Source: Candidatus Proruminimicrobium quisquiliarum | GTDB taxonomy: Bacteria > Elusimicrobiota > Endomicrobiia > Endomicrobiales > Endomicrobiaceae | NCBI GenBank assembly: GCA_018433245.1 | Contig: JAHDRN010000001.1 | Coordinates: 310,001 to 374,000, forward strand | Length of the DNA stretch: 64,000 nucleotides | Reading direction: 5' to 3' | Program-made: the position numbers and the translations under genes | The notes under the pieces: generated by a model | Told to the model about the DNA's origin: nothing | What the model saw: only the letters and a program-made list of their open reading frames with translations | Databases searched by the model: none | Shown here: one piece after another, positions 1 to 64,000 of the stretch | How positions within the stretch are numbered: the stretch's first letter is position 1 | Layout: each line of letters starts with the position of its first letter

Positions 1-1039
1 ACAATTTATGTCTTAATTCCAAAACTATTTCGCTGCCGTTATTTTCTCTTACAAAACCGCAGTTTCTGTAATCGCTTTTGCTTGAAGTGTCGTTGTAATC
101 CTGTGCTTTGTCATCCGGTATTCCGTCAAAAAAGCCGGCAGTATAGCCTCTGTTCTGAAGAGTGTAAAGTTCGGCCATATATATTTTAGGATTCCATTTT
201 TTAGGATTGTCATAGTAATCATCTATCGCCTGTCTGTAAACGCGTGCCGTTTGCGCCACATAATATTCAGTTTTATTTCTTCCTTCTATTTTTAAAGAGT
301 CAATGCCGGCCGAAAGTATTTCGTTGAGTTTGGGCATAAGGCATAAGTCTTTTGAATTCAAAAGATAGGTGCCTCTTTCATCTTCTTCTATAGGGTACAT
401 CTGGCCGGGACGCAATTCTTCTTCAACGTATGTTTTGTATTTCCACCTGCACGAGTGGGCGCAGGCACCCTGATTTGCGCTTCTTGACGCCATAAAAGAG
501 GAAATAAGGCATCTTCCGGAATAGCTTATGCACATTGCTCCGTGTATAAACATTTCAAGTTTTATATCGGGGCATGCTTTTCTTATTTCTTTTATTTCGT
601 TAAAACTTACTTCTCTGCCAAGCACGCAAAGAGAAGCACCCATTTTTTTCCAAAAATCAACTGTCAGCGCTGAACATACGTTTGCCTGCGTTGATATGTG
701 TATGGGAATTTTAGGCAGTTTTGAATGTATAAAATCAAATACGCCGGGATCTGAAACTATCACGCCGTCCGGATTTAATTGTTTTACGGTTTTTATGAAA
801 TTTGCAAGCTTTTCAATATCTTTGTTGCGGGAAAAAATATTTAGTGTTAAGTATATTTTTTTACCGGCGTTTCTTGCGTAATCAATTCCTTCCTGAAGTT
901 CTTCCATCGGGAAAGACGATTTTGCCCTTAACGATAAATCGGGAGTTCCCGAATAAACGGCATCGGCACCGTATAAGACGGCCGTTTTAAGTCTTGAAAG
1001 CGAACCTGCGGGAAGCAGCAATTCCGGTTTTTTATTCAT
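1..1039 (-). CDS. Peptidase U32 family protein (C-terminus beyond window)
   Basis: The reading frame starts at an ATG at 1039 and runs off the left edge, so about 346 residues are visible and the C-terminus is missing. The N-terminus MNKKPELLLPAGSLSRLKTA is typical of U32 proteins. The family signature is visible in the middle as EMFIHGAMCISYSGRCLIS, followed by further cysteines in GACAHSC. Family members include collagenase-like proteases and proteins of tRNA (TrhP) and 23S rRNA (RlhA) hydroxylation; the sequence alone does not say which. It is transcribed away from the two downstream tRNA genes. Confident at family level only. Confidence 0.9.
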   Translation of the reverse strand, partial: MNKKPELLLPAGSLSRLKTAVLYGADAVYSGTPDLSLRAKSSFPMEELQEGIDYARNAGKKIYLTLNIFSRNKDIEKLANFIKTVKQLNPDGVIVSDPGVFDFIHSKLPKIPIHISTQANVCSALTVDFWKKMGASLCVLGREVSFNEIKEIRKACPDIKLEMFIHGAMCISYSGRCLISSFMASRSANQGACAHSCRWKYKTYVEEELRPGQMYPIEEDERGTYLLNSKDLCLMPKLNEILSAGIDSLKIEGRNKTEYYVAQTARVYRQAIDDYYDNPKKWNPKIYMAELYTLQNRGYTAGFFDGIPDDKAQDYNDTSSKSDYRNCGFVRENNGSEIVLELRHKL

Positions 1040-1117
1040 ACAGACAGATTATATAATAAATTACGGTTATTTGACTACAAATAAATGTTTTGATATAATC
1101 TCGTGCTATAAACTCAT

Positions 1118-1190
1118 GTCTCCGTAGCTCAATTGGATAGAGCAACTGCCTTCTAAGCAGTAGGTTACGTGTTCAACTCACGTCGGAGAC
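1118..1190 (+). tRNA. tRNA-Arg (anticodon TCT)
   Basis: The acceptor stem GTCTCCG pairs with CGGAGAC. The D arm carries AGCTCAATTGGATAGAGC, and the anticodon stem ACTGC/GCAGT encloses loop CTTCTAA, giving anticodon TCT. The T arm ACGTG-TTCAACT-CACGT is intact. The 3' CCA is not encoded. Confidence 0.95.
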
Positions 1191-1222
1191 GTTTATTTTT
1201 TACAATCTACTTCATGATTAAC

Positions 1223-1300
1223 GGTGGCTGTAGCTCAGTTGGTTAGAGCGTCGCTCTGTGGAAGCGAAGGTCGCGGGTTCAAATCTCGTCAGCCACCCCA
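1223..1300 (+). tRNA. tRNA-His (anticodon GTG)
   Basis: The acceptor stem GTGGCTG/CAGCCAC is preceded by the extra G(-1) typical of tRNA-His, which faces discriminator C. The anticodon loop CTGTGGA gives GTG. CCA is encoded at 1298-1300, unlike the neighbouring tRNA-Arg. The accessory island starts directly downstream, but I found no second copy of the tRNA 3' end that would mark an attachment site. Confidence 0.96.
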
Positions 1301-1324
1301 GTAGTTTTCTTCTTTAACAAATTT

Positions 1325-1453
1325 ATATATCGACCGCAATGTTTTGGCTGCAGTTTTGTAATTTTAAAGCTCATTTACCAATCGCTTGCGCTTTCTTTTA
1401 TGTAAACTTCACTTTAAAATTACTTCACTTCGCTCAAAATTTTGCTGGTCTTA
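1325..1453. repeat. Dispersed intergenic hairpin repeat, copy A
   Basis: About 129 bp, closely similar to the repeat at 10540-10668. Inner arms GTAATTTTAAAG and CTTTAAAATTAC are perfect 12-bp inverted repeats. Outer arms, CGACCGCAA..TTTTG and CAAAA..TTTGCTGGTC, also pair, so transcripts from either strand could fold into one long hairpin. The conserved linker TTCACTTCGC follows the right inner arm. Apart from this repeat I see no gene or RNA between tRNA-His and 1568; positions 1454-1568 are plain AT-rich sequence. Confidence 0.8.
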
Positions 1454-1568
1454 AAAAAATAAAATAAAAACGACTTTAAATTTAAACTGTACTTTGGTAT
1501 TTTGGTTCATTATGTGCTATTTTTATTTGCAAATACAAATTAATATTAAAATTTTATAAAATCATAAA

Positions 1569-2669
1569 ATGAATATAGGTATAATAGATGCAGATCTCTT
1601 GGATAAGGGTACAAATTACCCTAATTTAGCATTGATGAAAATTAGTGCTTATAAAAAAGAACAAGGTCATTTTGTAAACTTGCTACAGTCATATAATCAG
1701 TTTTTTAATTTTGATCATGTTTATATTTCTAAAGTATTTAGTTTTACCAAAATTCCAGAGTATATTTTGGATAAAAAAAATATTACTATTGGTGGTACTG
1801 GTTTTTTTATTGATGGTGGAAAGAATCTTGATTGGAGATATGAACATCATATGCCCGATTATAACTTATATTTAGAATATGTTAATAATAAATTGGTAGA
1901 AGGCAGTTCATTACGTAATTTTGATTACTACACCAAGTATTCTCTTGGTTTTACAACAAGAGGTTGTTTTAGAAAATGTAATTTTTGTGTAAATAAAAAA
2001 TATGATCACCCAATGGCTCACTCTCCGGTATCGGAATTTTTGGATACAAATAGACCATATATAAGCTTGCTAGACGATAATTTTTTAGCTTTTAAAGATT
2101 GGGAAAGAATTTTAGATGATATAGAATCTACGGATAAACCATTTCAATTTAAGCAAGGATTAGATATAAGATTATTAACAAGTAAATCAGCTAAACGACT
2201 TTCAAAAACAAAGTATTTAGGAGATTTTATTTTTGCTTTTGATTATATTAAGGATAGGAATTTAATAGAAAAAAAATTAAATCTATGGCGTGAATATAAT
2301 CATAGAACAACCAAGTTATATATTCTTTGTGCTTTTGAATCACAAGATGAAAAAGATTTAGTTAATATATTTGAAAGACTGAAAATTTTAATGTCATATG
2401 GATGTATTCCATATTTGATGAGATATCAAAAATATAAAGACAGCATATATAAGGATATATATATTCAGTTGGCACGATGGTGTAATCAACCTCAATTTTT
2501 TAAAAAAATGTCTTTTAGAGAGTTCTGCGAAGCAAATCAGTATTATCACAAAAATAAAAAAACATTGTGTAAAGCATATAAATCTATGCTTGATTTTGAA
2601 ATAATGTTCCCTCTTATTGCTAAAAAATATTTTAATTTAAAATATGAAAAAATTAATAGATATTTTTAG
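1569..2669 (+). CDS. Radical SAM protein, first gene of the candidate novel cassette
   Basis: This 366-residue protein has the radical SAM cluster motif C133-x3-C137-x2-C140, in RGCFRKCNFC, so it should bind a 4Fe-4S cluster and cleave S-adenosylmethionine. The first ~110 residues resemble the N-terminal segment of B12-binding radical SAM proteins, but I see no cobalamin DxHxxG motif. LLDDNFLAF follows at ~168. The substrate is unknown. There is no clear Shine-Dalgarno before the ATG, so the mRNA may be leaderless. It heads a same-strand run of five AT-rich genes: the 60 bases at 2281 contain 17 G+C, against 30 in a sampled line at 16381. A nucleic-acid modifying role is inferred from the nuclease/helicase neighbours only. 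Confidence 0.8.
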   Translation: MNIGIIDADLLDKGTNYPNLALMKISAYKKEQGHFVNLLQSYNQFFNFDHVYISKVFSFTKIPEYILDKKNITIGGTGFFIDGGKNLDWRYEHHMPDYNLYLEYVNNKLVEGSSLRNFDYYTKYSLGFTTRGCFRKCNFCVNKKYDHPMAHSPVSEFLDTNRPYISLLDDNFLAFKDWERILDDIESTDKPFQFKQGLDIRLLTSKSAKRLSKTKYLGDFIFAFDYIKDRNLIEKKLNLWREYNHRTTKLYILCAFESQDEKDLVNIFERLKILMSYGCIPYLMRYQKYKDSIYKDIYIQLARWCNQPQFFKKMSFREFCEANQYYHKNKKTLCKAYKSMLDFEIMFPLIAKKYFNLKYEKINRYF

Positions 2670-2678
2670 GAGGTATTT

Positions 2679-3686
2679 ATGATGAGTAGCAAAGTTGAAT
2701 ATAGAAAAATAGAAATTAGTTTGCTTAAAACAGACATAACAAATCCTAGAATAGCTAGATTCCTTGAAATATACAAGGAATCTCCTGAAGCTATAAATGA
2801 TGCTGCTGTTTCTTTGGCGCTGGGTATTGGAAGTTTGGATTGTGCGACTTTAGAAGAATCAATAAAAGCCAATAATGGAATTATTCACCCAATTATAGTG
2901 AATAAGACAAAAAACAATGAGTTTATAGTTATTGAAGGCAACACTAGAGTACAAATATATAAAAATTATCAAAAAAGGCAAGTTGCAGGAGATTGGGATA
3001 CAATACCAGCAGTTATATATTCTGATATTTCAGAGAATGAAATTGATTCTATAAGGCTGCAATCTCATTTAGTTGGACCTAGAGATTGGGACCCATATTC
3101 AAAAGCTAAATTTCTAAATTCCCTAAGCAACCAAGCAAGATTGCCAATGTCCCAATTAGTTTCATTTTGTGGAGGAAATGCCAACGAAGTAAAAAAAATG
3201 ATAGATGCATATAATGATATGGAAACTTATTATAGACCAAATTTACCTAGTGATAATGATTTTGATGAGAAAAAATTTTCAGCCTTTAAAGAATTGCAAA
3301 ATAGAAGTATATTAGAAAGTTTAATCAAGTATGGTTATACAAAAGTTGATTTTGGAAAGTGGGTTATAAATGATAACATAGATAAAATGCAGAATGTTCG
3401 TATGCTACCACTTATTTTAAAAAATAATAAGGCAAAAGAAGTTTTCTTAAAAGAGAATGCAACAGAAGCTGAAAAAATTTTACATGTAGAAGAATTTAAG
3501 GATAAAGATTTTAATAATTTATCATATGATTATCTTGCAGCATATTTAACAAATAAATTAGAAGATATTAAATATGAAGAGATTAGAAATTTAAGAAGTA
3601 ATGCAAGCTATGAAGACAAAAAGACAACATTATTGACTTTAATGGATACATTGAAGTTTATCGTTGACGATATAAATAAGGAATAG
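2679..3686 (+). CDS. ParB-like (ParB/Srx-superfamily) protein 1
   Basis: 335 residues. The N-terminal domain carries ParB-superfamily features: NPR at 22-24, an IHPIIV strand at 69-74, and EGNTR at 86-90, corresponding to the nucleotide-binding GxxR region of ParB and the DGQxR motifs of DndB and SspE. A second motif, HLVGPRDWDPY at 130-140, recurs in the ParB-like protein at 5588. The rest is helical without a recognised domain. A strong AGGAGG precedes the ATG, 9 bases after the radical SAM stop codon. There is no ParA partner and no sign of a plasmid partition site, so chromosome segregation is unlikely. Function is unknown; a nucleotide-dependent DNA sensor or switch is my inference. Confidence 0.75.
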   Translation: MMSSKVEYRKIEISLLKTDITNPRIARFLEIYKESPEAINDAAVSLALGIGSLDCATLEESIKANNGIIHPIIVNKTKNNEFIVIEGNTRVQIYKNYQKRQVAGDWDTIPAVIYSDISENEIDSIRLQSHLVGPRDWDPYSKAKFLNSLSNQARLPMSQLVSFCGGNANEVKKMIDAYNDMETYYRPNLPSDNDFDEKKFSAFKELQNRSILESLIKYGYTKVDFGKWVINDNIDKMQNVRMLPLILKNNKAKEVFLKENATEAEKILHVEEFKDKDFNNLSYDYLAAYLTNKLEDIKYEEIRNLRSNASYEDKKTTLLTLMDTLKFIVDDINKE

Positions 3687-3689
3687 ATA

Positions 3690-4106
3690 ATGTTAGAATC
3701 ATTGAAACATAGTGATTTAGTCCAAAAGATTTATGTTGTATTTAAAGGAATAATTCCGGTACACTCATACTGCTTTGTATGTATCGATTCTATTGAAAGT
3801 GTACAAAAACCTCCGAAAATAAATTCTAGTTACATTCCAGACCTTTATTATTTTTCTAACAATCTCTTTTTGATAGGTGAAGCAAAAACCACAAGAGATT
3901 TAAGTAGAGAACATAGTATAGAACAATATAAATGTTTTTTAGATGCTTGCTTGCAACATAAAAATAACAGTAGTTTTATATTAGGAGTTGAGTGGAATGA
4001 TTTTGTTACTGCAAAAAATATGTTAAGAAAATTAAAAAAACAGTATGGTTATGATGCAATAAATATAACAGTTGTAAATGATTTTGGACTTGTAAATACG
4101 ATATGA
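3690..4106 (+). CDS. Small PD-(D/E)XK-type nuclease-like protein
   Basis: 138 residues. The core shows P50-D51 at the start of one strand, then G63-E64-A65-K66 after a second strand (LFLIGEAKT), and a later helix HSIEQYKCFLDAC. This spacing matches the D...ExK active site of the PD-(D/E)XK superfamily (restriction-endonuclease-like, VRR-NUC or Mrr-like). The protein is shorter than a typical restriction enzyme and has no DNA-binding domain of its own, which fits a subunit working with the helicase. It starts 3 bases after the ParB-like gene and its stop overlaps the helicase start by 4 bases (ATGA), implying translational coupling. Confidence 0.7.
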   Translation: MLESLKHSDLVQKIYVVFKGIIPVHSYCFVCIDSIESVQKPPKINSSYIPDLYYFSNNLFLIGEAKTTRDLSREHSIEQYKCFLDACLQHKNNSSFILGVEWNDFVTAKNMLRKLKKQYGYDAINITVVNDFGLVNTI

Positions 4107-5575
4107 ATAAAATTCGACTAAAAAAAGAACCTTCTCTTATAGCAAAATTGAATTCATTCCCATATCAACAAGAAGCATTTAATGCTATAAAAGATTTAAA
4201 ATACTCAGCTATTTTTCATGAACAAGGATTAGGAAAGACGAAAATAGCCATAGATCTTATATTGTATTGGCTTAAAAATAAAGATATAGATACTGTATTA
4301 GTGTTTACAAAAAAACAACTTGTTCAAAATTGGATTAATGAATTTAAAATTCATACAGATATAAAACCTTCAATTTTAACCAATAATAAAAGAGATAATT
4401 TTTTTGTTTTTAATGGAACATCTCGTGTCATTGTTGCTAATTTTGAAATTGTATTATCTGAAAAAGAGAGAATTTTTTTATTTTCTAAAGCAAGAAATCT
4501 TGCAATAATTATTGATGAATCTACAAAATTGAAAAATCCAGAATCAGCAATAGCTAAGAATTTCCATTCTCTATCGGATAGTTTTAAAATCAAGACAATA
4601 ATGACAGGAACTCCAATAGCAAATAGACCTTATGATATTTGGTCTCAAATTTTCTTTTTAGATAGAGGAGATAGTTTAGGTGTTAATTTTTCAGCATTTA
4701 AAAGTAAGACTGATCTCGAAAATGAGCTTGGTAAAAGTAGTTGTAAAAGAAAATATTTTGAAGACAATGTATCTTTGATTTTTGATAAGATAAAAAAATT
4801 TTCAATAAGAGAAACAAAAAATAGTCATATTATTACTTTGCCGGATAAAAAGTATATCAATATTAATGCTAAATTTGAACAGACACAAAAAAAATTATAT
4901 GACAAAGTTAAACAAAATATTGCTATTTTAATTCAGAAAAATGACAAAGTGTTTTTGGATAATTATAATTCTATTTTAAAAAAATTATTAAGATTAGTTC
5001 AGGTTGCATCAAATCCAATATTAATTGATGAAATGTATGGTTGTATGTCAGGTAAAGAACAAGAGTTAATAAAAATTGTTGATGTTATTATGGAAAAAAA
5101 TGAAAAATGTATCATATGGACTAGTTTTATTGAAAATGTGGAATATTTTTTTAAAAAGTATTCAAAATATAATCCAGTAAAGATACATGGTGGAATGAAA
5201 ATTTATGATAGAAATAAATCAGTTGATAAATTTAAGAATGATGAATATAGGATTTTGTTTGCAACTCCTCAATCGTCAAAAGAAGGTCTTACATTAACCA
5301 TGGCTAATCATGTTATTTTTTATGATAGAAGTTTTAGTCTTGATGATTATTTGCAAGCACAAGATAGAATACATAGAATATCTCAGAAAAAAACATGTTA
5401 TGTATATAACATAATTCTTCAAGATAGTATTGATATATGGATAGACCTATTATTAAAAGCAAAACAAAATGCAGCATCATTGGCACAAGGGGATATTTCA
5501 AAAAATGAATATCAACGTATATCAGATTATACTTTTGCTACTATTATAAAAAAAATATTATCTTTAGAACATTAG
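4103..5575 (+). CDS. SNF2/superfamily 2 DNA helicase-translocase
   Basis: 490 residues with a full SF2 motor. Motif I is HEQGLGKT (39-46), motif II DEST (138-141, where SNF2 proteins usually have DEAH), and motif III TGTPIANRP (168-176). In the second RecA domain, IIWTSF (~337-342), the GLTLTMANHVIFYD region and motif VI QAQDRIHRISQ (418-428) match the SNF2-type QxxDRxHRxGQ. There are no accessory DNA-binding or nuclease domains, so it is close to a minimal motor. Coupled by ATGA overlap to the PD-(D/E)XK gene, it probably supplies ATP-driven DNA translocation for that nuclease. The pairing resembles helicase-nuclease modules of several restriction and anti-phage systems. Confidence 0.88.
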   Translation: MNKIRLKKEPSLIAKLNSFPYQQEAFNAIKDLKYSAIFHEQGLGKTKIAIDLILYWLKNKDIDTVLVFTKKQLVQNWINEFKIHTDIKPSILTNNKRDNFFVFNGTSRVIVANFEIVLSEKERIFLFSKARNLAIIIDESTKLKNPESAIAKNFHSLSDSFKIKTIMTGTPIANRPYDIWSQIFFLDRGDSLGVNFSAFKSKTDLENELGKSSCKRKYFEDNVSLIFDKIKKFSIRETKNSHIITLPDKKYININAKFEQTQKKLYDKVKQNIAILIQKNDKVFLDNYNSILKKLLRLVQVASNPILIDEMYGCMSGKEQELIKIVDVIMEKNEKCIIWTSFIENVEYFFKKYSKYNPVKIHGGMKIYDRNKSVDKFKNDEYRILFATPQSSKEGLTLTMANHVIFYDRSFSLDDYLQAQDRIHRISQKKTCYVYNIILQDSIDIWIDLLLKAKQNAASLAQGDISKNEYQRISDYTFATIIKKILSLEH

Positions 5576-5587
5576 GGGGGGATTTAG

Positions 5588-6568
5588 ATGCAAAATAAAT
5601 TAGTCATAGGCAAAAAAGAATATTTAGTAGAAGAAAAAGATATAAATCATTCAGAGTTATGTTTTTATTCGGAAAATCCGCGTATCTATTCAGTGTTAGA
5701 TGCTGAAAATGAAAATCCAACGCAAGAAATTATTGAAGAAACATTGTCACAAATGGACCATGTCAAACAATTAAAAATTTCTATTCTAGCAAATGGTGGC
5801 TTGATAGACCCAATAATAGTTAGAGATGGTGATTATGTAGTTCTTGAAGGGAATAGTAGACTAGCTGCCTATAGACTTTTATCAAAAAATGACCCTATAA
5901 AATGGGGGAGAATAAAATGTAAAGTTTTGCCAAAAAATATATCAGAAGCAGCAATATTTACTTTATTAGGACAGTATCATATTATAGGTAGAAAAGATTG
6001 GAGCCCTTATGAACAAGCTGGGTATTTATATAGAAAGAAAATGACAACAGGTGAGGACATAAAAATTATTTCGGAAGAATTAGGATTAGCTTCAAATACT
6101 GCTAAACAATATGTTGAAATATATTCCTTTATGAAAGAACATAATGAATTAAAACAAGAAAAATGGAGTTATTACGAAGAATATTTAAAAAATCAAGGGA
6201 TTAAAAATTATCGCAAAACCTTTGACAGAATTGATGCGCAAATTGTTAAAAAAATAAAAAATGGAGAAATTCGTTTAGCACGGGATATTAGATCTCTAGG
6301 TTATATTGCCAAATCGGATTCTAAAGTTGCTAGAAGGTTAATGGGTGAAATAATTGATGGTAAAATTGATTTGTATTCAGCATATGAAAGATTTGAAGAG
6401 AGTGGCAAAACAGGACATTCTTTTTTAATTTTAAATAAATTTAGAAAAAGAATTAGAGAAGATGATTTTAAAAAAGACCTTGCAAACGAAAAACAAGATG
6501 TGGTTTTATTTGAATTAAAAAAAATAAGGTTAGAAGTTGAAAAAATTATAAAAACATTAGAAAATTAA
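5588..6568 (+). CDS. ParB-like (ParB/Srx-superfamily) protein 2
   Basis: 326 residues. It shares with the protein at 2679 the order NPR (30-32), LIDPIIV, EGNSR (87-91) and HIIGRKDWSPY (131-141), so the two are probably ancient paralogues. A helix-turn-helix-like stretch, ISEELGLASNTAKQYVEIYSF, follows at about 156-176, as in true ParB proteins. The C-terminal half is rich in Lys and Glu, with a possible terminal coiled coil. A G-rich ribosome-binding site (AGGGGGGGA) precedes the ATG. It closes the AT-rich cassette; the next gene is on the other strand. The role is unknown. Confidence 0.75.
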   Translation: MQNKLVIGKKEYLVEEKDINHSELCFYSENPRIYSVLDAENENPTQEIIEETLSQMDHVKQLKISILANGGLIDPIIVRDGDYVVLEGNSRLAAYRLLSKNDPIKWGRIKCKVLPKNISEAAIFTLLGQYHIIGRKDWSPYEQAGYLYRKKMTTGEDIKIISEELGLASNTAKQYVEIYSFMKEHNELKQEKWSYYEEYLKNQGIKNYRKTFDRIDAQIVKKIKNGEIRLARDIRSLGYIAKSDSKVARRLMGEIIDGKIDLYSAYERFEESGKTGHSFLILNKFRKRIREDDFKKDLANEKQDVVLFELKKIRLEVEKIIKTLEN

Positions 6569-6654
6569 TAAAATAATAAAATTTATCTAGTCTATAAATT
6601 GATTGTAATTCCAAAGATTATAGTTTCCTATCTAATGATAAATAATCTATTTCA

Positions 6655-6775
6655 AAAACCTATATCTCTTTTTGGGTTTTTGGACTATAATTGTAGTAGC
6701 TTCTAAATTGGCGGTTCGTTATGAGAAAAAATCACAAGGGTTTTATCTAAAACATTTCTAATAGGATTTGGTAGC
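6655..6775 (+). pseudogene. Decayed 5' end of a cation-efflux gene; left copy of a direct repeat
   Basis: A stretch of 33 identical bases (6659-6691 and 9531-9563) begins similarity with the leader of the efflux gene at 9602. Similarity continues through GTAGTAGCT, the TGGCGGT segment and an ATGAG start at 6721. The reading frame then gives MRKNHKGFI and a stop, against MRKKSKGFS in the intact gene, and fades near 6775. So this is a leader plus about 18 codons of a duplicated efflux gene. It lies in the otherwise gene-free gap 6569-6861. Confidence 0.72.
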
Positions 6776-6861
6776 TTTTTTACTGAAAATATACTATTGT
6801 TTCAGTTTAAAAGAGGAAAATTAGTCCTTAAAACAAAAACTTCATTACAAGTTATAAGTTT

Positions 6862-7665
6862 TTATTTAAGATTTTTGCAGAGAGAGATTATAAAATCTTT
6901 ATTTAGTAAATTTAATTCGTTTATATCAAACAAGAAATTTCTTACATCTTCTCGGATTAGCTTAAAATCTGTTTTTTGAATTTTATCTATAACAAAATCT
7001 ATAAAGTTATTATCGGTAATTTTTAAATCTTTTTTTTCTGTTTGATATATGGCATTATTTAATAATTTTATATTTGGTTTTATTTTCTTTGATAAATACC
7101 AGACTAAATCATAAAAATCTCTGCCTTTTGTATATTTCCTAAAAAAACAAGCATGCAGTTTAGTAGCAAACATTGACGATAAGTCAAAAGACGTCACTTG
7201 GAACAAATATGTTTTATTTATTAACATAGTTTCTAAAGTCCAATCTTTAGGCGGATTAGTGTCTATTTCAAATTTTATAGATAACTTTTGATTATCAAAA
7301 ATTGATAAGTTCAATTCTTTTAATATCTTTGGAAACTTTAAAAAAGCAGAATGAACGTTGTTTGTAGTTTTAGGCGTCGTTTCAACTAGTATATTGTTTT
7401 GTTTAAAAAAATTTACGATATTATCATTTATTTTATTAAAGTCATATTGTTTTTTATTTATTAAAGAAAAATCCAGATCTTCTGAAAATCTGTTAATATC
7501 AAATAATATTCTTAATGCAGTTCCGCCCAAAAAAGCTATGTTATTAAATGCTTTTTGGTCATATATGTTTTTTAAAACCATTATTTGTAAAAATTCTCTC
7601 AAATAGTTTGTTTTTTCTTGTACTGATGTTGAGTTCTTTAATTGTTGTTTAATAACTTCTATCAT
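6862..7665 (-). CDS. abiEii: AbiEii-type nucleotidyltransferase toxin
   Basis: 267 residues of the AbiEii/AbiGii toxin family, a nucleotidyltransferase fold. FLGGTALR (45-52) and RFSEDLDFSL (59-68) are the family's GG..S/T and DxD active-site motifs, and KGRDFYDLVWYL is the usual downstream motif. Related toxins (MenA/AbiEii) block growth by transferring nucleotides, in known cases to tRNA. The start overlaps the end of the antitoxin gene by 17 bases, the usual antitoxin-first AbiE order. It probably acts in phage-induced growth arrest. Confidence 0.9.
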   Translation of the reverse strand: MIEVIKQQLKNSTSVQEKTNYLREFLQIMVLKNIYDQKAFNNIAFLGGTALRILFDINRFSEDLDFSLINKKQYDFNKINDNIVNFFKQNNILVETTPKTTNNVHSAFLKFPKILKELNLSIFDNQKLSIKFEIDTNPPKDWTLETMLINKTYLFQVTSFDLSSMFATKLHACFFRKYTKGRDFYDLVWYLSKKIKPNIKLLNNAIYQTEKKDLKITDNNFIDFVIDKIQKTDFKLIREDVRNFLFDINELNLLNKDFIISLCKNLK

Positions 7666-8296
7666 TTATATTCCCCTTTATAACTTTAATTAAATTATTA
7701 ATTACAATTATTAATTTTTTATTATTAAAAAGTTTTGTAAACAGTAATAACTTTTTAATATTCAATATATGTAAATTTTGAAATCTATAAGATGTTTCAA
7801 AAATATCTTTATCATTTTTATCAAATTTTGATAAATTAAAATATATAAAATCTGTTATAGCTTTTTCCGGCTCTGCCAGAAAATATTTCATGCCGTTATT
7901 ATCAGAAACTTGAATAAATCCTCTAAAAGCTGAAATTTTTATTGATTGATATGAAAATAAACCAAATTCATTTTGAAATTTAGCAGTTTTTTTAGTTGAA
8001 ACGGACGTAATATTCATAACAGTTTCAGGAATAAGCGCATATAAACTTAAAGCATATTCTAAGCTGACATAAGACGGGGAATATAATTGATTGGCAATAA
8101 ATACATTGCTGACATTTATTTTTCTATCATTTTTGTTTAATACATATAACCCTTTTTTTAACTGACTGATTAATCCTTTTTTAGTCCAATTATTTAATTG
8201 ATTATATGCAGTTTGAAAATTACATCCTTTAACTGAATCATTACTGTTAATAACAGGATAATTTTGAAAATAATCTTTAAATTCTGTATATTTCAT
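7649..8296 (-). CDS. abiEi: AbiEi-type antitoxin and autorepressor
   Basis: 215 residues. The N-terminal ~60 residues form a winged helix (FQTAYNQLNNWTKKGLISQL, then KKGLYVL), and the rest matches the AbiEi antitoxin C-terminal domain (SYVSLEYALSLY, with LAEPEKAITDFIYF later). AbiE is a type IV toxin-antitoxin system in which AbiEi represses its own promoter by binding inverted repeats. Exactly such a repeat lies 12 bases upstream of the start codon, at 8308-8329. Confidence 0.88.
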   Translation of the reverse strand: MKYTEFKDYFQNYPVINSNDSVKGCNFQTAYNQLNNWTKKGLISQLKKGLYVLNKNDRKINVSNVFIANQLYSPSYVSLEYALSLYALIPETVMNITSVSTKKTAKFQNEFGLFSYQSIKISAFRGFIQVSDNNGMKYFLAEPEKAITDFIYFNLSKFDKNDKDIFETSYRFQNLHILNIKKLLLFTKLFNNKKLIIVINNLIKVIKGNINDRSY

Positions 8297-8307
8297 ATTA
8301 TTTCCTT

Positions 8308-8329
8308 AATTACCAATAAATTGGTAATT
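8308..8329 (-). promoter_or_regulatory. Perfect 22-bp palindromic operator of abiE
   Basis: AATTACCAAT-AA-ATTGGTAATT has 10-bp arms without mismatch, between the -10 box of the abiE promoter and the abiEi start codon. The position and the known autoregulation of AbiE systems make it the likely AbiEi binding site. Confidence 0.8.
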
Positions 8330-8337
8330 GCAGAAAT

Positions 8338-8366
8338 ATAATAATACATTTTTGTTATAATGTCAA
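8338..8366 (-). promoter_or_regulatory. Promoter of abiEi-abiEii
   Basis: On the minus strand, TTGACA (8361-8366) and TATTAT (8338-8343) are separated by exactly 17 bases. Transcription would start just upstream of, or inside, the palindrome at 8308-8329. Confidence 0.75.
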
Positions 8367-8460
8367 TACACAAAAAGATTCAGAGGTGCTTTTCCTAAAC
8401 ATGTCAAAATATATTACTTTTCAAAAATCTGTATATCTTTTAATGAAAATATAAATTGTT

Positions 8461-8533
8461 TTGCCGTTATCGGCAAGAAACAACAGTATATTTAATTAAT
8501 ATTATTGATTTTTTGCCGATAATATGTTATGCT
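8461..8533 (+). promoter_or_regulatory. Promoter with paired operators for the Fic gene
   Basis: TTGATT (8505-8510) and TATGCT (8528-8533) are 17 bases apart. The decamer TTGCCGATAA lies in the spacer at 8513-8522, and its reverse complement TTATCGGCAA occurs at 8467-8476 inside the palindrome TTGCCG-TTAT-CGGCAA (8461-8476). Two facing copies, one across the spacer, look like a repressor site pair. The helix-turn-helix domain of the Fic protein itself is the natural candidate regulator. AAGGAGG follows, ahead of the start codon at 8555. Confidence 0.65.
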
Positions 8534-8554
8534 ATTGTTGCAAGGAGGGAATCA

Positions 8555-9451
8555 ATGAAATACTTATCGGTTGCAGAAACAGCAAAAAAATGGAACATAG
8601 CAGAAAGAACGGTCCGAAATTACTGTGCCGAAAAAAAGATACCTGATGCTTTCCTTACAGGCAAAACATGGAACATTCCTGAAAATGCAAAAAGACCTGA
8701 CCGGATAAATAAACATAAGGAAACTCTTAAAACACTGTTAGATTTTTTAAAAGCAGAAAAAAATAAAAAAGTATCAGGCGGTATTTATCATAAAATAGAA
8801 ATTGAACTGACGTATAATTCTAATCATATTGAAGGCAGTACGCTGACACATGAGCAGACACGTTACATATATGAAACTAATACTATTGCCGTTAATACAA
8901 AAACTGCAAATGTAGATGATATAATAGAAACAGCCAATCATTTCAAATGCATTGATATGATTATTGACCATGCAAATTACAAATTAAGTGAATCTTTTAT
9001 AAAAAAACTGCATGCAACACTTAAAAACGGAACAAGCGATTCCCGCAAAGACTGGTTTACTATAGGTGATTATAAAAAACTGCCAAACGAAGTAGGGGGC
9101 AATGAAACAACAGCTCCTGAGAAAGTTTCTAAAGCTGTTAAAGATTTATTGCAGATATATAACAAAAAAAATAAAAAGACATTTGCAGAATTACTGGAAT
9201 TTCACTACAAATTTGAAATAATCCATCCGTTTCAGGACGGAAACGGCCGTATAGGCAGATTAATTCTTTTTAAAGAGTGTTTAAAAAATAATATAGTGCC
9301 ATTTATAATTGATGAAAAATTAAAATTGTTTTATTACCGCGGATTGCAGAAATGGAAATCAGAACACGGATATCTCATAGATACCTGTCTGACCGCTCAG
9401 GATAAATTCAAAACATATTTGGATTATTTTCATATACCTTATAAGGATTAA
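8555..9451 (+). CDS. Fic family protein with N-terminal helix-turn-helix
   Basis: 298 residues from the ATG at 8555, which is preceded by AAGGAGG; the in-frame codons upstream to 8456 overlap the promoter and are not used. Residues 1-50 form a MerR/excisionase-like helix-turn-helix (VAETAKKWNIAERTVRNYC). The Fic core HPFQDGNGRIGR (224-235) is complete, with catalytic His224, so AMP transfer from ATP is expected. An inhibitory helix motif (S/T)xxxE(G/N) is present as SNHIEG (89-94), ahead of the core, as in class II self-inhibited Fic enzymes. The target is unknown. It lies divergent to the AbiE operon, inside the direct-repeat-bounded segment. Confidence 0.9.
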   Translation: MKYLSVAETAKKWNIAERTVRNYCAEKKIPDAFLTGKTWNIPENAKRPDRINKHKETLKTLLDFLKAEKNKKVSGGIYHKIEIELTYNSNHIEGSTLTHEQTRYIYETNTIAVNTKTANVDDIIETANHFKCIDMIIDHANYKLSESFIKKLHATLKNGTSDSRKDWFTIGDYKKLPNEVGGNETTAPEKVSKAVKDLLQIYNKKNKKTFAELLEFHYKFEIIHPFQDGNGRIGRLILFKECLKNNIVPFIIDEKLKLFYYRGLQKWKSEHGYLIDTCLTAQDKFKTYLDYFHIPYKD

Positions 9452-9527
9452 ATTTTTATTCAACAATGGCAGAGATATACGGCTATAAAATTTAATATTT
9501 GGGTGTATTTCGCTATGCAAACAATAC

Positions 9528-9655
9528 AAACCTATATCTCTTTTTGGGTTTTTGGACTATAATAGTAGTAGCTCCATAGGGGTTAAACTGGCGGTGCTGC
9601 TATGAGGAAAAAATCAAAAGGGTTTTCAGAAATTTCTTTAATAAAATTCGTTACC
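9528..9655 (+). repeat. Right copy of the direct repeat: leader and 5' end of the efflux gene
   Basis: Matches 6655-6775 over the leader and first codons of the gene at 9602. The leader contains CAAACC / GGTTTTTG-like arms that could form a hairpin, and a TATAAT at 9558-9563 without a good -35 at normal spacing. Just upstream, at about 9489-9505, TTTAATATTTGGG matches the left arm of the hairpin repeat at 19947, a probable fragment of that family. Nothing else is visible between the Fic gene and 9601. Confidence 0.65.
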
Positions 9656-10546
9656 GTAATAAACTTAATGTTTGCGGTAGGCGGTTTTTATTTTGCGTTG
9701 ATATCGCGGTCTCAGTCCGTTCTTTTTGACTCAATATATTCTTTTACGTCCAGTTTTTTTATGCTGATGTCTTTATACGTCGTTCGGTTGATAAAAAAAG
9801 GGGAAGATGAGAATTATCATTTCGGTTACGGTTCTTTTGAGTCGCTGTTTATAGTTATACAAACAATGTTTATTCTTACAATGAACTTTGTGCTTGCTTA
9901 TTTTGCCGTTAAAACATTGCTTTCCGGCGGAGCTCATATCGGCGTTGATGCCGCAACAATGTATACTGCAATCTCTGTTGTGGTTTGCGCTTTGGTATAT
10001 GTTATTCTTAGAAGCGCCGCAAAAAGACATGTTTCTCCGGTTTTGTCGGCAGAAGCAAAAAGCTGGTTAAACGATACGATGCTCAGCATTGCCGTTCTGC
10101 TTGCTTTTTTTGGCATTATATTTTTGCCTGAAACACGGTTTGCTTTTGTCGTCCCGTATATTGATTCAGGAATGACGCTGTTGTTTATTCTTTTGCTTGT
10201 TCCTCAGTTTGTCAGGCAGTTATGGGATAATATTCTTGAACTTTTGAACTCGGCGCCGCCTGCAAATATACAGCAGGAGCTTGATGCCGTGATAAATCCG
10301 TTTATCGTAAAGCATAATTTGGCTGGTTTTAATGCATATTCAACTAAAAGAGGAAGAACTTTATACGTTGTAGTTCATGTATACTTAAATAAAAACAGGA
10401 CTGTAAAAACAATAGACAGAGTACGAAAAAAAATGATCCGCGCCATACGCAAATATTGGCATTACAGTGAGATTGATATCATTTTTACGTATGATACGAC
10501 GTGGATTCCGCTGTCGTCTATGAACAATTTGTCTCAAAATATATAG
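9602..10546 (+). CDS. Cation diffusion facilitator (CDF) family transporter
   Basis: 314 residues, about the usual CDF length, with six predicted membrane segments and a cytosolic C-terminal domain. FDSIYS in TM2 and AKSWLNDTMLS in TM5 supply the metal-site Asp pairs of the family, and YHFGYGSFES replaces the usual HPFGHGR loop. It probably exports a divalent metal such as Zn, Mn or Fe in exchange for protons; the HP-to-YH change makes the metal uncertain. Its 5' end is duplicated at 6655-6775. The stop codon lies at the start of the hairpin repeat at 10540. Confidence 0.85.
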   Translation: MRKKSKGFSEISLIKFVTVINLMFAVGGFYFALISRSQSVLFDSIYSFTSSFFMLMSLYVVRLIKKGEDENYHFGYGSFESLFIVIQTMFILTMNFVLAYFAVKTLLSGGAHIGVDAATMYTAISVVVCALVYVILRSAAKRHVSPVLSAEAKSWLNDTMLSIAVLLAFFGIIFLPETRFAFVVPYIDSGMTLLFILLLVPQFVRQLWDNILELLNSAPPANIQQELDAVINPFIVKHNLAGFNAYSTKRGRTLYVVVHVYLNKNRTVKTIDRVRKKMIRAIRKYWHYSEIDIIFTYDTTWIPLSSMNNLSQNI

Positions 10547-10668
10547 CGACCGCAATATTTTGGCTGCAGTTTTGTAATTTTAAAGCTCATTTACCAATCG
10601 CTCCGCTTCTTTTACGTAAACTTTACTTTAAAATTACTTCACTTCGCACAAAATCTTGCTAGTCTTAA
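10540..10668. repeat. Dispersed intergenic hairpin repeat, copy B
   Basis: Nearly the same as copy A at 1325-1453, with few substitutions and a short length change near 10601. Outer arms GCGACCGCAAtaTTTTG and CAAAAtcTTGCtaGTC enclose perfect inner arms GTAATTTTAAAG and CTTTAAAATTAC. It begins within the last codons of the CDF gene, so that stop codon is part of the repeat. It ends with CTTAACGGCACGGCAA, which is also seen, altered, after copy C. Confidence 0.8.
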
Positions 10669-10754
10669 CGGCACGGCAATGACTATAAAACATAAATTTT
10701 AATGTTTTATTTAGTATAATGCAGACTGTTGAATCTTACAATCGGAGATAACCT

Positions 10755-11354
10755 ATGATAAAGAAATACTTTCTTGTAATCTTAATTTTGTCGTGCTGCC
10801 AAATCAATTTATTTGCCGATAAAATGTCATACGAAAATTCAATGGAGTTTAAAGCCATATACAAAAGAGCCGTTGACGGAATTGCCGAATATCAAATTCA
10901 GTTAGCCGATATGTATTATAGAGGCAAAGTAATAGAACAGGATTATAAAAAGGCGTTTGAGTGGTATCAGAAAGCGGCAGACCAAGGGCTTGCCCAGGCT
11001 CAAATTTTTTTAGGCATCATGTATTACAAAGGAGCCGGCGTAGAACAGGATTATAAAAAAGCCTTTGAATGGTATAAAAAACTTGCAGATCAGGGAATGC
11101 CGTATGCCCAGTATCTTTTAGGCAATATGTATTATGAAGGAACATTTGTAAAAGCTGATGATAAAGAAGCTATCAAATGGTTTGAAAAAGCTGCCCAACA
11201 GGGCAATCCGCAGGCTCAGGTAAAAATAGGCCTTATGTATTATCTCGGAGACGGCAAGCCTCAAGATAAAAAGAAAGCACGCATTTTGATTACTAATGCC
11301 GCAGAACAAGGCAACAGCGATGCAAAAAGACTGATGCAGGAACTTGAATGGTGA
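10755..11354 (+). CDS. Secreted Sel1-repeat protein
   Basis: 199 residues. An N-terminal hydrophobic segment (MIKKYFLVILILSCC...LFA) is a Sec signal peptide; LSCC could also be a lipobox-like site. About four Sel1 repeats follow, each with the A.WY.KAA.QG.A.AQ..LG.MYY.G pattern, the second and third nearly identical (VEQDYKKAFEWY). Sel1 solenoids are protein-protein scaffolds, so a periplasmic adaptor role is likely, with the partner unknown. It is monocistronic and follows the hairpin repeat. Confidence 0.88.
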   Translation: MIKKYFLVILILSCCQINLFADKMSYENSMEFKAIYKRAVDGIAEYQIQLADMYYRGKVIEQDYKKAFEWYQKAADQGLAQAQIFLGIMYYKGAGVEQDYKKAFEWYKKLADQGMPYAQYLLGNMYYEGTFVKADDKEAIKWFEKAAQQGNPQAQVKIGLMYYLGDGKPQDKKKARILITNAAEQGNSDAKRLMQELEW

Positions 11355-11490
11355 AATATAGTTGTTCCGCTTTTATGATGTATAAATATGTTTCTTACCG
11401 CAGATAATTTATAATTTGATTAACTAAAATTAAAGAGATAAAATAACAGCAATAAGATCTAAAAAATATTACTACAAAGGGAGCTTCATT

Positions 11491-13254
11491 ATGCAAAAAT
11501 CTTATCTTCAGACAAAAATCAATTTATTTGTTTTAATGAGTATGCTGTTTTTTTCTTCAACGGGATTTTGTGCGGGGAATCAAGCAGAGCCGAAAGGATA
11601 CCCGATTGATTCGGAAGTTTTTACTACGCTTGAGCGTACAATAGTTCCTGATCCCAAACCTTCTACAGAAATTAATCTTCATGAAATTTCAAAATATAAA
11701 AAATACGGATACGGCAAATGGACGTTTGGCGCTCCTCTCAAAGCTGTAACGAGAACAGATATTATGCCTGAAAAATATGACGGTTCGACAGTTACTAAAA
11801 AAGATAAACTTTTAACTTTTTTTACCATAAGCGATATTCATATTACCGATAAAGAAGCTCCCAATCAGCTGATATATGTCCAGCAGTTGTATCCCAAAAA
11901 AGCTATAGGAGCATCATTGTATTCGGGCAGCATGCTTTATACAACTCAGGTTTTAGACGCTGCCGTTCAGACTATTAATGCTCTTCATAAAATAAATCCT
12001 TTTGATTTCGGAATATCTCTCGGCGACGCTTCTAACAGCACTCAGTATAACGAGACGAGATGGTATATAGACGTTCTCGACGGTAAGGTCATTAATCCAA
12101 GCTCAGGCGCTAATTTAGGAGCCAAGAAAATTGATTATCAAAAACCTTTTAAAGCCGCAGGACTTGATAAAACAATTCCATGGTATCAGACGCTCGGCAA
12201 TCACGATCATTTTTATATGGGTTCAATTCCGGTAGATTACGGTATCAGAAAAGATCTTAGGCAGTCTTATATAACCGATACAGTTTTTGCCACAGGAGAT
12301 GTATTAAAAAATCCCGGCTTTATAAACAATAAAGATTTTTATGGTGGTTTAATAGACGGCTCTACCGCTTACGGCAACATAAAATTTGCCGGTCCTGTCG
12401 CAAATTTTAAAAAACCTCCAAAAGTTGTTGCAGATATGAACCGCCGTTCGCTTTTAAGAACGGAATGGATGAAAGAATTTTTTAACACAACATCAAATCC
12501 TGTCGGACACGGTTTCAATCTGGCGGATGCCGAGAAAGGTTTTGCATGTTACAGTTTTATTCCGAAATCAGATATTCCTATAAAAGTTATAGTTCTTGAT
12601 AATACTCAGAATGAAAATGACGGTTCAGCCGATATTCACGGACACGGTTTTCTTGACCAGGCGCGCTGGGACTGGCTTAAAAAAGAACTTGCAGACGGTG
12701 ATGCTGCCGGTCAGCTTATGATTATTGCCGCGCATATTCCGATAGACGTTGAAGTAACTGCGCCAAGATCAGAAATGGGCTGGTGGGTTGATCCTCAAAA
12801 TGCAGTAACTCTGCCTAATTTGATTGCCGAACTTCAAAGCCATCCTAATTTGATAATGTGGATTTCCGGTCATCGCCATTTAAATACCGTTAAGGCATTC
12901 AAATCACCGGATCCCGTAAAAGCTCCCGAGAAAGGTTTTTGGGAAGTTGAAACATCATCTTTAAGAGATTTCCCTCAGCAGCTGCGTACTTTTGAAATAT
13001 ATCTTAACAGCGACAATACGCTTTCAATCGTTGCAACAAACGTAGATCCGGCTGTAAAAGAAGGAACGCCGGCTTATAAATCACGCGAATATTCCGTTGC
13101 AGCACAGCAGATTCTAGATGCCGATATATCTAATAATAACCCGACGAAAGACCCGACAATTATGCCTATGCCTAACGGGTCATATAATGCGCAATTGATT
13201 AAACAGTTAACGCCTGAAATGCAGGCAAAATTGAAAAAGCTTGTAACTAAGTAG
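11491..13254 (+). CDS. Exported metallophosphoesterase (TIGR03768-like)
   Basis: 587 residues with a signal peptide ending near STGFCA (23-28). The calcineurin-like motifs appear in order: DIH (115-117), LGDA (177-180), LGNHDH (235-240), AAHIP and SGHRHLN. This supports a two-metal phosphoesterase in the periplasm or outside the cell. Length and the ITDKEAPNQL context match the TIGR03768 family, whose substrate is not established. GGGAG (11480-11484) precedes the ATG. It appears monocistronic. Confidence 0.85.
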   Translation: MQKSYLQTKINLFVLMSMLFFSSTGFCAGNQAEPKGYPIDSEVFTTLERTIVPDPKPSTEINLHEISKYKKYGYGKWTFGAPLKAVTRTDIMPEKYDGSTVTKKDKLLTFFTISDIHITDKEAPNQLIYVQQLYPKKAIGASLYSGSMLYTTQVLDAAVQTINALHKINPFDFGISLGDASNSTQYNETRWYIDVLDGKVINPSSGANLGAKKIDYQKPFKAAGLDKTIPWYQTLGNHDHFYMGSIPVDYGIRKDLRQSYITDTVFATGDVLKNPGFINNKDFYGGLIDGSTAYGNIKFAGPVANFKKPPKVVADMNRRSLLRTEWMKEFFNTTSNPVGHGFNLADAEKGFACYSFIPKSDIPIKVIVLDNTQNENDGSADIHGHGFLDQARWDWLKKELADGDAAGQLMIIAAHIPIDVEVTAPRSEMGWWVDPQNAVTLPNLIAELQSHPNLIMWISGHRHLNTVKAFKSPDPVKAPEKGFWEVETSSLRDFPQQLRTFEIYLNSDNTLSIVATNVDPAVKEGTPAYKSREYSVAAQQILDADISNNNPTKDPTIMPMPNGSYNAQLIKQLTPEMQAKLKKLVTK

Positions 13255-13325
13255 TCTGTGTTGCAGGGGAAAGCTAGTCAATAAAATAGTACTAAAAAGT
13301 TTAAGGCTCAAATATTTGCAAAGGA

Positions 13326-14408
13326 TTAAATGCTGCAAGCTGCGTTGTATTCGTACATGATAGTTTTTATAAGTTCTTTTACGGAAACTATTTTATCAAC
13401 CAGATATGCGTTTGCTCCGGCAAATACAAAACCTTCTTTAAGATTGCCTCTTTTTGCATTCGCAAGTGCCATGGAAATGCAATAAGGGGCAGTTTTATAG
13501 TTGCAGTTTTTTAAACATTGCCACGGACAGTTAAACGGTTTTTTATATCCTGCGACTATTTTTTTTGTGAAATCATTTATTATAACTCTGCCGGGCAGTC
13601 CGACAGGACTTTGTATAATGCCGATATCTTCTTTTTTGCAGTTTACGTATGCCTGTTTAAATTCATCGCTGGCATCGCATTCTTTAGTCGCCACAAATCT
13701 TGTCGCCATTTTAACGGCATTTGCGCCTAATTTTATAAATTTACACATATCGGCGCCGGTAAATATTCCGCCGGCCGCTATTACCGGAATATCTTTTTTA
13801 AATTTATTTCTAAAAGGAATTACCGCCTGAATTACATCCGGGATTAAAATTTCTAATTTATTCTGCGGATCGTCTATTTTGTCGGGTTTAAAACCTAAAT
13901 GTCCGCCTGCCAGAGGTCCTTCAACAACAACTCCGTCCGGAACATTAGAATGGTTTTTATCCCAAAGTTTAAAAATAAGATTTGCGGCTCTTGCGGAAGA
14001 GACTTTCAATAAAATTTTTGTTTTTATGTTGCCGAGTTTTTTTACCGGATTTTTTAACGGCAAACCGCCGCCTATGATTATTAAGTCCGCCCGTTCATTT
14101 ACCGCAATATTTACAAGGTCGTCAAAATCTGAAACAGCGACCATTATATTTACGCCTATTATGCCTTTTGTCATTTCTTTTGCACGGCGTATTTCTTTTT
14201 TTAATGTTTCTTTGCTTGCCGTTTTATTATCCATGCTTGAATCGGTATTTAATGCGCATAATCCTACTGATGATATAACTCCTATTGCTCCTTCTTCGGC
14301 TACGGCGGCAGCTAAATTTGAGCCGGAAATACCTATGCCCATTCCTCCCTGAATAATAGGAAGTTCCGAATGAAGATCATCTATTTTTAATCCGTTATTT
14401 TTAATCAT
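13326..14408 (-). CDS. Nitronate monooxygenase / NPD-family FMN enzyme
   Basis: 360 residues starting at the ATG at 14408, chosen because AAGGGA lies 8 bases upstream and the family's first strand begins right after it (LPIIQGGMGIGIS). The frame stays open upstream to 14531, but that part does not resemble the family. FMN-barrel motifs are EGPLAGGHLG, PVIAAGGI and GANAVKMATRFVAT. The family includes nitronate monooxygenases and FabK-like enoyl-ACP reductases. The C-terminal cysteine cluster (CPWQCLKNCNYKTAPYC) suggests the anaerobe-type subgroup. The substrate is not certain. Confidence 0.82.
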   Translation of the reverse strand: MIKNNGLKIDDLHSELPIIQGGMGIGISGSNLAAAVAEEGAIGVISSVGLCALNTDSSMDNKTASKETLKKEIRRAKEMTKGIIGVNIMVAVSDFDDLVNIAVNERADLIIIGGGLPLKNPVKKLGNIKTKILLKVSSARAANLIFKLWDKNHSNVPDGVVVEGPLAGGHLGFKPDKIDDPQNKLEILIPDVIQAVIPFRNKFKKDIPVIAAGGIFTGADMCKFIKLGANAVKMATRFVATKECDASDEFKQAYVNCKKEDIGIIQSPVGLPGRVIINDFTKKIVAGYKKPFNCPWQCLKNCNYKTAPYCISMALANAKRGNLKEGFVFAGANAYLVDKIVSVKELIKTIMYEYNAACSI

Positions 14409-14771
14409 GATAAGTATCCCTTGGCAGTATGTGCCGGCAAAAAAATTTGTTTGATGTGTAATGAATTTGAGTATTGAATCAATTGGTGCAATGCTTTCGG
14501 TTTGAAGCATTTTGAATATTGTTATCACCAATAAAAATTAAATAATTTCTCTGCTTGAAAGGAATACTGCACAGGTGGGATACAAAGCATTAGGTTGCTT
14601 CATATCATATTTAATCAACGTGACAGATGCATCATTATAATTTTGCAATCAAAAGTGCTTAATTTTTTGGAATAAAATTATAATATTGACAAACAACTCT
14701 TATTATAATGTATCTTACCATTTGTTGAATAATTAAACAATAAGCGCCTATTATTATAATAATTTTTTTGC

Positions 14772-14800
14772 TTGACAAAGATATTCTAATATTATAATAT
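14772..14800 (+). promoter_or_regulatory. Promoter and probable ArsR operator of the TolC-RND operon
   Basis: TTGACA (14772-14777) and TATAAT (14793-14798) have a short 15-base spacer. The -10 box lies inside the perfect palindrome ATATTA-TAATAT (14789-14800). A short spacer plus a palindrome over the -10 is a common layout for ArsR/MerR-type metal control, and an ArsR-type gene ends this operon. The rest of the gap 14532-14771 is AT-rich, with no gene seen. Confidence 0.55.
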
Positions 14801-14827
14801 ATGCAAAAATAAATATAAGGAGACGGT

Positions 14828-16216
14828 ATGAATACATTAAGCAAACTGGCGGCAAAAATTTGGCTGCTTACGGTTTTTTACGTCGTAATTATGCTTTTTG
14901 GTTTTAGTTTAAATTCTTATGCTGCAGACGTTAAAACATTGGTTTCAAAAGTAATAGAAAGAAATTATGATTTAAAGCAGGTTCAGGCTTTTTCGCAGCA
15001 GGCCGAGCAGCAAAATAAATTTGCCAAAAGGCAGTTTTATCCGAAAGCTTCGCTTGAAATGTCGCTTGTGCGTTCTGATGATCCCGTATTTTCGTTCGGC
15101 TCTTATTTGAGACAGGAACGTTTTACCGAGGCTAACTTTAAAGTTGACAGCCTCAACCATCCCAGCCCGACTGACGATTTTACGGCTTCGGTATCAGTAG
15201 GCGTTCCGATATATACGGCGGGGAAACTTTCTTACGGAGTAAAATCGGCTAAAACTCATATAGCTCAGGCAAACCAGCAGGAAATAATAGTTCAAAAACA
15301 GCTCATACTTCAGGTATTGGAACGGTATTTTTCGGCTGTCAGAGATAAAGCCGTAATATCTGCGGCTGTTGAAGCAGAAAAATCGGCTCAGGCTGAAATC
15401 AAAGACGCTTCAAACCTTGCTTCGCGCGGAATGGAGCCCGGCGCCGAATATTACGGAGCCGTTGCCGTTAAGCACGCTATATCGGCAAGGCGTATTGAAG
15501 CAGAAAGCGGTTATGACAACGCAGTTTCTGCTCTTGCAGTAATGGCGGGGGAAGATAAAAAATATTTTGCAGTAGACGGAGCAATGTCTGAAAAAGAATA
15601 TTCAGTAGCATCTGTTGAAACGCTTATAAATAATGCCGTTAAAGAGCGCAACGATATAAATATAGCAAGATTGGAACATTCCTCGTTAAAAGATGCCCAC
15701 GAAGTTGAAAAAAACAATATACTGCCGTCTGTGCAGGCTTTCGGAAAAATACAAACTGATTCGTATCAGATGACTTATATGCCGGACCACTATACCATAG
15801 GACTTCAGCTTACGATGAATTTTTTAGATCCCGCCCACGGACCCAAAGTTGATATGATAGAACGTCAATATAAACAGGCCGACGCAAAAATATCGTCTAT
15901 GGGCGAACAGGCTGTAATAGAAGTTTCAAACGCATATAACAATTATAAAGCATCGGCAAGAGCATTAACCGAGATGAGAAACTCAAAAGACCAGTCTTTA
16001 AAATCGGTAAAAATGATGCGCATTTTATACAAACAGGGAAGAATTTCGGTGATTGATATGCTGCGCGCCGAAGACCAGCTTTTATCGGCTCAGTCGGCTT
16101 TTTATAAAACAGTTTACAATATGAATATGGCTTATGTTTCTCTTATGGACGTTTCGGGACAGTTATCGCTTGATACGGTAGATACTATAAACAATTTAAC
16201 CGCGGAGGCTCATTAA
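14828..16216 (+). CDS. TolC-family outer membrane efflux protein
   Basis: 462 residues with a signal peptide ending at NSYAAD (~32). The remainder is the typical TolC layout of two long coiled-coil repeats (NYDLKQVQAFSQQAEQQNK, then a second half around NDINIARLEHSSLKDAHEVE). It should form the trimeric exit duct of an RND pump. AAGGAG precedes the ATG. The stop overlaps the RND start by one base (TAATG), so the two are co-translated. No adaptor gene lies between them. Confidence 0.9.
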   Translation: MNTLSKLAAKIWLLTVFYVVIMLFGFSLNSYAADVKTLVSKVIERNYDLKQVQAFSQQAEQQNKFAKRQFYPKASLEMSLVRSDDPVFSFGSYLRQERFTEANFKVDSLNHPSPTDDFTASVSVGVPIYTAGKLSYGVKSAKTHIAQANQQEIIVQKQLILQVLERYFSAVRDKAVISAAVEAEKSAQAEIKDASNLASRGMEPGAEYYGAVAVKHAISARRIEAESGYDNAVSALAVMAGEDKKYFAVDGAMSEKEYSVASVETLINNAVKERNDINIARLEHSSLKDAHEVEKNNILPSVQAFGKIQTDSYQMTYMPDHYTIGLQLTMNFLDPAHGPKVDMIERQYKQADAKISSMGEQAVIEVSNAYNNYKASARALTEMRNSKDQSLKSVKMMRILYKQGRISVIDMLRAEDQLLSAQSAFYKTVYNMNMAYVSLMDVSGQLSLDTVDTINNLTAEAH

Positions 16217-19200
16217 TGAATTTGATAAATGAAAAAACAGGGATCGCCGGCAGAATAGCCGGAGCTTTTATTAAAACAAGGCTTACGCCTCTTTTGGTTA
16301 TTGCCGCTTTATTATTAGGGGTTATAGCGGTTGTAAATCTTCCCAGAGAGGAAGAACCGCAGATTTCAGTCCCTATGTTTGACATATTTGTTCCGTTTCC
16401 CGGAGCCAGCGCAAAAGAGGTGGAAGACAGGCTTATAACCCTTGGAGAACGCAAACTTTGGGAAATTTCAGACGTTGAATATGTTTATTCAACAGCCGAA
16501 GCAAACGGAGCTATGTTTATAGTTCGTTTTAAAGTCGGCACAAATATGGAAGAAGCGATGACGAGAGTTTTTACGAAAGTTTCTTCAAATAAAGATTTGA
16601 TGCCTGCCGGAGCTATGGAGCCGATTGTAAAGGCAAGATCAATTGACGATGTTCCGATACTTGCTTTGACTTTTTGGAACGAAGACGGCGATATCCGTTC
16701 TCTGCGAAAAGCAGTAGCTTCAATTCAGCAGGATATAACTTCAATTTCAAATATATCCGAAACGCAGATTATAGGCGGACACCGCAGACAGTTTAACGTA
16801 CACGTAATACCGGAACGCATGTCTGAATACAGGCTCGGCATTCTTCAGATAGCAGGAACAATAGCCTCAACAAATACGCGTCTTCCCGCAGGCCACTATA
16901 CTAAAGGAAACAATATTATAAAAGTTGAAACCGATTCTTTTATAAAAAATGCCAAAGATTTGGCAAAAACAGTAGTCGGCGTTTCAAACGGAAGGCCTGT
17001 TTTGCTGGGCGACGTTGCAAAAGTAAGCGATTCTGTTGACGAAAGAGAACAGAATGTTTATATGATTGATTCCGCTTCAGGCTCTTTGTTGAAATCAAAA
17101 CCGGTAAACGCGGTAACGCTGACGGTGGCAAAAAGAAAAGGCGCAAATGCGACGGTTGTTTCAAATGAAATTTTAAAACGTCTTCAGATTATGGTTCATA
17201 ATCCGAATTATAATAAACTGCATTATAAAGTAACGAGAAATTACGGAGAAACGGCAAAGGAAAAATCAAACGAATTGCTTTACCACATGCTTTTAGCGAC
17301 GGTTTCCGTAACGATACTTATAGGACTTCTTCTGGGAGTAAGGGAAGCGCTTGTCGTGTTAGTAGCAATACCGGTAACGCTTGCTCTGACGCTTCTGATT
17401 TATTATCTGTTCGGTTATACCCTTAACAGAATAACTTTGTTTGCTTTGATATTTTCTATCGGTATTCTCGTAGACGATGCGATAGTCGTAGTTGAAAATA
17501 TACACCGCCATTTTATAAAAGATCCGTCAAAATCTGTTTGGAATTCTTCGGTTAAAGCAGTTGACGAAGTCGGAAATCCGACGATACTTGCAACTTTAAC
17601 CGTTATAGCCGCAATTTTGCCTATGGCTTTTGTTGGCGGACTTATGGGGCCGTACATGATGCCGATACCTGTCGGAGCATCGTTTGCAATGATATTTTCG
17701 CTTGCAGTTGCTTTTATAGTAAGCCCGTGGATGTTTTCGCATATTCTTGATTTCTGGAAACCGAAAATAACAGACCATGCAAAAAAATCGTCGTCATGGG
17801 CAATATGCGCTTACAGAGGTTTTATGCAGTCGCTTATGACTAACAAAAAAGCGCGTATTTGGTATTTTTCTGTACTCGGAGCCGTTATCATTGGCGTTGT
17901 TGCTCTTATTCCTTTAAAAGCAGTCCGCATGAAAATGCTCCCGTTTGATAATAAAAGCGAATTTCAGGTAATTATAAATATGCCTGAAGGCTCTTCGCTT
18001 GAAAATACTAAAAATGCGACGCTTGAAATTGCGGATTATCTTAAAACTCTTTCAGAAGTAAAAAATATTCAGTGTTACGTCGGAACGTCAGGCCCTTATA
18101 ATTTTAACGGGCTTGTCCGCCATTATTTTTTAAGAAACCGCAGCGATCAGGCGGATATTCAGGTTAATCTTATTCACGCATCGGAACGTTCAAGGCAGAG
18201 TCATGAAATAGCAAAAGCCGTCAGAAGCCCTATAGAAGTTATAGGCGCTAAATTCGGAGCAAGAATTCACGTTGCGGAAGTTCCGCCGGGACCGCCTGTT
18301 CTTTCAACGCTTGTAATTGAAATTTACGATCAGGACAGCGTCAAACTTGAATATCTTTCTTCGGAAATAATAAAAATGCTTAAAGAAACGGAAGATGTCG
18401 TAGATATTGATTCTTATGTTCCGCGCGTTCAGCCTTTGGAAATACTTCACGTTGACCGTCAGAAAGCTGCTTTGAACGGAATAAGTTCTTTTGATATTGC
18501 CGCAACAATAAGCGCTGCCGTAAACGGAGCAGATATTGCTCTTGCCCACGTTGAGGGTGAACCGGAACCGGTCAATATAAATCTTCGTCTTGCTCCTGAC
18601 AGACGTAATCAGGCGTCGGTTTCTTCAATAAATATGACCGCTCAAAACGGTCAGCTTCTGAGGCTTGGCGCGATGACCCGTGTGGAATCTTCAAAACTTG
18701 ATCTGCCTATATACCATAAAAATATGCAGAAAACCGCGTATGTTATAGCCGAAGTTGCCGGAAAATCAGAAAGTCCCGTCTATGTTATTATGGGGCTTCG
18801 TTCAAAAATAGATAAACTTGCCGAAAAAACAGGAATACCTATTCAGCAGTATTTTACGCGCCAGCCGGATGTGCCGGGACAAACGGCGATAAAATGGGAC
18901 GGAGAATGGCAGGTTACGTATGAAGTTTTCAGGGATATGGGAATTGCTTTTGCAATTGTTATGATTTTAATTTATTTAATACTTGTGGCATGGTTTGAAT
19001 CATTTTTGATACCGCTTATAATAATGATTCCTATTCCTCTTACTCTTGTCGGAATACTTCCTGCGCATGCAATAAGCCGTTCTTTCTTTACGGCAACGTC
19101 AATGATAGGTTTTATAGCCGGAGCCGGAATAGTAGTGCGTAATTCAATCATTCTTGTTGACTTTATACAATTGCGTATGAAAGAGGGAATGTCTTTGAAA

Positions 19201-19422
19201 GAAGCCGCTATTGAGGCGGGGGCGGTTCGTTTCAAACCGATGTTTTTAACGGCGATGGCTGTTGTTGTAGGAGCAGGCGTGATATTGTTTGACCCTATAT
19301 TTCAGGGGCTTGCTCTTTCTCTTATAACGGGAGAAGTAGCGGCTACGCTTCTTTCGCTTACGACAGTTCCTGTTTTGTATTATGTTTTGAAAAGACGCGA
19401 ACACGAAAAAAATAAGATATAA
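16216..19422 (+). CDS. RND efflux pump inner-membrane transporter
   Basis: 1068 residues, standard length, with twelve predicted membrane segments in two halves, each followed by a large periplasmic loop. GILVDDAIVVVENIHRHF in TM4 carries the proton-relay Asp pair. The N-terminus (RLTPLLVIAALLLGVIAVVNLPREEEPQI) places it near AcrB-like pumps of anaerobes rather than CusA. Its substrate cannot be told. Co-transcription with a DUF2892 protein and an ArsR regulator suggests induction by a metal or thiol stress. The periplasmic adaptor normally encoded between TolC and RND is missing. Confidence 0.9.
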   Translation: MNLINEKTGIAGRIAGAFIKTRLTPLLVIAALLLGVIAVVNLPREEEPQISVPMFDIFVPFPGASAKEVEDRLITLGERKLWEISDVEYVYSTAEANGAMFIVRFKVGTNMEEAMTRVFTKVSSNKDLMPAGAMEPIVKARSIDDVPILALTFWNEDGDIRSLRKAVASIQQDITSISNISETQIIGGHRRQFNVHVIPERMSEYRLGILQIAGTIASTNTRLPAGHYTKGNNIIKVETDSFIKNAKDLAKTVVGVSNGRPVLLGDVAKVSDSVDEREQNVYMIDSASGSLLKSKPVNAVTLTVAKRKGANATVVSNEILKRLQIMVHNPNYNKLHYKVTRNYGETAKEKSNELLYHMLLATVSVTILIGLLLGVREALVVLVAIPVTLALTLLIYYLFGYTLNRITLFALIFSIGILVDDAIVVVENIHRHFIKDPSKSVWNSSVKAVDEVGNPTILATLTVIAAILPMAFVGGLMGPYMMPIPVGASFAMIFSLAVAFIVSPWMFSHILDFWKPKITDHAKKSSSWAICAYRGFMQSLMTNKKARIWYFSVLGAVIIGVVALIPLKAVRMKMLPFDNKSEFQVIINMPEGSSLENTKNATLEIADYLKTLSEVKNIQCYVGTSGPYNFNGLVRHYFLRNRSDQADIQVNLIHASERSRQSHEIAKAVRSPIEVIGAKFGARIHVAEVPPGPPVLSTLVIEIYDQDSVKLEYLSSEIIKMLKETEDVVDIDSYVPRVQPLEILHVDRQKAALNGISSFDIAATISAAVNGADIALAHVEGEPEPVNINLRLAPDRRNQASVSSINMTAQNGQLLRLGAMTRVESSKLDLPIYHKNMQKTAYVIAEVAGKSESPVYVIMGLRSKIDKLAEKTGIPIQQYFTRQPDVPGQTAIKWDGEWQVTYEVFRDMGIAFAIVMILIYLILVAWFESFLIPLIIMIPIPLTLVGILPAHAISRSFFTATSMIGFIAGAGIVVRNSIILVDFIQLRMKEGMSLKEAAIEAGAVRFKPMFLTAMAVVVGAGVILFDPIFQGLALSLITGEVAATLLSLTTVPVLYYVLKRREHEKNKI

Positions 19423-19438
19423 TAAAAAGGAGAAGAAA

Positions 19439-19654
19439 ATGAATCAGGAAGAAGCTTTAAGAATGACGGCCGGCATTGCAGTTTTGACGGGTCTTGCTCT
19501 CGGATATTTTGTAAGCGGCTGGTGGTATTTGTTTGTTGCTTTTGTAGGACTAAATCTTTTACAGTCGGCATTTACTCATTGGTGTCCCGCCATGTATATT
19601 TTTGATAAATTGGGAATACACGGCTGCTGCTGTAATAAAAATAAGGGGGAATAA
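19439..19654 (+). CDS. Small DUF2892 (YgaP-like) membrane protein
   Basis: 71 residues with a hairpin of two hydrophobic helices (AGIAVLTGLALGYFVSGWWY, then LFVAFVGLNLLQSAFT) followed by WCP and a C-terminal CCC cluster. DUF2892 proteins often end RND or sulfur-handling operons, sometimes fused to rhodanese. The cysteine-rich tail could bind metal or sulfur. AAGGAGAAG precedes the ATG, and the ArsR gene starts 3 bases after the stop. Confidence 0.85.
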   Translation: MNQEEALRMTAGIAVLTGLALGYFVSGWWYLFVAFVGLNLLQSAFTHWCPAMYIFDKLGIHGCCCNKNKGE

Positions 19655-19657
19655 CCC

Positions 19658-19927
19658 ATGACTTTTGATGCGGAAAAAGACAGTGAACTTTTAAAAGCGC
19701 TCGGTAATCCTATACGTCTGAAAATAGTTGCCGGTCTTATGGAACACGATGGCTGCAACGTTTCCAAAATGGTTGATAAACTGGGAATATCCCAATCTAA
19801 CGTGTCGCAGCATCTTTCTATTTTGAGAAGGGGCGGCGTTTTGAAGGCGACCAGGAAAGGGACGATGACGTGTTTTAGTATTGTGGATAAACGAGTTATT
19901 GACATTATTAAAGCTCTTAAGAAATAA
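19658..19927 (+). CDS. ArsR-family transcriptional repressor
   Basis: 89 residues forming one winged helix: LGNPIRLKIVAGLMEHDGCNV, recognition helix SQSNVSQHLSILRRGG, wing ATRKGTMTCFSIV. The canonical ArsR ELCVCDL metal site is replaced by EHDGCNVSK with a single Cys, and a second Cys sits in the wing (MTCF), so the inducer is uncertain. As last gene of the operon it probably represses the promoter at 14772-14800. Confidence 0.9.
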   Translation: MTFDAEKDSELLKALGNPIRLKIVAGLMEHDGCNVSKMVDKLGISQSNVSQHLSILRRGGVLKATRKGTMTCFSIVDKRVIDIIKALKK

Positions 19928-19946
19928 ATTATAGCGGGATTATAAC

Positions 19947-20054
19947 GAATTTAATATTTGGGCTACACTTTCGTATTTTGCTCCTTTATGTACCGTTTAC
20001 ACTTGCGTACACAGCAGTCGCAAAATACTTCAGTTCGCCACAAATCTTAAATTC
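19947..20054. repeat. Dispersed intergenic hairpin repeat, copy C (diverged)
   Basis: Outer arms GAATTTAATATTTG (19947-19960) and CAAATCTTAAATTC (20041-20054) pair with one mismatch, and inner arms GTATTTTG (19973-19980) and CAAAATAC (20021-20028) pair perfectly. The linker after the right inner arm, TTCAGTTCGCCA, matches the TTCACTTCGC linker of copies A and B although the arm sequences differ. The pairing is conserved more than the bases. Confidence 0.65.
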
Positions 20055-20210
20055 TAACGACACGGCAACAGCTTAAGGCCACTAAAACTTACGAAAACTT
20101 AAAGTCTTAACGGCAACGGCTTAAAGACAACAGCTTAATGGAACGACAAAAACGACAGTAAACGAAACGGCGACGGTAAACGACACAGCAATGGCAACGG
20201 CGAGGGAAAA
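20055..20210. repeat. Low-complexity ACGGCAACGGC-type repeats
   Basis: The strand reads as a drifting run of short units such as AACGACACGGCAACAGCTTA, ACGGCAACGGCTTA, GACAACAGCTTAATGG, AACGACA and ACGGCGACGG. It follows hairpin copy C directly and continues to the ribosome-binding site of the next gene. A shorter start of the same sequence (TTAACGGCACGGCAATG) follows copy B at 10664. No gene is seen here. Confidence 0.6.
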
Positions 20211-20214
20211 TAAG

Positions 20215-20805
20215 ATGAAAAAGCATGAACATTCAGGCAATCTCCGTAAAACTCTTGAAAATCCTAAAGAAGTGCTTAGTAAAGCGGGATTTGAAAAAGG
20301 AGATTTTACTCTTCTTGATATAGGAACAGGTTCAGGATATCTTTCATTGACGGCTGCTGAAATTATGGGAAATACGTCAACAGTTTATGCAATTGACAGT
20401 CATGAAGAGACAATTGAAATTTTAGACAGTTATTTATCTGAGAAAGAAATTAAAAATATTTTTGCCATAAAAGCCGATGCTGTAAACGAAATTCCAATTA
20501 AAAGAGATTCTGTTGATATATGTCTTATGTCTAATGTTGTACACGGATTTGCTGCAAATAAAGAAACAGAAAAAGTTTTGCAGAATTTAAATGCAGTTCT
20601 TAAAGACGACGGCAAACTTATAGTTATTGATTTTAATAAAAAAGATACATCTTTCGGTCCGCCTTCGGAAATAAGAATTGATCCCGACCAGCTTGAAGAT
20701 ATTTTGGAACCTTACGGATATTCACTTGTAAGTAATTTTGATATCGGGGTGAATCAGTATTGCGCTGTTTTTCGTAAAAGAAGTTTACAGTGTAAATGGT
20801 GCTAA
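20215..20805 (+). CDS. Class I SAM-dependent methyltransferase
   Basis: 196 residues from the ATG at 20215, chosen because GAGGG lies 8 bases upstream; eight earlier in-frame codons lie in low-complexity repeat sequence. LLDIGTGSGYLSL (SAM motif I), VYAIDSHEE (motif II) and LMSNVVHGF (motif IV) give a complete Rossmann methyltransferase of the UbiE-like type. The substrate is unknown. The N-terminal HEHSGNLRKTLENP resembles stand-alone methyltransferases near metal or arsenic genes, but that is weak evidence. Confidence 0.8.
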   Translation: MKKHEHSGNLRKTLENPKEVLSKAGFEKGDFTLLDIGTGSGYLSLTAAEIMGNTSTVYAIDSHEETIEILDSYLSEKEIKNIFAIKADAVNEIPIKRDSVDICLMSNVVHGFAANKETEKVLQNLNAVLKDDGKLIVIDFNKKDTSFGPPSEIRIDPDQLEDILEPYGYSLVSNFDIGVNQYCAVFRKRSLQCKWC

Positions 20806-20836
20806 CTTTCTTATAACAACAACTACAAAACAAAAG

Positions 20837-21016
20837 TTATTTATTCTGTATAGCGCCCATCGGGCAGAATTTGATGCACTTTTCGCATTTAATACATTTA
20901 TCTTGGTCTATTTGAGGAAGTTCATAGTTATTCTGGGATATTGCTTTTACCGGGCAAACTTTTATTGCCGGACATCTGTGGTTTTGAGGACATAAATTCT
21001 TATCTACGATTATCAT
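20837..21016 (-). CDS. Short ferredoxin-like 4Fe-4S protein (59 aa)
   Basis: The ATG at 21016 has GAGGAG at a good distance, and the frame encodes 59 residues. The second half carries a canonical cluster motif, CIKCEKCIKFCP (41-52). The first half has C9-x5-C15-x5-C21-P (CPQNHRCPAIKVCP), a non-CxxC arrangement seen in small ferredoxin-like proteins of anaerobes. It is probably a small electron carrier in the cytoplasm. It lies convergent to the methyltransferase gene and divergent from the antiporter. Confidence 0.85.
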   Translation of the reverse strand: MIIVDKNLCPQNHRCPAIKVCPVKAISQNNYELPQIDQDKCIKCEKCIKFCPMGAIQNK

Positions 21017-21085
21017 AGTTTTGTCTCCTCTCAGTTTTAAATAATTTGTCTAGGTTCCGACAGCAAAATTTTATATAATTTTTAA

Positions 21086-22288
21086 ATGAATTACTATTTG
21101 ATTATCATATGTTTGGCTCTTTTTGTAATATTGTCTTACGTGTATACAATTATTGCCGCACGTCATAAAATACCTTCTGTTTTACTTTTAATTCTTACCG
21201 GCATAATTACAAAGGCGTCTCTTGAGTTTTTGGGGATTTCATTCACTCCTTCACAGATGTATCTTAATCTTTTCGGCACTATAGGTCTTATTCTTATAGT
21301 TCTTGAAGGAAGCGTTGATTTGTCTTTGGACAGAGAAAGTTTACCTATTATAGTGCGCTCTTTTTTAGTTGCGACAGTACTTTTGCTGTTTTCAAGTTTT
21401 TCAATTACTTTTCTAATTTCATATTTTCTTAAAGTAAGTTTTATAAATGCGTTTCTGTATTCTATTCCATTATCCATTATAAGCAGCGCGATAGTTATTC
21501 CCGGAGTGGAAGGACTTGATAAAAACAAGAAAGACTTTATGGTTTGCGAGTCTATTTTTTCAGATATTATCGGGATTATACTTTTTAACATCGCCGTTAT
21601 GAGCGCAGGCAATAGTTCGGGTTTGGCGGGACATATTGTATTGAGCAGTATTTTTACCGTAATAATTTCATTCTTAATATCATTTTTGCTTGTATATGCG
21701 TTGGTTAAAATAAAATCAGGCGTTAAATTGTTTCCGATAATAGCTGTTTTAATTCTCGTTTATTCTGTCGGAAAAATTATGCATCTTTCAACTCTGATTA
21801 TCATATTTGTTTTCGGTTTAACTCTTAGAAATATATTCAATTTTATGAAAGATGAATGGCAACAGAAAATCAACATTTCGTACGAAGATTACGGTCAAGT
21901 ATTCAGCGAGTTCAAACTTTTAGTACGAGAATCTTCGTTTGTCATAAGAACTTTTTTCTTTATTATTTTCGGATATACGCTTATGATTGAAAATCTTTTG
22001 AATACAACGGTGTTGTTTATAGGAACGGCGATTCTATTTATCACTTATGCTTTGCGGTATTTTAACTTAAGATTTATTTCCCGCCAAAATTTAATGCCGG
22101 AACTGCTTATTGCTCCGCGCGGGCTTATTACTATTCTTCTTTATTACAGCATACCCGAATCAAATAAAATAGGTTATTACGGAGAGGGAATAATAGTTTT
22201 TGCGGTTATAACTACAGGCCTTTTAATGATGTTCGGGCTTATTGTAAATAAAGACAAAAAAATTGAAATTATTGAAACAACGTATTAA
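21086..22288 (+). CDS. Cation:proton antiporter (CPA family)
   Basis: 400 residues, almost entirely hydrophobic, with about twelve membrane segments. VCESIFSDIIGIILFNIAV is the position of the ion-binding Asp in CPA antiporters. LLILTGIITK and ILIVLEGSVDLSLD match the N-terminal family pattern, and APRGLITILLYYSIP matches the C-terminal helices. There is no cytosolic TrkA domain, so it is not a full KefB. It likely exchanges Na+ or K+ for protons. TATAAT sits at 21074-21079, only 7 bases before the ATG, so the mRNA may be leaderless. Confidence 0.85.
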   Translation: MNYYLIIICLALFVILSYVYTIIAARHKIPSVLLLILTGIITKASLEFLGISFTPSQMYLNLFGTIGLILIVLEGSVDLSLDRESLPIIVRSFLVATVLLLFSSFSITFLISYFLKVSFINAFLYSIPLSIISSAIVIPGVEGLDKNKKDFMVCESIFSDIIGIILFNIAVMSAGNSSGLAGHIVLSSIFTVIISFLISFLLVYALVKIKSGVKLFPIIAVLILVYSVGKIMHLSTLIIIFVFGLTLRNIFNFMKDEWQQKINISYEDYGQVFSEFKLLVRESSFVIRTFFFIIFGYTLMIENLLNTTVLFIGTAILFITYALRYFNLRFISRQNLMPELLIAPRGLITILLYYSIPESNKIGYYGEGIIVFAVITTGLLMMFGLIVNKDKKIEIIETTY

Positions 22289-22409
22289 ACAATGCAGTAT
22301 TTTTTTCGGAATGGTTGTCGTAAAATCAAAAAAAGTATATAATCTTGCGATAGAAAAAATCCTTCAATTAAGAAGTTTTGTCTATAAGGAAAAAATCCTA
22401 AAAAATATT

Positions 22410-23585
22410 ATGAAAAAACGAAATTCAGCCTCTTTTATTTTTATTATGCTTGGCATGCTGACGGCTTTCGGTCCTTTTGTTACGGATATGTATTTGCCGA
22501 GTCTTCCGTCTATGACCGGTTATTTTAAAACAAGCGTTTCAATGGTTCAGCTGGGGCTTACGTTTTCAATGTTCGGAATGGCTTTCGGTCAATTGCTTTT
22601 CGGTCCTTTAAGTGATAAATACGGCAGACGAAAACCGTTGTTAATTGCAATGATTCTTTTTCTAATTTCAACTTTTGCATGTGTTTTTGCTCCGAATATA
22701 GAAATTTTTGTTGTTTTAAGGCTTATTCAGGGTATCGGCGCGGCCGGAGGAATAGTAATAGCCCGTTCCGTTGCGGCAGATAAATTTAAAGGCAGAAATC
22801 TTACGAAAGCTTTTGCGGTAGTAGGCGCGATAAACGGAATGGCTCCGGTTGTTGCTCCGATTACCGGCGGTTTGCTTGTGGAAATTACAGGATGGAAAGG
22901 AATATTTGCAATATTGTTTGTTTGGGGAATAATACTTACGTCAGTTACGTCAAAATTTAAAGAATCACTGTCACAAACCAGGAGATCAAAAGAAAAACTT
23001 TCAAAAACGATTAAAATGTTTAAGAATGTTTTAAAAAATAAAGAATTTGTTTTTTATACTCTGCAGATATTTTTTACGATGGCTATTTTGTTTTCTTATA
23101 TATCGGCTTCGCCTTTTATTATACAGGAACATTATAAATTCAGTCCTGTCGCGTTCAGTTTGTTTTTTGCCGCAAATGCTGCGGCCATCGGAACAGGAGC
23201 AGCTATATCATCAAGATTTAAAAATTATGAAAAGAGTTTAAAAACAGGCAGTACTGGAATGATAATATGCAGTATTTTGCTTTTATGTATTCTGGCAATT
23301 AACGGCTCAATAGTTTTTTTTGAAGGATTATTATTTATTTTATGTTTCATGATGGGGCTTACATTTCCGGTTACTATTTCATTTGCACTTAACAGCGCAA
23401 AAAAACAATCGGGAACCGCTTCTGCAATAATCGGAGCGTCAGGATTTCTGGCAGGAAGCATTGTTTCGCCTATAGTAGGGCTTGGAAATATTTTGATTTC
23501 TACCGGTATTGCATTTACTGTAAGTTCAATTTCAGCGGCGGTGTTTGCGTTTTTAGTTTTAAAGTACAGAAACTTAAAAATATAA
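22410..23585 (+). CDS. Bcr/CflA-type MFS drug-resistance transporter
   Basis: 391 residues from the ATG at 22410, where the family N-terminus begins (FGPFVTDMYLPSLPSM). Codons upstream to 22263 are open but overlap the antiporter gene and do not resemble the family. LSDKYGRRKPLL is MFS motif A and RLIQGIGAAGGIVIARSVAAD is motif B/C of the Bcr group. Twelve membrane segments are expected. The substrate is unknown. There is no good Shine-Dalgarno sequence. Confidence 0.87.
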   Translation: MKKRNSASFIFIMLGMLTAFGPFVTDMYLPSLPSMTGYFKTSVSMVQLGLTFSMFGMAFGQLLFGPLSDKYGRRKPLLIAMILFLISTFACVFAPNIEIFVVLRLIQGIGAAGGIVIARSVAADKFKGRNLTKAFAVVGAINGMAPVVAPITGGLLVEITGWKGIFAILFVWGIILTSVTSKFKESLSQTRRSKEKLSKTIKMFKNVLKNKEFVFYTLQIFFTMAILFSYISASPFIIQEHYKFSPVAFSLFFAANAAAIGTGAAISSRFKNYEKSLKTGSTGMIICSILLLCILAINGSIVFFEGLLFILCFMMGLTFPVTISFALNSAKKQSGTASAIIGASGFLAGSIVSPIVGLGNILISTGIAFTVSSISAAVFAFLVLKYRNLKI

Positions 23586-23590
23586 AGATA

Positions 23591-24673
23591 TTATTGATTG
23601 TTTATATGATTGTATAATAAAGTCGCTATCTTTTCTTGTGCTTTTGCGCTAGGGTGTTGTCCATCAAAGGCTTTATAATTATTAAAATATTCAGGTAGCA
23701 ATAAAAAATCTGATTCGCATTTTTTGATATTTCCAGGGAAAATAACGACTGTTAACTTTGAATGATATTTTTCTTTAATAATTTTTTTCATTTCCTTTAT
23801 GGTATATAACAAATAATGTTTGTAAAAGTTTTTATTTTTGTTATTAATTAAAATTTCAAATGAATTTCTAAATATATAACTTTTCGCAAAAAATAATCTT
23901 ACTTTTATAAAAGGGGAAAATGGAATATTCCAATTTCCGTTTTTATATATCCAAATATCATTAGCGTATGTGGCAAATAATCTGAAGTTTCTTTCTACAT
24001 GGTCATCAATAAGAATGTAAAAAAAATGTTTAACTATAGTATCAGGAATAGTTTTTTCTATTATATTTGAATTTAAAATATTTAAAGCGGTATTAGACCC
24101 TCTGGAACAAACTCCACAATTTAATATGTTTTTTTGAAAATTCATTAATTTAGAAAAATAATATGGTAGAGTTTCATTGTGATTTAGCGCATCACCGTAA
24201 GTATAAGAGCATCCCAGAAAAACATAACTTTCTTTTGAGTTTTTATTTCCTTTGGTATATCTGAATCCATTTTTATAAAATTTGTCATTAAAATCAAAAT
24301 TAATATTTGTATGTGGTATAAACAGCGTTGTTTTTTCTTCATCTGAAGTAAGAAGATTTGTAGTGCTATCGTTGACTATATTTTTACTGTATTCCAAAGT
24401 ATCTAATGCACATTTTCCATTTTTATTTATGCAATATAAAAAATATTCGGATACAAAAAGTGCAAAAAATATTGAAAATAACATAGTAGTTATTATTCTT
24501 AATATTTTATGTCGTATAAGTACTGTACAAACTAGAAATACGACACTGCAAAATAAAAAAATATATACGAATTCGCAGTTAAAAATAAAGTGAGGGATGA
24601 ATTTAAAAAAATTTGTCATAAAGTTTAGATTTAGATTATGATAACAAATATTTATGCAAAATGTTAAATACAT
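23591..24673 (-). CDS. Membrane-anchored SGNH/GDSL-like hydrolase
   Basis: Up to 360 residues; the ATG at 24619 (residue 19) is an alternative start. Two hydrophobic segments occupy residues 30-85. The outer part has the SGNH block I as VFLGCSYTYGDAL, a GVCSRGSNTA Gly/Asn block and a terminal DGQHPSAKAQEKIA with the catalytic Asp-x-x-His. Such proteins deacylate or acylate surface glycans or lipids. The base composition is more AT-rich than the neighbours, which may reflect transfer. No related genes lie alongside. It overlaps nothing and ends convergent to the MFS gene. Confidence 0.7.
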   Translation of the reverse strand: MYLTFCINICYHNLNLNFMTNFFKFIPHFIFNCEFVYIFLFCSVVFLVCTVLIRHKILRIITTMLFSIFFALFVSEYFLYCINKNGKCALDTLEYSKNIVNDSTTNLLTSDEEKTTLFIPHTNINFDFNDKFYKNGFRYTKGNKNSKESYVFLGCSYTYGDALNHNETLPYYFSKLMNFQKNILNCGVCSRGSNTALNILNSNIIEKTIPDTIVKHFFYILIDDHVERNFRLFATYANDIWIYKNGNWNIPFSPFIKVRLFFAKSYIFRNSFEILINNKNKNFYKHYLLYTIKEMKKIIKEKYHSKLTVVIFPGNIKKCESDFLLLPEYFNNYKAFDGQHPSAKAQEKIATLLYNHINNQ

Positions 24674-24789
24674 AATTCAATACTATATTTTAATTGATAA
24701 TTTCGGGATTGACATTTGAATTCAAAAGATGCAAAATACTTCCCAATGGATGTTAGAAGTACAAAATTATGAACTAAGGAGAAGTGAAA

Positions 24790-25311
24790 ATGAAAAAGAA
24801 CCTAGTTTTAGCTTTGTTGGCAGTGGCGGTTTGTTCATTGGCTGTTTATGCGGAAGATGTAAATGTCGCAACGGAAGCACAAAATGCGGCAACAACTATT
24901 GAAAAAAAAGTTGATAATGCCAGTGTTACTGCAGAAAGCGTAAGAAGCAAAGGCAAGGAAAAATCAAAGGCAGAAATAAACAAGGCAAAAGCTGAAGCAA
25001 AGAAAGCTGAAGCTAAAGCAAAAGCTGAAGCAAAGGCTGAAGCAAAGAAAGCTGAAGCTAAAGCAAAGGCTGAAGCAAAGAAAACCGAAGCTAAAGCAAA
25101 AGCTGAAGCAAATAAAGCAAAAGCTGAAGCTAAAAAAGCACAGGGCAAAATGAAAGAAAAGGCTGATAAAATAGAAAAAAATGTTGCTGTTTCGACAGAG
25201 ACTGTAGCTGTTGCGCCTACAACTGTTGCAGAGACAATAGCTCCGGCTGTGTCATCAACAACGGCAGTAGATGTAGTTCTTTCTTCAACATCTGCAATAG
25301 TAACAAAATAA
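24790..25311 (+). CDS. Secreted Lys/Ala/Glu-repeat protein
   Basis: 173 residues from the ATG at 24790, since AAGGAG at 24776-24781 is 8 bases away; a GTG at 24784 is too close. The signal peptide ends at AVYAED. Residues ~60-125 are near-perfect KAEAKKAEAKAKAEAK repeats, predicted as one long charged helix, and the tail is rich in Val, Thr, Ser and Ala. Composition resembles TolA-like stalks or surface helices, but no TolA domain is visible. Function is unknown. The repeats could vary in number between strains by slippage. Confidence 0.72.
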   Translation: MKKNLVLALLAVAVCSLAVYAEDVNVATEAQNAATTIEKKVDNASVTAESVRSKGKEKSKAEINKAKAEAKKAEAKAKAEAKAEAKKAEAKAKAEAKKTEAKAKAEANKAKAEAKKAQGKMKEKADKIEKNVAVSTETVAVAPTTVAETIAPAVSSTTAVDVVLSSTSAIVTK

Positions 25312-25325
25312 TAAAGACTTAAATA

Positions 25326-25370
25326 AAAAACTCTGTCTTATGCAGAATTAATTAAGACAGAGTTTTTTTT
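25326..25370 (+). terminator. Rho-independent terminator
   Basis: Stem AAACTCTGTCTTA / TAAGACAGAGTTT with a 12-base loop, followed by eight T. It sits between the convergent genes ending at 25311 and 25379, and the A-run on the left lets it work on both strands. Confidence 0.88.
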
Positions 25371-25378
25371 ATTTAAAA

Positions 25379-26443
25379 TTATTTTACCGGAACTCTTCTG
25401 ATCGGATGATGGGAACATCTGAATCCTCCGCCCATCTGTGACAGAGCATCAAAAGGAACTTTTATAACCGTAACCCCTCTTTTTTTTAGTTCATTTTCAA
25501 GATAAGTATATCTTTCATCAATAATTACTTTGTTTTTTTCAAGAATAAAGATGTTTGCCGCCAGATTATTTGCATCTTCAACAGGAACTTCAATGAAGTC
25601 CCATTTTTTCAGAGAATCGGGAAGTTCGCCTGTAAAAGCTTCTTTTACTATTATGCCGAGCCCCGGCCTTATAAGCGACATTACACAGTCAAGATGCTGA
25701 AAATTTTTTATATTTATCTGATGGACTTTGTAAGACGGGCCAAGATATCGCTGCAGCCAATTTATACCTTCAACGCTTGTAGCGTTTCCTGAAAAACCGA
25801 CATAGATTTCTTTCCCGTTTAACAAAACATCTCCGCCTTCAATATAAATTTCTTCGTTTTTAAAACTTGGCGAGACTGAAGGCGTTGCTACATACTGAAT
25901 GTTTTTGTCGCTTTCAAGAAAAGGTTTAAATATTTTTCTTACTATGAATTTTTCTCTTGCTCTCATCGGAATTTTTAAAGATGTTTCAATAACGTTATTG
26001 CCTATTACCAAAACAGGATCTCTGGGATAAAGGAAATTAAATCCTTTTTCAAGATTTTGCATATAATCAAGTTCTTCTTTTGAAAGCATATCGGGATCAA
26101 GTCTGTGTACGGTAACTCCGTTTTCTTTAAGCACTTTCTCAAGATTATTGGACTGAAATACGAGTTTATCGTAAAAATCTTTATCGGCTATCTCTATCGG
26201 AGTTCCTCCGTAGTCTTCCATCCATTTTTTATTGTCTTTGGAATAATTGAAACCAAACTCCACAGTAGGATAATAACCGGGAACGGTCAACATTTTTGGA
26301 GAACCTAAAATAACTTCTTCTAATTTATCCCATTCGTATGCGACATAGACATTGCTTTTTTTATTTGCCTGTGCGCAAACTGCAATAGTTGTTGAAACTG
26401 CAATTAATCCCAAAACAAAAAATGTAATAACGGTACTTTTCAT
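25379..26443 (-). CDS. Exported amidinotransferase/arginine-deiminase-fold protein
   Basis: 354 residues. The N-terminus is a clear signal peptide (STVITFFVLGLIAVSTTIAVCAQA). The mature part has the guanidino-modifying enzyme fold: YPRDPVLVIG with the first Asp, EEIYIEGGDVLL with the Glu, NFQHLDCVMSLI with the His, and GGFRCSHHPIRR with the nucleophilic Cys. It resembles glycine amidinotransferase/arginine deiminase relatives more than agmatine deiminase. Export to the periplasm is unusual for this fold and suggests action on external arginine-like compounds or peptidyl-arginine. It appears monocistronic, with GGAGG before the ATG. Confidence 0.78.
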   Translation of the reverse strand: MKSTVITFFVLGLIAVSTTIAVCAQANKKSNVYVAYEWDKLEEVILGSPKMLTVPGYYPTVEFGFNYSKDNKKWMEDYGGTPIEIADKDFYDKLVFQSNNLEKVLKENGVTVHRLDPDMLSKEELDYMQNLEKGFNFLYPRDPVLVIGNNVIETSLKIPMRAREKFIVRKIFKPFLESDKNIQYVATPSVSPSFKNEEIYIEGGDVLLNGKEIYVGFSGNATSVEGINWLQRYLGPSYKVHQINIKNFQHLDCVMSLIRPGLGIIVKEAFTGELPDSLKKWDFIEVPVEDANNLAANIFILEKNKVIIDERYTYLENELKKRGVTVIKVPFDALSQMGGGFRCSHHPIRRVPVK

Positions 26444-26626
26444 TTTTATCCTCCTGATTGAATTATTTCTGATTTGATAGTTAAAAAATAAAATTTAAAA
26501 ACTTCTTATATTATAGTATATCGTATAAAATTTGCAATGTTAAAATTAATTCAAGACTCTTTTTTATAAAAAAATAAAATGATAGAATCTTAGCTAGGTA
26601 ATTAACATTAATTTTTAGGAGTTACA

Positions 26627-27139
26627 GTGTTTGTTTTAAAAATATTTAAAAAAATCATCAATTTGCTGCAATCGGATATTTCTCCCGACCAAATAGCATG
26701 GGGATTTGCATTGGGAGCTATTTTAGGACTTGTTCCCGGAATATTTATGAAAACTCTGTTATTTATCGTTATTATGATATTCAGAGTAAATTTGGGTTCT
26801 GCTTTTCTGGCGGCTGCATTATTTGCAATTATCGGGTTGGCTATAGATCCTCTGCTTGATAAAATCGGGTATGTCGTTTTGGTAAATTTTGATTTCTTAA
26901 ATTCCTTTTATACATGGTTATATAATCTTCCCGTAGTTCCTTTTACAAAATTCAACAACACCGTAGTGATGGGAAGTTTGATAACAGGGATTGTTTTAAT
27001 GGTACCGAATGGAATTATTGCAAAAAAAATGCTGGTATATTACAGAAAAAATTATAAGGAAAAGGTCGCAAATTTAAAAATAATAAAATTTATTGATGCC
27101 ATACTGGGCATAACGACTGTTATAAATAAAACAAAATGA
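26627..27139 (+). CDS. TIGR03546-family membrane protein
   Basis: 170 residues from a GTG at 26627, chosen because TTAGGAG lies 5 bases upstream. Three or four hydrophobic helices contain the family motif SPDQIAWGFALGAILGLVPG and later VPNGIIAKKM. It overlaps by 4 bases (ATGA) the following gene, matching the known TIGR03546-TIGR03545 pairing. The function of the pair is not established. Confidence 0.82.
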   Translation: MFVLKIFKKIINLLQSDISPDQIAWGFALGAILGLVPGIFMKTLLFIVIMIFRVNLGSAFLAAALFAIIGLAIDPLLDKIGYVVLVNFDFLNSFYTWLYNLPVVPFTKFNNTVVMGSLITGIVLMVPNGIIAKKMLVYYRKNYKEKVANLKIIKFIDAILGITTVINKTK

Positions 27140-28953
27140 AATTTATAAGATTGAATTTTATCATTCCTACGGCAATTGTAATAGCGCTTATAACGGTTTT
27201 TAACGTGCTGTTTTTTGACGTTCTTTTGAAAAAAGCTTTTATTGCGACGGGTGAAATGATTTTCGGCGCCAAAGTTGAAGTTGTAAGCCTTAAAACCAGT
27301 TTTACGCATTTATCGCTTGAAATGACTGGGTTAAAATGCGCAGACAGGAATGGTTATTTTAAAAATTTAATAGATATAGACCAAATAAAATTTCAGGCAA
27401 AGTTCTCTCCGCTGCTTAGAAAAAAAATAGTAATAGACGAAATGTCTGTCACCGGATTAAAATGGGGAACTGAAAGAAAAACTTCCGGTAAACTTCCGCC
27501 TAAAAAAGAAAAGAAATTTGAAAAAAAGAAAAAGAAAGACGGAATGTTTTCCAAATTTTTTGAAGGCGCAAAAAATAAGGCGACATCCGAGTTCAATAAC
27601 CTGCCGGCTGTTGACGCATTTGCAAAAATAGAAGCCCAAACTAAAAATTTTGACGTAAACAGCCTGATAAATACGGCAGATTTGCAGTCATTAAACGAAA
27701 TAAATAAACTTTCAGCCGAAACTGAAGCAAAATACAATAACTATAAAACAAAAATATCGGAATATAAAATAGAAGACAAAATAGAAGAAACAAAGACTCT
27801 TATTAATGATATTTCAAAAACCAAATCATTCGCGTTAAGCGATATTTCAGCATCGGCCGGAAAAATAGAAAAACTTAAAGAAAACAAAAAAGAGCTTGAA
27901 AACATATTAAAAGATTTGAATAATGCAAAAAAAGATTTGACGGAAAGCGTTAACTTTACAAAACAGATTCAGACAATGATAAATAAGGACATAGACAGTC
28001 TCTCTTCAAAAGTTGCTTTGCCGGGACTTGATACGAGAAATATTTCAAGAATATTATTCGGACAGCAGTGGATCAACAGAACGGATAAAATAATTTATTA
28101 TATGACTCTTGTCAAAAAATATATGCCTGAGAAAAAAGCCGAAAAAGAAGTAAAGGAAAGACAGAAAGGCAGAGATATTATTTTTAAACAGAAACTGTAC
28201 CCGGATCTATTAATTTCAAAAATAAATATAACAGGTACGACCGCAAAAAATTCAAAAACTCAGGGAATAGATTTCTCGGGTTTTATAAAAAATATTAGTT
28301 CTTCGCCGGATATGATAGGCAGTCCTGTTACGCTTGAAATAAAAGGCAATAACGGAAGTCAGTCTCTTCTTGTTGAAGGAATTTTTGATTACAGAGGAAA
28401 TGCTTCCGATAACATTCTTAAAATTACGCTGAAAGGATTATCAGGCTCAGCTTTGAATATCCCTGACAACGATTATTTGCCTTTAATAAATACGGGCAAT
28501 ATGAATATGTACGGAACATTCAGTTTAAAAGATAATAAATTTTTATGTTCGGCTGATATAAAACTTGATAATATCAAAGAAAAAGTTATTCCGGACGATA
28601 CAACGATGAAATATATTGTGAAAATTACTAACTCAATAAAATCTTTTTCAGTTTCGGCAAAAGCCGGAGTTAACGATAAAAATGAATCCGAATTTAATAT
28701 TTCGTCGGATATAGATAAAAAGATTTCCGAAGCCGTTTCAAACCTTTTTGCTTCGCAAATAGCGGAAGTTAAAGAAAAAGCAAGATCTGAAATTAATAAA
28801 ATGATACAGGAAAAACAAAAGCAGCTTGAAGAAAAACTCGGAGCCGATAAAGATTCTCTTTTAAAGGCCATTAATCTAAAAACAAAAACAATATCCGATA
28901 TAACGGAATCAGTAAATAAATCTGTTTCAAAACCGTTCGGGAAACTGTTTTAA
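27136..28953 (+). CDS. TIGR03545-family protein, AsmA-like envelope protein
   Basis: 605 residues. An N-terminal anchor (LNFIIPTAIVIALITVFNVLFF) is followed by beta-rich sequence like AsmA/DUF748 proteins (GAKVEVVSLKTSFTHLSLEMTGLK), a very basic patch (PPKKEKKFEKKKKKDG), a long coiled coil at ~170-290, and further beta segments. Together with the membrane protein upstream it probably works at the inner membrane facing the periplasm. AsmA-like proteins take part in lipid transport or outer-membrane balance, so that role is an inference. Confidence 0.75.
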   Translation: MKFIRLNFIIPTAIVIALITVFNVLFFDVLLKKAFIATGEMIFGAKVEVVSLKTSFTHLSLEMTGLKCADRNGYFKNLIDIDQIKFQAKFSPLLRKKIVIDEMSVTGLKWGTERKTSGKLPPKKEKKFEKKKKKDGMFSKFFEGAKNKATSEFNNLPAVDAFAKIEAQTKNFDVNSLINTADLQSLNEINKLSAETEAKYNNYKTKISEYKIEDKIEETKTLINDISKTKSFALSDISASAGKIEKLKENKKELENILKDLNNAKKDLTESVNFTKQIQTMINKDIDSLSSKVALPGLDTRNISRILFGQQWINRTDKIIYYMTLVKKYMPEKKAEKEVKERQKGRDIIFKQKLYPDLLISKINITGTTAKNSKTQGIDFSGFIKNISSSPDMIGSPVTLEIKGNNGSQSLLVEGIFDYRGNASDNILKITLKGLSGSALNIPDNDYLPLINTGNMNMYGTFSLKDNKFLCSADIKLDNIKEKVIPDDTTMKYIVKITNSIKSFSVSAKAGVNDKNESEFNISSDIDKKISEAVSNLFASQIAEVKEKARSEINKMIQEKQKQLEEKLGADKDSLLKAINLKTKTISDITESVNKSVSKPFGKLF

Positions 28954-29007
28954 GTCCGCAGTATATCCTCGTAAAACCGGAATAAAACTGTAAACAAATA
29001 AATTAAA

Positions 29008-29394
29008 ATGAAAATAATAAAACCGATAATATCATTAGCTTTTATAATAGGGCTTAATTATGCATGCCAGTTGTTTGTCAAAGCCGCGCACGTCAATTTT
29101 CCGGCGCCTCTTATAGCAATGATATTATTAAGCATTCTTATGTATTTTAAAATAATTCCGCTTGAATTCATTGAAAACGGGGCGAATATTTTGCTTGAAA
29201 ATATAGGTCTGTTTTTTGTTTCACTTATTGTAGGAGCTTTTGTGTATCTGCCTGTTATAAAAAAAGAGCTTTTTACGGTTTTTGCGATATTTATATTATC
29301 GTCGGTTTTTTTGATAATTCTTACCGGTCTTACTACGCAGTATTTTTTGACAAAAAGAGTTTGTAAGGATAAAATGGAGCAAGATAATGACTGA
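29008..29394 (+). CDS. lrgA: LrgA/CidA-family holin-like protein
   Basis: 128 residues with four hydrophobic helices. The motif FPAPLIAMILLSILMYFKIIP and ENGANILLENIGLFFVSLIVG are characteristic of CidA/LrgA. It overlaps the LrgB gene by 8 bases. Known LrgAB proteins affect murein hydrolase activity and, in several bacteria, pyruvate uptake; which applies here is unknown. Confidence 0.88.
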   Translation: MKIIKPIISLAFIIGLNYACQLFVKAAHVNFPAPLIAMILLSILMYFKIIPLEFIENGANILLENIGLFFVSLIVGAFVYLPVIKKELFTVFAIFILSSVFLIILTGLTTQYFLTKRVCKDKMEQDND

Positions 29395-30076
29395 ATTGCT
29401 CATAAAAATATTAATCATAGCCGTAACGCTTGTTATTTATAAAATAAGCCTTAATTTTAAAAAAGTAAAATATATGAACACGATACCGGCCAATATTATA
29501 TGCGCCTTAATGATTTATCTTTTAATATCGGTTTTTAACATTGATTTTGAAACTTATAATGAGGGCGGTAAATTTTTTACATTTTTGCTCGGCCCCGCTG
29601 TTGTAACGTTATCAGTTCCTCTTATAAAAAATATAAAAGTTCTTGAAAAAAACTACAGAGTGATACTGTGGTCAGTATGCATAGCTACTTGTTTTGCTAT
29701 ACTTTCGGTTATAGCCGCAGGCTTTATTTTTAAGGCAAACGAGGAAATTATACTTTCAATGGCGGCAAAATGCGTTACTACGGCGGTTGCGATTGAAATA
29801 ACAAATATAATAGGCGGTAAAGTTGAAATAATCGTTTTGATGACGGCTCTTTCCGGTATTTTCGGCGCGATTTTCGGGCATTGGATATTAAAACTTTCGG
29901 GAATAAAAAATAATCTGGCAATAGGAGTGACTCTCGGTTTTGTAAGCCATGTTCTTGGAACGGCAAGATGTTACGAGGTCAACAAGCTTCAGGCCGGAGT
30001 CAGCAGCGTTACGCTTGTCTTGTCGGGAGTTACGACTGCTCTTTTTGCTCCGCCTATAATAAGATTGATATTTTAA
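29387..30076 (+). CDS. lrgB: LrgB-family protein
   Basis: 229 residues with about seven membrane segments. FFTFLLGPAVVTLSVPL, SMAAKCVTTAVAIEI and GFVSHVLGTARCYE are the LrgB family blocks (usually LGPA..aLAvPLy and KSVTtPiA). It forms one transcription unit with lrgA and is followed after 11 bases by an ABC ATPase, which may be co-transcribed. Confidence 0.9.
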   Translation: MTELLIKILIIAVTLVIYKISLNFKKVKYMNTIPANIICALMIYLLISVFNIDFETYNEGGKFFTFLLGPAVVTLSVPLIKNIKVLEKNYRVILWSVCIATCFAILSVIAAGFIFKANEEIILSMAAKCVTTAVAIEITNIIGGKVEIIVLMTALSGIFGAIFGHWILKLSGIKNNLAIGVTLGFVSHVLGTARCYEVNKLQAGVSSVTLVLSGVTTALFAPPIIRLIF

Positions 30077-30087
30077 AGGATTAAAAA

Positions 30088-30849
30088 ATGCATGAAATTA
30101 TTTCTATCAAAAATGTTTCCGTATCAAGAGGCGGAAACCCGGTTTTAAAAAATATAAATTGGACGACTTATGCCGGCGAAAATTGGTTCCTCATGGGACA
30201 GAACGGCTCCGGCAAGACGACTCTTATAGAAATACTGGTTGGATATTTATGGCCGCAGGAAGGTTCTGTATCAATACTTGGAGAGGAATTCGGACATATC
30301 AGTCTGCGCGAGCTAAGAGCGAAAGTCGGATATGTTTCTTCATGGATTATGAAAAGGATGCAGCCTTACGTTCTTGTTGAAGACGTTGTGGCGTCAGGAA
30401 TTGACGGGTCAGTTGGTTTTTTTGAAGACAAATCCGGCAGCATTGTAAATAACGTAAAAGAAAAACTTGATTTTTTTAAATCTTCCGAACTTTTCGGGCG
30501 GAAATTCGGAACTCTTTCTTCAGGACAGCAGTTAAAATGCATATTGGCAAGGGCGATGATAAACAATCCGAAACTGCTTATTCTTGACGAACCCTTTTCT
30601 CTTTTGGACGTAGGCACAAGAATTGATATGTATGAACATATAACCGAACTCTGCGCCGAAAATCAGGCTCCGCAAATTATAGTGGTTACGCATCATAAAG
30701 AGGATATAATTCCGGTATTTACCCACGGAATTTTAATTAAAGACGGACAAACCGCCGCTTATGGCAAAAAAGAAGATATATTAAATCAGGATATTTTTTC
30801 AAAAGTATTCGGAATAAGCGGACAGAATTATAAAAAATATTTTTTATAA
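30088..30849 (+). CDS. ABC transporter ATP-binding protein, orphan
   Basis: 253 residues, single ATPase domain. Walker A is GQNGSGKTT, the signature is LSSGQQLK (instead of LSGGQ), Walker B is LLILDEPFSLLD, and the switch His is in VVTHHKED. No permease or binding protein lies beside it. The sequence resembles ModF/YlmA-type ATPases of unknown substrate. AAAGGA precedes the start. Confidence 0.88.
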   Translation: MHEIISIKNVSVSRGGNPVLKNINWTTYAGENWFLMGQNGSGKTTLIEILVGYLWPQEGSVSILGEEFGHISLRELRAKVGYVSSWIMKRMQPYVLVEDVVASGIDGSVGFFEDKSGSIVNNVKEKLDFFKSSELFGRKFGTLSSGQQLKCILARAMINNPKLLILDEPFSLLDVGTRIDMYEHITELCAENQAPQIIVVTHHKEDIIPVFTHGILIKDGQTAAYGKKEDILNQDIFSKVFGISGQNYKKYFL

Positions 30850-30913
30850 AAGCGAACAAAAAAATTACGAAATTTTTTATTCTTTCTTTAAGGGTTCTGT
30901 TTTTTTTGCTGGA

Positions 30914-31375
30914 TTGTATTATTCTTACAATTGGTTTGCCGGAAATTTTCATACCGTGACATCAGGCAAGGCATACAGATCCAAACAGCTTAATAAAAAA
31001 CAATTTGACTGTTATATAAAAAAATACGGAATCAAAAGCATATTGAATCTCAGAGGGGATGAGCCCGGTGCAAAATGGTATGAAGATGAGATTAAAATAA
31101 GCTCATATTACGGGATTAAACATTATGATTGTGAACTGCCTGCAATGTTTGAACCCGAAGAAAAAGATATTTTACGGATAATCAATATTTTAAAGATGGC
31201 TCCAAAACCTATTCTTATACACTGTTTGGCAGTGGCTGACAGATCGGGATTAATCTCAGCAATATGGAAAATTGTGATTGACAAAGAACCTAAGAATAAG
31301 GCCTCAAAACAGCTTTCATTTTGGTACGGGTATATGCCTTTCGGTAAAGCAACAGCCATGGACAGATGGTTCTGA
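30914..31375 (+). CDS. Membrane-anchored tyrosine/dual-specificity phosphatase-like protein; start uncertain
   Basis: 153 residues from a TTG at 30914. The P-loop HCLAVADRSG fits CX5R, with the usual Cys and Arg, and GIKSILNLRGDEPG is the family's first block. The frame is open back to 30818 with no ATG, GTG or TTG, yet those upstream codons encode a hydrophobic stretch (IFYSFFKGSVFFAGLYYSY) expected for the N-terminal membrane anchor. The true start may therefore be a rare ATT or ATA codon overlapping the ABC gene end (30827-30872). Likely role: envelope-linked phosphatase. Confidence 0.72.
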   Translation: MYYSYNWFAGNFHTVTSGKAYRSKQLNKKQFDCYIKKYGIKSILNLRGDEPGAKWYEDEIKISSYYGIKHYDCELPAMFEPEEKDILRIINILKMAPKPILIHCLAVADRSGLISAIWKIVIDKEPKNKASKQLSFWYGYMPFGKATAMDRWF

Positions 31376-31671
31376 TCGCATGATATCAATCACAATGACG
31401 GTAAAAAATTATTATAATAGTTTTCTTGATATTACTGTCCATATTATTTATAATAGATAAAAAGTTGTTTTTTATTTTTCTGTTGTTCAATTTGGAGTGC
31501 TTCCGTTTAGGCGGTCAAAGATCGTTTTTTTCGGCTGTTTCTGCTGATATTAATTAATATAAAATAAGGCGAATTTTGGGTATGATAAAAAATTTATTTA
31601 TTCCGGTGATAAAAATCTTTTGCTTTATATAAAAACAAACTTGCGCTAAACAGCGTCAAGGGGGAGGTTTT
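31376..31671. other. Gene-free stretch before ablA
   Basis: AT-rich, with no tRNA, no repeat family member and no frame that looks coding. The only signal is the strong AGGGGGAGG at its end, which serves the TTG start of the aminomutase gene. Confidence 0.6.
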
Positions 31672-32985
31672 TTGGTTTTTGACAATAAATATAAAATGAC
31701 AAAAAAAGTAAAAAACGCTAATTGGAAAGATTGGACCTGGCATATCAGACATTCAATAAAAACACTGAAACAGTTTGAAGAAATAACCGAAATTAAATTT
31801 ACTCCTGAAGAAAAAGCAGTTCTTGAAGAAACAATAAAAAAATTCCCGCTCAGCATTACTCCGTATTATCTTTCTCTGATAGATTTGCAAAATTATAAAA
31901 CGGATCCCGTATATCTGCAGTCTTTTCCTTCTACAAAAGAACTTAACGTATTGCCGCACGAAATGACGGATCCTTTATCGGAGGATAAAGATTCTCCCGC
32001 GCCTTATCTTACACACAGATACCCGGACAGGGTTTTGCTGCACGTAAGCAATCTGTGTTCAATGTACTGCCGGCACTGTACCAGAAAAAGAAAGGTGGGG
32101 GATAAAGATTCAATCCCGTCTTTTGAAGAACTTGAAGAGGCTTTTAAATATATAGAAAAAAACGGAAAGATAAGAGATGTGCTTTTATCCGGCGGCGATC
32201 CGTTGATGCTTTCCGACGAATATATTGATAAAATACTTGCAAAAATATCACAAATTCCTCATATTGAAATAATAAGAATCGGTACGAGAACTCCGGTAGT
32301 ATTACCTTACAGAATAACGCCTAAACTGATAAAAGTTCTCAAAAAATACAGACCTCTTTATATAAACACCCACTTTAATCATCCGAGAGAACTTACGAAC
32401 TCGTCAAAAAAAGCGCTTACAATGCTTGCAGATGCAGGTATAGTACTCGGAAACCAGTCCGTATTGCTTGCCGGAGTAAACGATTGTCCCAGAATAATAA
32501 AAACTTTATGCCAAAAACTTGTAAAAAACAGAGTAAGGCCTTATTATCTGTATCAATGTGATTTATCCGAGGGCTTGACTCATTTTAGAACTCCCGTAAA
32601 TAAGGGAATTGAAATAATTGAAAGTATGATAGGTCATACTACGGGTTTTGCAAGACCGATTTATGTAATAGATGCGCCAGGCGGCGGAGGAAAAATTCCG
32701 GTTGAACCCAATTACATAATTTCATGGGGAGCAAACAAAGTCATACTGAGAAATTATGAGGGAGTCATTACCACATATAAGGAACCGGATTTTTACGAGG
32801 CTACTTTTTGCAATAGAGACTGTGTTAACTGTAAACTTCAGCTTAATCTTGAAGAAGCCAATAAATTTTCTACAATAGGTATAGAAAAATTGTTGTCCGA
32901 TACGGATAAAACCATATCTCTTGTGCCGAGCGTAAATCAGAGAATGAAAAGAAGAAAGAGAAATAAAACAAATGAAAACGGATAA
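31672..32985 (+). CDS. ablA: Lysine 2,3-aminomutase-type radical SAM enzyme
   Basis: 437 residues from TTG at 31672, close behind AGGGGGAGG; ATG at 31696 is an alternative. C129-x3-C133-x2-C136 (CSMYCRHC) binds the 4Fe-4S cluster, and [10 protein letters not shown] holds the PLP lysine. LSGGDPLML and TRTPVVLP are KamA-family blocks. Converts L-alpha-lysine to L-beta-lysine. The overlapping acetyltransferase gene makes the osmolyte pathway (N-epsilon-acetyl-beta-lysine) the likely role rather than lysine fermentation. The C-terminus is strongly basic (MKRRKRNK). Confidence 0.88.
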
Positions 32986-33811
32986 AATAGAAAAAATCAA
33001 CGGCGTATATATGCAGCACGGCAAAAATAGTAATCGCGTTTATATTATGAAAGCGTCTTCCGATGCCGATTCTATGATAAAAACTGCCGATGAATTGGCT
33101 GTTAAAAAAGGATATTCAAAAATATTTGCAAAAATTCCGAATTCTTTATCGGGGAAATTTTTTAACGCCGGATATGTTAAAGAAGCGTATGTGCCGGGGT
33201 ATTATAACGGAGCCGAAGACGCAGACTTTGTTTGTAAATATTTTTCGGAAGAACGCTCAAAAGCCGCAAATATTGAAGAAATAAAAGCCGTTATCGGACT
33301 TGCCGAAAAGAAAAAAAATGATGTTTGCTCAAAAGAAAATATTGAATATAAAATAATAATCTGTAATAAAGAAAATTCAATAGAAATGTCCCATATTTAT
33401 AAAATTGTTTTCAAAACGTATCCTTTTCCTATATATGACAGCCGTTACATTGAAAAAACAATGGATGAAAATATAGTATATTTCGGCGCAGTTTATAACG
33501 GAAAACTTGCCGCCTTATCTTCTTCTGAAATTGATATCCAATCGCAAAGCGTTGAAATGACGGACTTTGCGACATTACCCCAACATTTGGGAAACGGTAT
33601 TGCTTTAGCGCTTTTAAAAAAAATGGAACAGGAAATGATGAACAGAAGAATAATTACGGCATACACTATAGCACGAGCTGAATCACCCGGCATGAATATA
33701 ACTTTTGCCAAAAATAAATATAAATACTGCGGAACATTAGTAAACAACACCAACATTTCCGGTCAAATTGAAAGTATGAACGTATGGGTTAAAAAACTTA
33801 GCAGCCGGTAA
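32972..33811 (+). CDS. ablB: Putative beta-lysine N-acetyltransferase
   Basis: 279 residues. The start overlaps the ablA end by 14 bases. The N-terminal ~90 residues match the AblB-specific domain ([20 protein letters not shown]), and the C-terminal ~150 residues are a GNAT domain ([20 protein letters not shown] carries the acetyl-CoA loop). Acetylation of beta-lysine gives the compatible solute N-epsilon-acetyl-beta-lysine, known from methanogens and some bacteria. Confidence 0.85.
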
Positions 33812-33892
33812 ATTTTTCTGTTGAGAATATATTGAAAATAATTTATAATTCATTTGCATTTTTATCAAAATTATTAAAAAAGGGGGATAAAT

Positions 33893-34351
33893 ATGAAAAA
33901 ATTTTTTTTGTGTATTTTGTTTTGCGCCGTATTTTTTACGTTTAAAACACAGGCGCTTGCGCATTGTCAGGTTCCTTGCGGAATTTACGGCGACGAACTT
34001 CGTTTCTCAATGATGGAAGAAGATATCTCAACGATTGAAAAGGCAGTTAATGAAATTAATAAACTCTCTCAATCTCCGGGCAATTATAACCAGCTGGTAA
34101 GATGGATTAATACAAAAGAAGATCACGCAAACAATATAATGAAAACAACGGGCGATTATTTTATTGCCCAAAGAATTGCTATTCAACAGGACGGCGATAA
34201 TAAAGATAAAAATTATTGTGCAAAAATATCTCTGCTACATAAAATTATGGTGTATGCAATGCAGACAAAGCAGTCTGTTAATTTGAGTGCCGTTGAGAAA
34301 TTGAAAAATTCAGTCGCTGAATTTAAAAAAATATATTTTGAAAAAAAATAA
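33893..34351 (+). CDS. sodN: Exported nickel superoxide dismutase
   Basis: 152 residues. The hook HCQVPCGIYGD (24-34) is the Ni-SOD signature: mature His1, Cys2 and Cys6 ligate nickel. It is preceded by a full Sec signal peptide ending TQALA, so signal peptidase I cleavage after Ala23 would expose His1 directly. In actinobacterial enzymes a dedicated peptidase (SodX) trims a short propeptide instead, and no such gene is nearby. The remaining ~115 residues form the helical bundle. It should detoxify superoxide in the periplasm. GGGG precedes the ATG. Confidence 0.88.
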   Translation: MKKFFLCILFCAVFFTFKTQALAHCQVPCGIYGDELRFSMMEEDISTIEKAVNEINKLSQSPGNYNQLVRWINTKEDHANNIMKTTGDYFIAQRIAIQQDGDNKDKNYCAKISLLHKIMVYAMQTKQSVNLSAVEKLKNSVAEFKKIYFEKK

Positions 34352-34396
34352 TTTTTAATAATTTCAGAGGTTTAAATAAAACATATTGTTTATATC

Positions 34397-34425
34397 TTGA
34401 AAAAAAAGATTTTTTTTTGTAGAAT
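34397..34425 (+). promoter_or_regulatory. Promoter of secG
   Basis: TTGAAA (34397-34402) and TAGAAT (34420-34425) with a 17-base A/T-tract spacer. Transcription would begin about 34432, almost at the GTG at 34435, so the mRNA may be leaderless. Confidence 0.55.
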
Positions 34426-34434
34426 CTCTAAATC

Positions 34435-34737
34435 GTGATATTTTATTACATGGTAGTAGCATTACACTTCATAGTTTGTATAGCTCTTGTGGCTATAGTT
34501 CTCCTTCAGGCAGGAAAGGGGGGAGGAATGGCTGGTATTTTCGGCGGAGGCGGATCTGATCAGATTTTCAGCGCACCTTCTGGTATGGCATTTATAAAAA
34601 AAGTTACGGTTGTTTGTGCGGTTTTGTTTATGTTGACTTCACTTACCTTAACATTATTGTCATCAAGAATCAGCATGGCATCTGTTATAAATCAGATTCA
34701 GAATATTCCTGTAGCGTCTTCTCAACAGCCTAAGTAA
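34435..34737 (+). CDS. secG: Preprotein translocase subunit SecG
   Basis: 100 residues from a GTG. Two membrane helices flank the conserved glycine-rich loop (LLQAGKGGGMAGIFGGGGSDQIF). The second helix is VTVVCAVLFMLTSLTLTLL. Part of the SecYEG channel. There is no clear Shine-Dalgarno, and an ATG at 34450 is a possible alternative start. Confidence 0.93.
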   Translation: MIFYYMVVALHFIVCIALVAIVLLQAGKGGGMAGIFGGGGSDQIFSAPSGMAFIKKVTVVCAVLFMLTSLTLTLLSSRISMASVINQIQNIPVASSQQPK

Positions 34738-34744
34738 GAGGATT

Positions 34745-34826
34745 GCTGGGGTGGCGGAACTGGCATACGCGCACGCTTGAGGTGCGTGTCCTTAACCGGA
34801 TACGGGTTCAACTCCCGTCCCCAGCA
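34745..34826 (+). tRNA. tRNA-Leu (anticodon GAG)
   Basis: Acceptor GCTGGGG/CCCCAGC with discriminator A. Anticodon stem CACGC/GCGTG and loop TTGAGGT give GAG. A class II variable arm (TCCTTAACCGGA region) is present. CCA is not encoded. Confidence 0.95.
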
Positions 34827-34840
34827 TATGTCAAAGTTTT

Positions 34841-34912
34841 GCGGGCGTAGCTCAGTGGTAGAGCGTCTCGTTGCCAACGAGAATGTCGTGGGTTCAAGTC
34901 CCATCGCCCGCT
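34841..34912 (+). tRNA. tRNA-Gly (anticodon GCC)
   Basis: Acceptor GCGGGCG/CGCCCGC, anticodon stem TCTCG/CGAGA, loop TTGCCAA giving GCC. T arm GTGGG-TTCAAGT-CCCAT. Discriminator T, no encoded CCA. Confidence 0.95.
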
Positions 34913-35033
34913 TTTGATAATTAATATCCGACGGTAAAAGCTTCATAATCGGCTTTAGCGTCGTTTTTTTATTCAACAATTTGCAAATTAACGCAGGTTT
35001 TTGTAAATTAAATAAGAAATACCATTATTAAAA

Positions 35034-35106
35034 GGGGCTGTAGCTCAGCTGGGAGAGCGCTTCGTTCGCAACGAAGAGGCCGTCGGTTCAATCCCGATCA
35101 GCTCCA
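35034..35106 (+). tRNA. tRNA-Ala (anticodon CGC)
   Basis: Acceptor GGGGCTG/CAGCTCC with one G-T pair, anticodon stem CTTCG/CGAAG, loop TTCGCAA giving CGC. Discriminator A, no encoded CCA. Confidence 0.94.
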
Positions 35107-35113
35107 TTTTTTC

Positions 35114-35207
35114 TTTGGCTTTTGAATTTTTACTTCCTTATGCACCGGCTCATTTAGATTTCGTCTAAACTTTGCCGTCGCAAGCGTCGTAAAAATTCCA
35201 AAATCCT
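35114..35207. repeat. Dispersed intergenic hairpin repeat, copy E (diverged)
   Basis: Inner arms GAATTTTTAC and GTAAAAATTC pair perfectly, and flanking GGCTTTTG/CCAAAATCC extend the stem. The loop contains CTCATTTA and a TAAAC segment, as in copies A and B, but the arm bases differ. It lies directly after tRNA-Ala. Confidence 0.6.
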
Positions 35208-35238
35208 TTGAAAAAATTTAAAAATTTCTCAAAATAAA

Positions 35239-35274
35239 AAAACGGAAGGACAAAATATGTCCTCCCGTTTTTTG
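35239..35274 (-). terminator. Rho-independent terminator after the TonB receptor gene
   Basis: On the minus strand ACGGGAGGACA and TGTCCTTCCGT form a stem around ATATTT, then a run of seven T. It lies 22 bases past the receptor stop codon. Confidence 0.85.
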
Positions 35275-35295
35275 TTTGGCGTTAAATATTTATTG

Positions 35296-37116
35296 TTAAA
35301 ACTTTATATCTACTCCGCTGTATCCCGTTATGCCGGGCATCGGATAATCATAACTGATTTGGTATTTTTCATTTGTTATATTATCGCATTTTGCCCATAT
35401 TGATATGTTTTTTGTTATTTTGTAATCAACTCTTAAATTTACCGTGCAGTAATCTTTTAAATAATTTCTGTATTCGTCAAGAGTCGTTGCGACATACGAT
35501 ATATCCGCGTTTACTTTAACATGTTCCAGCGGCAATACCGTAAGAACATAGTTTATTTTATGCATAGGTTTGTAAGTTAAATCCTTTTTTGTTTTTTTGT
35601 CTTCTGCCCTTAAGTAGGTGTAATTTAATTTGTGTTTTATTATTTTATATATATCGTATCCGATTTCAACTTCATATCCGTACTGTTTTGTTTCTCCGAT
35701 ATTCTGAGCCTGATACTGATAATATACGGGATCGACAAGTATGTTTTGTATAAGGTTATTAGTGTCAATATAAAAACACGTAAATGCGGCGTTAAAGTCT
35801 TTTAGAGAGTATTCAACGCCTATGTCGCTTGAAGTTCCCTGTTCGGGTTTTAAATCATGGTTTGGAATATACCATGTATTGTCTCCGTAAATTTGTCCGA
35901 ACGTAGGGGCATTCCATACTTTGCTTATGTTTGCCGATAGTTTTATGCGGTCGCTTGCTTTAAATACGGCAGATAAAGCCGGCGTCGCGACATCTGAATA
36001 ATCCGTATTCATATCGGCTCTTATTACTGGTATTAAAGTAAGTTTGTCTATGTTTAATAACGTTTGCATATAAAAAGCCGAATTTTCTCTGTTGCGGTTT
36101 ACCTGTTCAACGCTGTACATATTATCAAGCTGTTTGTAGGTCGTTTTTTCCCATTCCATACCGGTAAAGAAAATTTCTTTATAAACGAATAAAGATTTTA
36201 ATCCTACGGTGTCAGTGTAATAAGTATTGTCATAAAAATTAGCAATATCATAAGCTTTTCTTTTGTTCTGAGAGTTATATCCTGATATTTTTATGTCAAA
36301 ATCCCGATAATGCGTGTTGTAATCAAGTTTTGAATAGTTGTTGTTTTCAAATTGTTTTGCAGTGTCTGAAGCCCATGACAAAGGACCGGGATTGCCGAGA
36401 TCCGAGTCTAAAATCTGTCCTGAAAAAGCAATTTCGGAGTTTTCAGTCGGTTTGACCGCAAAATTCCCGAAAATATTTTTTGAGTTAAAAAAAGAATTTT
36501 TTCTGTACCCGTCGCTTGACAAAAGAGAAGGAGCGAGAAGCAGAGATATGTTTTCATCCGCATAGGCGCCTGTAATTCCGGCGTTTATCGTATTAAAAGT
36601 CCCGTATGAAAAATACGGATTTAGCTTCGGAGTAAAAACATCGGCTTTTTTTGTTATTACGTTTATTACGCCGCCGAAAGCGCCCGTGCCGTACATTGCG
36701 CTGCCTGAACCTCTTATTATTTCAACTTTTTCAATCATGCTTGCCGGTATTGAAGCAAAATCGGCTCCGCCGCCGGTTCCTATTTCATTTATTCTTCTTC
36801 CGTCAACAAGAACAAGAGTCTGTCCGGCAGAGGCTCCTCTTATTGAAATTGAGGCAGCCTGGCCCAAAGGACCGTAACTTTTAAAAGATATACCCGGTTC
36901 GTCTTTCAAAACGTCTCCGAGAGTTTTTGCATTTTTTTCTTCAATATTTTTACGGGTTATTACGGTTAAATTCGTGCCGAGGTCTTTTAACGGTTCGGCA
37001 AATTTTGTAAGAGAAAGAAATACTTCTCCGTTTTCGTTTTGCGCGTCATATTCCTGAGACGCAAAAATCTGTGAGCATAAAGCCATTGTCATAACAAATA
37101 AAATAAATTTCTTCAT
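35296..37116 (-). CDS. btuB: TonB-dependent outer membrane receptor, cobalamin type
   Basis: 606 residues, similar in length to BtuB. Signal peptide ends near QIFASQ. The plug domain shows LTVITRKNIEEKNAKTLGDV, GASAGQTLVLVDG, IEKVEIIRGSGSAMYGTGA and GGVINVITKK; the rest is a 22-strand type barrel ending in ...GVDIKF with the terminal Phe. It imports cobalamin or a corrinoid with TonB energy. A cobalamin riboswitch lies just upstream, and the ABC importer genes precede it on the same strand. Confidence 0.88.
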   Translation of the reverse strand: MKKFILFVMTMALCSQIFASQEYDAQNENGEVFLSLTKFAEPLKDLGTNLTVITRKNIEEKNAKTLGDVLKDEPGISFKSYGPLGQAASISIRGASAGQTLVLVDGRRINEIGTGGGADFASIPASMIEKVEIIRGSGSAMYGTGAFGGVINVITKKADVFTPKLNPYFSYGTFNTINAGITGAYADENISLLLAPSLLSSDGYRKNSFFNSKNIFGNFAVKPTENSEIAFSGQILDSDLGNPGPLSWASDTAKQFENNNYSKLDYNTHYRDFDIKISGYNSQNKRKAYDIANFYDNTYYTDTVGLKSLFVYKEIFFTGMEWEKTTYKQLDNMYSVEQVNRNRENSAFYMQTLLNIDKLTLIPVIRADMNTDYSDVATPALSAVFKASDRIKLSANISKVWNAPTFGQIYGDNTWYIPNHDLKPEQGTSSDIGVEYSLKDFNAAFTCFYIDTNNLIQNILVDPVYYQYQAQNIGETKQYGYEVEIGYDIYKIIKHKLNYTYLRAEDKKTKKDLTYKPMHKINYVLTVLPLEHVKVNADISYVATTLDEYRNYLKDYCTVNLRVDYKITKNISIWAKCDNITNEKYQISYDYPMPGITGYSGVDIKF

Positions 37117-37195
37117 AATTTAATCCTTTTTTAATGATTTTTTGCTGAAATTGAAACGTATAAACGGAATGATATTAAGTGTTGAAAATCATAAA

Positions 37196-37353
37196 CGTAC
37201 CTCCGAGGGTTTCTAAATTTAACGATCGGTCTCCTGACTCAGAGCTTTGCGATTTTAGATAAATCCTTCCCGCTTTTGCAGTGGAAGTATCTGCTTGAAA
37301 TCTGCTCATTACAGTAGCTGGACTGTATCCGATTTTCACGGATTTCCCGTTAA
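37196..37353 (-). promoter_or_regulatory. Cobalamin riboswitch controlling the TonB receptor
   Basis: On the minus strand the conserved core is present in order: CCGTGAAAATCGG, ACAGTCCAGCTACTGTAAT, TTCCACTG, GGGAAGG and the closing box GAGTCAGGAGACCGATC. It begins only a few bases after the btuD stop, so it sits inside the operon and gives the receptor its own control. The downstream part could sequester the ribosome-binding site; I saw no terminator before the receptor. Confidence 0.9.
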
Positions 37354-37356
37354 TCG

Positions 37357-38139
37357 TTATTTATTATCACTAAAAACAGGAATTACGACAGGTTTGTTTG
37401 AGACCGGATTGGTCTTGACAACGACAGTCGTATTGTACACTGTTTCTATATCTTTATAGTTCAAAACTTCAGTTGGCGTACCGCTTTTGAAAATAGTTCC
37501 TTTATCCATTAAAATCAAATTGGAACAAAATTCTCCTGCGGCATTTAAATCATGTATGGTTGTTATTATTGTTTTCTTGTGTTCTATATTTAAAATTCTA
37601 AGCAGTCTGAATATTGAAGACTGGCTTCCGATATCAAGATGTGAAGTAGGTTCATCAAAAGCTATGATATCTGTTTCCTGAGCAAGAGTCTGTGCTATTA
37701 AAACTTTTTGTCTTTCTCCGCCGGAAAGTTCAAGAATGCTTCTTTCTGCAAATTCTTTTGTTTCCGTAAAATCCATAATCTCTTCGATTTTTTTGTAATC
37801 TTCTTTTAAAGCATATTTGAAAAAATTCATATGGGGGAATCTGCCGAACATTATAAAATCTTTTACGATAAACGGAAAATCTATCGGCATATTCTGTGGC
37901 AGAAAAGAAAGTTTTTTTGCCAATAAATTTCTTTTCATTTTATAAATATCCGTTCCGTTGATAAAAATGTTTCCTGAATAAGGTTTTAAAAGTCCTGACA
38001 GGGATTTAAGCAGAGTTGTTTTTCCGGCTCCGTTTTTTCCGATAATACCTATAAAAGAACATTCACTGATATCTGTTGAAATGTTATCAACTACGGCAAT
38101 CTTATTATATCCGCATGATAAATTTTTAATTTTTATCAT
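37357..38139 (-). CDS. btuD: Vitamin B12 ABC importer ATPase
   Basis: 260 residues. Walker A GKNGAGKTTLL, signature LSGGERQK, Walker B IIAFDEPTSHLD, switch TTIHDLN. FecE/BtuD-type. The start overlaps the btuC end by 4 bases. Energises corrinoid uptake across the inner membrane with BtuC and BtuF. Confidence 0.9.
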   Translation of the reverse strand: MIKIKNLSCGYNKIAVVDNISTDISECSFIGIIGKNGAGKTTLLKSLSGLLKPYSGNIFINGTDIYKMKRNLLAKKLSFLPQNMPIDFPFIVKDFIMFGRFPHMNFFKYALKEDYKKIEEIMDFTETKEFAERSILELSGGERQKVLIAQTLAQETDIIAFDEPTSHLDIGSQSSIFRLLRILNIEHKKTIITTIHDLNAAGEFCSNLILMDKGTIFKSGTPTEVLNYKDIETVYNTTVVVKTNPVSNKPVVIPVFSDNK

Positions 38140-39140
38140 AATGCAAACTTCCTTCCCGGTTTTAGCAGAAGTATTATAAAAAATAATCCGCCGACTATGC
38201 TTGTTAGTACGCCTACAGGCATTTCAACGGGTGCGAGCAGAGTTTTGCTTAAAGTGTCGCACACAGGCAAAAATATCGCTCCCGCAAAAGCTGAAAGAGG
38301 TATGAGTACTCTATGGTCATTTCCTACAATTTTTCGCATTATATGAGGCATCATAAGCCCTACAAAACCTATTACTCCGCAGCAGCTTACCGCGGAAGCC
38401 GTAATTAATGAGCTTAAAAGAAATATATATTTAACCGTTCTTGCAGTATTTATACCCAAAGACGAGGCTTTTTGTTCGCCGAGAGTAATGACGTTTATAA
38501 GGTTTCCAAATAAGCACAGTATCAATATTCCTATAATGATGACTATGCTTACAGGCATAAGAAGTCTTTCGTCAAAAGAGGATAAATTGCCCATTAACCA
38601 CATAAAAGCCGAAAATAATTTGTCTGAAGAAAGTATTGCAAAAATCAACATCACCATTGCAGAAAAAATATAGCTTGCAACAACTCCCGAAAGGATCATG
38701 CTGTTTGAATCAAATCCTTTTTTTATGTTTAAAGCATATACAAGAAATATCGCAATAATTGCGCCTATAAAAGCACACATAGGAATATAAATCCATCCTA
38801 TGGCAGAAAGACCGAGAGCAAAAGCTATTGAAGCTCCAAAGGCGCTTCCTCCGGAAATTCCGAGAGTAAAAGGATCTGCAAGCGGATTTCTTAATATTCC
38901 CTGAAATATACATCCGCTTGAAGCAAGGCCTGCTCCTGCAACTACGGCCAATATAAATCTGGGCAGTCTTATTTTATTTATTATAATTAAGGTGTTTTCA
39001 TCCGCATTTGAAAATAATGCTTTGAGCATTTGCACGAAAGAAATATCGCCTGCTCCGGAAAGCATTGAAAAAACAAAAGCCAGTATAAACAGAATAATCA
39101 TTATCACAAGTTTCAACGGTAAATTATTTTTCATTTTCAA
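38136..39140 (-). CDS. btuC: Vitamin B12 ABC importer permease
   Basis: 334 residues, FecCD/BtuC family with about ten membrane helices. RLPRFILAVVAGAGLASSGC, NPLADPFTLGISGGSAFGAS and GVIGFVGLMMPHIMRKIVG are the family blocks, and the last contains the coupling helix to the ATPase. Overlaps btuF by 17 bases. Confidence 0.92.
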   Translation of the reverse strand: MKMKNNLPLKLVIMIILFILAFVFSMLSGAGDISFVQMLKALFSNADENTLIIINKIRLPRFILAVVAGAGLASSGCIFQGILRNPLADPFTLGISGGSAFGASIAFALGLSAIGWIYIPMCAFIGAIIAIFLVYALNIKKGFDSNSMILSGVVASYIFSAMVMLIFAILSSDKLFSAFMWLMGNLSSFDERLLMPVSIVIIIGILILCLFGNLINVITLGEQKASSLGINTARTVKYIFLLSSLITASAVSCCGVIGFVGLMMPHIMRKIVGNDHRVLIPLSAFAGAIFLPVCDTLSKTLLAPVEMPVGVLTSIVGGLFFIILLLKPGRKFAL

Positions 39141-39954
39141 AATCCGGATATAATGTTTTTAAAATTATTTTTACTCCTTTTAAAAAAGTTAACGGGGTGG
39201 GGGTAAAAATATCATTTACGTCAAGCATGTAAATTCTGTTGTTTTTGACGGCATTTATTGTGTTTATCTGTTTCCATCTTTTTATTTCTTCATGAGTTAT
39301 ATCGCCCATATTGACAAGAAGTATTATATCGGGATTTTTTAAAATTACCGATTCAATGTTTATGTTCGGATATCTCATATCAATATCTTCAAATATATTT
39401 GTAGTACCGAGAAATTTATTGTAATTGTTTACAAAACTTTTTTTACCTGCCGTAAAAAGAGGCTGTGCTCCTACTTCCCAGAATATTTTTTCAGATTTTT
39501 TATTTTTTGTTTTTAAAAATATCCCGTCAATTTCATCTCTTACCGTTTTCAGTATTTTATCGGCGGTTTCTTTTTTATCAAGATAATTACCGAGATTTTG
39601 GAAATTTTTACAGATTTCATCAAAATTGCTCACTGTATCCATAACATAAACCTTACATCCGAGTCTTTGGATTTTTTCTATTACCGATTTGTTGTTTCCT
39701 TCTTTTGTGGATATTATAAGATCGGGGTTTAAAGAAATTATTTTTTCAATATTAGGTTCAAGAAGAGTCCCGACATTTTCTTTTTGAATATTTCCCTTCG
39801 GACAGTAGACGGTTACTGCAATTACTTTTTCTTCAAGACCAAGTTCATAAAGGCTTCTTGTTACGGAAGGAGCAAGAGATATTATTCTTTTATATTCGGC
39901 AAAAAGGTTAGCGGAAATAAATACAATAATCAGCGTAATAAATATTTTTTTCAT
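39124..39954 (-). CDS. btuF: Corrinoid-binding periplasmic protein
   Basis: 276 residues with a signal peptide ending NLFAEY. KRIISLAPSVTRSLYELGL and NPDLIISTKEGN are cluster A-2 (BtuF/FhuD-like) binding-protein motifs. It delivers substrate to BtuC. The start overlaps the cobO stop (TAATG). Confidence 0.9.
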   Translation of the reverse strand: MKKIFITLIIVFISANLFAEYKRIISLAPSVTRSLYELGLEEKVIAVTVYCPKGNIQKENVGTLLEPNIEKIISLNPDLIISTKEGNNKSVIEKIQRLGCKVYVMDTVSNFDEICKNFQNLGNYLDKKETADKILKTVRDEIDGIFLKTKNKKSEKIFWEVGAQPLFTAGKKSFVNNYNKFLGTTNIFEDIDMRYPNINIESVILKNPDIILLVNMGDITHEEIKRWKQINTINAVKNNRIYMLDVNDIFTPTPLTFLKGVKIILKTLYPDFENEK

Positions 39955-40466
39955 TAAAACTCTATTCCTTTTTGAGCCTGAATTCCTTTGTTGAAAGGAT
40001 GTTTTATTTCTAGAACTTCGCTTACAAGATCCGCCGTTTCAATAAGTTCTTTTGAAGCGCCTCTGCCGGTTATCATTACGGTTGATTTTTTTGATAATTT
40101 TTTTGCTAAATCAATCAATGTTGAATTTTCAATAAAACCGTCTCTCACGGCTATGTTGAATTCCTCAAGTACTACTAAATCATAAATATTATTTTTAATA
40201 ATTTCTTCAATTTTATTTACGGCATCAAAACAATCCTGTTTTGCATCCTGTTTAGAAATATCTTTAAAGCAGAAAGGATGTTTTTTCGCAAAGGAAAAGA
40301 AATCCACGCCTACCAGCTTTGTAAGTATATTTTGTTCGCCGTAAAAGCTTTCGCCTTTAAAAAGCTGTATTAAACAAACTTTTTGATTATGTCCCAATGC
40401 TCTGATGATTTGTCCGATTGAAGATGTGGTTTTGCCTTTTCCGTTTCCGGTAATTACTATTATCAT
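39954..40466 (-). CDS. cobO: Cob(I)yrinic acid a,c-diamide adenosyltransferase
   Basis: 170 residues of the CobA/CobO/BtuR type. The P-loop is GNGKGKTTSSIG (residues 7-18), followed by ALGHNQKVCLIQLFKG and LVVLEEFNIAV. It adds the adenosyl group to incoming corrinoids. First gene of the salvage operon, placed behind a riboswitch and terminator. Confidence 0.93.
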   Translation of the reverse strand: MIIVITGNGKGKTTSSIGQIIRALGHNQKVCLIQLFKGESFYGEQNILTKLVGVDFFSFAKKHPFCFKDISKQDAKQDCFDAVNKIEEIIKNNIYDLVVLEEFNIAVRDGFIENSTLIDLAKKLSKKSTVMITGRGASKELIETADLVSEVLEIKHPFNKGIQAQKGIEF

Positions 40467-40504
40467 AGTCTTCTCCCGTGTTAAGAAGAATTTTTTAAAT
40501 AAAT

Positions 40505-40537
40505 AAAAAAACCATCCTTCAAAAGAAAGATGGTTTA
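40505..40537 (-). terminator. Terminator between riboswitch and cobO
   Basis: On the minus strand AACCATCTTTC and GAAGGATGGTT form an 11-bp stem (one T-G pair) with a TTTT loop, followed by TTTTTATTT. Located between the aptamer at 40584 and the cobO start, it is the likely expression platform. Confidence 0.85.
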
Positions 40538-40583
40538 TAAATGTTAAAATATAAAACTCTCTCCCTAGAAAGAAACAGCAAAA

Positions 40584-40671
40584 AGATAAATAAATAGACC
40601 GGGCTTACATATAAAATATGCTTACCGTTGCTGGGCAGCGTCCGAATTACGGAACTTCCTTTTATTTATCT
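40584..40671 (-). promoter_or_regulatory. Compact cobalamin-type riboswitch upstream of cobO-btuFCD
   Basis: The closing stem AGATAAATAAA / TTTATTTATCT is perfect. Inside on the minus strand are GGAAG, a CCG-TAATT-CGG hairpin, CGCTGCCCAGCAACGGTAAG, a CATATTTTATATG hairpin and AAGCCCGGTC. This order matches the cobalamin aptamer core (…GCCCxGCxACxGTAA… then a CCxGGxxxxC box) but is far shorter than the classic element at 37196. The identification rests on this core plus the cobalamin genes it precedes. Confidence 0.7.
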
Positions 40672-40690
40672 GTAAAACTTAAAAGAACAT

Positions 40691-40764
40691 TGGGCCTGGT
40701 AGGACTTGAACCTACGACCATTCGATTATGAGTCGAGTGCTCTAACCAACTGAGCTACAGGCCC
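40691..40764 (-). tRNA. tRNA with CAT anticodon, probably Ile2
   Basis: Acceptor GGGCCTG/CAGGCCC with discriminator A, loop CTCATAA giving CAT. CGACTCATAATCG and the following TGGTCG resemble tRNA-Ile2 (lysidine-modified) genes, but an elongator tRNA-Met cannot be excluded. It is not initiator-like (no GGG/CCC anticodon stem). CCA is not encoded. Confidence 0.85.
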
Positions 40765-40834
40765 TTTAAAAAACAGTGGAAAAATTATACTTAAAACTTA
40801 ATTTTAAGTCAAATATTTAATAAAAAACAATAAA

Positions 40835-42559
40835 TTAAAAACTTCTTTCACGACGGGGAAAGAATCTTTTATTTTTATGTTTCGAAAAATTTCTTTTTTC
40901 AAAATGCTGCGTCAGCGTCAATTTTTGTTTCATTCTGGCGTTTCTGTCTTTTTCAATAAAAATCGGATTGCCGTCCGAATCTTTTTCACAGTAATACATC
41001 ATTGTTGAATAAGTTGACGGAGCAGGAGTAAAAACCTGAACCTGTTCGGGCGTAAATTTTAAATGCTTTTTTATGAAAGACGCAAGGTTTTGAGTGTCTT
41101 TAAGAGAACAGCCCGGATGATCAACCATAAAATAGCACGTCATATACTGGTCGGTGTCTTCATTTGCGGCATTAAATATTTTTATAAATTCAATAAAAGT
41201 TTCCTGTTTGGGTTTATTCATTGCGGCAAGGACTTTTTCTTCCGTATGTTCCGGCGCTATTTTCAACTGTCCTGATATATTATTTGCAGATATATGTTTT
41301 AAATATTTTTCTCCGTTGTTTTTATCTTTTACTATCATATCGTGTCTGAGACCGGATGAGACAAAAACTTTTTTTACTTTTTCATTTTCTTTTATTTTGT
41401 TTAATAAATTTATCTGCAAATCATGTGAGAAAACAAGATTTTCGCATATTTCCGGATATAGACATTTTTTGTTTTTGCAGCTGCCGGCAATTATGTGGAT
41501 TTTGCACGACAATCCGTACATATTTCCCGTAGGTCCGCCGACATCCGATATATATCCTTTAAAATCAGTCATTTTCGTTAAATTTTCTATTTCGTTTAAT
41601 ATTGATTTCTCGCTTCTTGAAACTACGCTTTTGCCCTGATGAACTGCAATGGCGCAGAAATTACATTCACCACAACATCCTCTGTGTGAAATTACTGAAA
41701 ATTTTATTGTATCCTGGGATTTTACAGCGCCTGATTTTAGATAATAAGGATGCACCTGTCTTGTAAATTCCATATCGCATATTTCATCCAGTTCTTCTCG
41801 AGTCAGAACATCTTGCGTTTGATTGTGAATTAAATAACGGGTATCATGCCGCTGATACATGTTTTTATCCTGATTTTCATAAAAAAGTTTAAACATTTTT
41901 GCAAATTCATCTTTTGAAGCGACACAGTCTTCGTATGACGGAAGTTCAAGATAATTATCCGGTTTTTCTTTTGAAATATAACAAAGTCCTTTTATGCTTT
42001 TGTAATCAAGAGTATTTTTTAATTTGCCGGCCAGTTCCAATGTTGTTTTTTCGCCCATTCCGTAGATCAGAATGTCGGCTTTGGCGTCAAATAAGAGGGA
42101 TCTTCTGAGTTTGTTATCTTTTAAGTCAAAATGTGTTATTCTTCTGAGACTTGCCTCTACTCCGCCGAGAACGACCGGTTTTGTATTTTTAAAGTATCTT
42201 CTTATTAAATTTGTATAAACCATGCAGGCTCTGTCGGGACGTTTGTTATTTATTCCGCCCGGAGTTAAATCGTCTTCATTTCTGAATTTTCCGGTAGCGG
42301 TGTAATTTGCCACAAGAGAATCCATGGCGCCTGCGGTGACCGCCCAGAAGAGTTCCGGTTCTCCGAGCCTTGATATTTCATCAGAATTTATATCGGGTTG
42401 CGCTATAATCGCGACTTTATAACCGTATTTTGACAGATAATTGCCTATTACCGCCGCTCCGTTGAAAGGGGAATCAACATAGGTGTCGCCGGATAAGATT
42501 ATTATGTCAGGTTTTGTCCATTTAAGTTTAATAATTTCTTCTTTTGTTGTAGGAATCAT
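40835..42559 (-). CDS. ygiQ: YgiQ-family radical SAM protein
   Basis: 574 residues. N-terminal B12-binding-like region (PDIIILSGDTYVDSPFNGAA), then GGVEASLRRITHFD, and the cluster motif C295-x3-C299-x2-C302 (CCGECNFC). C-terminal KQKLTLTQHFEKR fits the family. The reaction is unknown. It is somewhat shorter than the E. coli protein. The gene is divergent from lexA. Confidence 0.9.
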   Translation of the reverse strand: MIPTTKEEIIKLKWTKPDIIILSGDTYVDSPFNGAAVIGNYLSKYGYKVAIIAQPDINSDEISRLGEPELFWAVTAGAMDSLVANYTATGKFRNEDDLTPGGINNKRPDRACMVYTNLIRRYFKNTKPVVLGGVEASLRRITHFDLKDNKLRRSLLFDAKADILIYGMGEKTTLELAGKLKNTLDYKSIKGLCYISKEKPDNYLELPSYEDCVASKDEFAKMFKLFYENQDKNMYQRHDTRYLIHNQTQDVLTREELDEICDMEFTRQVHPYYLKSGAVKSQDTIKFSVISHRGCCGECNFCAIAVHQGKSVVSRSEKSILNEIENLTKMTDFKGYISDVGGPTGNMYGLSCKIHIIAGSCKNKKCLYPEICENLVFSHDLQINLLNKIKENEKVKKVFVSSGLRHDMIVKDKNNGEKYLKHISANNISGQLKIAPEHTEEKVLAAMNKPKQETFIEFIKIFNAANEDTDQYMTCYFMVDHPGCSLKDTQNLASFIKKHLKFTPEQVQVFTPAPSTYSTMMYYCEKDSDGNPIFIEKDRNARMKQKLTLTQHFEKRNFSKHKNKRFFPRRERSF

Positions 42560-42611
42560 TCTTTTTCTATTTTACCAAAAAAATACTGTTAGGGCTAATT
42601 TTAAAATTATA

Positions 42612-42640
42612 TTGACATAAATACAGATGTATGATATAAT
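42612..42640 (+). promoter_or_regulatory. lexA promoter with palindromic candidate LexA box
   Basis: Consensus TTGACA (42612-42617) and TATAAT (42635-42640) with a 17-base spacer. The spacer contains the palindrome ATACA-GA-TGTAT (42620-42631), well placed for LexA autorepression. Confidence 0.7.
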
Positions 42641-42676
42641 ACAAAAGGATTAGATTTTCTTAATACGGAGTGTTAT

Positions 42677-43270
42677 ATGAAAGAATTAACTGAAAAACAA
42701 AGAAAAGTTCTTAATTTTATCAACGAATTTTACGCAGATAACGCAATGATGCCTACTGTCAGGGAAATAGCCGGTCATTTTAAATTATCAATAGGCTCAA
42801 TACAGCAGCATTTAAACAGTCTTCAGACAAAAGGCTATCTTACAAAAAGAGACTCAATATCAAGAGGGATTGATTTTCCCAACAGACAGAATTTTACTCC
42901 GGTTGCCGTACTAGGCAGTGTTCATGCAGGTACGTTTTTGGAGCAAATTGAAGACGCCAGCGACTATGTTTATATAAATACAAACGTTACGAGAAACAGA
43001 AAATGTTTCGCTTTAAAAGTCAAAGGCGACAGCATGGAGCCTTCCGGCATATTTGAGGGCGATACGATAGTCGTTTCAAAAGAAGACAAACCTTATAACG
43101 GCGACGTCGTCGTCGCTCTTGTAGATGGAGAATCGGCAGTGAAATTATTTTATAAGGAAAACGGCAGAATATTTTTAAAATCTTCAAATACCAAATATCC
43201 GGTAATTACATCGGATAATATTGAAATAGTCGGCAAACTAATATATCTTGTAAGAGAATATAAAGGATGA
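42677..43270 (+). CDS. lexA: LexA SOS repressor
   Basis: 197 residues. Winged helix at 1-65 (PTVREIAGHFKLSIGSIQQHL), cleavage site Ala84-Gly85 (SVHAGTFL), catalytic Ser119 in GDSMEPSG and Lys156 in SAVKLFY. All parts for RecA-stimulated self-cleavage are present. Represses DNA-damage genes. Overlaps the next small gene by 4 bases. Confidence 0.95.
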   Translation: MKELTEKQRKVLNFINEFYADNAMMPTVREIAGHFKLSIGSIQQHLNSLQTKGYLTKRDSISRGIDFPNRQNFTPVAVLGSVHAGTFLEQIEDASDYVYINTNVTRNRKCFALKVKGDSMEPSGIFEGDTIVVSKEDKPYNGDVVVALVDGESAVKLFYKENGRIFLKSSNTKYPVITSDNIEIVGKLIYLVREYKG

Positions 43271-43458
43271 ATATAACCGGATTATTTTATTTATTGTTTT
43301 TTGCAGATATTTTAATTGCCGTAATCGTCGGTGTTTTTACGGATTTTGTATTTGGTTTAATAACGGGATTTGTGTTATTGTTTATAAACGGAATAACTTT
43401 TTATTTTGTGCAAAAAATTCAAAAAATAGGAAATCATGCCGATGAAACCAGAAAATAA
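43267..43458 (+). CDS. Small membrane protein, unknown
   Basis: 63 residues with two hydrophobic helices (LFYLLFFADILIAVIVGVF and VFGLITGFVLLFINGITFYF) and a short basic tail. It overlaps lexA by ATGA and the next gene by 23 bases. No family recognised. Confidence 0.6.
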   Translation: MNITGLFYLLFFADILIAVIVGVFTDFVFGLITGFVLLFINGITFYFVQKIQKIGNHADETRK

Positions 43459-43645
43459 GTATAAAAAGTACAAATATCTTTTTTTAATCTCAACATTTGC
43501 CGGCATAGCCGGTCTTTATATAGCATATAAATTTGATTCGGCTGCCGCAAAAAACATATCTTATATTTTATTCGGAGCATGGTTTATTCTTGCCTTGTAC
43601 GTAAGATATCTCATAATCAGAGATAAAAAAAATATTAAAAAATAA
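43436..43645 (+). CDS. Small membrane protein, unknown
   Basis: 69 residues: a basic N-terminus, two hydrophobic helices (YLFLISTFAGIAGLYIAY, then ISYILFGAWFILALYVRYLI) and a basic tail. Overlaps the preceding gene, which is evidence for translation coupling. No family recognised. Confidence 0.6.
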   Translation: MPMKPENKYKKYKYLFLISTFAGIAGLYIAYKFDSAAAKNISYILFGAWFILALYVRYLIIRDKKNIKK

Positions 43646-43669
43646 CATATTTAAAGAACAGCAAAATAT

Positions 43670-43716
43670 GTTAAAATGACATAACTGAAAATTTGTGTAA
43701 CATTTTAACTGTTTTT
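43670..43716 (+). terminator. Possible terminator after the lexA unit
   Basis: GTTAAAATG (43670-43678) pairs with CATTTTAAC (43701-43709), extended by ACATA/TGTGT, and is followed by TGTTTTTG. The loop is long and the T-run broken, so confidence is moderate. Confidence 0.5.
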
Positions 43717-43754
43717 GCGGTCAAAGTATCTTAATGCTTTCTTGAGGGTAATAT

Positions 43755-46700
43755 ATGAATTTAGCTGGTTTGTCAATTAAAAGACCTACATTTGTATTTT
43801 CAATATTGGTGTCAATGATTATTGTCGGACTTATTTTCTTTGAAAGAATACCGGTAAGATTATTTCCGGATGTAGAAATGCCGTTTGTTGTTGTGGATAT
43901 AAGATACAACGGAGCTGGCCCTGAAGAAATTGAGAGAAGAGTTTCAAGAAGAGTTGAAAATGCAGTTAGCCCTATTTCCGGAATAAAACATATTTCATCA
44001 GTAAGTCAGGAAGGACAGTCAAGCACAACTGTTGAATTTGCATTGTCAAAAGACCCTGAAACAGCGCTTCAGGAAGTAAAAGATAAAGTCGCCGAAATAA
44101 GAAGATGGTTTCCGGATGATATAGAGGAACCTGTTATTTACAGAATGGATCCCGATTCCGCACCTATAATGACGGTAAGCTTAAACGCTAATCTGTCTCC
44201 GAAAGATATATACGATTTAGGAGATGAAATATTCAGAAAAGAATTGTTTAGAGTAGACGGCGTTTCAAGAATACTTATGATAGGCGGCACAAGAAGAGAA
44301 CTGCAGGTAAGGGCCGATCTTGACAAACTTAAACATTACGATCTTACGCTTACCGATATTACAAACGCGATCAAATCAAACAGTTCAAACATTCCGATAG
44401 GCAAATTTTCAAACCGGAATGAGGACATATCATACAGAAGTATCGGAGAATTCAAAAGCGTTGATAAAATAAAAGATGTTAATCTTAATTTTTTAGGAAA
44501 TGATGTAGCCATTCCTATAAGTTATGTGGCCGAAGTTAAAGATACGGTTCAGGACAGAAGAACAAAGGGGAGAATAACCGTAAGAAACGGCGATATGATC
44601 CAAAGTAAAAATTCGCTTCTGTTAAGAATATATAAACAGTCAAAATCAAATGACGTAAAAATATCCGACGGAATACAAAAAAAAATACGAGAACTTAACG
44701 CGGAATATTCAAATACTGCCGGAAATCCCGTTCTTGAAATAGTAACAGATAACGCAAGAGCAATAAGAGAAAATATTAAAGACGTTAAGAATACGATTTA
44801 TGAAGGAATATTTCTTGCGATAATAGTCGTTTATTTCTTTTTGGCCAGCTGGCGTTCCACATTTATCACCGCTTTGGCTCTTCCAAACAGCCTGATAGGC
44901 TCTTTTATTTTTATGTATATTTTCGGATTCAGCGTAAATATTATTTCTCTTTTGTCGCTGTCTCTTGCGGTCGGGCTTTTGATAGATGACGCTATTGTAG
45001 TGAGAGAAAATATTTTCAGGCATGTTGAGGAAGGAGAAGAACCTATAATCGCCGCGCGCAAAGGCACTGACGAAGTTGCGCTTGCCGTAATAGCTACTAC
45101 CAGTTCCGTTATAGCCGTATTCCTGCCGGTTGGTTTTTTAAGCGGAGTAGTCGGACAATTTTTTAAAGAATTCGGGCTTGTCGTTGTTTTTGCCATGATG
45201 ATATCTCTTATGGACGCTCTTACTATCGCTCCTATGCTTTCGGCATATATGATACCAGGCAGAGGAAAGGAAAACAAAAAAAATAAATTTATTTTTTTTG
45301 TTTCAAATGTAATAAGAAAATTAACCGTTGACTGGTTTGAAAAAGTGTATTCCTTTGTATCAAAAATTTATATTTTGAGCATACAATCAATAATAACTCA
45401 TAAACTAAAAACTATATTTACCGTTGTTTTGATATGTTTTTTATCTTTTGTGTTGTTAAAACATATTCCGGTAGCTTTCATATCAAACGCCGAAATGGGC
45501 GAATTTAATATTGCCGTTGAAGCGGTTCCAAAAACATCAATAGACAGAATGGACAAATATACTTCGGATATTGAAAATATCGTTATGCAAAACAATAACG
45601 TTTCTTTTGTAGTAAGCGCAATAGGTTCAAGCGTTGAACCCAATACGTCAAATGTTTTTGTAAAACTTATTCCTTCCGGAGAAAGAAAAAAGAAAACAAG
45701 CGATATAAAAAAAGAAATAAGAACGGCTTTAAAGAAAAAATTCGGTTCGGAATTAAAGTTTTCTCTTAATGACAATATGGGGCTTAACAGCCAGCGTCCT
45801 TTTTTGCTTCATTTATACGGAGACGATATAAACATGCTTACCGAAAGAGCAGACGTTCTTATTGAAAAATTCAAAAATATCAAAGGACTTGTTGACCTTA
45901 GAACAAATTATGTATCCGGGAAACCCGAGATACAGATAAGTCTTGATTCTGAAAAAATGAAAATATTCGGAGTAAATTCCGTTGATGCGGGCAACGAACT
46001 CAGGGCTATGGTTGAAGGAACCACCCCCGCCGTTTACAGACAGGATACTCTTGAATACGACATAAGAGTCCGTCTAAACGAGAAACAAAGAGACATAAGA
46101 AACGCTTATGACAGACTTTACGTTAAAAACAGAAACGGCAAACTTATAAAACTAAAAAATATAGCGACTTTTAGCGAAGCAGAAGGACCTAATAAAATTT
46201 TCAGAAGAGACAGATCAAGATATATTTCAATTGAAGGAAATCTTGAACCTGAAGTGACAATTACGCAGGTTCAAAAGGACACAAAAGAGATAGTAGAAGA
46301 AAATATGCGTCAGGAAAAAGAAAAGTGGAATAAAATTAAATATTTTTATGCGGGCAACGCGGAAGATATGAAGGAATTGTTCAGCAATATGATAATGGCC
46401 GGAATTTTATCTCTCATATTTATTTATATGGTGCTTGCAAGTTTATATGAATCCGTTATAACTCCTTTTACGATTATGGTGGCGCTGCCGCTGTCAGTCA
46501 TAGGAGGATTAGTTGCATTATTTATTACAAAAGAAACTATAAATATGTTTACGATGATAGGTTTTATAATGCTTTTAGGCATCGTTGCTAAAAATTCAAT
46601 ACTTCTTGTAGACTATATACAGCAGCTTATGCGCAGAGGAAGAAATATAAAGGAAGCCATAGTTGAGGCCGGCAAAGTCAGATTAAGACCGATTTTAATG

Positions 46701-46937
46701 ACTTCGTTTGCACTGTCAGCCGGTATGCTTCCAACGGCTTTGGGCCTTACCGAATCCGGCTCTTTCAGAAAAGGCATGGGAATAGTCGTTATAGGCGGAA
46801 TCATAAGTTCAACTATTCTGACGCTATTAATAATTCCCGCTATTTTTGAATATATGATGACTTTCAGAATGTGGTTAAGAAAAATTTTGGGAAGACCGCC
46901 GCTGAGAACGATAGATAAAGAAACGCAATTAAAATAA
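43755..46937 (+). CDS. Stand-alone RND efflux transporter (AcrB/HAE1-like)
   Basis: 1060 residues with the two-fold RND layout. GLLIDDAIVVRENIFRHVEEG in TM4 gives the proton-relay Asp pair, and the N-terminus NLAGLSIKRPTFVFSILVSM is HAE1-like. GAGG precedes the ATG. No adaptor or TolC gene is adjacent; the only TolC gene here is at 14828. The next genes encode Tat components. The substrate is unknown. Confidence 0.9.
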   Translation: MNLAGLSIKRPTFVFSILVSMIIVGLIFFERIPVRLFPDVEMPFVVVDIRYNGAGPEEIERRVSRRVENAVSPISGIKHISSVSQEGQSSTTVEFALSKDPETALQEVKDKVAEIRRWFPDDIEEPVIYRMDPDSAPIMTVSLNANLSPKDIYDLGDEIFRKELFRVDGVSRILMIGGTRRELQVRADLDKLKHYDLTLTDITNAIKSNSSNIPIGKFSNRNEDISYRSIGEFKSVDKIKDVNLNFLGNDVAIPISYVAEVKDTVQDRRTKGRITVRNGDMIQSKNSLLLRIYKQSKSNDVKISDGIQKKIRELNAEYSNTAGNPVLEIVTDNARAIRENIKDVKNTIYEGIFLAIIVVYFFLASWRSTFITALALPNSLIGSFIFMYIFGFSVNIISLLSLSLAVGLLIDDAIVVRENIFRHVEEGEEPIIAARKGTDEVALAVIATTSSVIAVFLPVGFLSGVVGQFFKEFGLVVVFAMMISLMDALTIAPMLSAYMIPGRGKENKKNKFIFFVSNVIRKLTVDWFEKVYSFVSKIYILSIQSIITHKLKTIFTVVLICFLSFVLLKHIPVAFISNAEMGEFNIAVEAVPKTSIDRMDKYTSDIENIVMQNNNVSFVVSAIGSSVEPNTSNVFVKLIPSGERKKKTSDIKKEIRTALKKKFGSELKFSLNDNMGLNSQRPFLLHLYGDDINMLTERADVLIEKFKNIKGLVDLRTNYVSGKPEIQISLDSEKMKIFGVNSVDAGNELRAMVEGTTPAVYRQDTLEYDIRVRLNEKQRDIRNAYDRLYVKNRNGKLIKLKNIATFSEAEGPNKIFRRDRSRYISIEGNLEPEVTITQVQKDTKEIVEENMRQEKEKWNKIKYFYAGNAEDMKELFSNMIMAGILSLIFIYMVLASLYESVITPFTIMVALPLSVIGGLVALFITKETINMFTMIGFIMLLGIVAKNSILLVDYIQQLMRRGRNIKEAIVEAGKVRLRPILMTSFALSAGMLPTALGLTESGSFRKGMGIVVIGGIISSTILTLLIIPAIFEYMMTFRMWLRKILGRPPLRTIDKETQLK

Positions 46938-47018
46938 AAAAGTAATATAATAAAAACCGCATTCAAAAAATAATTAATTTAATTTTGCGGTTTGCAAAAT
47001 GTCTGTGCGGAGGAAACA

Positions 47019-47222
47019 ATGTTCGGATTGGGATTTCAGGAAATTTTATTGTTGTTTTTGTTGGCGCTGTTATTGTTCGGAGCAAAAAAACTGCCGCAGA
47101 TAGGAAAATCTTTGGGAAATGCCATTAAAGAATTTAAAGACGCGTTTGACGGAAAAGCCAAAGATGATAAAACCGACGAAAAAACGGATTTAAACGAAAA
47201 AAACGATGACAGCAACAAATAA
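47019..47222 (+). CDS. tatA: Twin-arginine translocase subunit TatA/TatE
   Basis: 67 residues from the ATG at 47019, selected by GGAGG 5 bases upstream. GLGFQEILLLFLLALLLFGAKKLPQIGKSLG is one membrane helix, the FGxxKLP hinge and an amphipathic helix, followed by a Lys/Asp-rich tail. Overlaps tatC by 17 bases. Confidence 0.93.
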   Translation: MFGLGFQEILLLFLLALLLFGAKKLPQIGKSLGNAIKEFKDAFDGKAKDDKTDEKTDLNEKNDDSNK

Positions 47223-47970
47223 ACAAACTATAATATCACATCTTGAAGATTTAAGATGGGTTTTTATAAGAGCAGTCGTTTATTTAATGGCTGCCTGTAT
47301 AATATCTTTCTTTTTTGCGGAACAAATTATAGAAATTATAAAACTTCCGTCAAAAGACGTGATTTCTAATTTTTTCATATTAAAACCTACGGATTCGGTT
47401 GTTATTTATATGAAAACAATATTGTACGGCGGTTTTGTAATAGCTTTTCTGCCAATAATATACGAGTTTGTAAATTTTATAAAACCGGCGCTGCAGAAAG
47501 AACAGATTAGTTTTGTTTTGAAATGGACGGCATTTTCGGTTATTTTATTTTTAGCCGGAACTTTGTTCGCGTATTTTCTTATTTTACCTGTTGCCGTTAA
47601 ATTTTTAACGGATTTGGCTCAAACTCTTACCGCTTCAAGCATGCAGGTATCGTTTAATGCTTATATTTCATTTGTTCTTATGCTTTTATTGTGCGGAGGA
47701 ATAATTTTTCAAATTCCTCTTTTATGCGCCGCTCTGACGATTTTAAACATAATTTCTCCGTTTGTTTTAAGAAAATTCAGAAAAGAAATGTTTTTCGGGT
47801 TATGCGTTTTTGCTGCCGTAATTACTCCTACTACCGATGTTTTCAGCATGACTTTATTCGTCGCGCCGATGATTGTTTTGTATGAATTGGGAATAATAAT
47901 ATCCGATGTAATATATAAACGTAAAAAATCAGAAACAGAGATGCTTTATGACGGAGGCAAATATGATTAA
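47206..47970 (+). CDS. tatC: Twin-arginine translocase subunit TatC
   Basis: 254 residues, six membrane helices. ISHLEDLRWVFIRAVV contains the conserved HLxELR-type motif with Glu, and ILKPTDSVVIYMKTILYGG and FRKEMFFGLCVFAAVITPTTD are typical. Recognises twin-arginine substrates. Overlaps the following DUF362 gene by 8 bases, linking that product to Tat export. Confidence 0.95.
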   Translation: MTATNKQTIISHLEDLRWVFIRAVVYLMAACIISFFFAEQIIEIIKLPSKDVISNFFILKPTDSVVIYMKTILYGGFVIAFLPIIYEFVNFIKPALQKEQISFVLKWTAFSVILFLAGTLFAYFLILPVAVKFLTDLAQTLTASSMQVSFNAYISFVLMLLLCGGIIFQIPLLCAALTILNIISPFVLRKFRKEMFFGLCVFAAVITPTTDVFSMTLFVAPMIVLYELGIIISDVIYKRKKSETEMLYDGGKYD

Positions 47971-48940
47971 AAAAATTACAAAATTATTGTCACAAAATTA
48001 TACAAGAAAAAGTTTCTTAAAAATTTTTGCGGCGGCTTTATCGGCAGTTTTATTTTCAACGCTGAAAACTAAAAAAATATTTGCGGCCGGAACTAAAAAA
48101 ATAAATCCGAGACCCGGCAGAAAAATATCAACGAATTATGACCTTGTCTCCGTTCAGGGAGACAATATTCCGCTGATGGCGAAAAAACTTATTGACGAGC
48201 TTGGCGGCATCCAAAAGTTTGTAAAAAAAGGAGACATCGTAGTAGTTAAACCTAATATGGGATGGAACAGGACACCCGAATATGCGGCAAATACAAATCC
48301 GGAATTGGTGGCTGCCGTTGTGAAAATATGTCTGGACGCCGGAGCAAAAAGGGTAAACGTATTTGACAATACATGCAATGAAGAAAAAATGTGTTACAAA
48401 AATTCCGGGGTAGAACAAGCGGCTAAAAAAGCCGGAGCCAATGTTTATTTTATGGATTCTTTCAGATATTTATCCGGAAATTTTCCGGAAGGATCGTCAA
48501 TGGACGATTATCCGGTTTACGCAGATGCGGTAAACTGCGATTGTTTTATAAATATGCCGATAGCAAAAACTCACGGACTTGCCAAATTAACATTTTCAAT
48601 AAAAAACCTTATGGGAGTATGCGGAGGCAACCGTTCAACAATGCATTGGAATATAGATAAAAAACTTGCCGAAGTGCTGGCTTTTATAAAACCGGATTTG
48701 AATATTATTGACGGATACAGGATATTGACCGCAAACGGTCCTAGAGGCGGAAATTTGTCGGACGTAAAAAAAATGTCAACATTTATAGCCTCAACGGATG
48801 CCGTTCTTGCCGACGCTTATGCAACAAAACATTTATTTGATATGAATCCCAAAGATATTTCACATATAAATTTTGCCGCCGAAAAAGGACTTGGAAACAT
48901 AAATATTAATTCGGCAAAAATTAAAAAGATTAAAATATAA
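47963..48940 (+). CDS. DUF362 protein with Tat-like signal
   Basis: 325 residues from the ATG at 47963 (GGAGG 5 bases upstream). The N-terminus NYTRKSFLKIFAAALSAVLF has the Tat pattern, but with Arg-Lys in place of Arg-Arg. DUF362 blocks GDIVVVKPNMGWN, MPIAKTHGLAKLTFSIKNLMG and DGYRILTANGPRGG are present. DUF362 proteins often occur with ferredoxin modules; function unknown. The polyferredoxin gene follows 28 bases later. Confidence 0.85.
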   Translation: MIKKITKLLSQNYTRKSFLKIFAAALSAVLFSTLKTKKIFAAGTKKINPRPGRKISTNYDLVSVQGDNIPLMAKKLIDELGGIQKFVKKGDIVVVKPNMGWNRTPEYAANTNPELVAAVVKICLDAGAKRVNVFDNTCNEEKMCYKNSGVEQAAKKAGANVYFMDSFRYLSGNFPEGSSMDDYPVYADAVNCDCFINMPIAKTHGLAKLTFSIKNLMGVCGGNRSTMHWNIDKKLAEVLAFIKPDLNIIDGYRILTANGPRGGNLSDVKKMSTFIASTDAVLADAYATKHLFDMNPKDISHINFAAEKGLGNININSAKIKKIKI

Positions 48941-48968
48941 ACCAGAAGCTGAGAAGCTTGGTAAAAAG

Positions 48969-50450
48969 ATGAAAATAAAGACGATAAAAAGAATAACACA
49001 AAGTTTTATATTTGTTTTAATATGTCTGGCGTTTTGGTATTTGAGATATCCTCTGTCCGATTGGTTTAATCCGGTATATTTTTTTCAACTTTCGCCTCTT
49101 GCGGCGGCAGCCTCGTTTTTTTTGAAGCCGGTTATTTTGATATCGGCCGGCTTGATAATTTTCACATTTATATTCGGCAGAGTTTTTTGCGGCTGGATAT
49201 GCCCATACGGAACGATTATGGACGCAATTTCTTTTTTCTTGAAATTTTTCAGAAAATATAAAGAAAATTATCCAAAACCTTTAAAATCAAAATATTTTTT
49301 GCTTGCAGTTTTAATAATCCTTTCCTTTTTCGGATTTCAATTGATTTATTTGTTTGAACCGGTAACTGTTTTTGCCAGAGCTTTTTATTTTACGCTTTAT
49401 TCTTTAAAAAATAATCTTCTTACGGATTTATTTTATAAGCTCATGTCCGCAGATCCCGGCGCGGTCGTTGAAGGTATTTACAGCGTATTTAAAAGTTCAA
49501 TAATAGAAAACAGGCATGTTGTTTTTAATAACAGCCTGATAACCTTTATATTTTTTGCGCTTCCGCTGTTTTTCGTTTTTTTTAAAAGAAGATTTTGGTG
49601 CAGATATATATGTCCGTTGGGGACATGTCTTGCGGCGGTTGCAAAATTTTCTTTATTGAAAAGAAACAGCGGTATTTGTTCGTCAGGATGTTCCGGATGC
49701 GTTTCTCAATGCAGGATGAATGCGATAAAAAAAGATAATTCTTATGTGCCTCAGGAATGCATAGTATGCGGCGAATGCATAGATATTCCGTGCGGTAAAA
49801 AATCAAAATTTACTTTTTCATTCCCGTTTAAAATACAAAGTGAAAAAAATGCATACGGCGCGGGCGTTACAAGAAAAGATTTTATTTTATGGTCTGCCGC
49901 AGCCGTTACTTTATTTTTTTCAAAGAAGATTTTTGCAAAAGAGCAAAGAAACGTAATAAGGCCGCCGGGTTCTTTAGAAGAGGATTTATTTAAACAAAAG
50001 TGCATACGCTGCGGAAATTGCATAAAAGTGTGCGTTACAAACGGGCTTCAGCCGGTTTTATTTGAAACCGGACTGGACGGCGTTTGGACTCCGAAACTTG
50101 ACGCAAATACCGGATACTGCGAATATGAATGCGTGTTGTGCGGAGAAGTTTGTCCTACGCAGGCAATAGAAAAATTGTCGGAATCTCTTAAAAAAGAAAC
50201 AAAAATAGGCATAGCCAAAATTCAAAAAGACATATGCGTTCCCTGGAGAGACGGATTAGAATGCCTTGTTTGCGAAGAACACTGCCCGGTTGCTTCAAAA
50301 GCGATAAAACTTCAAAAAATCACGGTAAACGGAAATGAAATTCAAGCTCCTTACATAGAAGAAGAACTCTGCGTCGGTTGTTCTATATGCGAAAATAAGT
50401 GTCCGGCATCAAACAATAATAAAAAAGGAATTCTTATTGAACCTATTTGA
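48969..50450 (+). CDS. NapH/NapG-like membrane polyferredoxin fusion
   Basis: 493 residues. The first ~210 contain membrane helices with the NapH/YccM motif FGRVFCGWICPYGT and a second RRFWCRYICPLGT. Cys clusters follow: CSSGCSGCVSQC and CVVCGEC-like CIVCGEC. At ~298 an internal TRKDFILWSAAAVTLFF resembles a Tat signal, after which a NapG/MauM-like part has CIRCGNCIKVC, CVLCGEVCP, CLVCEEHCP and CVGCSICENKCP. So it looks like NapH fused to NapG. It should carry electrons from the quinone pool or cytosol to the periplasm, possibly to the DUF362 protein. Confidence 0.85.
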   Translation: MKIKTIKRITQSFIFVLICLAFWYLRYPLSDWFNPVYFFQLSPLAAAASFFLKPVILISAGLIIFTFIFGRVFCGWICPYGTIMDAISFFLKFFRKYKENYPKPLKSKYFLLAVLIILSFFGFQLIYLFEPVTVFARAFYFTLYSLKNNLLTDLFYKLMSADPGAVVEGIYSVFKSSIIENRHVVFNNSLITFIFFALPLFFVFFKRRFWCRYICPLGTCLAAVAKFSLLKRNSGICSSGCSGCVSQCRMNAIKKDNSYVPQECIVCGECIDIPCGKKSKFTFSFPFKIQSEKNAYGAGVTRKDFILWSAAAVTLFFSKKIFAKEQRNVIRPPGSLEEDLFKQKCIRCGNCIKVCVTNGLQPVLFETGLDGVWTPKLDANTGYCEYECVLCGEVCPTQAIEKLSESLKKETKIGIAKIQKDICVPWRDGLECLVCEEHCPVASKAIKLQKITVNGNEIQAPYIEEELCVGCSICENKCPASNNNKKGILIEPI

Positions 50451-50475
50451 CATTGATATATTAACTGTTTATAAT
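50447..50475 (+). promoter_or_regulatory. Consensus promoter of the LPS operon
   Basis: TTGACA (50447-50452, overlapping the previous stop codon) and TATAAT (50470-50475) with a 17-base spacer: a perfect consensus sigma-70 promoter. Confidence 0.82.
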
Positions 50476-50487
50476 AAAACAATATGC

Positions 50488-50521
50488 GGCAATAGTTATT
50501 GGAGATTATTGTCTTTTTTTT
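50488..50521 (+). terminator. Leader terminator or attenuator before hldD
   Basis: GGCAATA pairs with TATTGTC around a 12-base loop, followed by eight T. It lies just after the promoter at 50447-50475 and before hldD. A shorter hairpin CAATA-GT-TATTG (50490-50501) uses the same left arm, so the two folds exclude each other. Confidence 0.6.
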
Positions 50522-50551
50522 GTTAAAATATTTTAAAATAAGGAAAAAATT

Positions 50552-51511
50552 ATGATAATACTTACGGGCGGTGCAGGTTTTATAGGAAGTTGTTTTCTTT
50601 GGAAACTAAATACTGAGAAAATTGACGATGTTTTAGTGGTTGATCATCTCGACGAAAGTGAAAAATGGAAAAATCTTGTAGGTAAAAAGTATAAAGATTA
50701 TATGCAGAAACAGGCTTTCCTTGATGCCGTAAAAGAAGGAAAAATCGAAAAACCCGAAGCGATTATTCATCTTGGAGCATGCAGTTCTACCACGCTTACT
50801 GACGCCAATTATTACATTTACAACAATTTTGAATATTCAAAAACTCTTGCTCTTTGGGCAATGAAATTAAAAGTTCCGTTTATCTATGCTTCGTCAGCCG
50901 CAACATACGGGGAGGGAGAAAACGGATATGATGATATGACGGATTTAGACAAACTTGCCCCTTTGAATATGTACGGATATTCAAAACATATGTTTGATTT
51001 GTGGTTGTTGAGAAATAACCATTTAAACAACGTGACAGGAATAAAGTTTTTTAACGTTTTCGGGCCCAACGAATATCATAAAGGTTCAATGAAAAGCGTT
51101 ATATGCAAAAGTTACGATGATGTTTCCCAAAAAGGTTTAATGAAATTGTTTAAATCGTATAAACAGGAATATTCGCACGGAGCCCAACAGAGAGATTTTA
51201 TATACATCAAAGATGCTGTTGAGGTAATGTGGTTTTTGTTAAATAATCCTAAAAAAACAGGCATTTATAACTTAGGCACAGGCAAAGCAAGAAGCTGGAA
51301 TGATATTGCAAACGCAATGTTTAATGCTGTCGGCAAAAAATCTAATATTGAATATATAGAAATGCCGGATATTTTAAAAGAAAAATATCAGTATTTTACA
51401 CAGGCGGAAATGAAAAAAATAGAAAATGCCGGATGCAAACATAAGTTTATGGCTTTGGAAGATTCGGTAAAAGATTATTGTTCATATTTAAAAAATAAAT
51501 CATATTTATAG
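50552..51511 (+). CDS. hldD: ADP-L-glycero-D-manno-heptose 6-epimerase
   Basis: 319 residues, short-chain dehydrogenase fold. TGGAGFIGSCF binds NADP, the catalytic Tyr/Lys are in YGYSKHMFD, and HGAQQRDFIYIKDAV is HldD-type. Last step of ADP-heptose synthesis for the LPS inner core. First gene of the LPS block. Confidence 0.93.
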   Translation: MIILTGGAGFIGSCFLWKLNTEKIDDVLVVDHLDESEKWKNLVGKKYKDYMQKQAFLDAVKEGKIEKPEAIIHLGACSSTTLTDANYYIYNNFEYSKTLALWAMKLKVPFIYASSAATYGEGENGYDDMTDLDKLAPLNMYGYSKHMFDLWLLRNNHLNNVTGIKFFNVFGPNEYHKGSMKSVICKSYDDVSQKGLMKLFKSYKQEYSHGAQQRDFIYIKDAVEVMWFLLNNPKKTGIYNLGTGKARSWNDIANAMFNAVGKKSNIEYIEMPDILKEKYQYFTQAEMKKIENAGCKHKFMALEDSVKDYCSYLKNKSYL

Positions 51512-51548
51512 TTTAAAATATTTTCTATACTCAAACCGGGAGAAAAGA

Positions 51549-52541
51549 ATGCAGAGTAAATTATTATCGATGATACCTAAATTACAAAATCAGGCTATAT
51601 TGGTCGTCGGAGATACGATGGTTGACAAGTTTATATGGGGCAAAGTTTCCAGAATTTCTCCCGAAGCTCCGGTTCCGGTCGTTGAAGTTTCAAACGATAC
51701 CGAGACTCTGGGCGGAGCCGGAAACGTTGCAAGTAATATTACATCATTGGGGGCAACGGCATATTTGATTACTGTTATAGGTGATGATGTAAACGGTGTC
51801 AATATGAGAAATATGCTTGAAGCAAAAAAAATAAATCACGAATTTGTAGTTGTTGATAAAAACAGACCGACAACCATTAAAACAAGAATTATAGCATCTC
51901 ACCAGCAGGTTGTCAGAGTTGACAGAGAAGTTAAAGGAACTTTTTCTCATTCAACGGAAGATGCGATTATAAAAAATATAGAAACGGTAATTCCAAAAGT
52001 AGGCGGAATAATAATTTCCGATTACGCAAAAGGCATAGTCGTTCCGAAAGTTTTAAAGAAAATAATTGCTATCGCAAAAAAAAGAAATATACCGGTAACT
52101 GTTGATCCGAAAGTTGAAAATTTCAGACAGTATAAATACATAACATGCATGACTCCCAATACTAAAGAAGCTGCCGAAGGCATGAATGCAAAAAATATAA
52201 ATACGGATGAAGATATAGCTTTGCTTGGCAAAAGAATACTTAAACTTTTAAAATCGGAATCTGTGCTTATCACAAGAGGCGAGAAGGGCATGACACTTAT
52301 AGAAAAAGACAACAAAATAACGCATATACCGACAAGAGCAAAAGAAGTTTACGATGTTACAGGCGCCGGAGATACTGTAATTGCCACAATGACGCTGGCT
52401 CTGTCGGCTAAGTTTAATTTTGTTTCTGCCGCCGAAATTGCCAATTTTGCGGCCGGACTTGTAGTCGCAAAAGTCGGAACGGCTACAATAACGGCTCAGG
52501 AATTGAGAGACAATATAAAGGATTTTTACAGAAAAAAATGA
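51549..52541 (+). CDS. hldA: D-glycero-beta-D-manno-heptose 7-phosphate kinase (HldE domain I only)
   Basis: 330 residues, PfkB/ribokinase fold: TLGGAGNVASNI, DYAKGIVVPKVL and TGAGDTVIATMTLA. E. coli HldE continues into an adenylyltransferase domain; this protein ends after the kinase, so HldC must be encoded elsewhere. Overlaps kdsB by 4 bases. Confidence 0.92.
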   Translation: MQSKLLSMIPKLQNQAILVVGDTMVDKFIWGKVSRISPEAPVPVVEVSNDTETLGGAGNVASNITSLGATAYLITVIGDDVNGVNMRNMLEAKKINHEFVVVDKNRPTTIKTRIIASHQQVVRVDREVKGTFSHSTEDAIIKNIETVIPKVGGIIISDYAKGIVVPKVLKKIIAIAKKRNIPVTVDPKVENFRQYKYITCMTPNTKEAAEGMNAKNINTDEDIALLGKRILKLLKSESVLITRGEKGMTLIEKDNKITHIPTRAKEVYDVTGAGDTVIATMTLALSAKFNFVSAAEIANFAAGLVVAKVGTATITAQELRDNIKDFYRKK

Positions 52542-53266
52542 AAACGGCTGTTATAATTCCGGCAAGATACGCTTCAACAAGATTTCCTGGCAAACCTTTA
52601 GTTTTGATTAAAGGCAAGCCTTTAATTCTGCATGTAGCAGGAAAAGTTTCAAAATGCAAAGGCGTTGACGGCGTATTTGTCGCTACAGACGACAAAAAAA
52701 TATTTGACACCGTAAAACAGGCCGGTTTTAACGTTTATATGACTCCGGTAAATTTAAAAAGCGGAACGGACAGAGTCGCTTTTGTCGCAGGTAAATATTT
52801 AAAAAAATTTGATGTTTTTATAAACGTTCAGGGCGACGAGCCTTTAATAGATAAGAAACTCGTTGAAAAGATGGTTGACCGGTTTAAAAAAGACAGAACC
52901 GTTGAATATTTAACGGTGGCTTATAAGATGAAACCTTCAGATGATATAAATAATTCTAATACGGTAAAAGTTGTTTTTGACCGCGATATGAACGCAATTT
53001 ATTTTTCAAGATATCCCATACCGTATTTGAGGGATAAAAATGCCAAAACGGATTATTATAAACACATAGGCGTTTACGGATACAGACGCAAATTTGTTTT
53101 AAATTTTGCAAAAACAAAACAGACTCCTTTGGAAAATTCCGAATCATTGGAACAGTTGAGAGCTTTGGAAAACGGTAAAAAAATAAAAATAATACTGTCA
53201 TCAAAAGACTTAAAAGACGTTAACGTGCCGGATGATATAAGACAAGTTGAAAGTTTATTGAAATAA
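52538..53266 (+). CDS. kdsB: 3-deoxy-manno-octulosonate cytidylyltransferase
   Basis: 242 residues. IIPARYASTRFPGKPL (CTP site), NVQGDEPLI (metal) and YKHIGVYGYRRKF are KdsB signatures. Activates Kdo as CMP-Kdo. Confidence 0.95.
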   Translation: MKTAVIIPARYASTRFPGKPLVLIKGKPLILHVAGKVSKCKGVDGVFVATDDKKIFDTVKQAGFNVYMTPVNLKSGTDRVAFVAGKYLKKFDVFINVQGDEPLIDKKLVEKMVDRFKKDRTVEYLTVAYKMKPSDDINNSNTVKVVFDRDMNAIYFSRYPIPYLRDKNAKTDYYKHIGVYGYRRKFVLNFAKTKQTPLENSESLEQLRALENGKKIKIILSSKDLKDVNVPDDIRQVESLLK

Positions 53267-53308
53267 AAATTATAAAGCTTGACAGAAAAATAGTATAATA
53301 GAGGAAGA

Positions 53309-54130
53309 ATGAATATTAAAGTTAAAATTTCAGATAAAGTGGCTCTGGCAAATGATTTGCCGTTATCGGTTATTGCCGGACCGTGTGTTATTGAAAACAG
53401 AAAAGAAACGATTGAACTTGCCTCAAAATTAAAAAAAATATGCGCCGGCAGAAATATTAATTTTATTTTTAAAGCTTCTTATGATAAAGCAAACAGATCC
53501 TCAATAGATTCATTCAGAGGTCTCGGTATTGAAGAGGGTCTTGAAATACTTTCGGAAATAAAGAAAAAATTAAATATTCCTGTTTTAACGGACGTTCACT
53601 GCGTTTCGGAAGTCAATATTGCCGCTAAAGTGGTTGACGTTATTCAAATTCCGGCGTTTTTATGCAGGCAGACCGACTTGGTCGTAGCCTGCGCCAAAAC
53701 GGGGCTGCCGGTAAATATCAAAAAAGGACAGTTTCTGGCTCCGGAAGATATGCTGCAGGTTCTTAAAAAAGCAAAAGTATCCGGAAATAATAAACTTACT
53801 CTTACTGAAAGAGGAGCAAGTTTCGGATATCATAATCTTGTTGTTGATTTCAGAGCTATAGAAATTATGAAACAATTCGGTTATCCGGTTGTTTTTGACG
53901 CGACTCACAGCGTTCAAAAACCAGGAGGACTCGGAGATAAAAGTGGCGGAGACAGGCAGTTTGTGTTGCCTCTGGCAAAAGCGGCAGTGGCAGTCGGCGT
54001 AGCCGCTATTTTTGTTGAAGTTCATAAAAATCCCCAAAAAGCTCTTTCGGACGGAGCCAACAGCATAGATTTAAGAATGTTTAAAAATATGCTTGATACG
54101 GTGTGCAAATTGGACAAGGCCGTAAAGTAA
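53309..54130 (+). CDS. kdsA: 3-deoxy-8-phosphooctulonate synthase
   Basis: 273 residues. IAGPCVIENRKETIE, FKASYDKANRSS, SFRGLG and FDATHSVQKPGG are KdsA motifs. Condenses PEP with arabinose 5-phosphate. A Cys in GPCVIE and metal-site residues suggest the common fold; metal dependence was not resolved. A TATAAT lies just before the start, but without a usable -35. Confidence 0.95.
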   Translation: MNIKVKISDKVALANDLPLSVIAGPCVIENRKETIELASKLKKICAGRNINFIFKASYDKANRSSIDSFRGLGIEEGLEILSEIKKKLNIPVLTDVHCVSEVNIAAKVVDVIQIPAFLCRQTDLVVACAKTGLPVNIKKGQFLAPEDMLQVLKKAKVSGNNKLTLTERGASFGYHNLVVDFRAIEIMKQFGYPVVFDATHSVQKPGGLGDKSGGDRQFVLPLAKAAVAVGVAAIFVEVHKNPQKALSDGANSIDLRMFKNMLDTVCKLDKAVK

Positions 54131-54152
54131 AATAAGGGATGCGGAGTTTAAA

Positions 54153-54368
54153 GTGCCAAAAGAAAAATATGAACAAGAAGACGAAAAATACAGTTGGAAG
54201 CCTGATTTTAAATGGCTGTTTAAGACATTTGTTTTTGTATATGTTTTTGTGATAATTTTATTTTTTTTACTGAATTTCTTGTTGAACCCGTATATGAGGC
54301 AAAGACCGGCTGAAATAACTCCGTGGCTGGATAACAATAAAACGGAAAACGTTTCGGAGCGTAAATGA
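54153..54368 (+). CDS. Small single-pass membrane protein between kdsA and kdsC
   Basis: 71 residues from a GTG at 54153 with GGAG upstream. A charged N-terminus (KEKYEQEDEKYSWKPDF) precedes one hydrophobic helix (FVFVYVFVIILFFLLNFLL). Overlaps kdsC by ATGA. No family recognised; the operon suggests a link to LPS assembly. Confidence 0.62.
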   Translation: MPKEKYEQEDEKYSWKPDFKWLFKTFVFVYVFVIILFFLLNFLLNPYMRQRPAEITPWLDNNKTENVSERK

Positions 54369-54904
54369 AAAAATATTCTTCCAAAATTTTATCGGCCGCA
54401 AAAAACATAAAACTGATTGCAACCGACATAGACGGCGTTTTAACGGCCGGAGAAGTTATACTTCTTGAAAATAACGAAGAAATAAAAATTTGGAACGTTA
54501 AAGACAGGGCAGCAATAGCATATATTAAAAAGCATTTGCCTGATGTAAAATTCGCATGGATTACGGGAAGACAGTCAAAACAGGTAAGATTAAGAGCCCG
54601 AGAATTAAAAATTGACAGGCTGATTCAGTCTTGCGATGATAAAAAACAGGCTCTTGCCGGTATCGCCGCAGATTTTAAAATTAATTTATCGCAGGTTGCC
54701 TATATCGGAGACGATATTATAGATATAGGTGTTTTGAAATCGGCGGGATTATCCGTATGTCCGGCGGATGCGTCAGACGACGTTAAACAAAACGTAATGT
54801 ATATATCTGCTTACGAAGGCGGAAAAGGCGTTTTAAGAGAAGTATGCGAAATAATATTAAAATCAAAAGGCGAATGGGATAAAGTTTTAAAATATTATTT
54901 ATGA
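54365..54904 (+). CDS. kdsC: Kdo 8-phosphate phosphatase (HAD family)
   Basis: 179 residues, minimal HAD phosphatase without cap: ATDIDGVLTAGE nucleophile block, WITGRQSKQVRLRA, and YIGDDIIDIGVL. Releases free Kdo for KdsB. Overlaps lptC by 4 bases. Confidence 0.92.
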   Translation: MKKYSSKILSAAKNIKLIATDIDGVLTAGEVILLENNEEIKIWNVKDRAAIAYIKKHLPDVKFAWITGRQSKQVRLRARELKIDRLIQSCDDKKQALAGIAADFKINLSQVAYIGDDIIDIGVLKSAGLSVCPADASDDVKQNVMYISAYEGGKGVLREVCEIILKSKGEWDKVLKYYL

Positions 54905-55422
54905 AAAAAAATATTTGTTTCTTAATTTTTCTTTTAGTCTCAACATGTTTTACTTCATCCTGCAAAGAAGAAGAATCAATAATAGAAGAAACTCCTCCTA
55001 CAACCGAACAGACAATTGAAAAGTTTATAGTAACGGAAACTCAGGACGGCAAAATAAAGACAATTCTTGAAGCCGAGTCCGCCATAATCGACGATGATGA
55101 AAAAAAAGCTTATCTGACTCTTCCAAGAATTAAGTTTTATGAAGACGGCAAATATACTTCAATACTTGTTGCGGAATCCGGAGAAATCAATCTTGAAACA
55201 AATGACGTTAAAGCTTTGGGAAAATGCACTGTTGATACGGTAAAAAACGAATATCTTCAGACAAGAGACATATCTTACGACGCTGCAAAAAAACTAATAT
55301 ATTCAAACAGCGATATTAAAATAACAAGAGACAAAGAGGTTATTTACGGCAGCGGATTCAGATCGGACATAAATTTAAACAATATTACGGTAAAAAAACA
55401 GAGGGTTATAATTGATAAATAA
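54901..55422 (+). CDS. lptC: LptC-family LPS transport protein
   Basis: 173 residues. N-terminal hydrophobic segment ending STCFTSSC, where the Cys may be a lipobox, so the protein may be a lipoprotein rather than a transmembrane LptC. The rest is a beta-jellyroll of short strands (VTETQDGKIKTILEAESAII). Position just before lptA and lptB supports the call. Confidence 0.8.
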   Translation: MKKNICFLIFLLVSTCFTSSCKEEESIIEETPPTTEQTIEKFIVTETQDGKIKTILEAESAIIDDDEKKAYLTLPRIKFYEDGKYTSILVAESGEINLETNDVKALGKCTVDTVKNEYLQTRDISYDAAKKLIYSNSDIKITRDKEVIYGSGFRSDINLNNITVKKQRVIIDK

Positions 55423-56089
55423 ATTTTATATGCTGATTCCGTTATGTTTTATTTTTAGTTTTGCATATGCCGGAGAAAGCAAAGAACAAACCATAATTAC
55501 AGGCGATGAAATGCATATGAATAAAAAAGAAGCTATAACGGTTGTAAAAGGCAGCGGAAAAGTTGTAAGAGGGAATAAAATTATAGAAGCCGATACGATA
55601 ACATATTCGGAAAAACAAAATCAGATTGACGCTGACGGTAATGTCCGTTTTTTTGATACGGAGAAAGACGGAAGCAAAATAAAAGCGGTTTCATCAAGCG
55701 CTACGTATAATACCGAAAAATCAGACGGCAGACTGTGGGGCGGCAATCCGTCTATTGAATACAATATAAAAAATTCTACGGATGTCGTTTATCTGTATGC
55801 GGATACTTTTTATCTCGATAAAGATTTTGAATCTGCAAGAGCTTTGTCAAACGTTAAAATTATTTCGTCTTCCGGCACGCTTACGGGAGATAACGCAAGG
55901 GTAAGCAAGAACGACAATACGTTATTTATGCATAAAGATATCGTCAGACCTAAAATAACGGCCTATCAAGACGATAAATACGCCGAATTTGAATCCGACG
56001 AACTTTATCTTTATTATGATACAAAAACAGTCAAAATGGATAAGAATGTTAAAGGGAAATTTATAATGAATACTACAGAGGTAAAATAA
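55412..56089 (+). CDS. lptA: LptA/OstA-like periplasmic LPS bridge protein
   Basis: 225 residues from a TTG at 55412, which has GAGGG 6 bases upstream; ATG at 55430 is an alternative. Signal peptide ends FAYAGE. The OstA repeats are visible (ITGDEMHMNKKEAITVVKG, IEADTITYSEKQNQIDADGN). Forms the bridge that carries LPS to the outer membrane. Overlaps both neighbours. Confidence 0.87.
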   Translation: MINKFYMLIPLCFIFSFAYAGESKEQTIITGDEMHMNKKEAITVVKGSGKVVRGNKIIEADTITYSEKQNQIDADGNVRFFDTEKDGSKIKAVSSSATYNTEKSDGRLWGGNPSIEYNIKNSTDVVYLYADTFYLDKDFESARALSNVKIISSSGTLTGDNARVSKNDNTLFMHKDIVRPKITAYQDDKYAEFESDELYLYYDTKTVKMDKNVKGKFIMNTTEVK

Positions 56090-56808
56090 TGATATTATCC
56101 GCGCATGCGCTTCATAAAAAATATAAGCATAGAATGGTTGTAAACTCCGTCAGCATAAAAGTTTCTCAGGGCGAAATAGTCGGACTTTTGGGGCCTAACG
56201 GAGCCGGTAAAACCACGACGTTTTATATGACAGTCGGCTTGATAGAGCCTTACGACGGCAATGTTTATCTTGACGACAAAGATATAACTTACGAACCGAT
56301 GTATAAAAGAGCAAGAGCGGGAGTAGGGTATTTGCCTCAGGAATCTTCAATATTCAGAGGATTGACTGTTGAAGAAAATCTTATGGCTATAGCAGAAATG
56401 CTTCCGATATCAAACAAAGAACGTCAAAAAAAAGTAGATTCTCTTCTTTCCGATTTCGGATTAAACAAGTTAAGAAAACAAATCAGCACGACTTTATCCG
56501 GCGGAGAGAGAAGAAGATGCGAAATTGCAAGAGCATTGGTAAACGATCCTAAATTTTTATTATTGGATGAGCCGTTTGTCGGCATTGATCCCATAACCGT
56601 AGCCGATATACAGCAGATTATTTCAAAATTAAGAGATAAAGGTCTCGGGATTTTGATAACCGATCATAATGTCAGGGAAACTTTGGAAATAATAGACAGA
56701 GCCTATATTATTTATGACGGGAAAATACTGCTTGAAGGAAGCGCTCAGGATTTGATTAACAGTCCGGAGGCTAGAAAAGTATATCTCGGCGAAAATTTTA
56801 AAATGTAG
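56089..56808 (+). CDS. lptB: LPS export ABC ATPase LptB
   Basis: 239 residues: GPNGAGKTTTFYM (Walker A), YLPQESSIFRGLTVEEN (Q loop), LSGGERRRCEIARAL (signature), LLDEPFVGIDPI (Walker B), ITDHNVRETL. Powers LptFG, which are not in this window. Starts within TAATG of lptA. Confidence 0.95.
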   Translation: MILSAHALHKKYKHRMVVNSVSIKVSQGEIVGLLGPNGAGKTTTFYMTVGLIEPYDGNVYLDDKDITYEPMYKRARAGVGYLPQESSIFRGLTVEENLMAIAEMLPISNKERQKKVDSLLSDFGLNKLRKQISTTLSGGERRRCEIARALVNDPKFLLLDEPFVGIDPITVADIQQIISKLRDKGLGILITDHNVRETLEIIDRAYIIYDGKILLEGSAQDLINSPEARKVYLGENFKM

Positions 56809-56841
56809 TTTCAAAAAACTCTTGCCGTCAGGTCTTATAAA

Positions 56842-57762
56842 ATGCAAAAACAAACAATAATTATTTCAGGTCCGACAGCTTCAGGCAAAACTGCCGTTGC
56901 CGTTGAACTTTGCAAAAAAATAAACGGCGAAATAATATCCGCCGATTCGCGCCAGATTTACAAATATCTTGATAGGGGAACAAATAAAGAAGGCGTTCTA
57001 TCGGATAACGGAATAAGATATATTTCTTCCGTGCCGCAGCATCTTACGGATATTATAGAACCTAACTGTAAATACAGCACAAAAAAATTTGAAACAGACA
57101 GCGAACAAATTGAAAAAGAATTGTTGTTGAAAGGCAAAGTCCCTGTTGTTACGGGAGGCACGGGTTTGTATATAAAGTCTTTTTTGTACGGGCTTGACGA
57201 ACTGCCTGACGCAGATGAAAAAATACGCGCTGAGATACAAAAAGAAATTGAAGAAAAAGGGCTTGAGTCTGTTTATCAAAAACTTTTAAAGGCAGACCCC
57301 GTATCAGCTGAAAAAAATAAAGGCAATACGCAAAGAATCATAAGAGCTTTTGAAATATATAAACTTACCGGTAAAACAATGACAGAATTTTTAAATAAAA
57401 AAACAAAAAAGAACAGGGATTTTAGGCATTTTGTCATATTTAAAGACAGAGAAATTCTGTATAAAGACATAAATAACAGATGCAAACTTATGGTCAATTC
57501 GGGCATGATAGAAGAAACTGAAAAGGTTTTGAAAATGGGTTTTAAAAAGGATTCGCCTGCTCTTACCGGAGTGGGGTATAAAAATATTATTTCTTATCTT
57601 GAGAATAAAATTACAAAAAAGGAACTTATTGATATTTTTTCGGCAGAAACAAGGCAGTATGCCAAAAGGCAGATAACATGGTTTAAATCACAGCCTGACA
57701 TTATTGTTCTTGACGGTTCTCAAAAAGGGCTTGTTGACGACGTATTAAAGCATGTTTCTTGA
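56842..57762 (+). CDS. miaA: tRNA dimethylallyltransferase
   Basis: 306 residues: GPTASGKTAVAVEL (P-loop), SADSRQIYKYLDRGTNK, VVTGGTGLYIKSFLYG and QYAKRQITWFK. Adds the isopentenyl group at A37 of tRNAs reading U-starting codons. It ends the LPS block. Confidence 0.95.
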   Translation: MQKQTIIISGPTASGKTAVAVELCKKINGEIISADSRQIYKYLDRGTNKEGVLSDNGIRYISSVPQHLTDIIEPNCKYSTKKFETDSEQIEKELLLKGKVPVVTGGTGLYIKSFLYGLDELPDADEKIRAEIQKEIEEKGLESVYQKLLKADPVSAEKNKGNTQRIIRAFEIYKLTGKTMTEFLNKKTKKNRDFRHFVIFKDREILYKDINNRCKLMVNSGMIEETEKVLKMGFKKDSPALTGVGYKNIISYLENKITKKELIDIFSAETRQYAKRQITWFKSQPDIIVLDGSQKGLVDDVLKHVS

Positions 57763-57799
57763 CTTACTGACGTAAAATATATAGAATAAAGGTAATATT

Positions 57800-58003
57800 A
57801 TGGCTAAAATAACAGTTAACAACGACAGATGCAAAGGATGCGGGTTATGTATAAACGCCTGTCCTAAAAAATGCATTTCCTTTTCACAAAACCTTAATAA
57901 AATAGGCTATCATTATGCCGTTCTTGAAAATGAAAAGAATTGTATTGGATGCGGATTTTGTTATCAGGTGTGTCCGGATGTGTGCATAGAGGTTTATAAA
58001 TAA
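57800..58003 (+). CDS. korD: 2-oxoacid:ferredoxin oxidoreductase delta subunit
   Basis: 67 residues with two 4Fe-4S motifs, CKGCGLCINACP and CIGCGFCYQVCP. Starts a delta-alpha-beta-gamma operon; its stop overlaps the alpha start. Carries electrons from the catalytic subunits to ferredoxin. Confidence 0.9.
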   Translation: MAKITVNNDRCKGCGLCINACPKKCISFSQNLNKIGYHYAVLENEKNCIGCGFCYQVCPDVCIEVYK

Positions 58004-59052
58004 TGTCAAAACATTTAATTAAAGGAAATATAGCGTTATGTGAGGGAGCGATAACTGCAGGTTTAAGCGCCTATTTCGGTTATCCTATAACTCCGCAGAA
58101 TGAAGTTCCTGCTTATATGTCAAATAAAATGGTTAAGATGGGAAGAGTTTTTATTCAGGCGGAATCGGAGCTTTCGGCAGCCAATATGGTTATGGGCGCC
58201 TATGCCACCGGAAAAAGGGCGATGACCTCATCTTCGTCACCCGGAATATCTTTAAAACAGGAAGCAATTTCATATCTTGCCGGAATGGAAGTTCCGGGCG
58301 TTATAGTAAACGTTCAAAGAGGCGGTCCGGGTCTTGGCAATATTTCCGGTTCTCAGTCTGATTATTTTCAGGCTACAAAAGGCGGCGGACACGGTGATTA
58401 TCATACCATAGTTTTTGCTCCTAACAGCGCTCAGGAAATGTATGAAATGGCTTACGATTCATTTGATATTGCAGAAAAATACAGAACTCCGGTGATGATT
58501 CTTTCAGACGGAATTATAGGCCAGATGATGGAACCTGTTGAATTTAACAGACAAGAGAAAAAAGAATTTGAAAAAAAAAGCTGGGCTTTGGACGGATGCG
58601 CCGGAAGAGAACCGCGGTCGCTGCAGTCTCTTCTTATGAAAGACGGGGCGCTTGAACAGCATAATATTGATTTACAGAAAAAATACGAAGAAATAAAGAA
58701 AAATGAAGTAAAGTACGACATATATGAAGCTGAAGACGCTGAAATAATAATAGTCGCTTACGGAATATCTTCAAGAATTGCAAAAAATGCTTTAAAACTT
58801 GCAAGACAGCAGGGAATAAAAGCAGGAATGATCAGACCTAAAACATTATGGCCTTTTCCTTATGAAATTATCAATAAACATGCGGGGCAAGGCGTAAAAT
58901 TTCTAACTGTTGAACTTTCTATGGGTCAGATGGTTGAAGACGTAAAACTTGCCGTAAACGGAAAATCTCCCGTTGAATTTATCGGAAGAGCCGGCGGCGG
59001 AGTAATTACGGTACAGGCTGTTTTAAATAAAATTACGGAATTAAAAAAATAA
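58003..59052 (+). CDS. korA: 2-oxoacid:ferredoxin oxidoreductase alpha subunit
   Basis: 349 residues. AITAGLSAYFGYPITPQNEV and QAESELSAANMVMGAYATG are the pyrimidine-binding alpha-domain blocks, and the C-terminal transketolase-like domain has FLTVELSMGQMVEDV. The operon order fits either 2-oxoglutarate (Kor) or branched 2-oxoacid (Vor) enzymes, so substrate is uncertain. Confidence 0.88.
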   Translation: MSKHLIKGNIALCEGAITAGLSAYFGYPITPQNEVPAYMSNKMVKMGRVFIQAESELSAANMVMGAYATGKRAMTSSSSPGISLKQEAISYLAGMEVPGVIVNVQRGGPGLGNISGSQSDYFQATKGGGHGDYHTIVFAPNSAQEMYEMAYDSFDIAEKYRTPVMILSDGIIGQMMEPVEFNRQEKKEFEKKSWALDGCAGREPRSLQSLLMKDGALEQHNIDLQKKYEEIKKNEVKYDIYEAEDAEIIIVAYGISSRIAKNALKLARQQGIKAGMIRPKTLWPFPYEIINKHAGQGVKFLTVELSMGQMVEDVKLAVNGKSPVEFIGRAGGGVITVQAVLNKITELKK

Positions 59053-59053
59053 A

Positions 59054-59794
59054 ATGGAAAAAATATTATCAAGACCAAAAGCGCTAAAAGATAATCCTTT
59101 GTCTTACTGTCCGGGATGCGGACACGGAATAATACACAGGCTTATAGCAGAATCAATTGACGAACTCGGTATAAGAGAAAAGACGATTGCCGTAGCTCCG
59201 GTCGGATGCGCGGTGTTTGCCTATGATTATTTTAATTTTGATACTACCGAAGCGCCGCACGGAAGACCTCCGGCTGTTGCGACGGGAATTAAAAGAACAA
59301 ATCCCGATAAAATTGTTTTTACCTATCAGGGAGACGGCGATTTGGCTGCGATAGGTACTGCCGAGACTATCCACTGTGCAAACAGAGGCGAGAATATAAC
59401 CGTAATTTTTGTTAATAACGCCAATTACGGAATGACCGGCGGACAAATGGCGCCTACGACGTTAATCGGGCAGGTTACGGAAACTACTCCTTTCGGAAGA
59501 GATCCTTTAAGAGAAGGATATCCGATAAAAGTTTCTGAACTTTTGGCAAATCTTCAGGGAACAAAATATATAGAAAGGGTGACTGTTTTTAACGCTCCTC
59601 ATATAATTAAAGCTAAAAAAGCCATCAAAAAAGCTTTTCAAAACCAGGTTGAAGGCAAAGGATATTCTTTTATTGAAGTTATATCGCACTGTCCCGTTGA
59701 CTGGGGTAAAACTCCTCTGGAATCAGTAAAATGGGTTGAAGACGTATTTTTGAAAACGTTTCCTTTGGGCGTAATAAAGGATGAAACTAAATAA
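59054..59794 (+). CDS. korB: 2-oxoacid:ferredoxin oxidoreductase beta subunit (TPP)
   Basis: 246 residues. CPGCGHGIIHRLI, YQGDGDLAAIGTAETIHCAN and NNANYGMTGGQMAPTT form the thiamine-diphosphate site (GDG...NN). No extra cluster cysteines besides CPGCGH. One base separates it from alpha's stop region. Confidence 0.9.
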   Translation: MEKILSRPKALKDNPLSYCPGCGHGIIHRLIAESIDELGIREKTIAVAPVGCAVFAYDYFNFDTTEAPHGRPPAVATGIKRTNPDKIVFTYQGDGDLAAIGTAETIHCANRGENITVIFVNNANYGMTGGQMAPTTLIGQVTETTPFGRDPLREGYPIKVSELLANLQGTKYIERVTVFNAPHIIKAKKAIKKAFQNQVEGKGYSFIEVISHCPVDWGKTPLESVKWVEDVFLKTFPLGVIKDETK

Positions 59795-60333
59795 TGAAAA
59801 CATATAATGAAATAATTATTGCGGGATTCGGCGGGCAGGGTGTTTTGCTTGCCGGTAATATTTTGGCGCAAAGCGCAATGGAAGAAGGACTCAATACGAC
59901 GTGGTTTCCTTCTTACGGCGCAGAAATGAGAGGCGGAACTGCAAATTCAACGGTTATTATTTCAGATGATGAAATAGGTTCGCCGATAGCATTTAACCCG
60001 TCGGGACTTATTGCTCTTAACGCTTTATCTCTTGATAAGTTTTTGCCTAGAATGTCTGAAAATGCGGTTATAATAGCCAATTCGTCAATTATAAATGAAG
60101 ATGATTATAAAAATAAAAACATAATATTTATCCCGATTTCAGAAATAGCAGACAAAGAAATAGGAAATATTAGAGCTGCCAATATGGTTGCTGTCGGAGC
60201 ATTGATAAAAGCATTAAATGTTCCCGCTTTGGACAATGTTCTTAACGCCGTTAAGAACGCATTTGCAAAAAAAGAAGGACTTTCTGAATTGAATATAAAA
60301 GCCGTAAAAGCCGGCTATGATTATAAAATCTAA
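59794..60333 (+). CDS. korC: 2-oxoacid:ferredoxin oxidoreductase gamma subunit
   Basis: 179 residues. AGFGGQGVLLAGNILAQSAM and PSYGAEMRGGTANSTVIIS are gamma-domain signatures (CoA binding). Overlaps the beta stop by one base. Confidence 0.92.
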   Translation: MKTYNEIIIAGFGGQGVLLAGNILAQSAMEEGLNTTWFPSYGAEMRGGTANSTVIISDDEIGSPIAFNPSGLIALNALSLDKFLPRMSENAVIIANSSIINEDDYKNKNIIFIPISEIADKEIGNIRAANMVAVGALIKALNVPALDNVLNAVKNAFAKKEGLSELNIKAVKAGYDYKI

Positions 60334-60346
60334 AAAAGGAGAGGAA

Positions 60347-60826
60347 ATGAAGATAAGGCATGCCAAAGTCTCAGATGTTAAGGCAATACATAAGCTTGTT
60401 GAATATTATGCAAACAACAAGGAAATGCTTCACAGATCTCTCAATTCAATATATGAAAATATACAGGAATATATGGTAGCAGAAGAAAAAGGCCAGATAA
60501 TAGGCTGCGGAGCTTTGCATGTTTCGTGGGATAATCTTGCCGAAATTAAAGCTTTAGCCGTTTCAAAAAATTACATGGGAACGGGAATAGGAAGGAAAAT
60601 AGTTTCAGAACTTGAAAAAAATGCTCTCAAACTTGACGTATTTACTACTTTTGCGTTAAGTTTTAAACCCGGTTTCTTTCAGAAACTAGGATATGAAATA
60701 ATATCAAAGGAAGTGCTGCCTCAGAAAATATGGAGCGAATGCATCAATTGTCATTTATTTCCTGATTGCGGTGAAATTCCGTTGATAAAAGATTTAAAAC
60801 ATACCAAAAAGAAAAACAAAGCTTAA
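60347..60826 (+). CDS. GNAT acetyltransferase, ArgA-like
   Basis: 159 residues from the ATG at 60347, preceded by AGGAGAGG; ten in-frame codons upstream overlap korC. GNAT motif A is IKALAVSKNYMGTGIGRKIV. The C-terminal KIWSECINCHLFPDCGEIPL cysteine motif is typical of short N-acetylglutamate synthases. Likely starts arginine synthesis from glutamate, near the 2-oxoacid enzyme. Confidence 0.8.
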   Translation: MKIRHAKVSDVKAIHKLVEYYANNKEMLHRSLNSIYENIQEYMVAEEKGQIIGCGALHVSWDNLAEIKALAVSKNYMGTGIGRKIVSELEKNALKLDVFTTFALSFKPGFFQKLGYEIISKEVLPQKIWSECINCHLFPDCGEIPLIKDLKHTKKKNKA

Positions 60827-61022
60827 ACATAGTTTGTTTATACCTTAAATAGTTTACTTTACAATAATCTTGAAATTTTTGTTCTATAAAAACTTTTATT
60901 TCGTTAAAAAATACAATATCTTTTATGATATAAATGATATTTTATATATCACAAACAGTATAATAATTAAAATAAATTTATGATATTATATCTTAAATAG
61001 TATAGTGTTTTGAGGGGGAACT
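60827..61022. other. AT-rich gap before the dehydrogenase pair
   Basis: No gene. Contains interlaced near-palindromes such as ATGATATAAATGATATT and a strong GAGGGGGAA just before the GTG at 61023. No promoter fits well. Confidence 0.5.
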
Positions 61023-61973
61023 GTGTTAAAACCGAAAGTTTCAATTATAGGATGCGGAAACGTAGGTATGAGGTATGCCTATGCTTTAATGATAAAAGGT
61101 AATGCAAGAGAAATAACTCTTGTTGATTATGATATAAAAAAGGCAGAAGGTGAGGCTATGGACTTATCACACGGAGCTCCATATACTAACCCTGTTAATG
61201 TTGTTGCCGGCACATATAAAGATATAAGCGGTTCTGATTTAGTTGTAATCACAGCCGGCAAGAAACAAAAACCCGGTCAGACAAGGGTAGACCTTCTTAA
61301 AGATAATATAGATTTGTTTAAAAGCATAATTCCTGAAATTATAAAATATGCTCCTGATGCAATTTTAGTAATAGCTTCAAATCCCGTTGATATTCTTACT
61401 TATGCCGCCTATAAAATATCGGGTAAAAAATCTTCAAAAGTTATAGGTTCGGGAACCCTTTTGGATTCTGCCAGATTCAGATATGAAATAGCCAGACACT
61501 GCAATATTGATTCAAGAAGCATACATGCTTATATTTTGGGAGAACACGGCGACAGTGAATTTCCGGTATGGAGCAAAGCTACACTCGGCGGAGTAAATAT
61601 AGACAGTTACTGCATGCTATGCAACAACAAATCAGATTGTGACCATAAAGCTAAACTTGACGAAATATTTATCAACGTAAAAAACTCGGCTTATAAGATA
61701 ATAGAAAAAAAAGGCGAAACTTCTTACGGAATAGGCCTTGCTCTTGTAAGAATCACACAGGCAATTCTTCAGAATGAGAATGCGGTTCTTCCCGTATCTG
61801 TTTTAATTGAAGATTTTTGCGGAGTAGAAGATGTTTATTTGAGTCTTCCGTCAGTTATTAATGCGGAAGGAATAAGACAGGTACAGAAAATTGAATTTAA
61901 CGAAATAGAAAAAAAATCATTTGTTGAATCTGCAACCGTTCTAAAACAATTATTGAAAGAAGTTGGTTTCTAG
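61023..61973 (+). CDS. ldh: L-lactate dehydrogenase-type enzyme
   Basis: 316 residues from GTG at 61023. NAD site GCGNVGMRYAYALM, active-site loop TAGKKQKPGQTRVDLL with Gln at the position equal to Gln102 of bacterial LDH, Arg109 in QTR, substrate Arg in SARFRYE, catalytic His in GEHGDSEFP. Gln102 predicts pyruvate/lactate specificity. An insertion CMLCNNKSDCDHK lies in the middle. Followed after 2 bases by a close paralogue. Confidence 0.88.
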   Translation: MLKPKVSIIGCGNVGMRYAYALMIKGNAREITLVDYDIKKAEGEAMDLSHGAPYTNPVNVVAGTYKDISGSDLVVITAGKKQKPGQTRVDLLKDNIDLFKSIIPEIIKYAPDAILVIASNPVDILTYAAYKISGKKSSKVIGSGTLLDSARFRYEIARHCNIDSRSIHAYILGEHGDSEFPVWSKATLGGVNIDSYCMLCNNKSDCDHKAKLDEIFINVKNSAYKIIEKKGETSYGIGLALVRITQAILQNENAVLPVSVLIEDFCGVEDVYLSLPSVINAEGIRQVQKIEFNEIEKKSFVESATVLKQLLKEVGF

Positions 61974-61975
61974 CC

Positions 61976-62929
61976 ATGGAGAATATATTAAAACCAAAAG
62001 TTTCTATTATAGGCTGCGGCAGTGTTGGTATGAGGTATGCTTATGCCTTAATGATGAAAGGAATAGCCAGAGAGATCACTCTTGTTGACGTTGATATGAA
62101 AAAAGCGGAAGGCGAGGCCATGGATTTATCCCACGGACTGCCGTATACTGATCCTGTTAATATTGCTGCAGGAGAATATAAAGATATAGCCGGTTCCGAT
62201 TTAGTTGTTGTAACAGCCGGTAAAAAGCGGAAGTCCGGGCAAACAAGGGTAGATTTATTAAAAGATAATATAGATTTGTTTAAGACAATAATTCCTGAAA
62301 TTATGAAATATGCGCCGGATACGATTTTGCTGATAGTATCCAATCCTGTAGATCTTTTAACTTACATTGCTTATAAAATATCCGGCAAAAAATCTTCTAA
62401 AATTATAGGTTCAGGAACTCTTTTAGACACTGCAAGACTTAAAAATGAAATATCAAAAAACTGCAATATAGATTCAAGAAGTATACATGCTTATATATTA
62501 GGGGAACACGGCGACAGCGGATTTCCTGTTTGGAGCAAAGCTGCGGTCGGCGGTATAAATATAGAGACATATTGTCTTCTATGTGATAATAAATGTCAAT
62601 ATAAAAAGAAATTGGAAGAAATATTTAACAATGTCAAAACTTCAGGTTCTGCAATTATTCAAAGAAAAGGTGAAACTTCATACGGAATAGGCCTTGCTCT
62701 TTTAAAAATTACACAGGCCATTCTTAAGAACGAAAACGCTGTTCTTCCGGTATCAGTATTAATTGAAAATATTTACGGGATAAATGATGTGTATTTAAGT
62801 TTACCGGCTGTAATTAATTCAGACGGAGTAAGACAGGTACAAAACATTGAATTTAATGACACGGAAAAGCAGGCATTTTTAAAATCGGCAAATGTTCTAA
62901 AACAGTTATTGAAAGAAGTGGGATTTTAA
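61976..62929 (+). CDS. LDH/MDH-family paralogue with Arg102, predicted malate dehydrogenase
   Basis: 317 residues, colinear with the upstream gene and closely similar throughout, so a tandem duplicate. The active-site loop reads TAGKKRKSGQTRVDLL: codon CGG (Arg) replaces Gln102, the residue that sets malate against lactate specificity in this superfamily. The catalytic His (GEHGDSGFP) and Arg171-type residues remain. Predicted substrate oxaloacetate/malate; this needs assay. The middle insertion CLLCDNKCQYK is shared. Confidence 0.85.
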   Translation: MENILKPKVSIIGCGSVGMRYAYALMMKGIAREITLVDVDMKKAEGEAMDLSHGLPYTDPVNIAAGEYKDIAGSDLVVVTAGKKRKSGQTRVDLLKDNIDLFKTIIPEIMKYAPDTILLIVSNPVDLLTYIAYKISGKKSSKIIGSGTLLDTARLKNEISKNCNIDSRSIHAYILGEHGDSGFPVWSKAAVGGINIETYCLLCDNKCQYKKKLEEIFNNVKTSGSAIIQRKGETSYGIGLALLKITQAILKNENAVLPVSVLIENIYGINDVYLSLPAVINSDGVRQVQNIEFNDTEKQAFLKSANVLKQLLKEVGF

Positions 62930-62944
62930 ATACGGAGTTTAATC

Positions 62945-63364
62945 ATGAAAACTTATAGAAAAGAACTTACGTTCAACACGTCAAAACGAATAGAATTTAT
63001 AAACATAACAGAACAGGTTCAAGACGCAATAGACGAAAGCGGCGTTAAAGAAGGAATTTGTCTTGTTAATGCCATGCATATAACGGCAAGCGTTTTTATA
63101 AACGATCACGAATACGGTCTTCACAGTGATTTTGAAAAATGGCTTGAAAAACTTGCTCCGCACCAGCCCATAAATTATTACCGTCACAATGATACCGGCG
63201 AGGACAATGCGGATTCGCATCTTAAAAGACAAATAATGGGAAGAGAAGTTACAGTTGCAGTTACAAACGGCCGGCTGGATTTTGGTCCGTGGGAACAGAT
63301 ATTTTACGGAGAATTTGACGGGATGAGAAGAAAAAGAGTTTTAATAAAAATAATCGGCGGTTAA
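62945..63364 (+). CDS. yjbQ: YjbQ/UPF0047 family protein
   Basis: 139 residues. [39 protein letters not shown] and [19 protein letters not shown] are the family blocks with three conserved His. E. coli YjbQ has weak thiamin-phosphate synthase activity; the real role is unknown. Confidence 0.9.
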
Positions 63365-63369
63365 AATGA

Positions 63370-64000
63370 TTATAAATTGCCGCTTCCTATCGTTACTTCT
63401 CCTGATTCAAGAGTTTCAACCTTTCCGTTTGAAGTTTTTACGATAAGGTTTCCTTTTTCATTGATATCCGTTACAAATCCTTCTTTTTTTAATCCGTTGA
63501 TAACATATGATATATTCTTATTTAAAATAACGGAATGTCTTTTATATTCCTGCATCAAATTTTTATTTTTTAAATCGCTGTATAAAACGGTAAGATTATT
63601 TACTATTTCCGCAATCAGGACGTTTCTGTTTAAATTATCGCAATAAAGAGAAGTCGCAGTTTTTTTCATTTCTTTCGGAAAATCTTCGGTTTTTATGTTT
63701 ACGCCTATTCCGACAATAATGCTTTCGGCCGTCTGACTTTCAAAATCTATCGTAGCTTCCGTAAGAATTCCGCATATTTTTTTCCCGTTTAAAAATACGT
63801 CGTTTACCCATTTAATATCGGTATCAATGCCGGTCAGTTTTTTAACTGCTCTTACTACCGATACCGCGGCAGCTATAGTTATAAGCTGCGTATCTGCCGC
63901 ATTTTTATTCGGTTTAAAAACAACGGTCATATAAACGCCTGTTTTGGCGGGGGAAAAAAATTTTCTGTCAAATCGTCCTCTTCCGGCAGTTTGTTCGTCG
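63370..64000 (-). CDS. birA: Biotin-[acetyl-CoA-carboxylase] ligase, N-terminus beyond window
   Basis: The frame continues to the right edge, where DEQTAGRGRFDRKFFSPAKT is the biotinyl-AMP loop of BirA, so the ATG at 63930 is not the true start. IKWVNDVFLNGKKICGILTE is the second ligase block, and the C-terminal SH3-like domain is present (KNISYVINGLKKEGFVTDI). No view of an N-terminal helix-turn-helix, so repressor function is undetermined. Confidence 0.92.
   Translation of the reverse strand, partial: DEQTAGRGRFDRKFFSPAKTGVYMTVVFKPNKNAADTQLITIAAAVSVVRAVKKLTGIDTDIKWVNDVFLNGKKICGILTEATIDFESQTAESIIVGIGVNIKTEDFPKEMKKTATSLYCDNLNRNVLIAEIVNNLTVLYSDLKNKNLMQEYKRHSVILNKNISYVINGLKKEGFVTDINEKGNLIVKTSNGKVETLESGEVTIGSGNL

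Follow-up and report, generated by a model that had tools for sequence, protein, structure and literature searches.

PD-lambda-5 is an anti-phage system that came out of an experimental selection and that its authors term RM+Abi-like (Vassallo et al. 2022, PMC9519451). ParB/Srx proteins have been proposed to serve as NTPases and nucleases of conflict systems (PMC10853773, PMC12839542, PMC5512222), DpdB-type ParB-like ATPases are described as participating in Dpd modification (PMC12839542), and a 2025 survey terms the divergent orphan ParB proteins largely uncharacterised (PMC12704722). Here we describe an operon in which two ParB-like proteins, ParB1 and ParB2, flank a small nuclease and an SNF2 helicase (together, the core) next to a radical-SAM gene. 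A literature search, in which subscription papers and preprints were little covered, found no published description of it.

The operon resembles several known systems in part. With the canonical ParB/Noc/KorB CTPase clamps, ParB1 and ParB2 share the predicted fold of N-domain plus helix-turn-helix (HTH), an NPR Box I and a GxxR Box II, but they have HxxG in place of ENxxR, always occur as two diverged copies around the nuclease-helicase pair, and match at the sequence level under or near the Pfam cut-off. PD-lambda-5 has a related ParB-like N-domain and a DNA methyltransferase (B) as partner; it differs in having a single ParB-like protein of ~460 aa, with neither a paired paralogue nor a nuclease-SNF2 pair. 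The partner in our operon is a radical-SAM protein, not a methyltransferase, and full-length PD-lambda-5 A is not matched, the similarity (PD-Lambda-5_A, 1.9e-8) being confined to the N-terminal part of ParB2, residues 16-105. Dpd and Dnd share with these loci a DGQHR protein found with the radical-SAM module, an SNF2 helicase (DpdE in Dpd) and the logic of modification plus restriction, whereas DpdA, DndC and DndD are absent among the parts identified and the modification enzyme here would be a radical-SAM protein. The helicase also resembles Zorya ZorD and DISARM DrmD; however, its scores fall far short of the NCBIfam cut-offs (65.1 against 1500 bits for ZorD), nuclease and helicase are encoded by separate genes, and ZorA/B/C are absent among the parts identified.

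Results

Five genes form one operon

The window is the whole 64,000-nucleotide stretch of DNA that was analysed. Five of its genes lie on one strand as one operon, with intergenic gaps of 9, 3, -4 and 12 bp:

1569..2669, + strand: radical-SAM protein, 366 aa (phrog_9298 'radical SAM domain protein', E 7e-57), presumed DNA-modification enzyme
1965-1988, + strand: CxxxCxxC sequence motif of the radical-SAM protein
2679..3686, + strand: ParB1, 335 aa, predicted ParB-like N-domain, HTH domain and helical C-terminus (PF02195, AlphaFold2)
3066..3098, + strand: HLVGPRDWDPY, the ParB1 motif that falls at Box III
3690..4106, + strand: PD-(D/E)xK nuclease, 138 aa, class assigned from the motif (PD...GEAKT, 3837-3887)
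4103..5575, + strand: SNF2/SF2 helicase-translocase, 490 aa (PF00176 1.5e-27, PF00271 3.5e-20)
5588..6568, + strand: ParB2, 326 aa, predicted ParB-like N-domain, HTH domain and helical C-terminus (AlphaFold2)
5978..6010, + strand: HIIGRKDWSPY, the ParB2 motif that falls at Box III

A sequence-only reading had placed two ParB-like ORFs around a nuclease-helicase pair; both ORFs are intact and their coordinates proved exact. The radical-SAM gene at 1569-2669, which belongs to the same operon, fell outside that finding, and with it the link to DNA modification was missed. GHKL and DGQHR genes are absent from the first 20 kb of the window, and ParA was not among the nine window proteins scanned with Pfam.

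ParB1 and ParB2 are a diverged pair with a shared Box III substitution

ParB1 and ParB2 align at 27% identity over 233 aa (BLASTP, E 8e-18) and over 256 columns in a profile-profile comparison (probability 99.9, E 3e-33); judged by their sequences, they are true paralogues. NPR, EGNTR and HLVGPRDWDPY stand at residues 22, 86 and 130 of ParB1, and NPR, EGNSR and HIIGRKDWSPY at residues 30, 87 and 131 of ParB2. The three motifs named by the sequence-only reading are therefore present in both, and the spacing from EGN to H, which it gave as about 40 residues, is 44 in each. Among their relatives (duplicates L102-L109 and loci L009-L012, L100 and L101 excluded from these motif counts), EGNTR is kept in 94/94 ParB1 and EGN[TSA]R in 87/90 ParB2, HxxGxxxWx4A occurs in 92/94 and 85/90, respectively, and the stricter HxxGxxxWxP[YF] in 67/94 and 76/90; the spacing is exactly 44 in 87 of 92 ParB1 and 82 of 85 ParB2. 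This conservation of motif and spacing is far beyond chance. H130 of ParB1 and H131 of ParB2 are invariant (72/72 and 83/83 alignment rows).

In both proteins Box I is NPR (QPR-like) and Box II is EGNTR or EGNSR, with the Box II Arg retained. The H-x2-G-x3-W motif, which had been thought to lie outside the standard description of ParB, falls at canonical Box III, with which it aligns to within one residue in profile-profile comparison. We rejected the idea of an element foreign to ParB on this alignment and on the presence of the motif in other ParB-like proteins. The sequence-only reading had named commonness in ParB-like phage proteins as evidence against itself, and here the picture is divided: Wphi gp98, Persicobacter, Vibrio and locus L100 have the motif, and in two other phages (L140, L141) the ParB-like proteins lack it. 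The motif extends to a wider ParB-like clade. The canonical ENxxR pattern is found in 24 of 27 ParBs from relatives, where ParB1 and ParB2 have the invariant H instead; its loss argues against ParB-like CTP hydrolysis by the pair, and it would be unsafe to presume that they hydrolyse CTP in the canonical way.

Library models recognise the two proteins only marginally. PF02195 reached 26.0 bits (E 9.8e-6) with ParB1 in hmmscan and 27.2 bits in the genome search, and 14.7 bits with ParB2, against a cut-off of 26.3. DndB (PF14072) and DUF262, families singled out for comparison by the sequence-only reading, matched neither protein at E<=1 in Pfam, a further difference from Dnd. A profile search against PDB sequences was also weak (best 0.0049 for ParB1; 0.55 or worse against ParB chains for ParB2), and the claim of a ParB fold therefore rests on models. 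AlphaFold2 models (pLDDT 91.5 for ParB1, 92.8 for ParB2) superposed on M. xanthus ParB over 94 residues (ParB1 on the CTPgammaS form, VIA Z 12.2, 1.7 A; ParB2, Z 11.1, 1.8 A) and on KorB over 197 residues (ParB1, Z 12.2, 3.8 A; ParB2, Z 12.6, 4.5 A). Srx chains scored below ParB, with Z up to 8.7 and 8.2, the superfamily fold being common to both. Both proteins are thus predicted to have the ParB/KorB/Noc fold with N-domain and HTH; the KorB alignment predicts the HTH, earlier seen in one copy, in both.

In trees, ParB1 and ParB2 each form a separate clade (support 99), the FastTree placement of L009, with its three ParB-like genes, being unsure. Distance correlations, which were not adjusted for common descent, peak within modules (radical SAM-GHKL 0.88, ParB1-SNF2 0.79, ParB1-ParB2 0.76); for the core against radical SAM they are lower, at 0.49-0.59. 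These results support an ancient ParB1-ParB2 pair around one and the same nuclease-helicase and would fit two distinct subunits of one complex. Of the interpretation proposed from the sequence, the ParB fold and the pair around the effector are supported, the pair may form a heteromeric nucleotide-driven clamp or sensor, and the motif as a non-ParB element falls away.

The nuclease, the helicase and the radical-SAM protein keep their motifs

D51, E64 and K66 of the nuclease are invariant in 24/24 aligned relatives, and the PD-(D/E)xK motif is present in 83 of 92 nucleases; no usable library family was found (a single PHROG match at 0.097), nor any relative by PDB profile search. The SNF2 protein has a phage helicase family, phrog_62, among its matches (3e-93), and Walker A is kept in 91/92 and QxxxRxxR in 90/92 helicases. 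CxxxCxxC occurs in 83 of 84 radical-SAM proteins, the window copy scoring only 12.6 bits with Pfam Radical_SAM. The nearest solved relatives of the radical-SAM profile are RimO and MiaB, protein and tRNA methylthiotransferases, at only E 0.04-0.08, and on that ground the substrate may be protein or RNA. We know of no DNA-modification activity for this radical-SAM family. PADLOC 'PDC-M38A' and several PHROG matches carry no function name.

The core is conserved and patchily distributed

The order ParB1-nuclease-SNF2-ParB2 is exact in 74 of 80 genome loci from 16 named phyla. Three of the six remaining loci are interrupted by contig ends (L027, L046, L087), and the others reflect an ORF-start effect (L073), a split helicase frame (L079) and a truncated helicase (L038). 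With core intergenic gaps of 30 bp or less in 69/70, 69/70 and 74/76 cases, these four genes are a conserved module. A radical-SAM gene adjoins the core in 70/80 loci, and in 58 of the 62 that have 2 kb of flank on both sides; of the four without it, L025, L034 and L043 have a D12-class DNA methyltransferase (MTase) next to the core and L038 is decayed. The core is patchily distributed (1/99 relatives, 2/385 and 3/391 genomes) and is present on plasmids and viral contigs; ParB2 alone as query gave no match in viral contigs. Phage records numbered zero in tblastn with ParB1 and only 5, all partial, with ParB2, and we rejected the view that the pair is typical of phages. Carriers include the cultured hosts Rhizobium leguminosarum WSM1325 (plasmid pR132505), Mesorhizobium sp. 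NZP2077 and Clostridium paridis YIM B02565.

Type II R-M genes replace the radical-SAM gene once

One Bacilli clade lacks the radical-SAM gene and has the core inside type II restriction-modification (R-M) operons, DpnII-type in 2/4. These are the four of 80 loci with an MTase beside the core (L023, L025, L034, L043); in the tree they group together (support 100) within the radical-SAM loci, a single replacement event. Dam plus N6/N4 MTases on one side and a DpnII endonuclease on the other (PF04556, 1.6e-109 and 5e-108) flank the core in L023 and L025, and the PD-lambda-5 B model finds its match in L025's Dam-like MTase; in L034 and L043 the core is accompanied by a Dam-like MTase and a different type II restriction endonuclease (REase). 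The DUF6996/6997 REase had no relative in a PDB profile search. A scan with the Bacilli ParB1 alignment returned nothing, so that an independent second exchange for an MTase did not come to light; wider scans of 385, 291 and 391 genomes added two radical-SAM loci and zero MTase loci. Most core loci differ from DpnII-type R-M in having no classical MTase or REase alongside, and their endonuclease would be a motor-driven complex.

The radical-SAM module also adjoins other effector genes

Without the core, radical SAM plus GHKL adjoins HerA and NurA-like genes in L163, L173 and L175 (profile E 9e-59 to solved HerA; the NurA assignment is weak, 0.0097), and a Marinitoga virus has radical SAM without GHKL next to HerA and NurA-like genes. 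In L164 the module, radical SAM plus GHKL, lies beside DISARM DrmA (3e-150) and DrmB (1e-52); the 5' end of L164 falls inside DrmA, and the DISARM methylase may therefore lie outside. In L172 it is next to PD-lambda-5 A (8e-72). A ~770-aa DGQHR protein stands beside it in L166, in pNL1 and in another two plasmids, and a DGQHR protein accompanies it in 22 of the 80 loci. The DGQHR partner matches Pfam DndB (1.8e-11), NCBIfam DGQHR (2e-44) and PADLOC DpdB (1.5e-17).

Discussion

A ParB pair around the same nuclease and motor, beside an interchangeable and probably self-marking enzyme, looks like an undescribed restriction system, and with slightly more confidence than doubt we read the locus as a restriction-modification-like defence operon whose core is guarded by a DNA-modification module that can be exchanged and is usually radical SAM. 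This reading is built on computed results: predicted ParB folds, catalytic motifs, near-invariant order, co-inheritance, one R-M swap and the pairing of radical SAM with other effectors. The best explanation of the core is a unit of ParB1, ParB2, a small PD-(D/E)xK nuclease and an SNF2 translocase; that of the modification module is a radical-SAM enzyme, joined elsewhere by a GHKL ATPase and a DndB/DpdB-like (DGQHR) protein and replaceable by Dam-type MTases. The gene content (radical SAM in 70/80 loci, MTase in 4/80) fits restriction-modification, with the caveat that the MTase-swap operons come with a type II endonuclease of their own and may not need the core. That the system uses nucleotides, modifies DNA and defends against phage is our inference. 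The radical-SAM enzyme would mark self DNA, and a ParB1-ParB2 heterodimer would use an NTP-gated ParB clamp, together with its HTH domains, to load on unmarked DNA and recruit or license the SNF2 motor, which would move along the DNA and deliver the nuclease for cleavage.

A wider scheme, which we put forward tentatively and would not yet back, is a new class of R-M in which radical SAM (in many loci with the GHKL ATPase and the DndB/DpdB-like ParB-fold protein) marks DNA and interchangeable effectors (ParB1-nuclease-SNF2-ParB2, HerA-NurA, DISARM DrmAB, PD-lambda-5 A or large DGQHR proteins) restrict unmarked DNA, the ParB heterodimer being the sensor clamp.

Abortive defence is an unlikely but serious rival: the ParB pair would hydrolyse or sense nucleotides, or sense DNA damage, and the nuclease-helicase would kill the infected cell, with the radical-SAM enzyme modifying protein or tRNA rather than DNA. 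The kinship to RimO and MiaB, the conflict-system roles proposed for ParB/Srx proteins (PMC10853773, PMC12839542, PMC5512222) and the description of PD-lambda-5 as RM+Abi (PMC9519451) suit it, but a nuclease-SNF2 pair suits DNA restriction, and DNA MTases occupy the radical-SAM slot in one clade. It is harder still to credit that the core's own task is to assist modification, its ParB clamps and SNF2 motor opening or scanning DNA for the radical SAM or MTase while the nuclease guards against failure; although DpdB-type ATPases act in Dpd modification (PMC12839542) and MTase and REase genes flank the core in L023 and L025, radical SAM plus GHKL is found without the core, next to alternative effector genes. 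Least probable of all is that the operon serves mobile elements in DNA maintenance or replication (partition of plasmids or phages, recombination) rather than in defence. The plasmid and viral copies of the core, the phrog_62 match and at least 467 radical-SAM relatives in viral contigs would point that way, but it is opposed by occurrence in genomes of 16 named phyla with no constant mobile-element partner, by linkage to R-M and defence genes, and by the canonical ParB encoded elsewhere in the host. That ParB and the lost Box III also led us to reject a role in chromosome or plasmid partition, ParA having been looked for among nine window proteins.

If the restriction-modification reading is true, radical-SAM chemistry would join the known ways in which bacteria mark their own DNA, a ParB-type clamp would act as a restriction sensor rather than a segregation factor, and one group of divergent orphan ParB proteins would be assigned a function. 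The operon is directly testable, since the modification can be sought in cultured carriers.

The window operon and its ParB-like proteins

The window operon consists of five intact, tightly spaced genes, all on the + strand.

Genes of the operon (window coordinates)
1569-2669, + strand: radical-SAM protein
2679-3686, + strand: ParB1, ParB-like protein
3690-4106, + strand: 138-aa protein with a PD...ExK motif (predicted nuclease)
4103-5575, + strand: SNF2 helicase
5588-6568, + strand: ParB2, ParB-like protein

Directly after it, on the - strand, lies an AbiEii-AbiEi type IV toxin-antitoxin pair (6862-8296). A Fic protein with an N-terminal HTH is encoded at 8456-9451 (PADLOC candidate PDC-S04, 1.6e-108); Fic-related ORFs also flank three other loci (L016, L034, L093). 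Just upstream, tRNA-Arg and tRNA-His (1117-1300) mark a possible island boundary.

The 138-aa protein had no usable family match in the libraries searched (one PHROG at 0.097), and in its PD...ExK motif D51, E64 and K66 were conserved without exception in the 24 relatives aligned. Judged by sequence, ParB1 is a paralogue of ParB2 (27% identity over 233 aa, E 8e-18; profile E 3e-33). Both carry the motifs seen in the sequence-only reading, with the same spacing: ParB1 has EGNTR at 86 and HLVGPRDWDPY at 130, and ParB2 has EGNSR at 87 and HIIGRKDWSPY at 131. AlphaFold2 models were built from 68 (ParB1) and 79 (ParB2) sequences, with pLDDT 91.5 and 92.8; rather than unrelated folds, both predicted models gave ParB, Noc and KorB as top ranks in Foldseek. 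With VIA-align, M. xanthus ParB matched ParB1 at Z 12.2 (1.7 Å, 94 residues) and ParB2 at Z 11.1 (1.8 Å, 94 residues), and KorB matched over 197 residues at Z 12.2 (3.8 Å) and Z 12.6 (4.5 Å), respectively. Because of these matches we assign an N-domain and an HTH domain to both copies; the HTH-like segment first read in one copy is thus present, but in the predicted models and the KorB alignment it belongs to both.

We aligned the motifs with canonical ParBs taken from related genomes; of these 27 proteins, 24 have the canonical Box III pattern. EGN(T/S)R aligns to GERR. H-x2-G-x3-W-x-P-x3-A aligns to ENxxR-x-DLxPxEEA, its H coinciding, to within one residue, with the E or N; NPR was matched to QPR by eye, beyond the aligned columns. 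The second motif, initially placed outside the ParB description, therefore falls on a ParB box. Wphi gp98 carries its H-x2-G-x3-W pattern too, as do proteins from Persicobacter, Vibrio and viral contig L100, whereas phage loci L140 and L141 encode ParB-like proteins that lack it; the pattern is thus shared by some phage ParB-like proteins and not by all. Nucleotide binding by ParB1 and ParB2 is plausible from these motifs; canonical CTP hydrolysis should not be taken for granted.

The core is rare, widespread and co-inherited

When 84,980 species genomes were scanned with an alignment of seven ParB1 sequences, 94 relatives emerged; the 80 loci retained from these span 16 named phyla, with four loci lacking a phylum. 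The core is rare, being found in 1 of 99 host relatives, 2 of 385, 2 of 291 (an overlapping set) and 3 of 391 genomes. The exact order ParB1-nuclease-SNF2-ParB2 on one strand was present in 74 of the 80 loci. Three exceptions are cut by a contig end (L027, L046, L087); the others reflect an ORF-start effect (L073), a split helicase frame (L079) and a truncated helicase (L038). Gaps within the core were at most 30 bp in 69/70, 69/70 and 74/76 cases. In a FastTree tree of 183 proteins, which contains long branches, ParB1 (88 rows) and ParB2 (88 rows) were each split off by one branch with support 99. Pairwise distances, uncorrected for shared ancestry, correlated at 0.76 for ParB1-ParB2 (88 loci), 0.79 for ParB1-SNF2, a lower 0.49-0.59 for the core and radical SAM, and 0.88 for radical SAM and the GHKL ATPase (51 loci), and none of 999 permutations equalled or exceeded any of these values. 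In a Bradyrhizobium plasmid (L009:7791-12861) the nuclease and helicase are preceded by three ParB-like genes, and GHKL, radical-SAM and DGQHR genes are present as well. In many gut loci a relative of an S24-peptidase-containing protein, perhaps a regulator, follows ParB2 (L003:11867-14570, L017, L018, L022, L024, L028, L035).

PADLOC has no model covering the ParB pair past the N-terminal part (PDC-M38A, PD-Lambda-5_A); PDC-M38A matches ParB1 residues 49-218 at 3.6e-11. Searches of open full texts turned up no description of the operon.

Exchange of putative modification partners and effectors

A radical-SAM gene was found in 70 of the 80 loci (69 in the non-overlapping ORF set), and in 58 of the 62 with 2 kb of DNA on each side of the core. 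The other four comprise a decayed locus (L038) and three with D12-class (Dam-type) methyltransferases (L025, L034, L043); L023, with 1.4 kb of downstream DNA, also carries such an enzyme. The remaining loci without radical SAM (L031, L046, L052, L087, L088) lack DNA on one side. Since the four methyltransferase loci group as a single clade (support 100) inside the radical-SAM loci, the swap represents one replacement. L023 and L025 have the order Dam methyltransferase, N6/N4 methyltransferase, ParB1, nuclease, SNF2, ParB2, DpnII endonuclease (PF04556, 1.6e-109 and 5e-108), with a 183-aa ORF between both methyltransferases in L023; the usual DpnII operon is dpnM-dpnA-dpnB. L034 and L043 combine a Dam-like methyltransferase with another type II endonuclease. 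The type II operons around the core contain a full methyltransferase-endonuclease set even without it, and support from this single replacement is thin.

Two further genes occur with the core: a GHKL ATPase (HATPase_c_3, 2.3e-10) in 39 of 80 loci and a DGQHR protein (Pfam DndB 1.8e-11, NCBIfam DGQHR 2e-44, PADLOC DpdB 1.5e-17) in 22 of 80. Neither was found within the first 20 kb searched of the window. A PIN-like protein (~560-650 aa) and a second GHKL ATPase recur near DGQHR-radical SAM-GHKL modules (L065, L069, L091, L092, L233-L235).

Scanning viral contigs with the radical-SAM family gave at least 467 relatives, of which 79 loci were kept, several without the ParB core in the DNA covered. 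In these coreless stretches, radical SAM and GHKL occur with HerA (9e-59 to a solved HerA) plus a NurA-like protein (0.0097) in L163, L173 and L175, and with DrmA (3e-150), DrmB (1e-52) and a NERD-helicase in L164. The last locus (L164:1-9484) is DISARM-like, its contig start lying inside DrmA, and its radical SAM is a possible modification enzyme of a DISARM variant. Also without the core in the DNA covered, the module accompanies a PD-lambda-5 A protein (8e-72) in L172 and a 767-aa DndB/DpdB-like protein in L166. In a Marinitoga virus, radical SAM lies beside genes annotated HerA and Rad50/Mre11-associated exonuclease. DGQHR-radical SAM-GHKL, together with a ~770-aa DGQHR protein, is also found on plasmids pNL1 and pAtAB2-73d and on a plasmid of Agrobacterium sp. 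S7/73, with no ParB core in the stretches examined; the ~770-aa proteins of pNL1 and S7/73 are homologues of the L166 protein (31-34%, E 4e-106 or better). A ParB-methyltransferase fusion in phage locus L140 and a ParB-like gene in L141 each overlap the radical-SAM gene; other viral radical-SAM loci had none of these partners among their labelled genes. In L142, L143 and L140 the radical-SAM gene lies near annotated phosphoadenosine phosphosulfate reductase and DNA methyltransferase genes, which hints at phage DNA modification.

Thus, replacement of the core's modification partner is rare, and the radical-SAM module swaps its effector. This two-way exchange is our main argument for placing radical SAM on the modification side. 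Alternatively, the substrate of the family could be protein or RNA: among solved structures RimO and MiaB come closest, at E 0.04-0.08, and B12-type radical-SAM methylases are among the NCBIfam matches for two members, far under cut-off.

A possible restriction mechanism

Placing radical SAM on the modification side, we lean slightly toward a model in which it would mark self DNA. A ParB1-ParB2 heterodimer, the heteromeric clamp suggested earlier, would load onto unmarked DNA and close in an NTP-gated manner, and the closed pair would license the SNF2 motor and PD-(D/E)xK nuclease. For this restriction reading, computation establishes folds, motifs, gene order and co-inheritance only. Passages in the literature offer precedents: DpdB is a ParB-like ATPase acting in DNA modification (PMC12839542), DndB was once assigned to the ParB superfamily (PMC10853773), ParB-like DNases and NTPases have been proposed in conflict systems (PMC5512222), and PD-lambda-5, tested in a strain without the mrr region, is called by its authors a compacted RM+Abi system (PMC9519451). 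Modification plus restriction would be a known kind of system; that the radical-SAM enzyme makes a categorically new DNA mark is a bold reading.

Follow-up and report, generated by a model that had tools for sequence, protein, structure and literature searches.

Among the textbook models of enzyme specificity is the lactate dehydrogenase/malate dehydrogenase (LDH/MDH) pair, and an engineered enzyme is among the described systems closest to the genes considered here. In the LDH of Bacillus stearothermophilus (BsLDH) the single substitution Q102R (Wilks et al. 1988, via PMC4109310) changes a 10^3 preference for pyruvate into a 10^4 preference for oxaloacetate (Boucher et al., PMC4109310), in agreement with a preliminary description of this locus, which states that Gln102Arg alone turns that enzyme to malate. 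Natural switches from MDH to LDH have been described at least four times (PMC4109310; PMC9486893), each having taken a different route, which is attributed to epistasis. An intermediate group of enzymes with mixed signatures has also been described (PMC9486893), and in Clostridium cellulolyticum, which has both ldh and mdh, the MDH is thought to work with malic enzyme (PMC3268733). No description of a natural reversal, from LDH to MDH, was found in the open-licence literature.

The locus described here is a tandem pair of genes, A and B, from the near-complete assembly (1.94 Mb, completeness 100) of an uncultured Endomicrobiaceae bacterium; the window is the whole stretch of DNA analysed, 64,000 nucleotides in length. 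Gene B resembles the BsLDH Q102R mutant in the residue changed, in the predicted direction from LDH to MDH and in its scaffold, that of a canonical LDH with T246 and I250 (BsLDH also has E199). The BsLDH enzyme is an engineered single mutant, whereas B is natural, carries A138V, A236G and the loss of Y237 in addition, and has been kept by selection beside its parent gene. With the apicomplexan, Cryptosporidium and trichomonad LDHs (PMC4109310) it shares a duplication followed by a change in the specificity loop, and apparently convergent origins within one superfamily; unlike B, those enzymes went from MDH to LDH and have Lys, Gly and Leu at residue 102. B combines R102 with T246 and H68, as does the intermediate MalDH group that lies between type-3 MDH and LDH, e.g., Archaeoglobus fulgidus (R102, T246, P250; PMC9486893), but the R102/T246 members of that group keep P250 whereas B has I250, and as B is nested inside the Q102/I250 LDHs its mixed signature is secondary. 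C. cellulolyticum is likewise an anaerobe in which a Q102 paralogue (ldh) coexists with an R102 one (mdh); however, these two are not close duplicates in tandem, and a recent split found no support in the published tree (PMC3268733).

The gene pair and its signature residues

Gene A (61023..61973, forward strand) is a complete ORF of 316 aa with a GTG start, and gene B (61976..62929, forward strand) a complete ORF of 317 aa with an ATG start. They lie in tandem on the same strand with a gap of 2 bases and are 77.5-78% identical, as the preliminary description of two adjacent, closely similar genes had it. Upstream of the pair are a 2-oxoacid:ferredoxin oxidoreductase set and an N-acetyltransferase, and downstream are YjbQ and BirA; the YjbQ-family gene directly 3' of the pair (62945..63364, forward strand) is possibly co-transcribed with it and also follows it in the other genome of the same genus (g1). 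Elsewhere in the window two cobalamin riboswitches are found on the reverse strand (37207-37386 and 40555-40686), the second of which directly adjoins a tRNA (40691-40764, reverse strand).

The residues were numbered by alignment to BsLDH (sequence checked against PDB 1ldb/1ldn), with the MDH of Chloroflexus aurantiacus (checked against 1guy) as a second reference. The Gln (CAA, 61266..61268, forward strand) of A and the Arg (CGG, 62228..62230, forward strand) of B, which had been proposed as the site of the specificity switch, both fall exactly at position 102, in the contexts AGKK-Q-KPGQTR and AGKK-R-KSGQTR, respectively. That the Arg belongs to another position is excluded, as the catalytic residues R109, D168, R171 and H195 are separately present in both proteins. 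The canonical L-LDH signature (Q102, D/E199, T246, I250, H68) is found in A, the residue table of which reads Q102, A138, E199, A236, Y237, T246 and I250, with R173 and H188. In B the table reads R102, V138, G199, G236 and S237, with T246 and I250 unchanged. Val138 (GTA, 62336..62338, forward strand) replaces the Ala found in A and its close Gln-type relatives, and Gly236 and Ser237 (GGT and TCT, 62645..62650, forward strand) replace an Ala-Tyr that all the compared Gln copies of the family share. B lacks the Gln102 of a canonical L-LDH and has Arg102 together with R109, D168, R171 and H195, the residues expected of an MDH, on a scaffold which is that of an LDH, in that it passes the L-LDH equivalog and nests among LDHs in trees. 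The type-3 MalDH signature (M199, A/S246, P250) is absent, these positions being G199, T246 and I250. R173 and H188, which we take to be the fructose 1,6-bisphosphate activation site of bacterial LDHs, are both present in A; position 173 is Lys in B of this genome and Arg in B of the other g1 genome.

A scores 381 bits against the L-LDH-NAD model of NCBIfam (TIGR01771, cut-off 303.6) and 279.5 bits against the MDH model NF004863, under the cut-off of 283. B scores 374 bits against TIGR01771, which it still passes, and passes NF004863 with 291 bits (cut-off 283), whilst against the MalateDH_bact equivalog TIGR01763 it fails (206 bits vs a cut-off of 351.9). All copies tested from g1 and from a second genus, g13, pass TIGR01771, so that this model would name B a lactate dehydrogenase, a label which our reading would correct. 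Among the same copies the NF004863 cut-off is passed by Arg copies only (291.2, 288.5, 301.3 and 300.2 bits); the Gln copies lie under it (279.5, 274.8 and 282.6 bits), that of G013 by a small margin. As judged from the sequences, the likeliest reading is that A acts as an LDH and that B, which descends from an LDH, acts as a malate dehydrogenase.

Distribution and phylogeny of the Arg102 copies

Matches to B were found in 45 of the 77 family genomes. The second g1 genome (G001, an assembly with 9% contamination) has the same gene order around the pair and the same Q-then-R tandem arrangement with the same CGG codon, so that neither chance nor an error of sequencing lies behind it. A single copy, with Gln102, is present in the sister genera g11 and g9. 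In g13 an extra Arg102 copy is present in three genomes (G082:C24:16542-18561, L066; G021:C193, L068; G084:C244, L067), in tandem in two of them, with the order R then Q and the codon AGA. The g13 Arg copies have D68, as in MDH, and have lost both R173 and H188; that of G084 contains a low-complexity insertion of ~25 residues. A phylum-wide scan for Arg102 with Gln/Glu107 gave matches in 14 of 341 genomes; the match lay in an LDH homologue in only five of these (two g1 and three g13), all already known, and the remaining genomes gave no tblastn match.

Several other homologues were observed. A separate Arg102, T246, I250 homologue in g7 (L071:3191-4087, on G055:C27), 37% identical to B, occurs in a genome which has a partial LDH elsewhere; an MDH may have arisen here in yet another, third way, perhaps through gene transfer. 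Other g7 genomes (G017, G056, G057, G065, G066 and G077) contain LDH fragments, several with stop codons, and the LDH is decaying in this genus of reduced genomes. Two order-level relatives, L011 (G030) and L016 (G026), have Ile or Thr at 102 (AGKNITPGQTR, AGKSTLPGQSR) and Val112; with neither an LDH nor an MDH signature, they are perhaps another 2-hydroxyacid dehydrogenase. An Ldh_2-type dehydrogenase is present in three genera without the LDH (G014, G022, G012, G006, G016).

Gln is ancestral at 102 by parsimony and by comparison with the clostridial outgroup, as it is found in that outgroup and in all single copies of the sister genera. In maximum-likelihood trees a g1/g11 clade encloses the g1 Arg copies (support 98/96), and those of g13 (support 100/100) fall within a g13/g2/g10/g7 clade. 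The proposal of a duplication followed by a change of specificity fits this topology, in which B is nested within a Gln102 LDH clade. A single Arg clade, with the constrained group defined by residue and not by tree, was rejected by the AU test (p = 0.009), and was still rejected (p = 0.008) once the columns of 102, 138, 199, 236, 237 and one loop site were removed. The codons also differ between the g1 and g13 Arg copies (CGG/AGA at 102, GTA/GTT at 138, GGT/GGC at 236), which argues against transfer of the stretch. Together with the opposite gene order and the different neighbours, these results point to independent origins in the two genera.

The history could differ if one ancient Arg copy, common to both genera, had its age masked by gene conversion involving the adjacent Gln gene, and there are signs of such conversion. 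The two genes of G001 have a synonymous distance of 0.55, below the orthologue distances of 0.95-1.2, and their codons 38-80 are almost identical, which suggests gene conversion between them. The four g1 sequences are grouped by species at 35 sites and by paralogue at 26, and the paralogue sites fall at codon positions 1-2 more often (12/26 vs 6/35, Fisher p = 0.015); on these small samples, it appears that silent sites have been homogenised between the neighbours and specificity sites kept distinct. Nevertheless, we consider a single ancient copy highly improbable: conversion would have to rewrite nearly everything except the key residues, the copy must have been lost from the in-between genera, and the codons, gene order, neighbours and AU tests all stand against it. 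Independent origin in g1 and g13 is thus preferred.

Parallel active-site changes and the predicted function of gene B

Among 106 columns invariant across 34 Gln copies, both B copies deviate at four and no more, namely 102, 236, 237 and a loop site (BsLDH index 55). Three of these four are active-site positions (Q102R, A236G and Y237S/H). The g13 Arg copies are changed at 18 of the 106 columns, all four B sites being among them (hypergeometric p = 6e-4), and read R102, V138, G236 and K237, so that the outcome is identical in the two genera at 102 (Arg) and 236 (Gly). A138V is also common to the g1 B and g13 Arg copies; it is weaker evidence because some order-level Gln102 LDHs also have V138. 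Residue 199 has changed from Glu to Gly in B of this genome and to Ala in the g13 Arg copies, Glu being kept in B of G001, and no full-length copy shows a change at T246 or I250. In MDH active sites the first-shell positions 102, 199, 236 and 237 are Arg, Met, Gly and Gly (PMC4109310). The specificity change put forward in the preliminary description thereby gains further MDH-like sites in B (A138V, A236G and the lost Y237), a set which is repeated in another genus. We think it probable, with somewhat less assurance than for the function of B itself, that LDH gave rise to MDH twice, independently, within one family by way of Q102R, A138V, A236G and the loss of Tyr237.

In the proposed sequence of events, a canonical Gln102 L-LDH would first have been duplicated in tandem in or near the ancestor of the genus, after which the downstream copy would have been neofunctionalised. 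A236G and the loss of Tyr237 would alter the opposite wall of the pocket, where MDHs have Gly-Gly, and A138V would adjoin Asn140 of the catalytic shell. B is then predicted to catalyse the NADH-dependent reduction of oxaloacetate to malate, or the oxidation of malate, whilst A would keep pyruvate/lactate.

A decaying or dosage duplicate, in which Arg102 reflects drift, would be in keeping with the longer branch of this genome's B (0.23 vs 0.08) and its P105S and R173K substitutions. B is, however, intact in two species with CGG kept in both, it retains the catalytic R109, D168, R171 and H195, and the same changes occur in an independent lineage. The dN/dS ratio is ~0.11 between B orthologues and 0.07 between A orthologues (rough values, as dS is near saturation), and B is under purifying selection; drift has next to no probability as an explanation.

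A weightier alternative, though still an unlikely one, is that B is bifunctional or leans towards lactate, Arg102 having broadened its specificity whilst activity on pyruvate is maintained by T246 and I250 and, in one of the species, also by E199. All full-length Arg copies have T246 and I250, B of G001 has E199, B passes the L-LDH equivalog model, and enzymes of the intermediate group with T246 use both substrates (PMC9486893). T246 has been described as unfavourable for oxaloacetate (PMC9486893), and the retention of T246 and I250, with E199 in B of the other species, means that the specificity of B may fall short of that of a type-3 MDH. Against this, all three residues (T246, I250 and E199) also occur in BsLDH, the Q102R mutant of which still prefers oxaloacetate 10^4-fold; a dedicated LDH lies next door; and A236G and the loss of Y237 have twice accompanied R102. 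Activity on another acidic 2-oxoacid, e.g., 2-oxoglutarate or sulfopyruvate, in place of oxaloacetate seems to us very unlikely. Gly236 and an altered 237 would enlarge the pocket, and the g13 Arg copy of G082 and G021 adjoins a gene which reads by eye as a glutamate dehydrogenase, but what was gained, R102, V138 and G236, is what malate dehydrogenase has at these positions, and no such context exists in g1. Taken with the published Q102R experiment, the residues support a change of substrate, and we regard B as probably a malate dehydrogenase.

Metabolic context

The preliminary description had called for a check for another malate dehydrogenase gene. A search of this genome for the LDH/MDH fold and for Ldh_2 yielded A and B alone for the fold and nothing for Ldh_2, and no further NAD malate dehydrogenase of these types. 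With the same scope, no LDH-like MDH beyond the g1 and g13 Arg copies and the G055 homologue was seen in the 77 family genomes, and the Ldh_2-type malate dehydrogenase is absent from g1 and g13. Phosphoenolpyruvate carboxykinase (PEPCK), malic enzyme and fumarase are all present in this genome; in the family, fumarase is found in 65/77, malic enzyme in 67/77 and GTP-type PEPCK in 62/77 genomes. As other sources of oxaloacetate, pyruvate carboxylase (PF02436) was over the cut-off in 1/77 genomes, PEP carboxylase (PF00311) in none of the 77, and the aspartase model gave weak matches only, below its cut-off.

Malic enzyme is part of a conserved family-wide cluster, together with two fumarase-like genes and one that reads as type III pantothenate kinase (e.g., L092, L094, L095). 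A 2024 paper on Endomicrobia treats Ldh solely as lactate dehydrogenase and reports PckA as generally lacking in the family (PMC11257099); the near-universal GTP-type PEPCK (e.g., G000:C33:18352-19434) is contrary to this, and perhaps the ATP-type PckA was meant.

We infer the substrate, direction and pathway role of B, the last from gene content. With no other NAD MDH found and PEPCK, malic enzyme and fumarase near-universal, B would join the oxaloacetate from GTP-type PEPCK to malate for malic enzyme and fumarase, which would permit a PEPCK-MDH-malic enzyme route such as has been considered in clostridia (PMC3268733). That other members of the family live without the oxaloacetate-malate step counts against this role.

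If LDH did switch to MDH twice, independently, then the reverse path is accessible in nature and can be taken again, and nature would have performed the textbook enzyme-engineering experiment twice over; the switches would also name the accompanying sites 138, 236 and 237, which the single-mutant experiment did not need, and the extant pairs (~80% identical in g1) would be usable for kinetics and ancestral reconstruction. In its own genome, the gene content suggests, B would supply the step between oxaloacetate and malate that seems to be missing from most members of the family.
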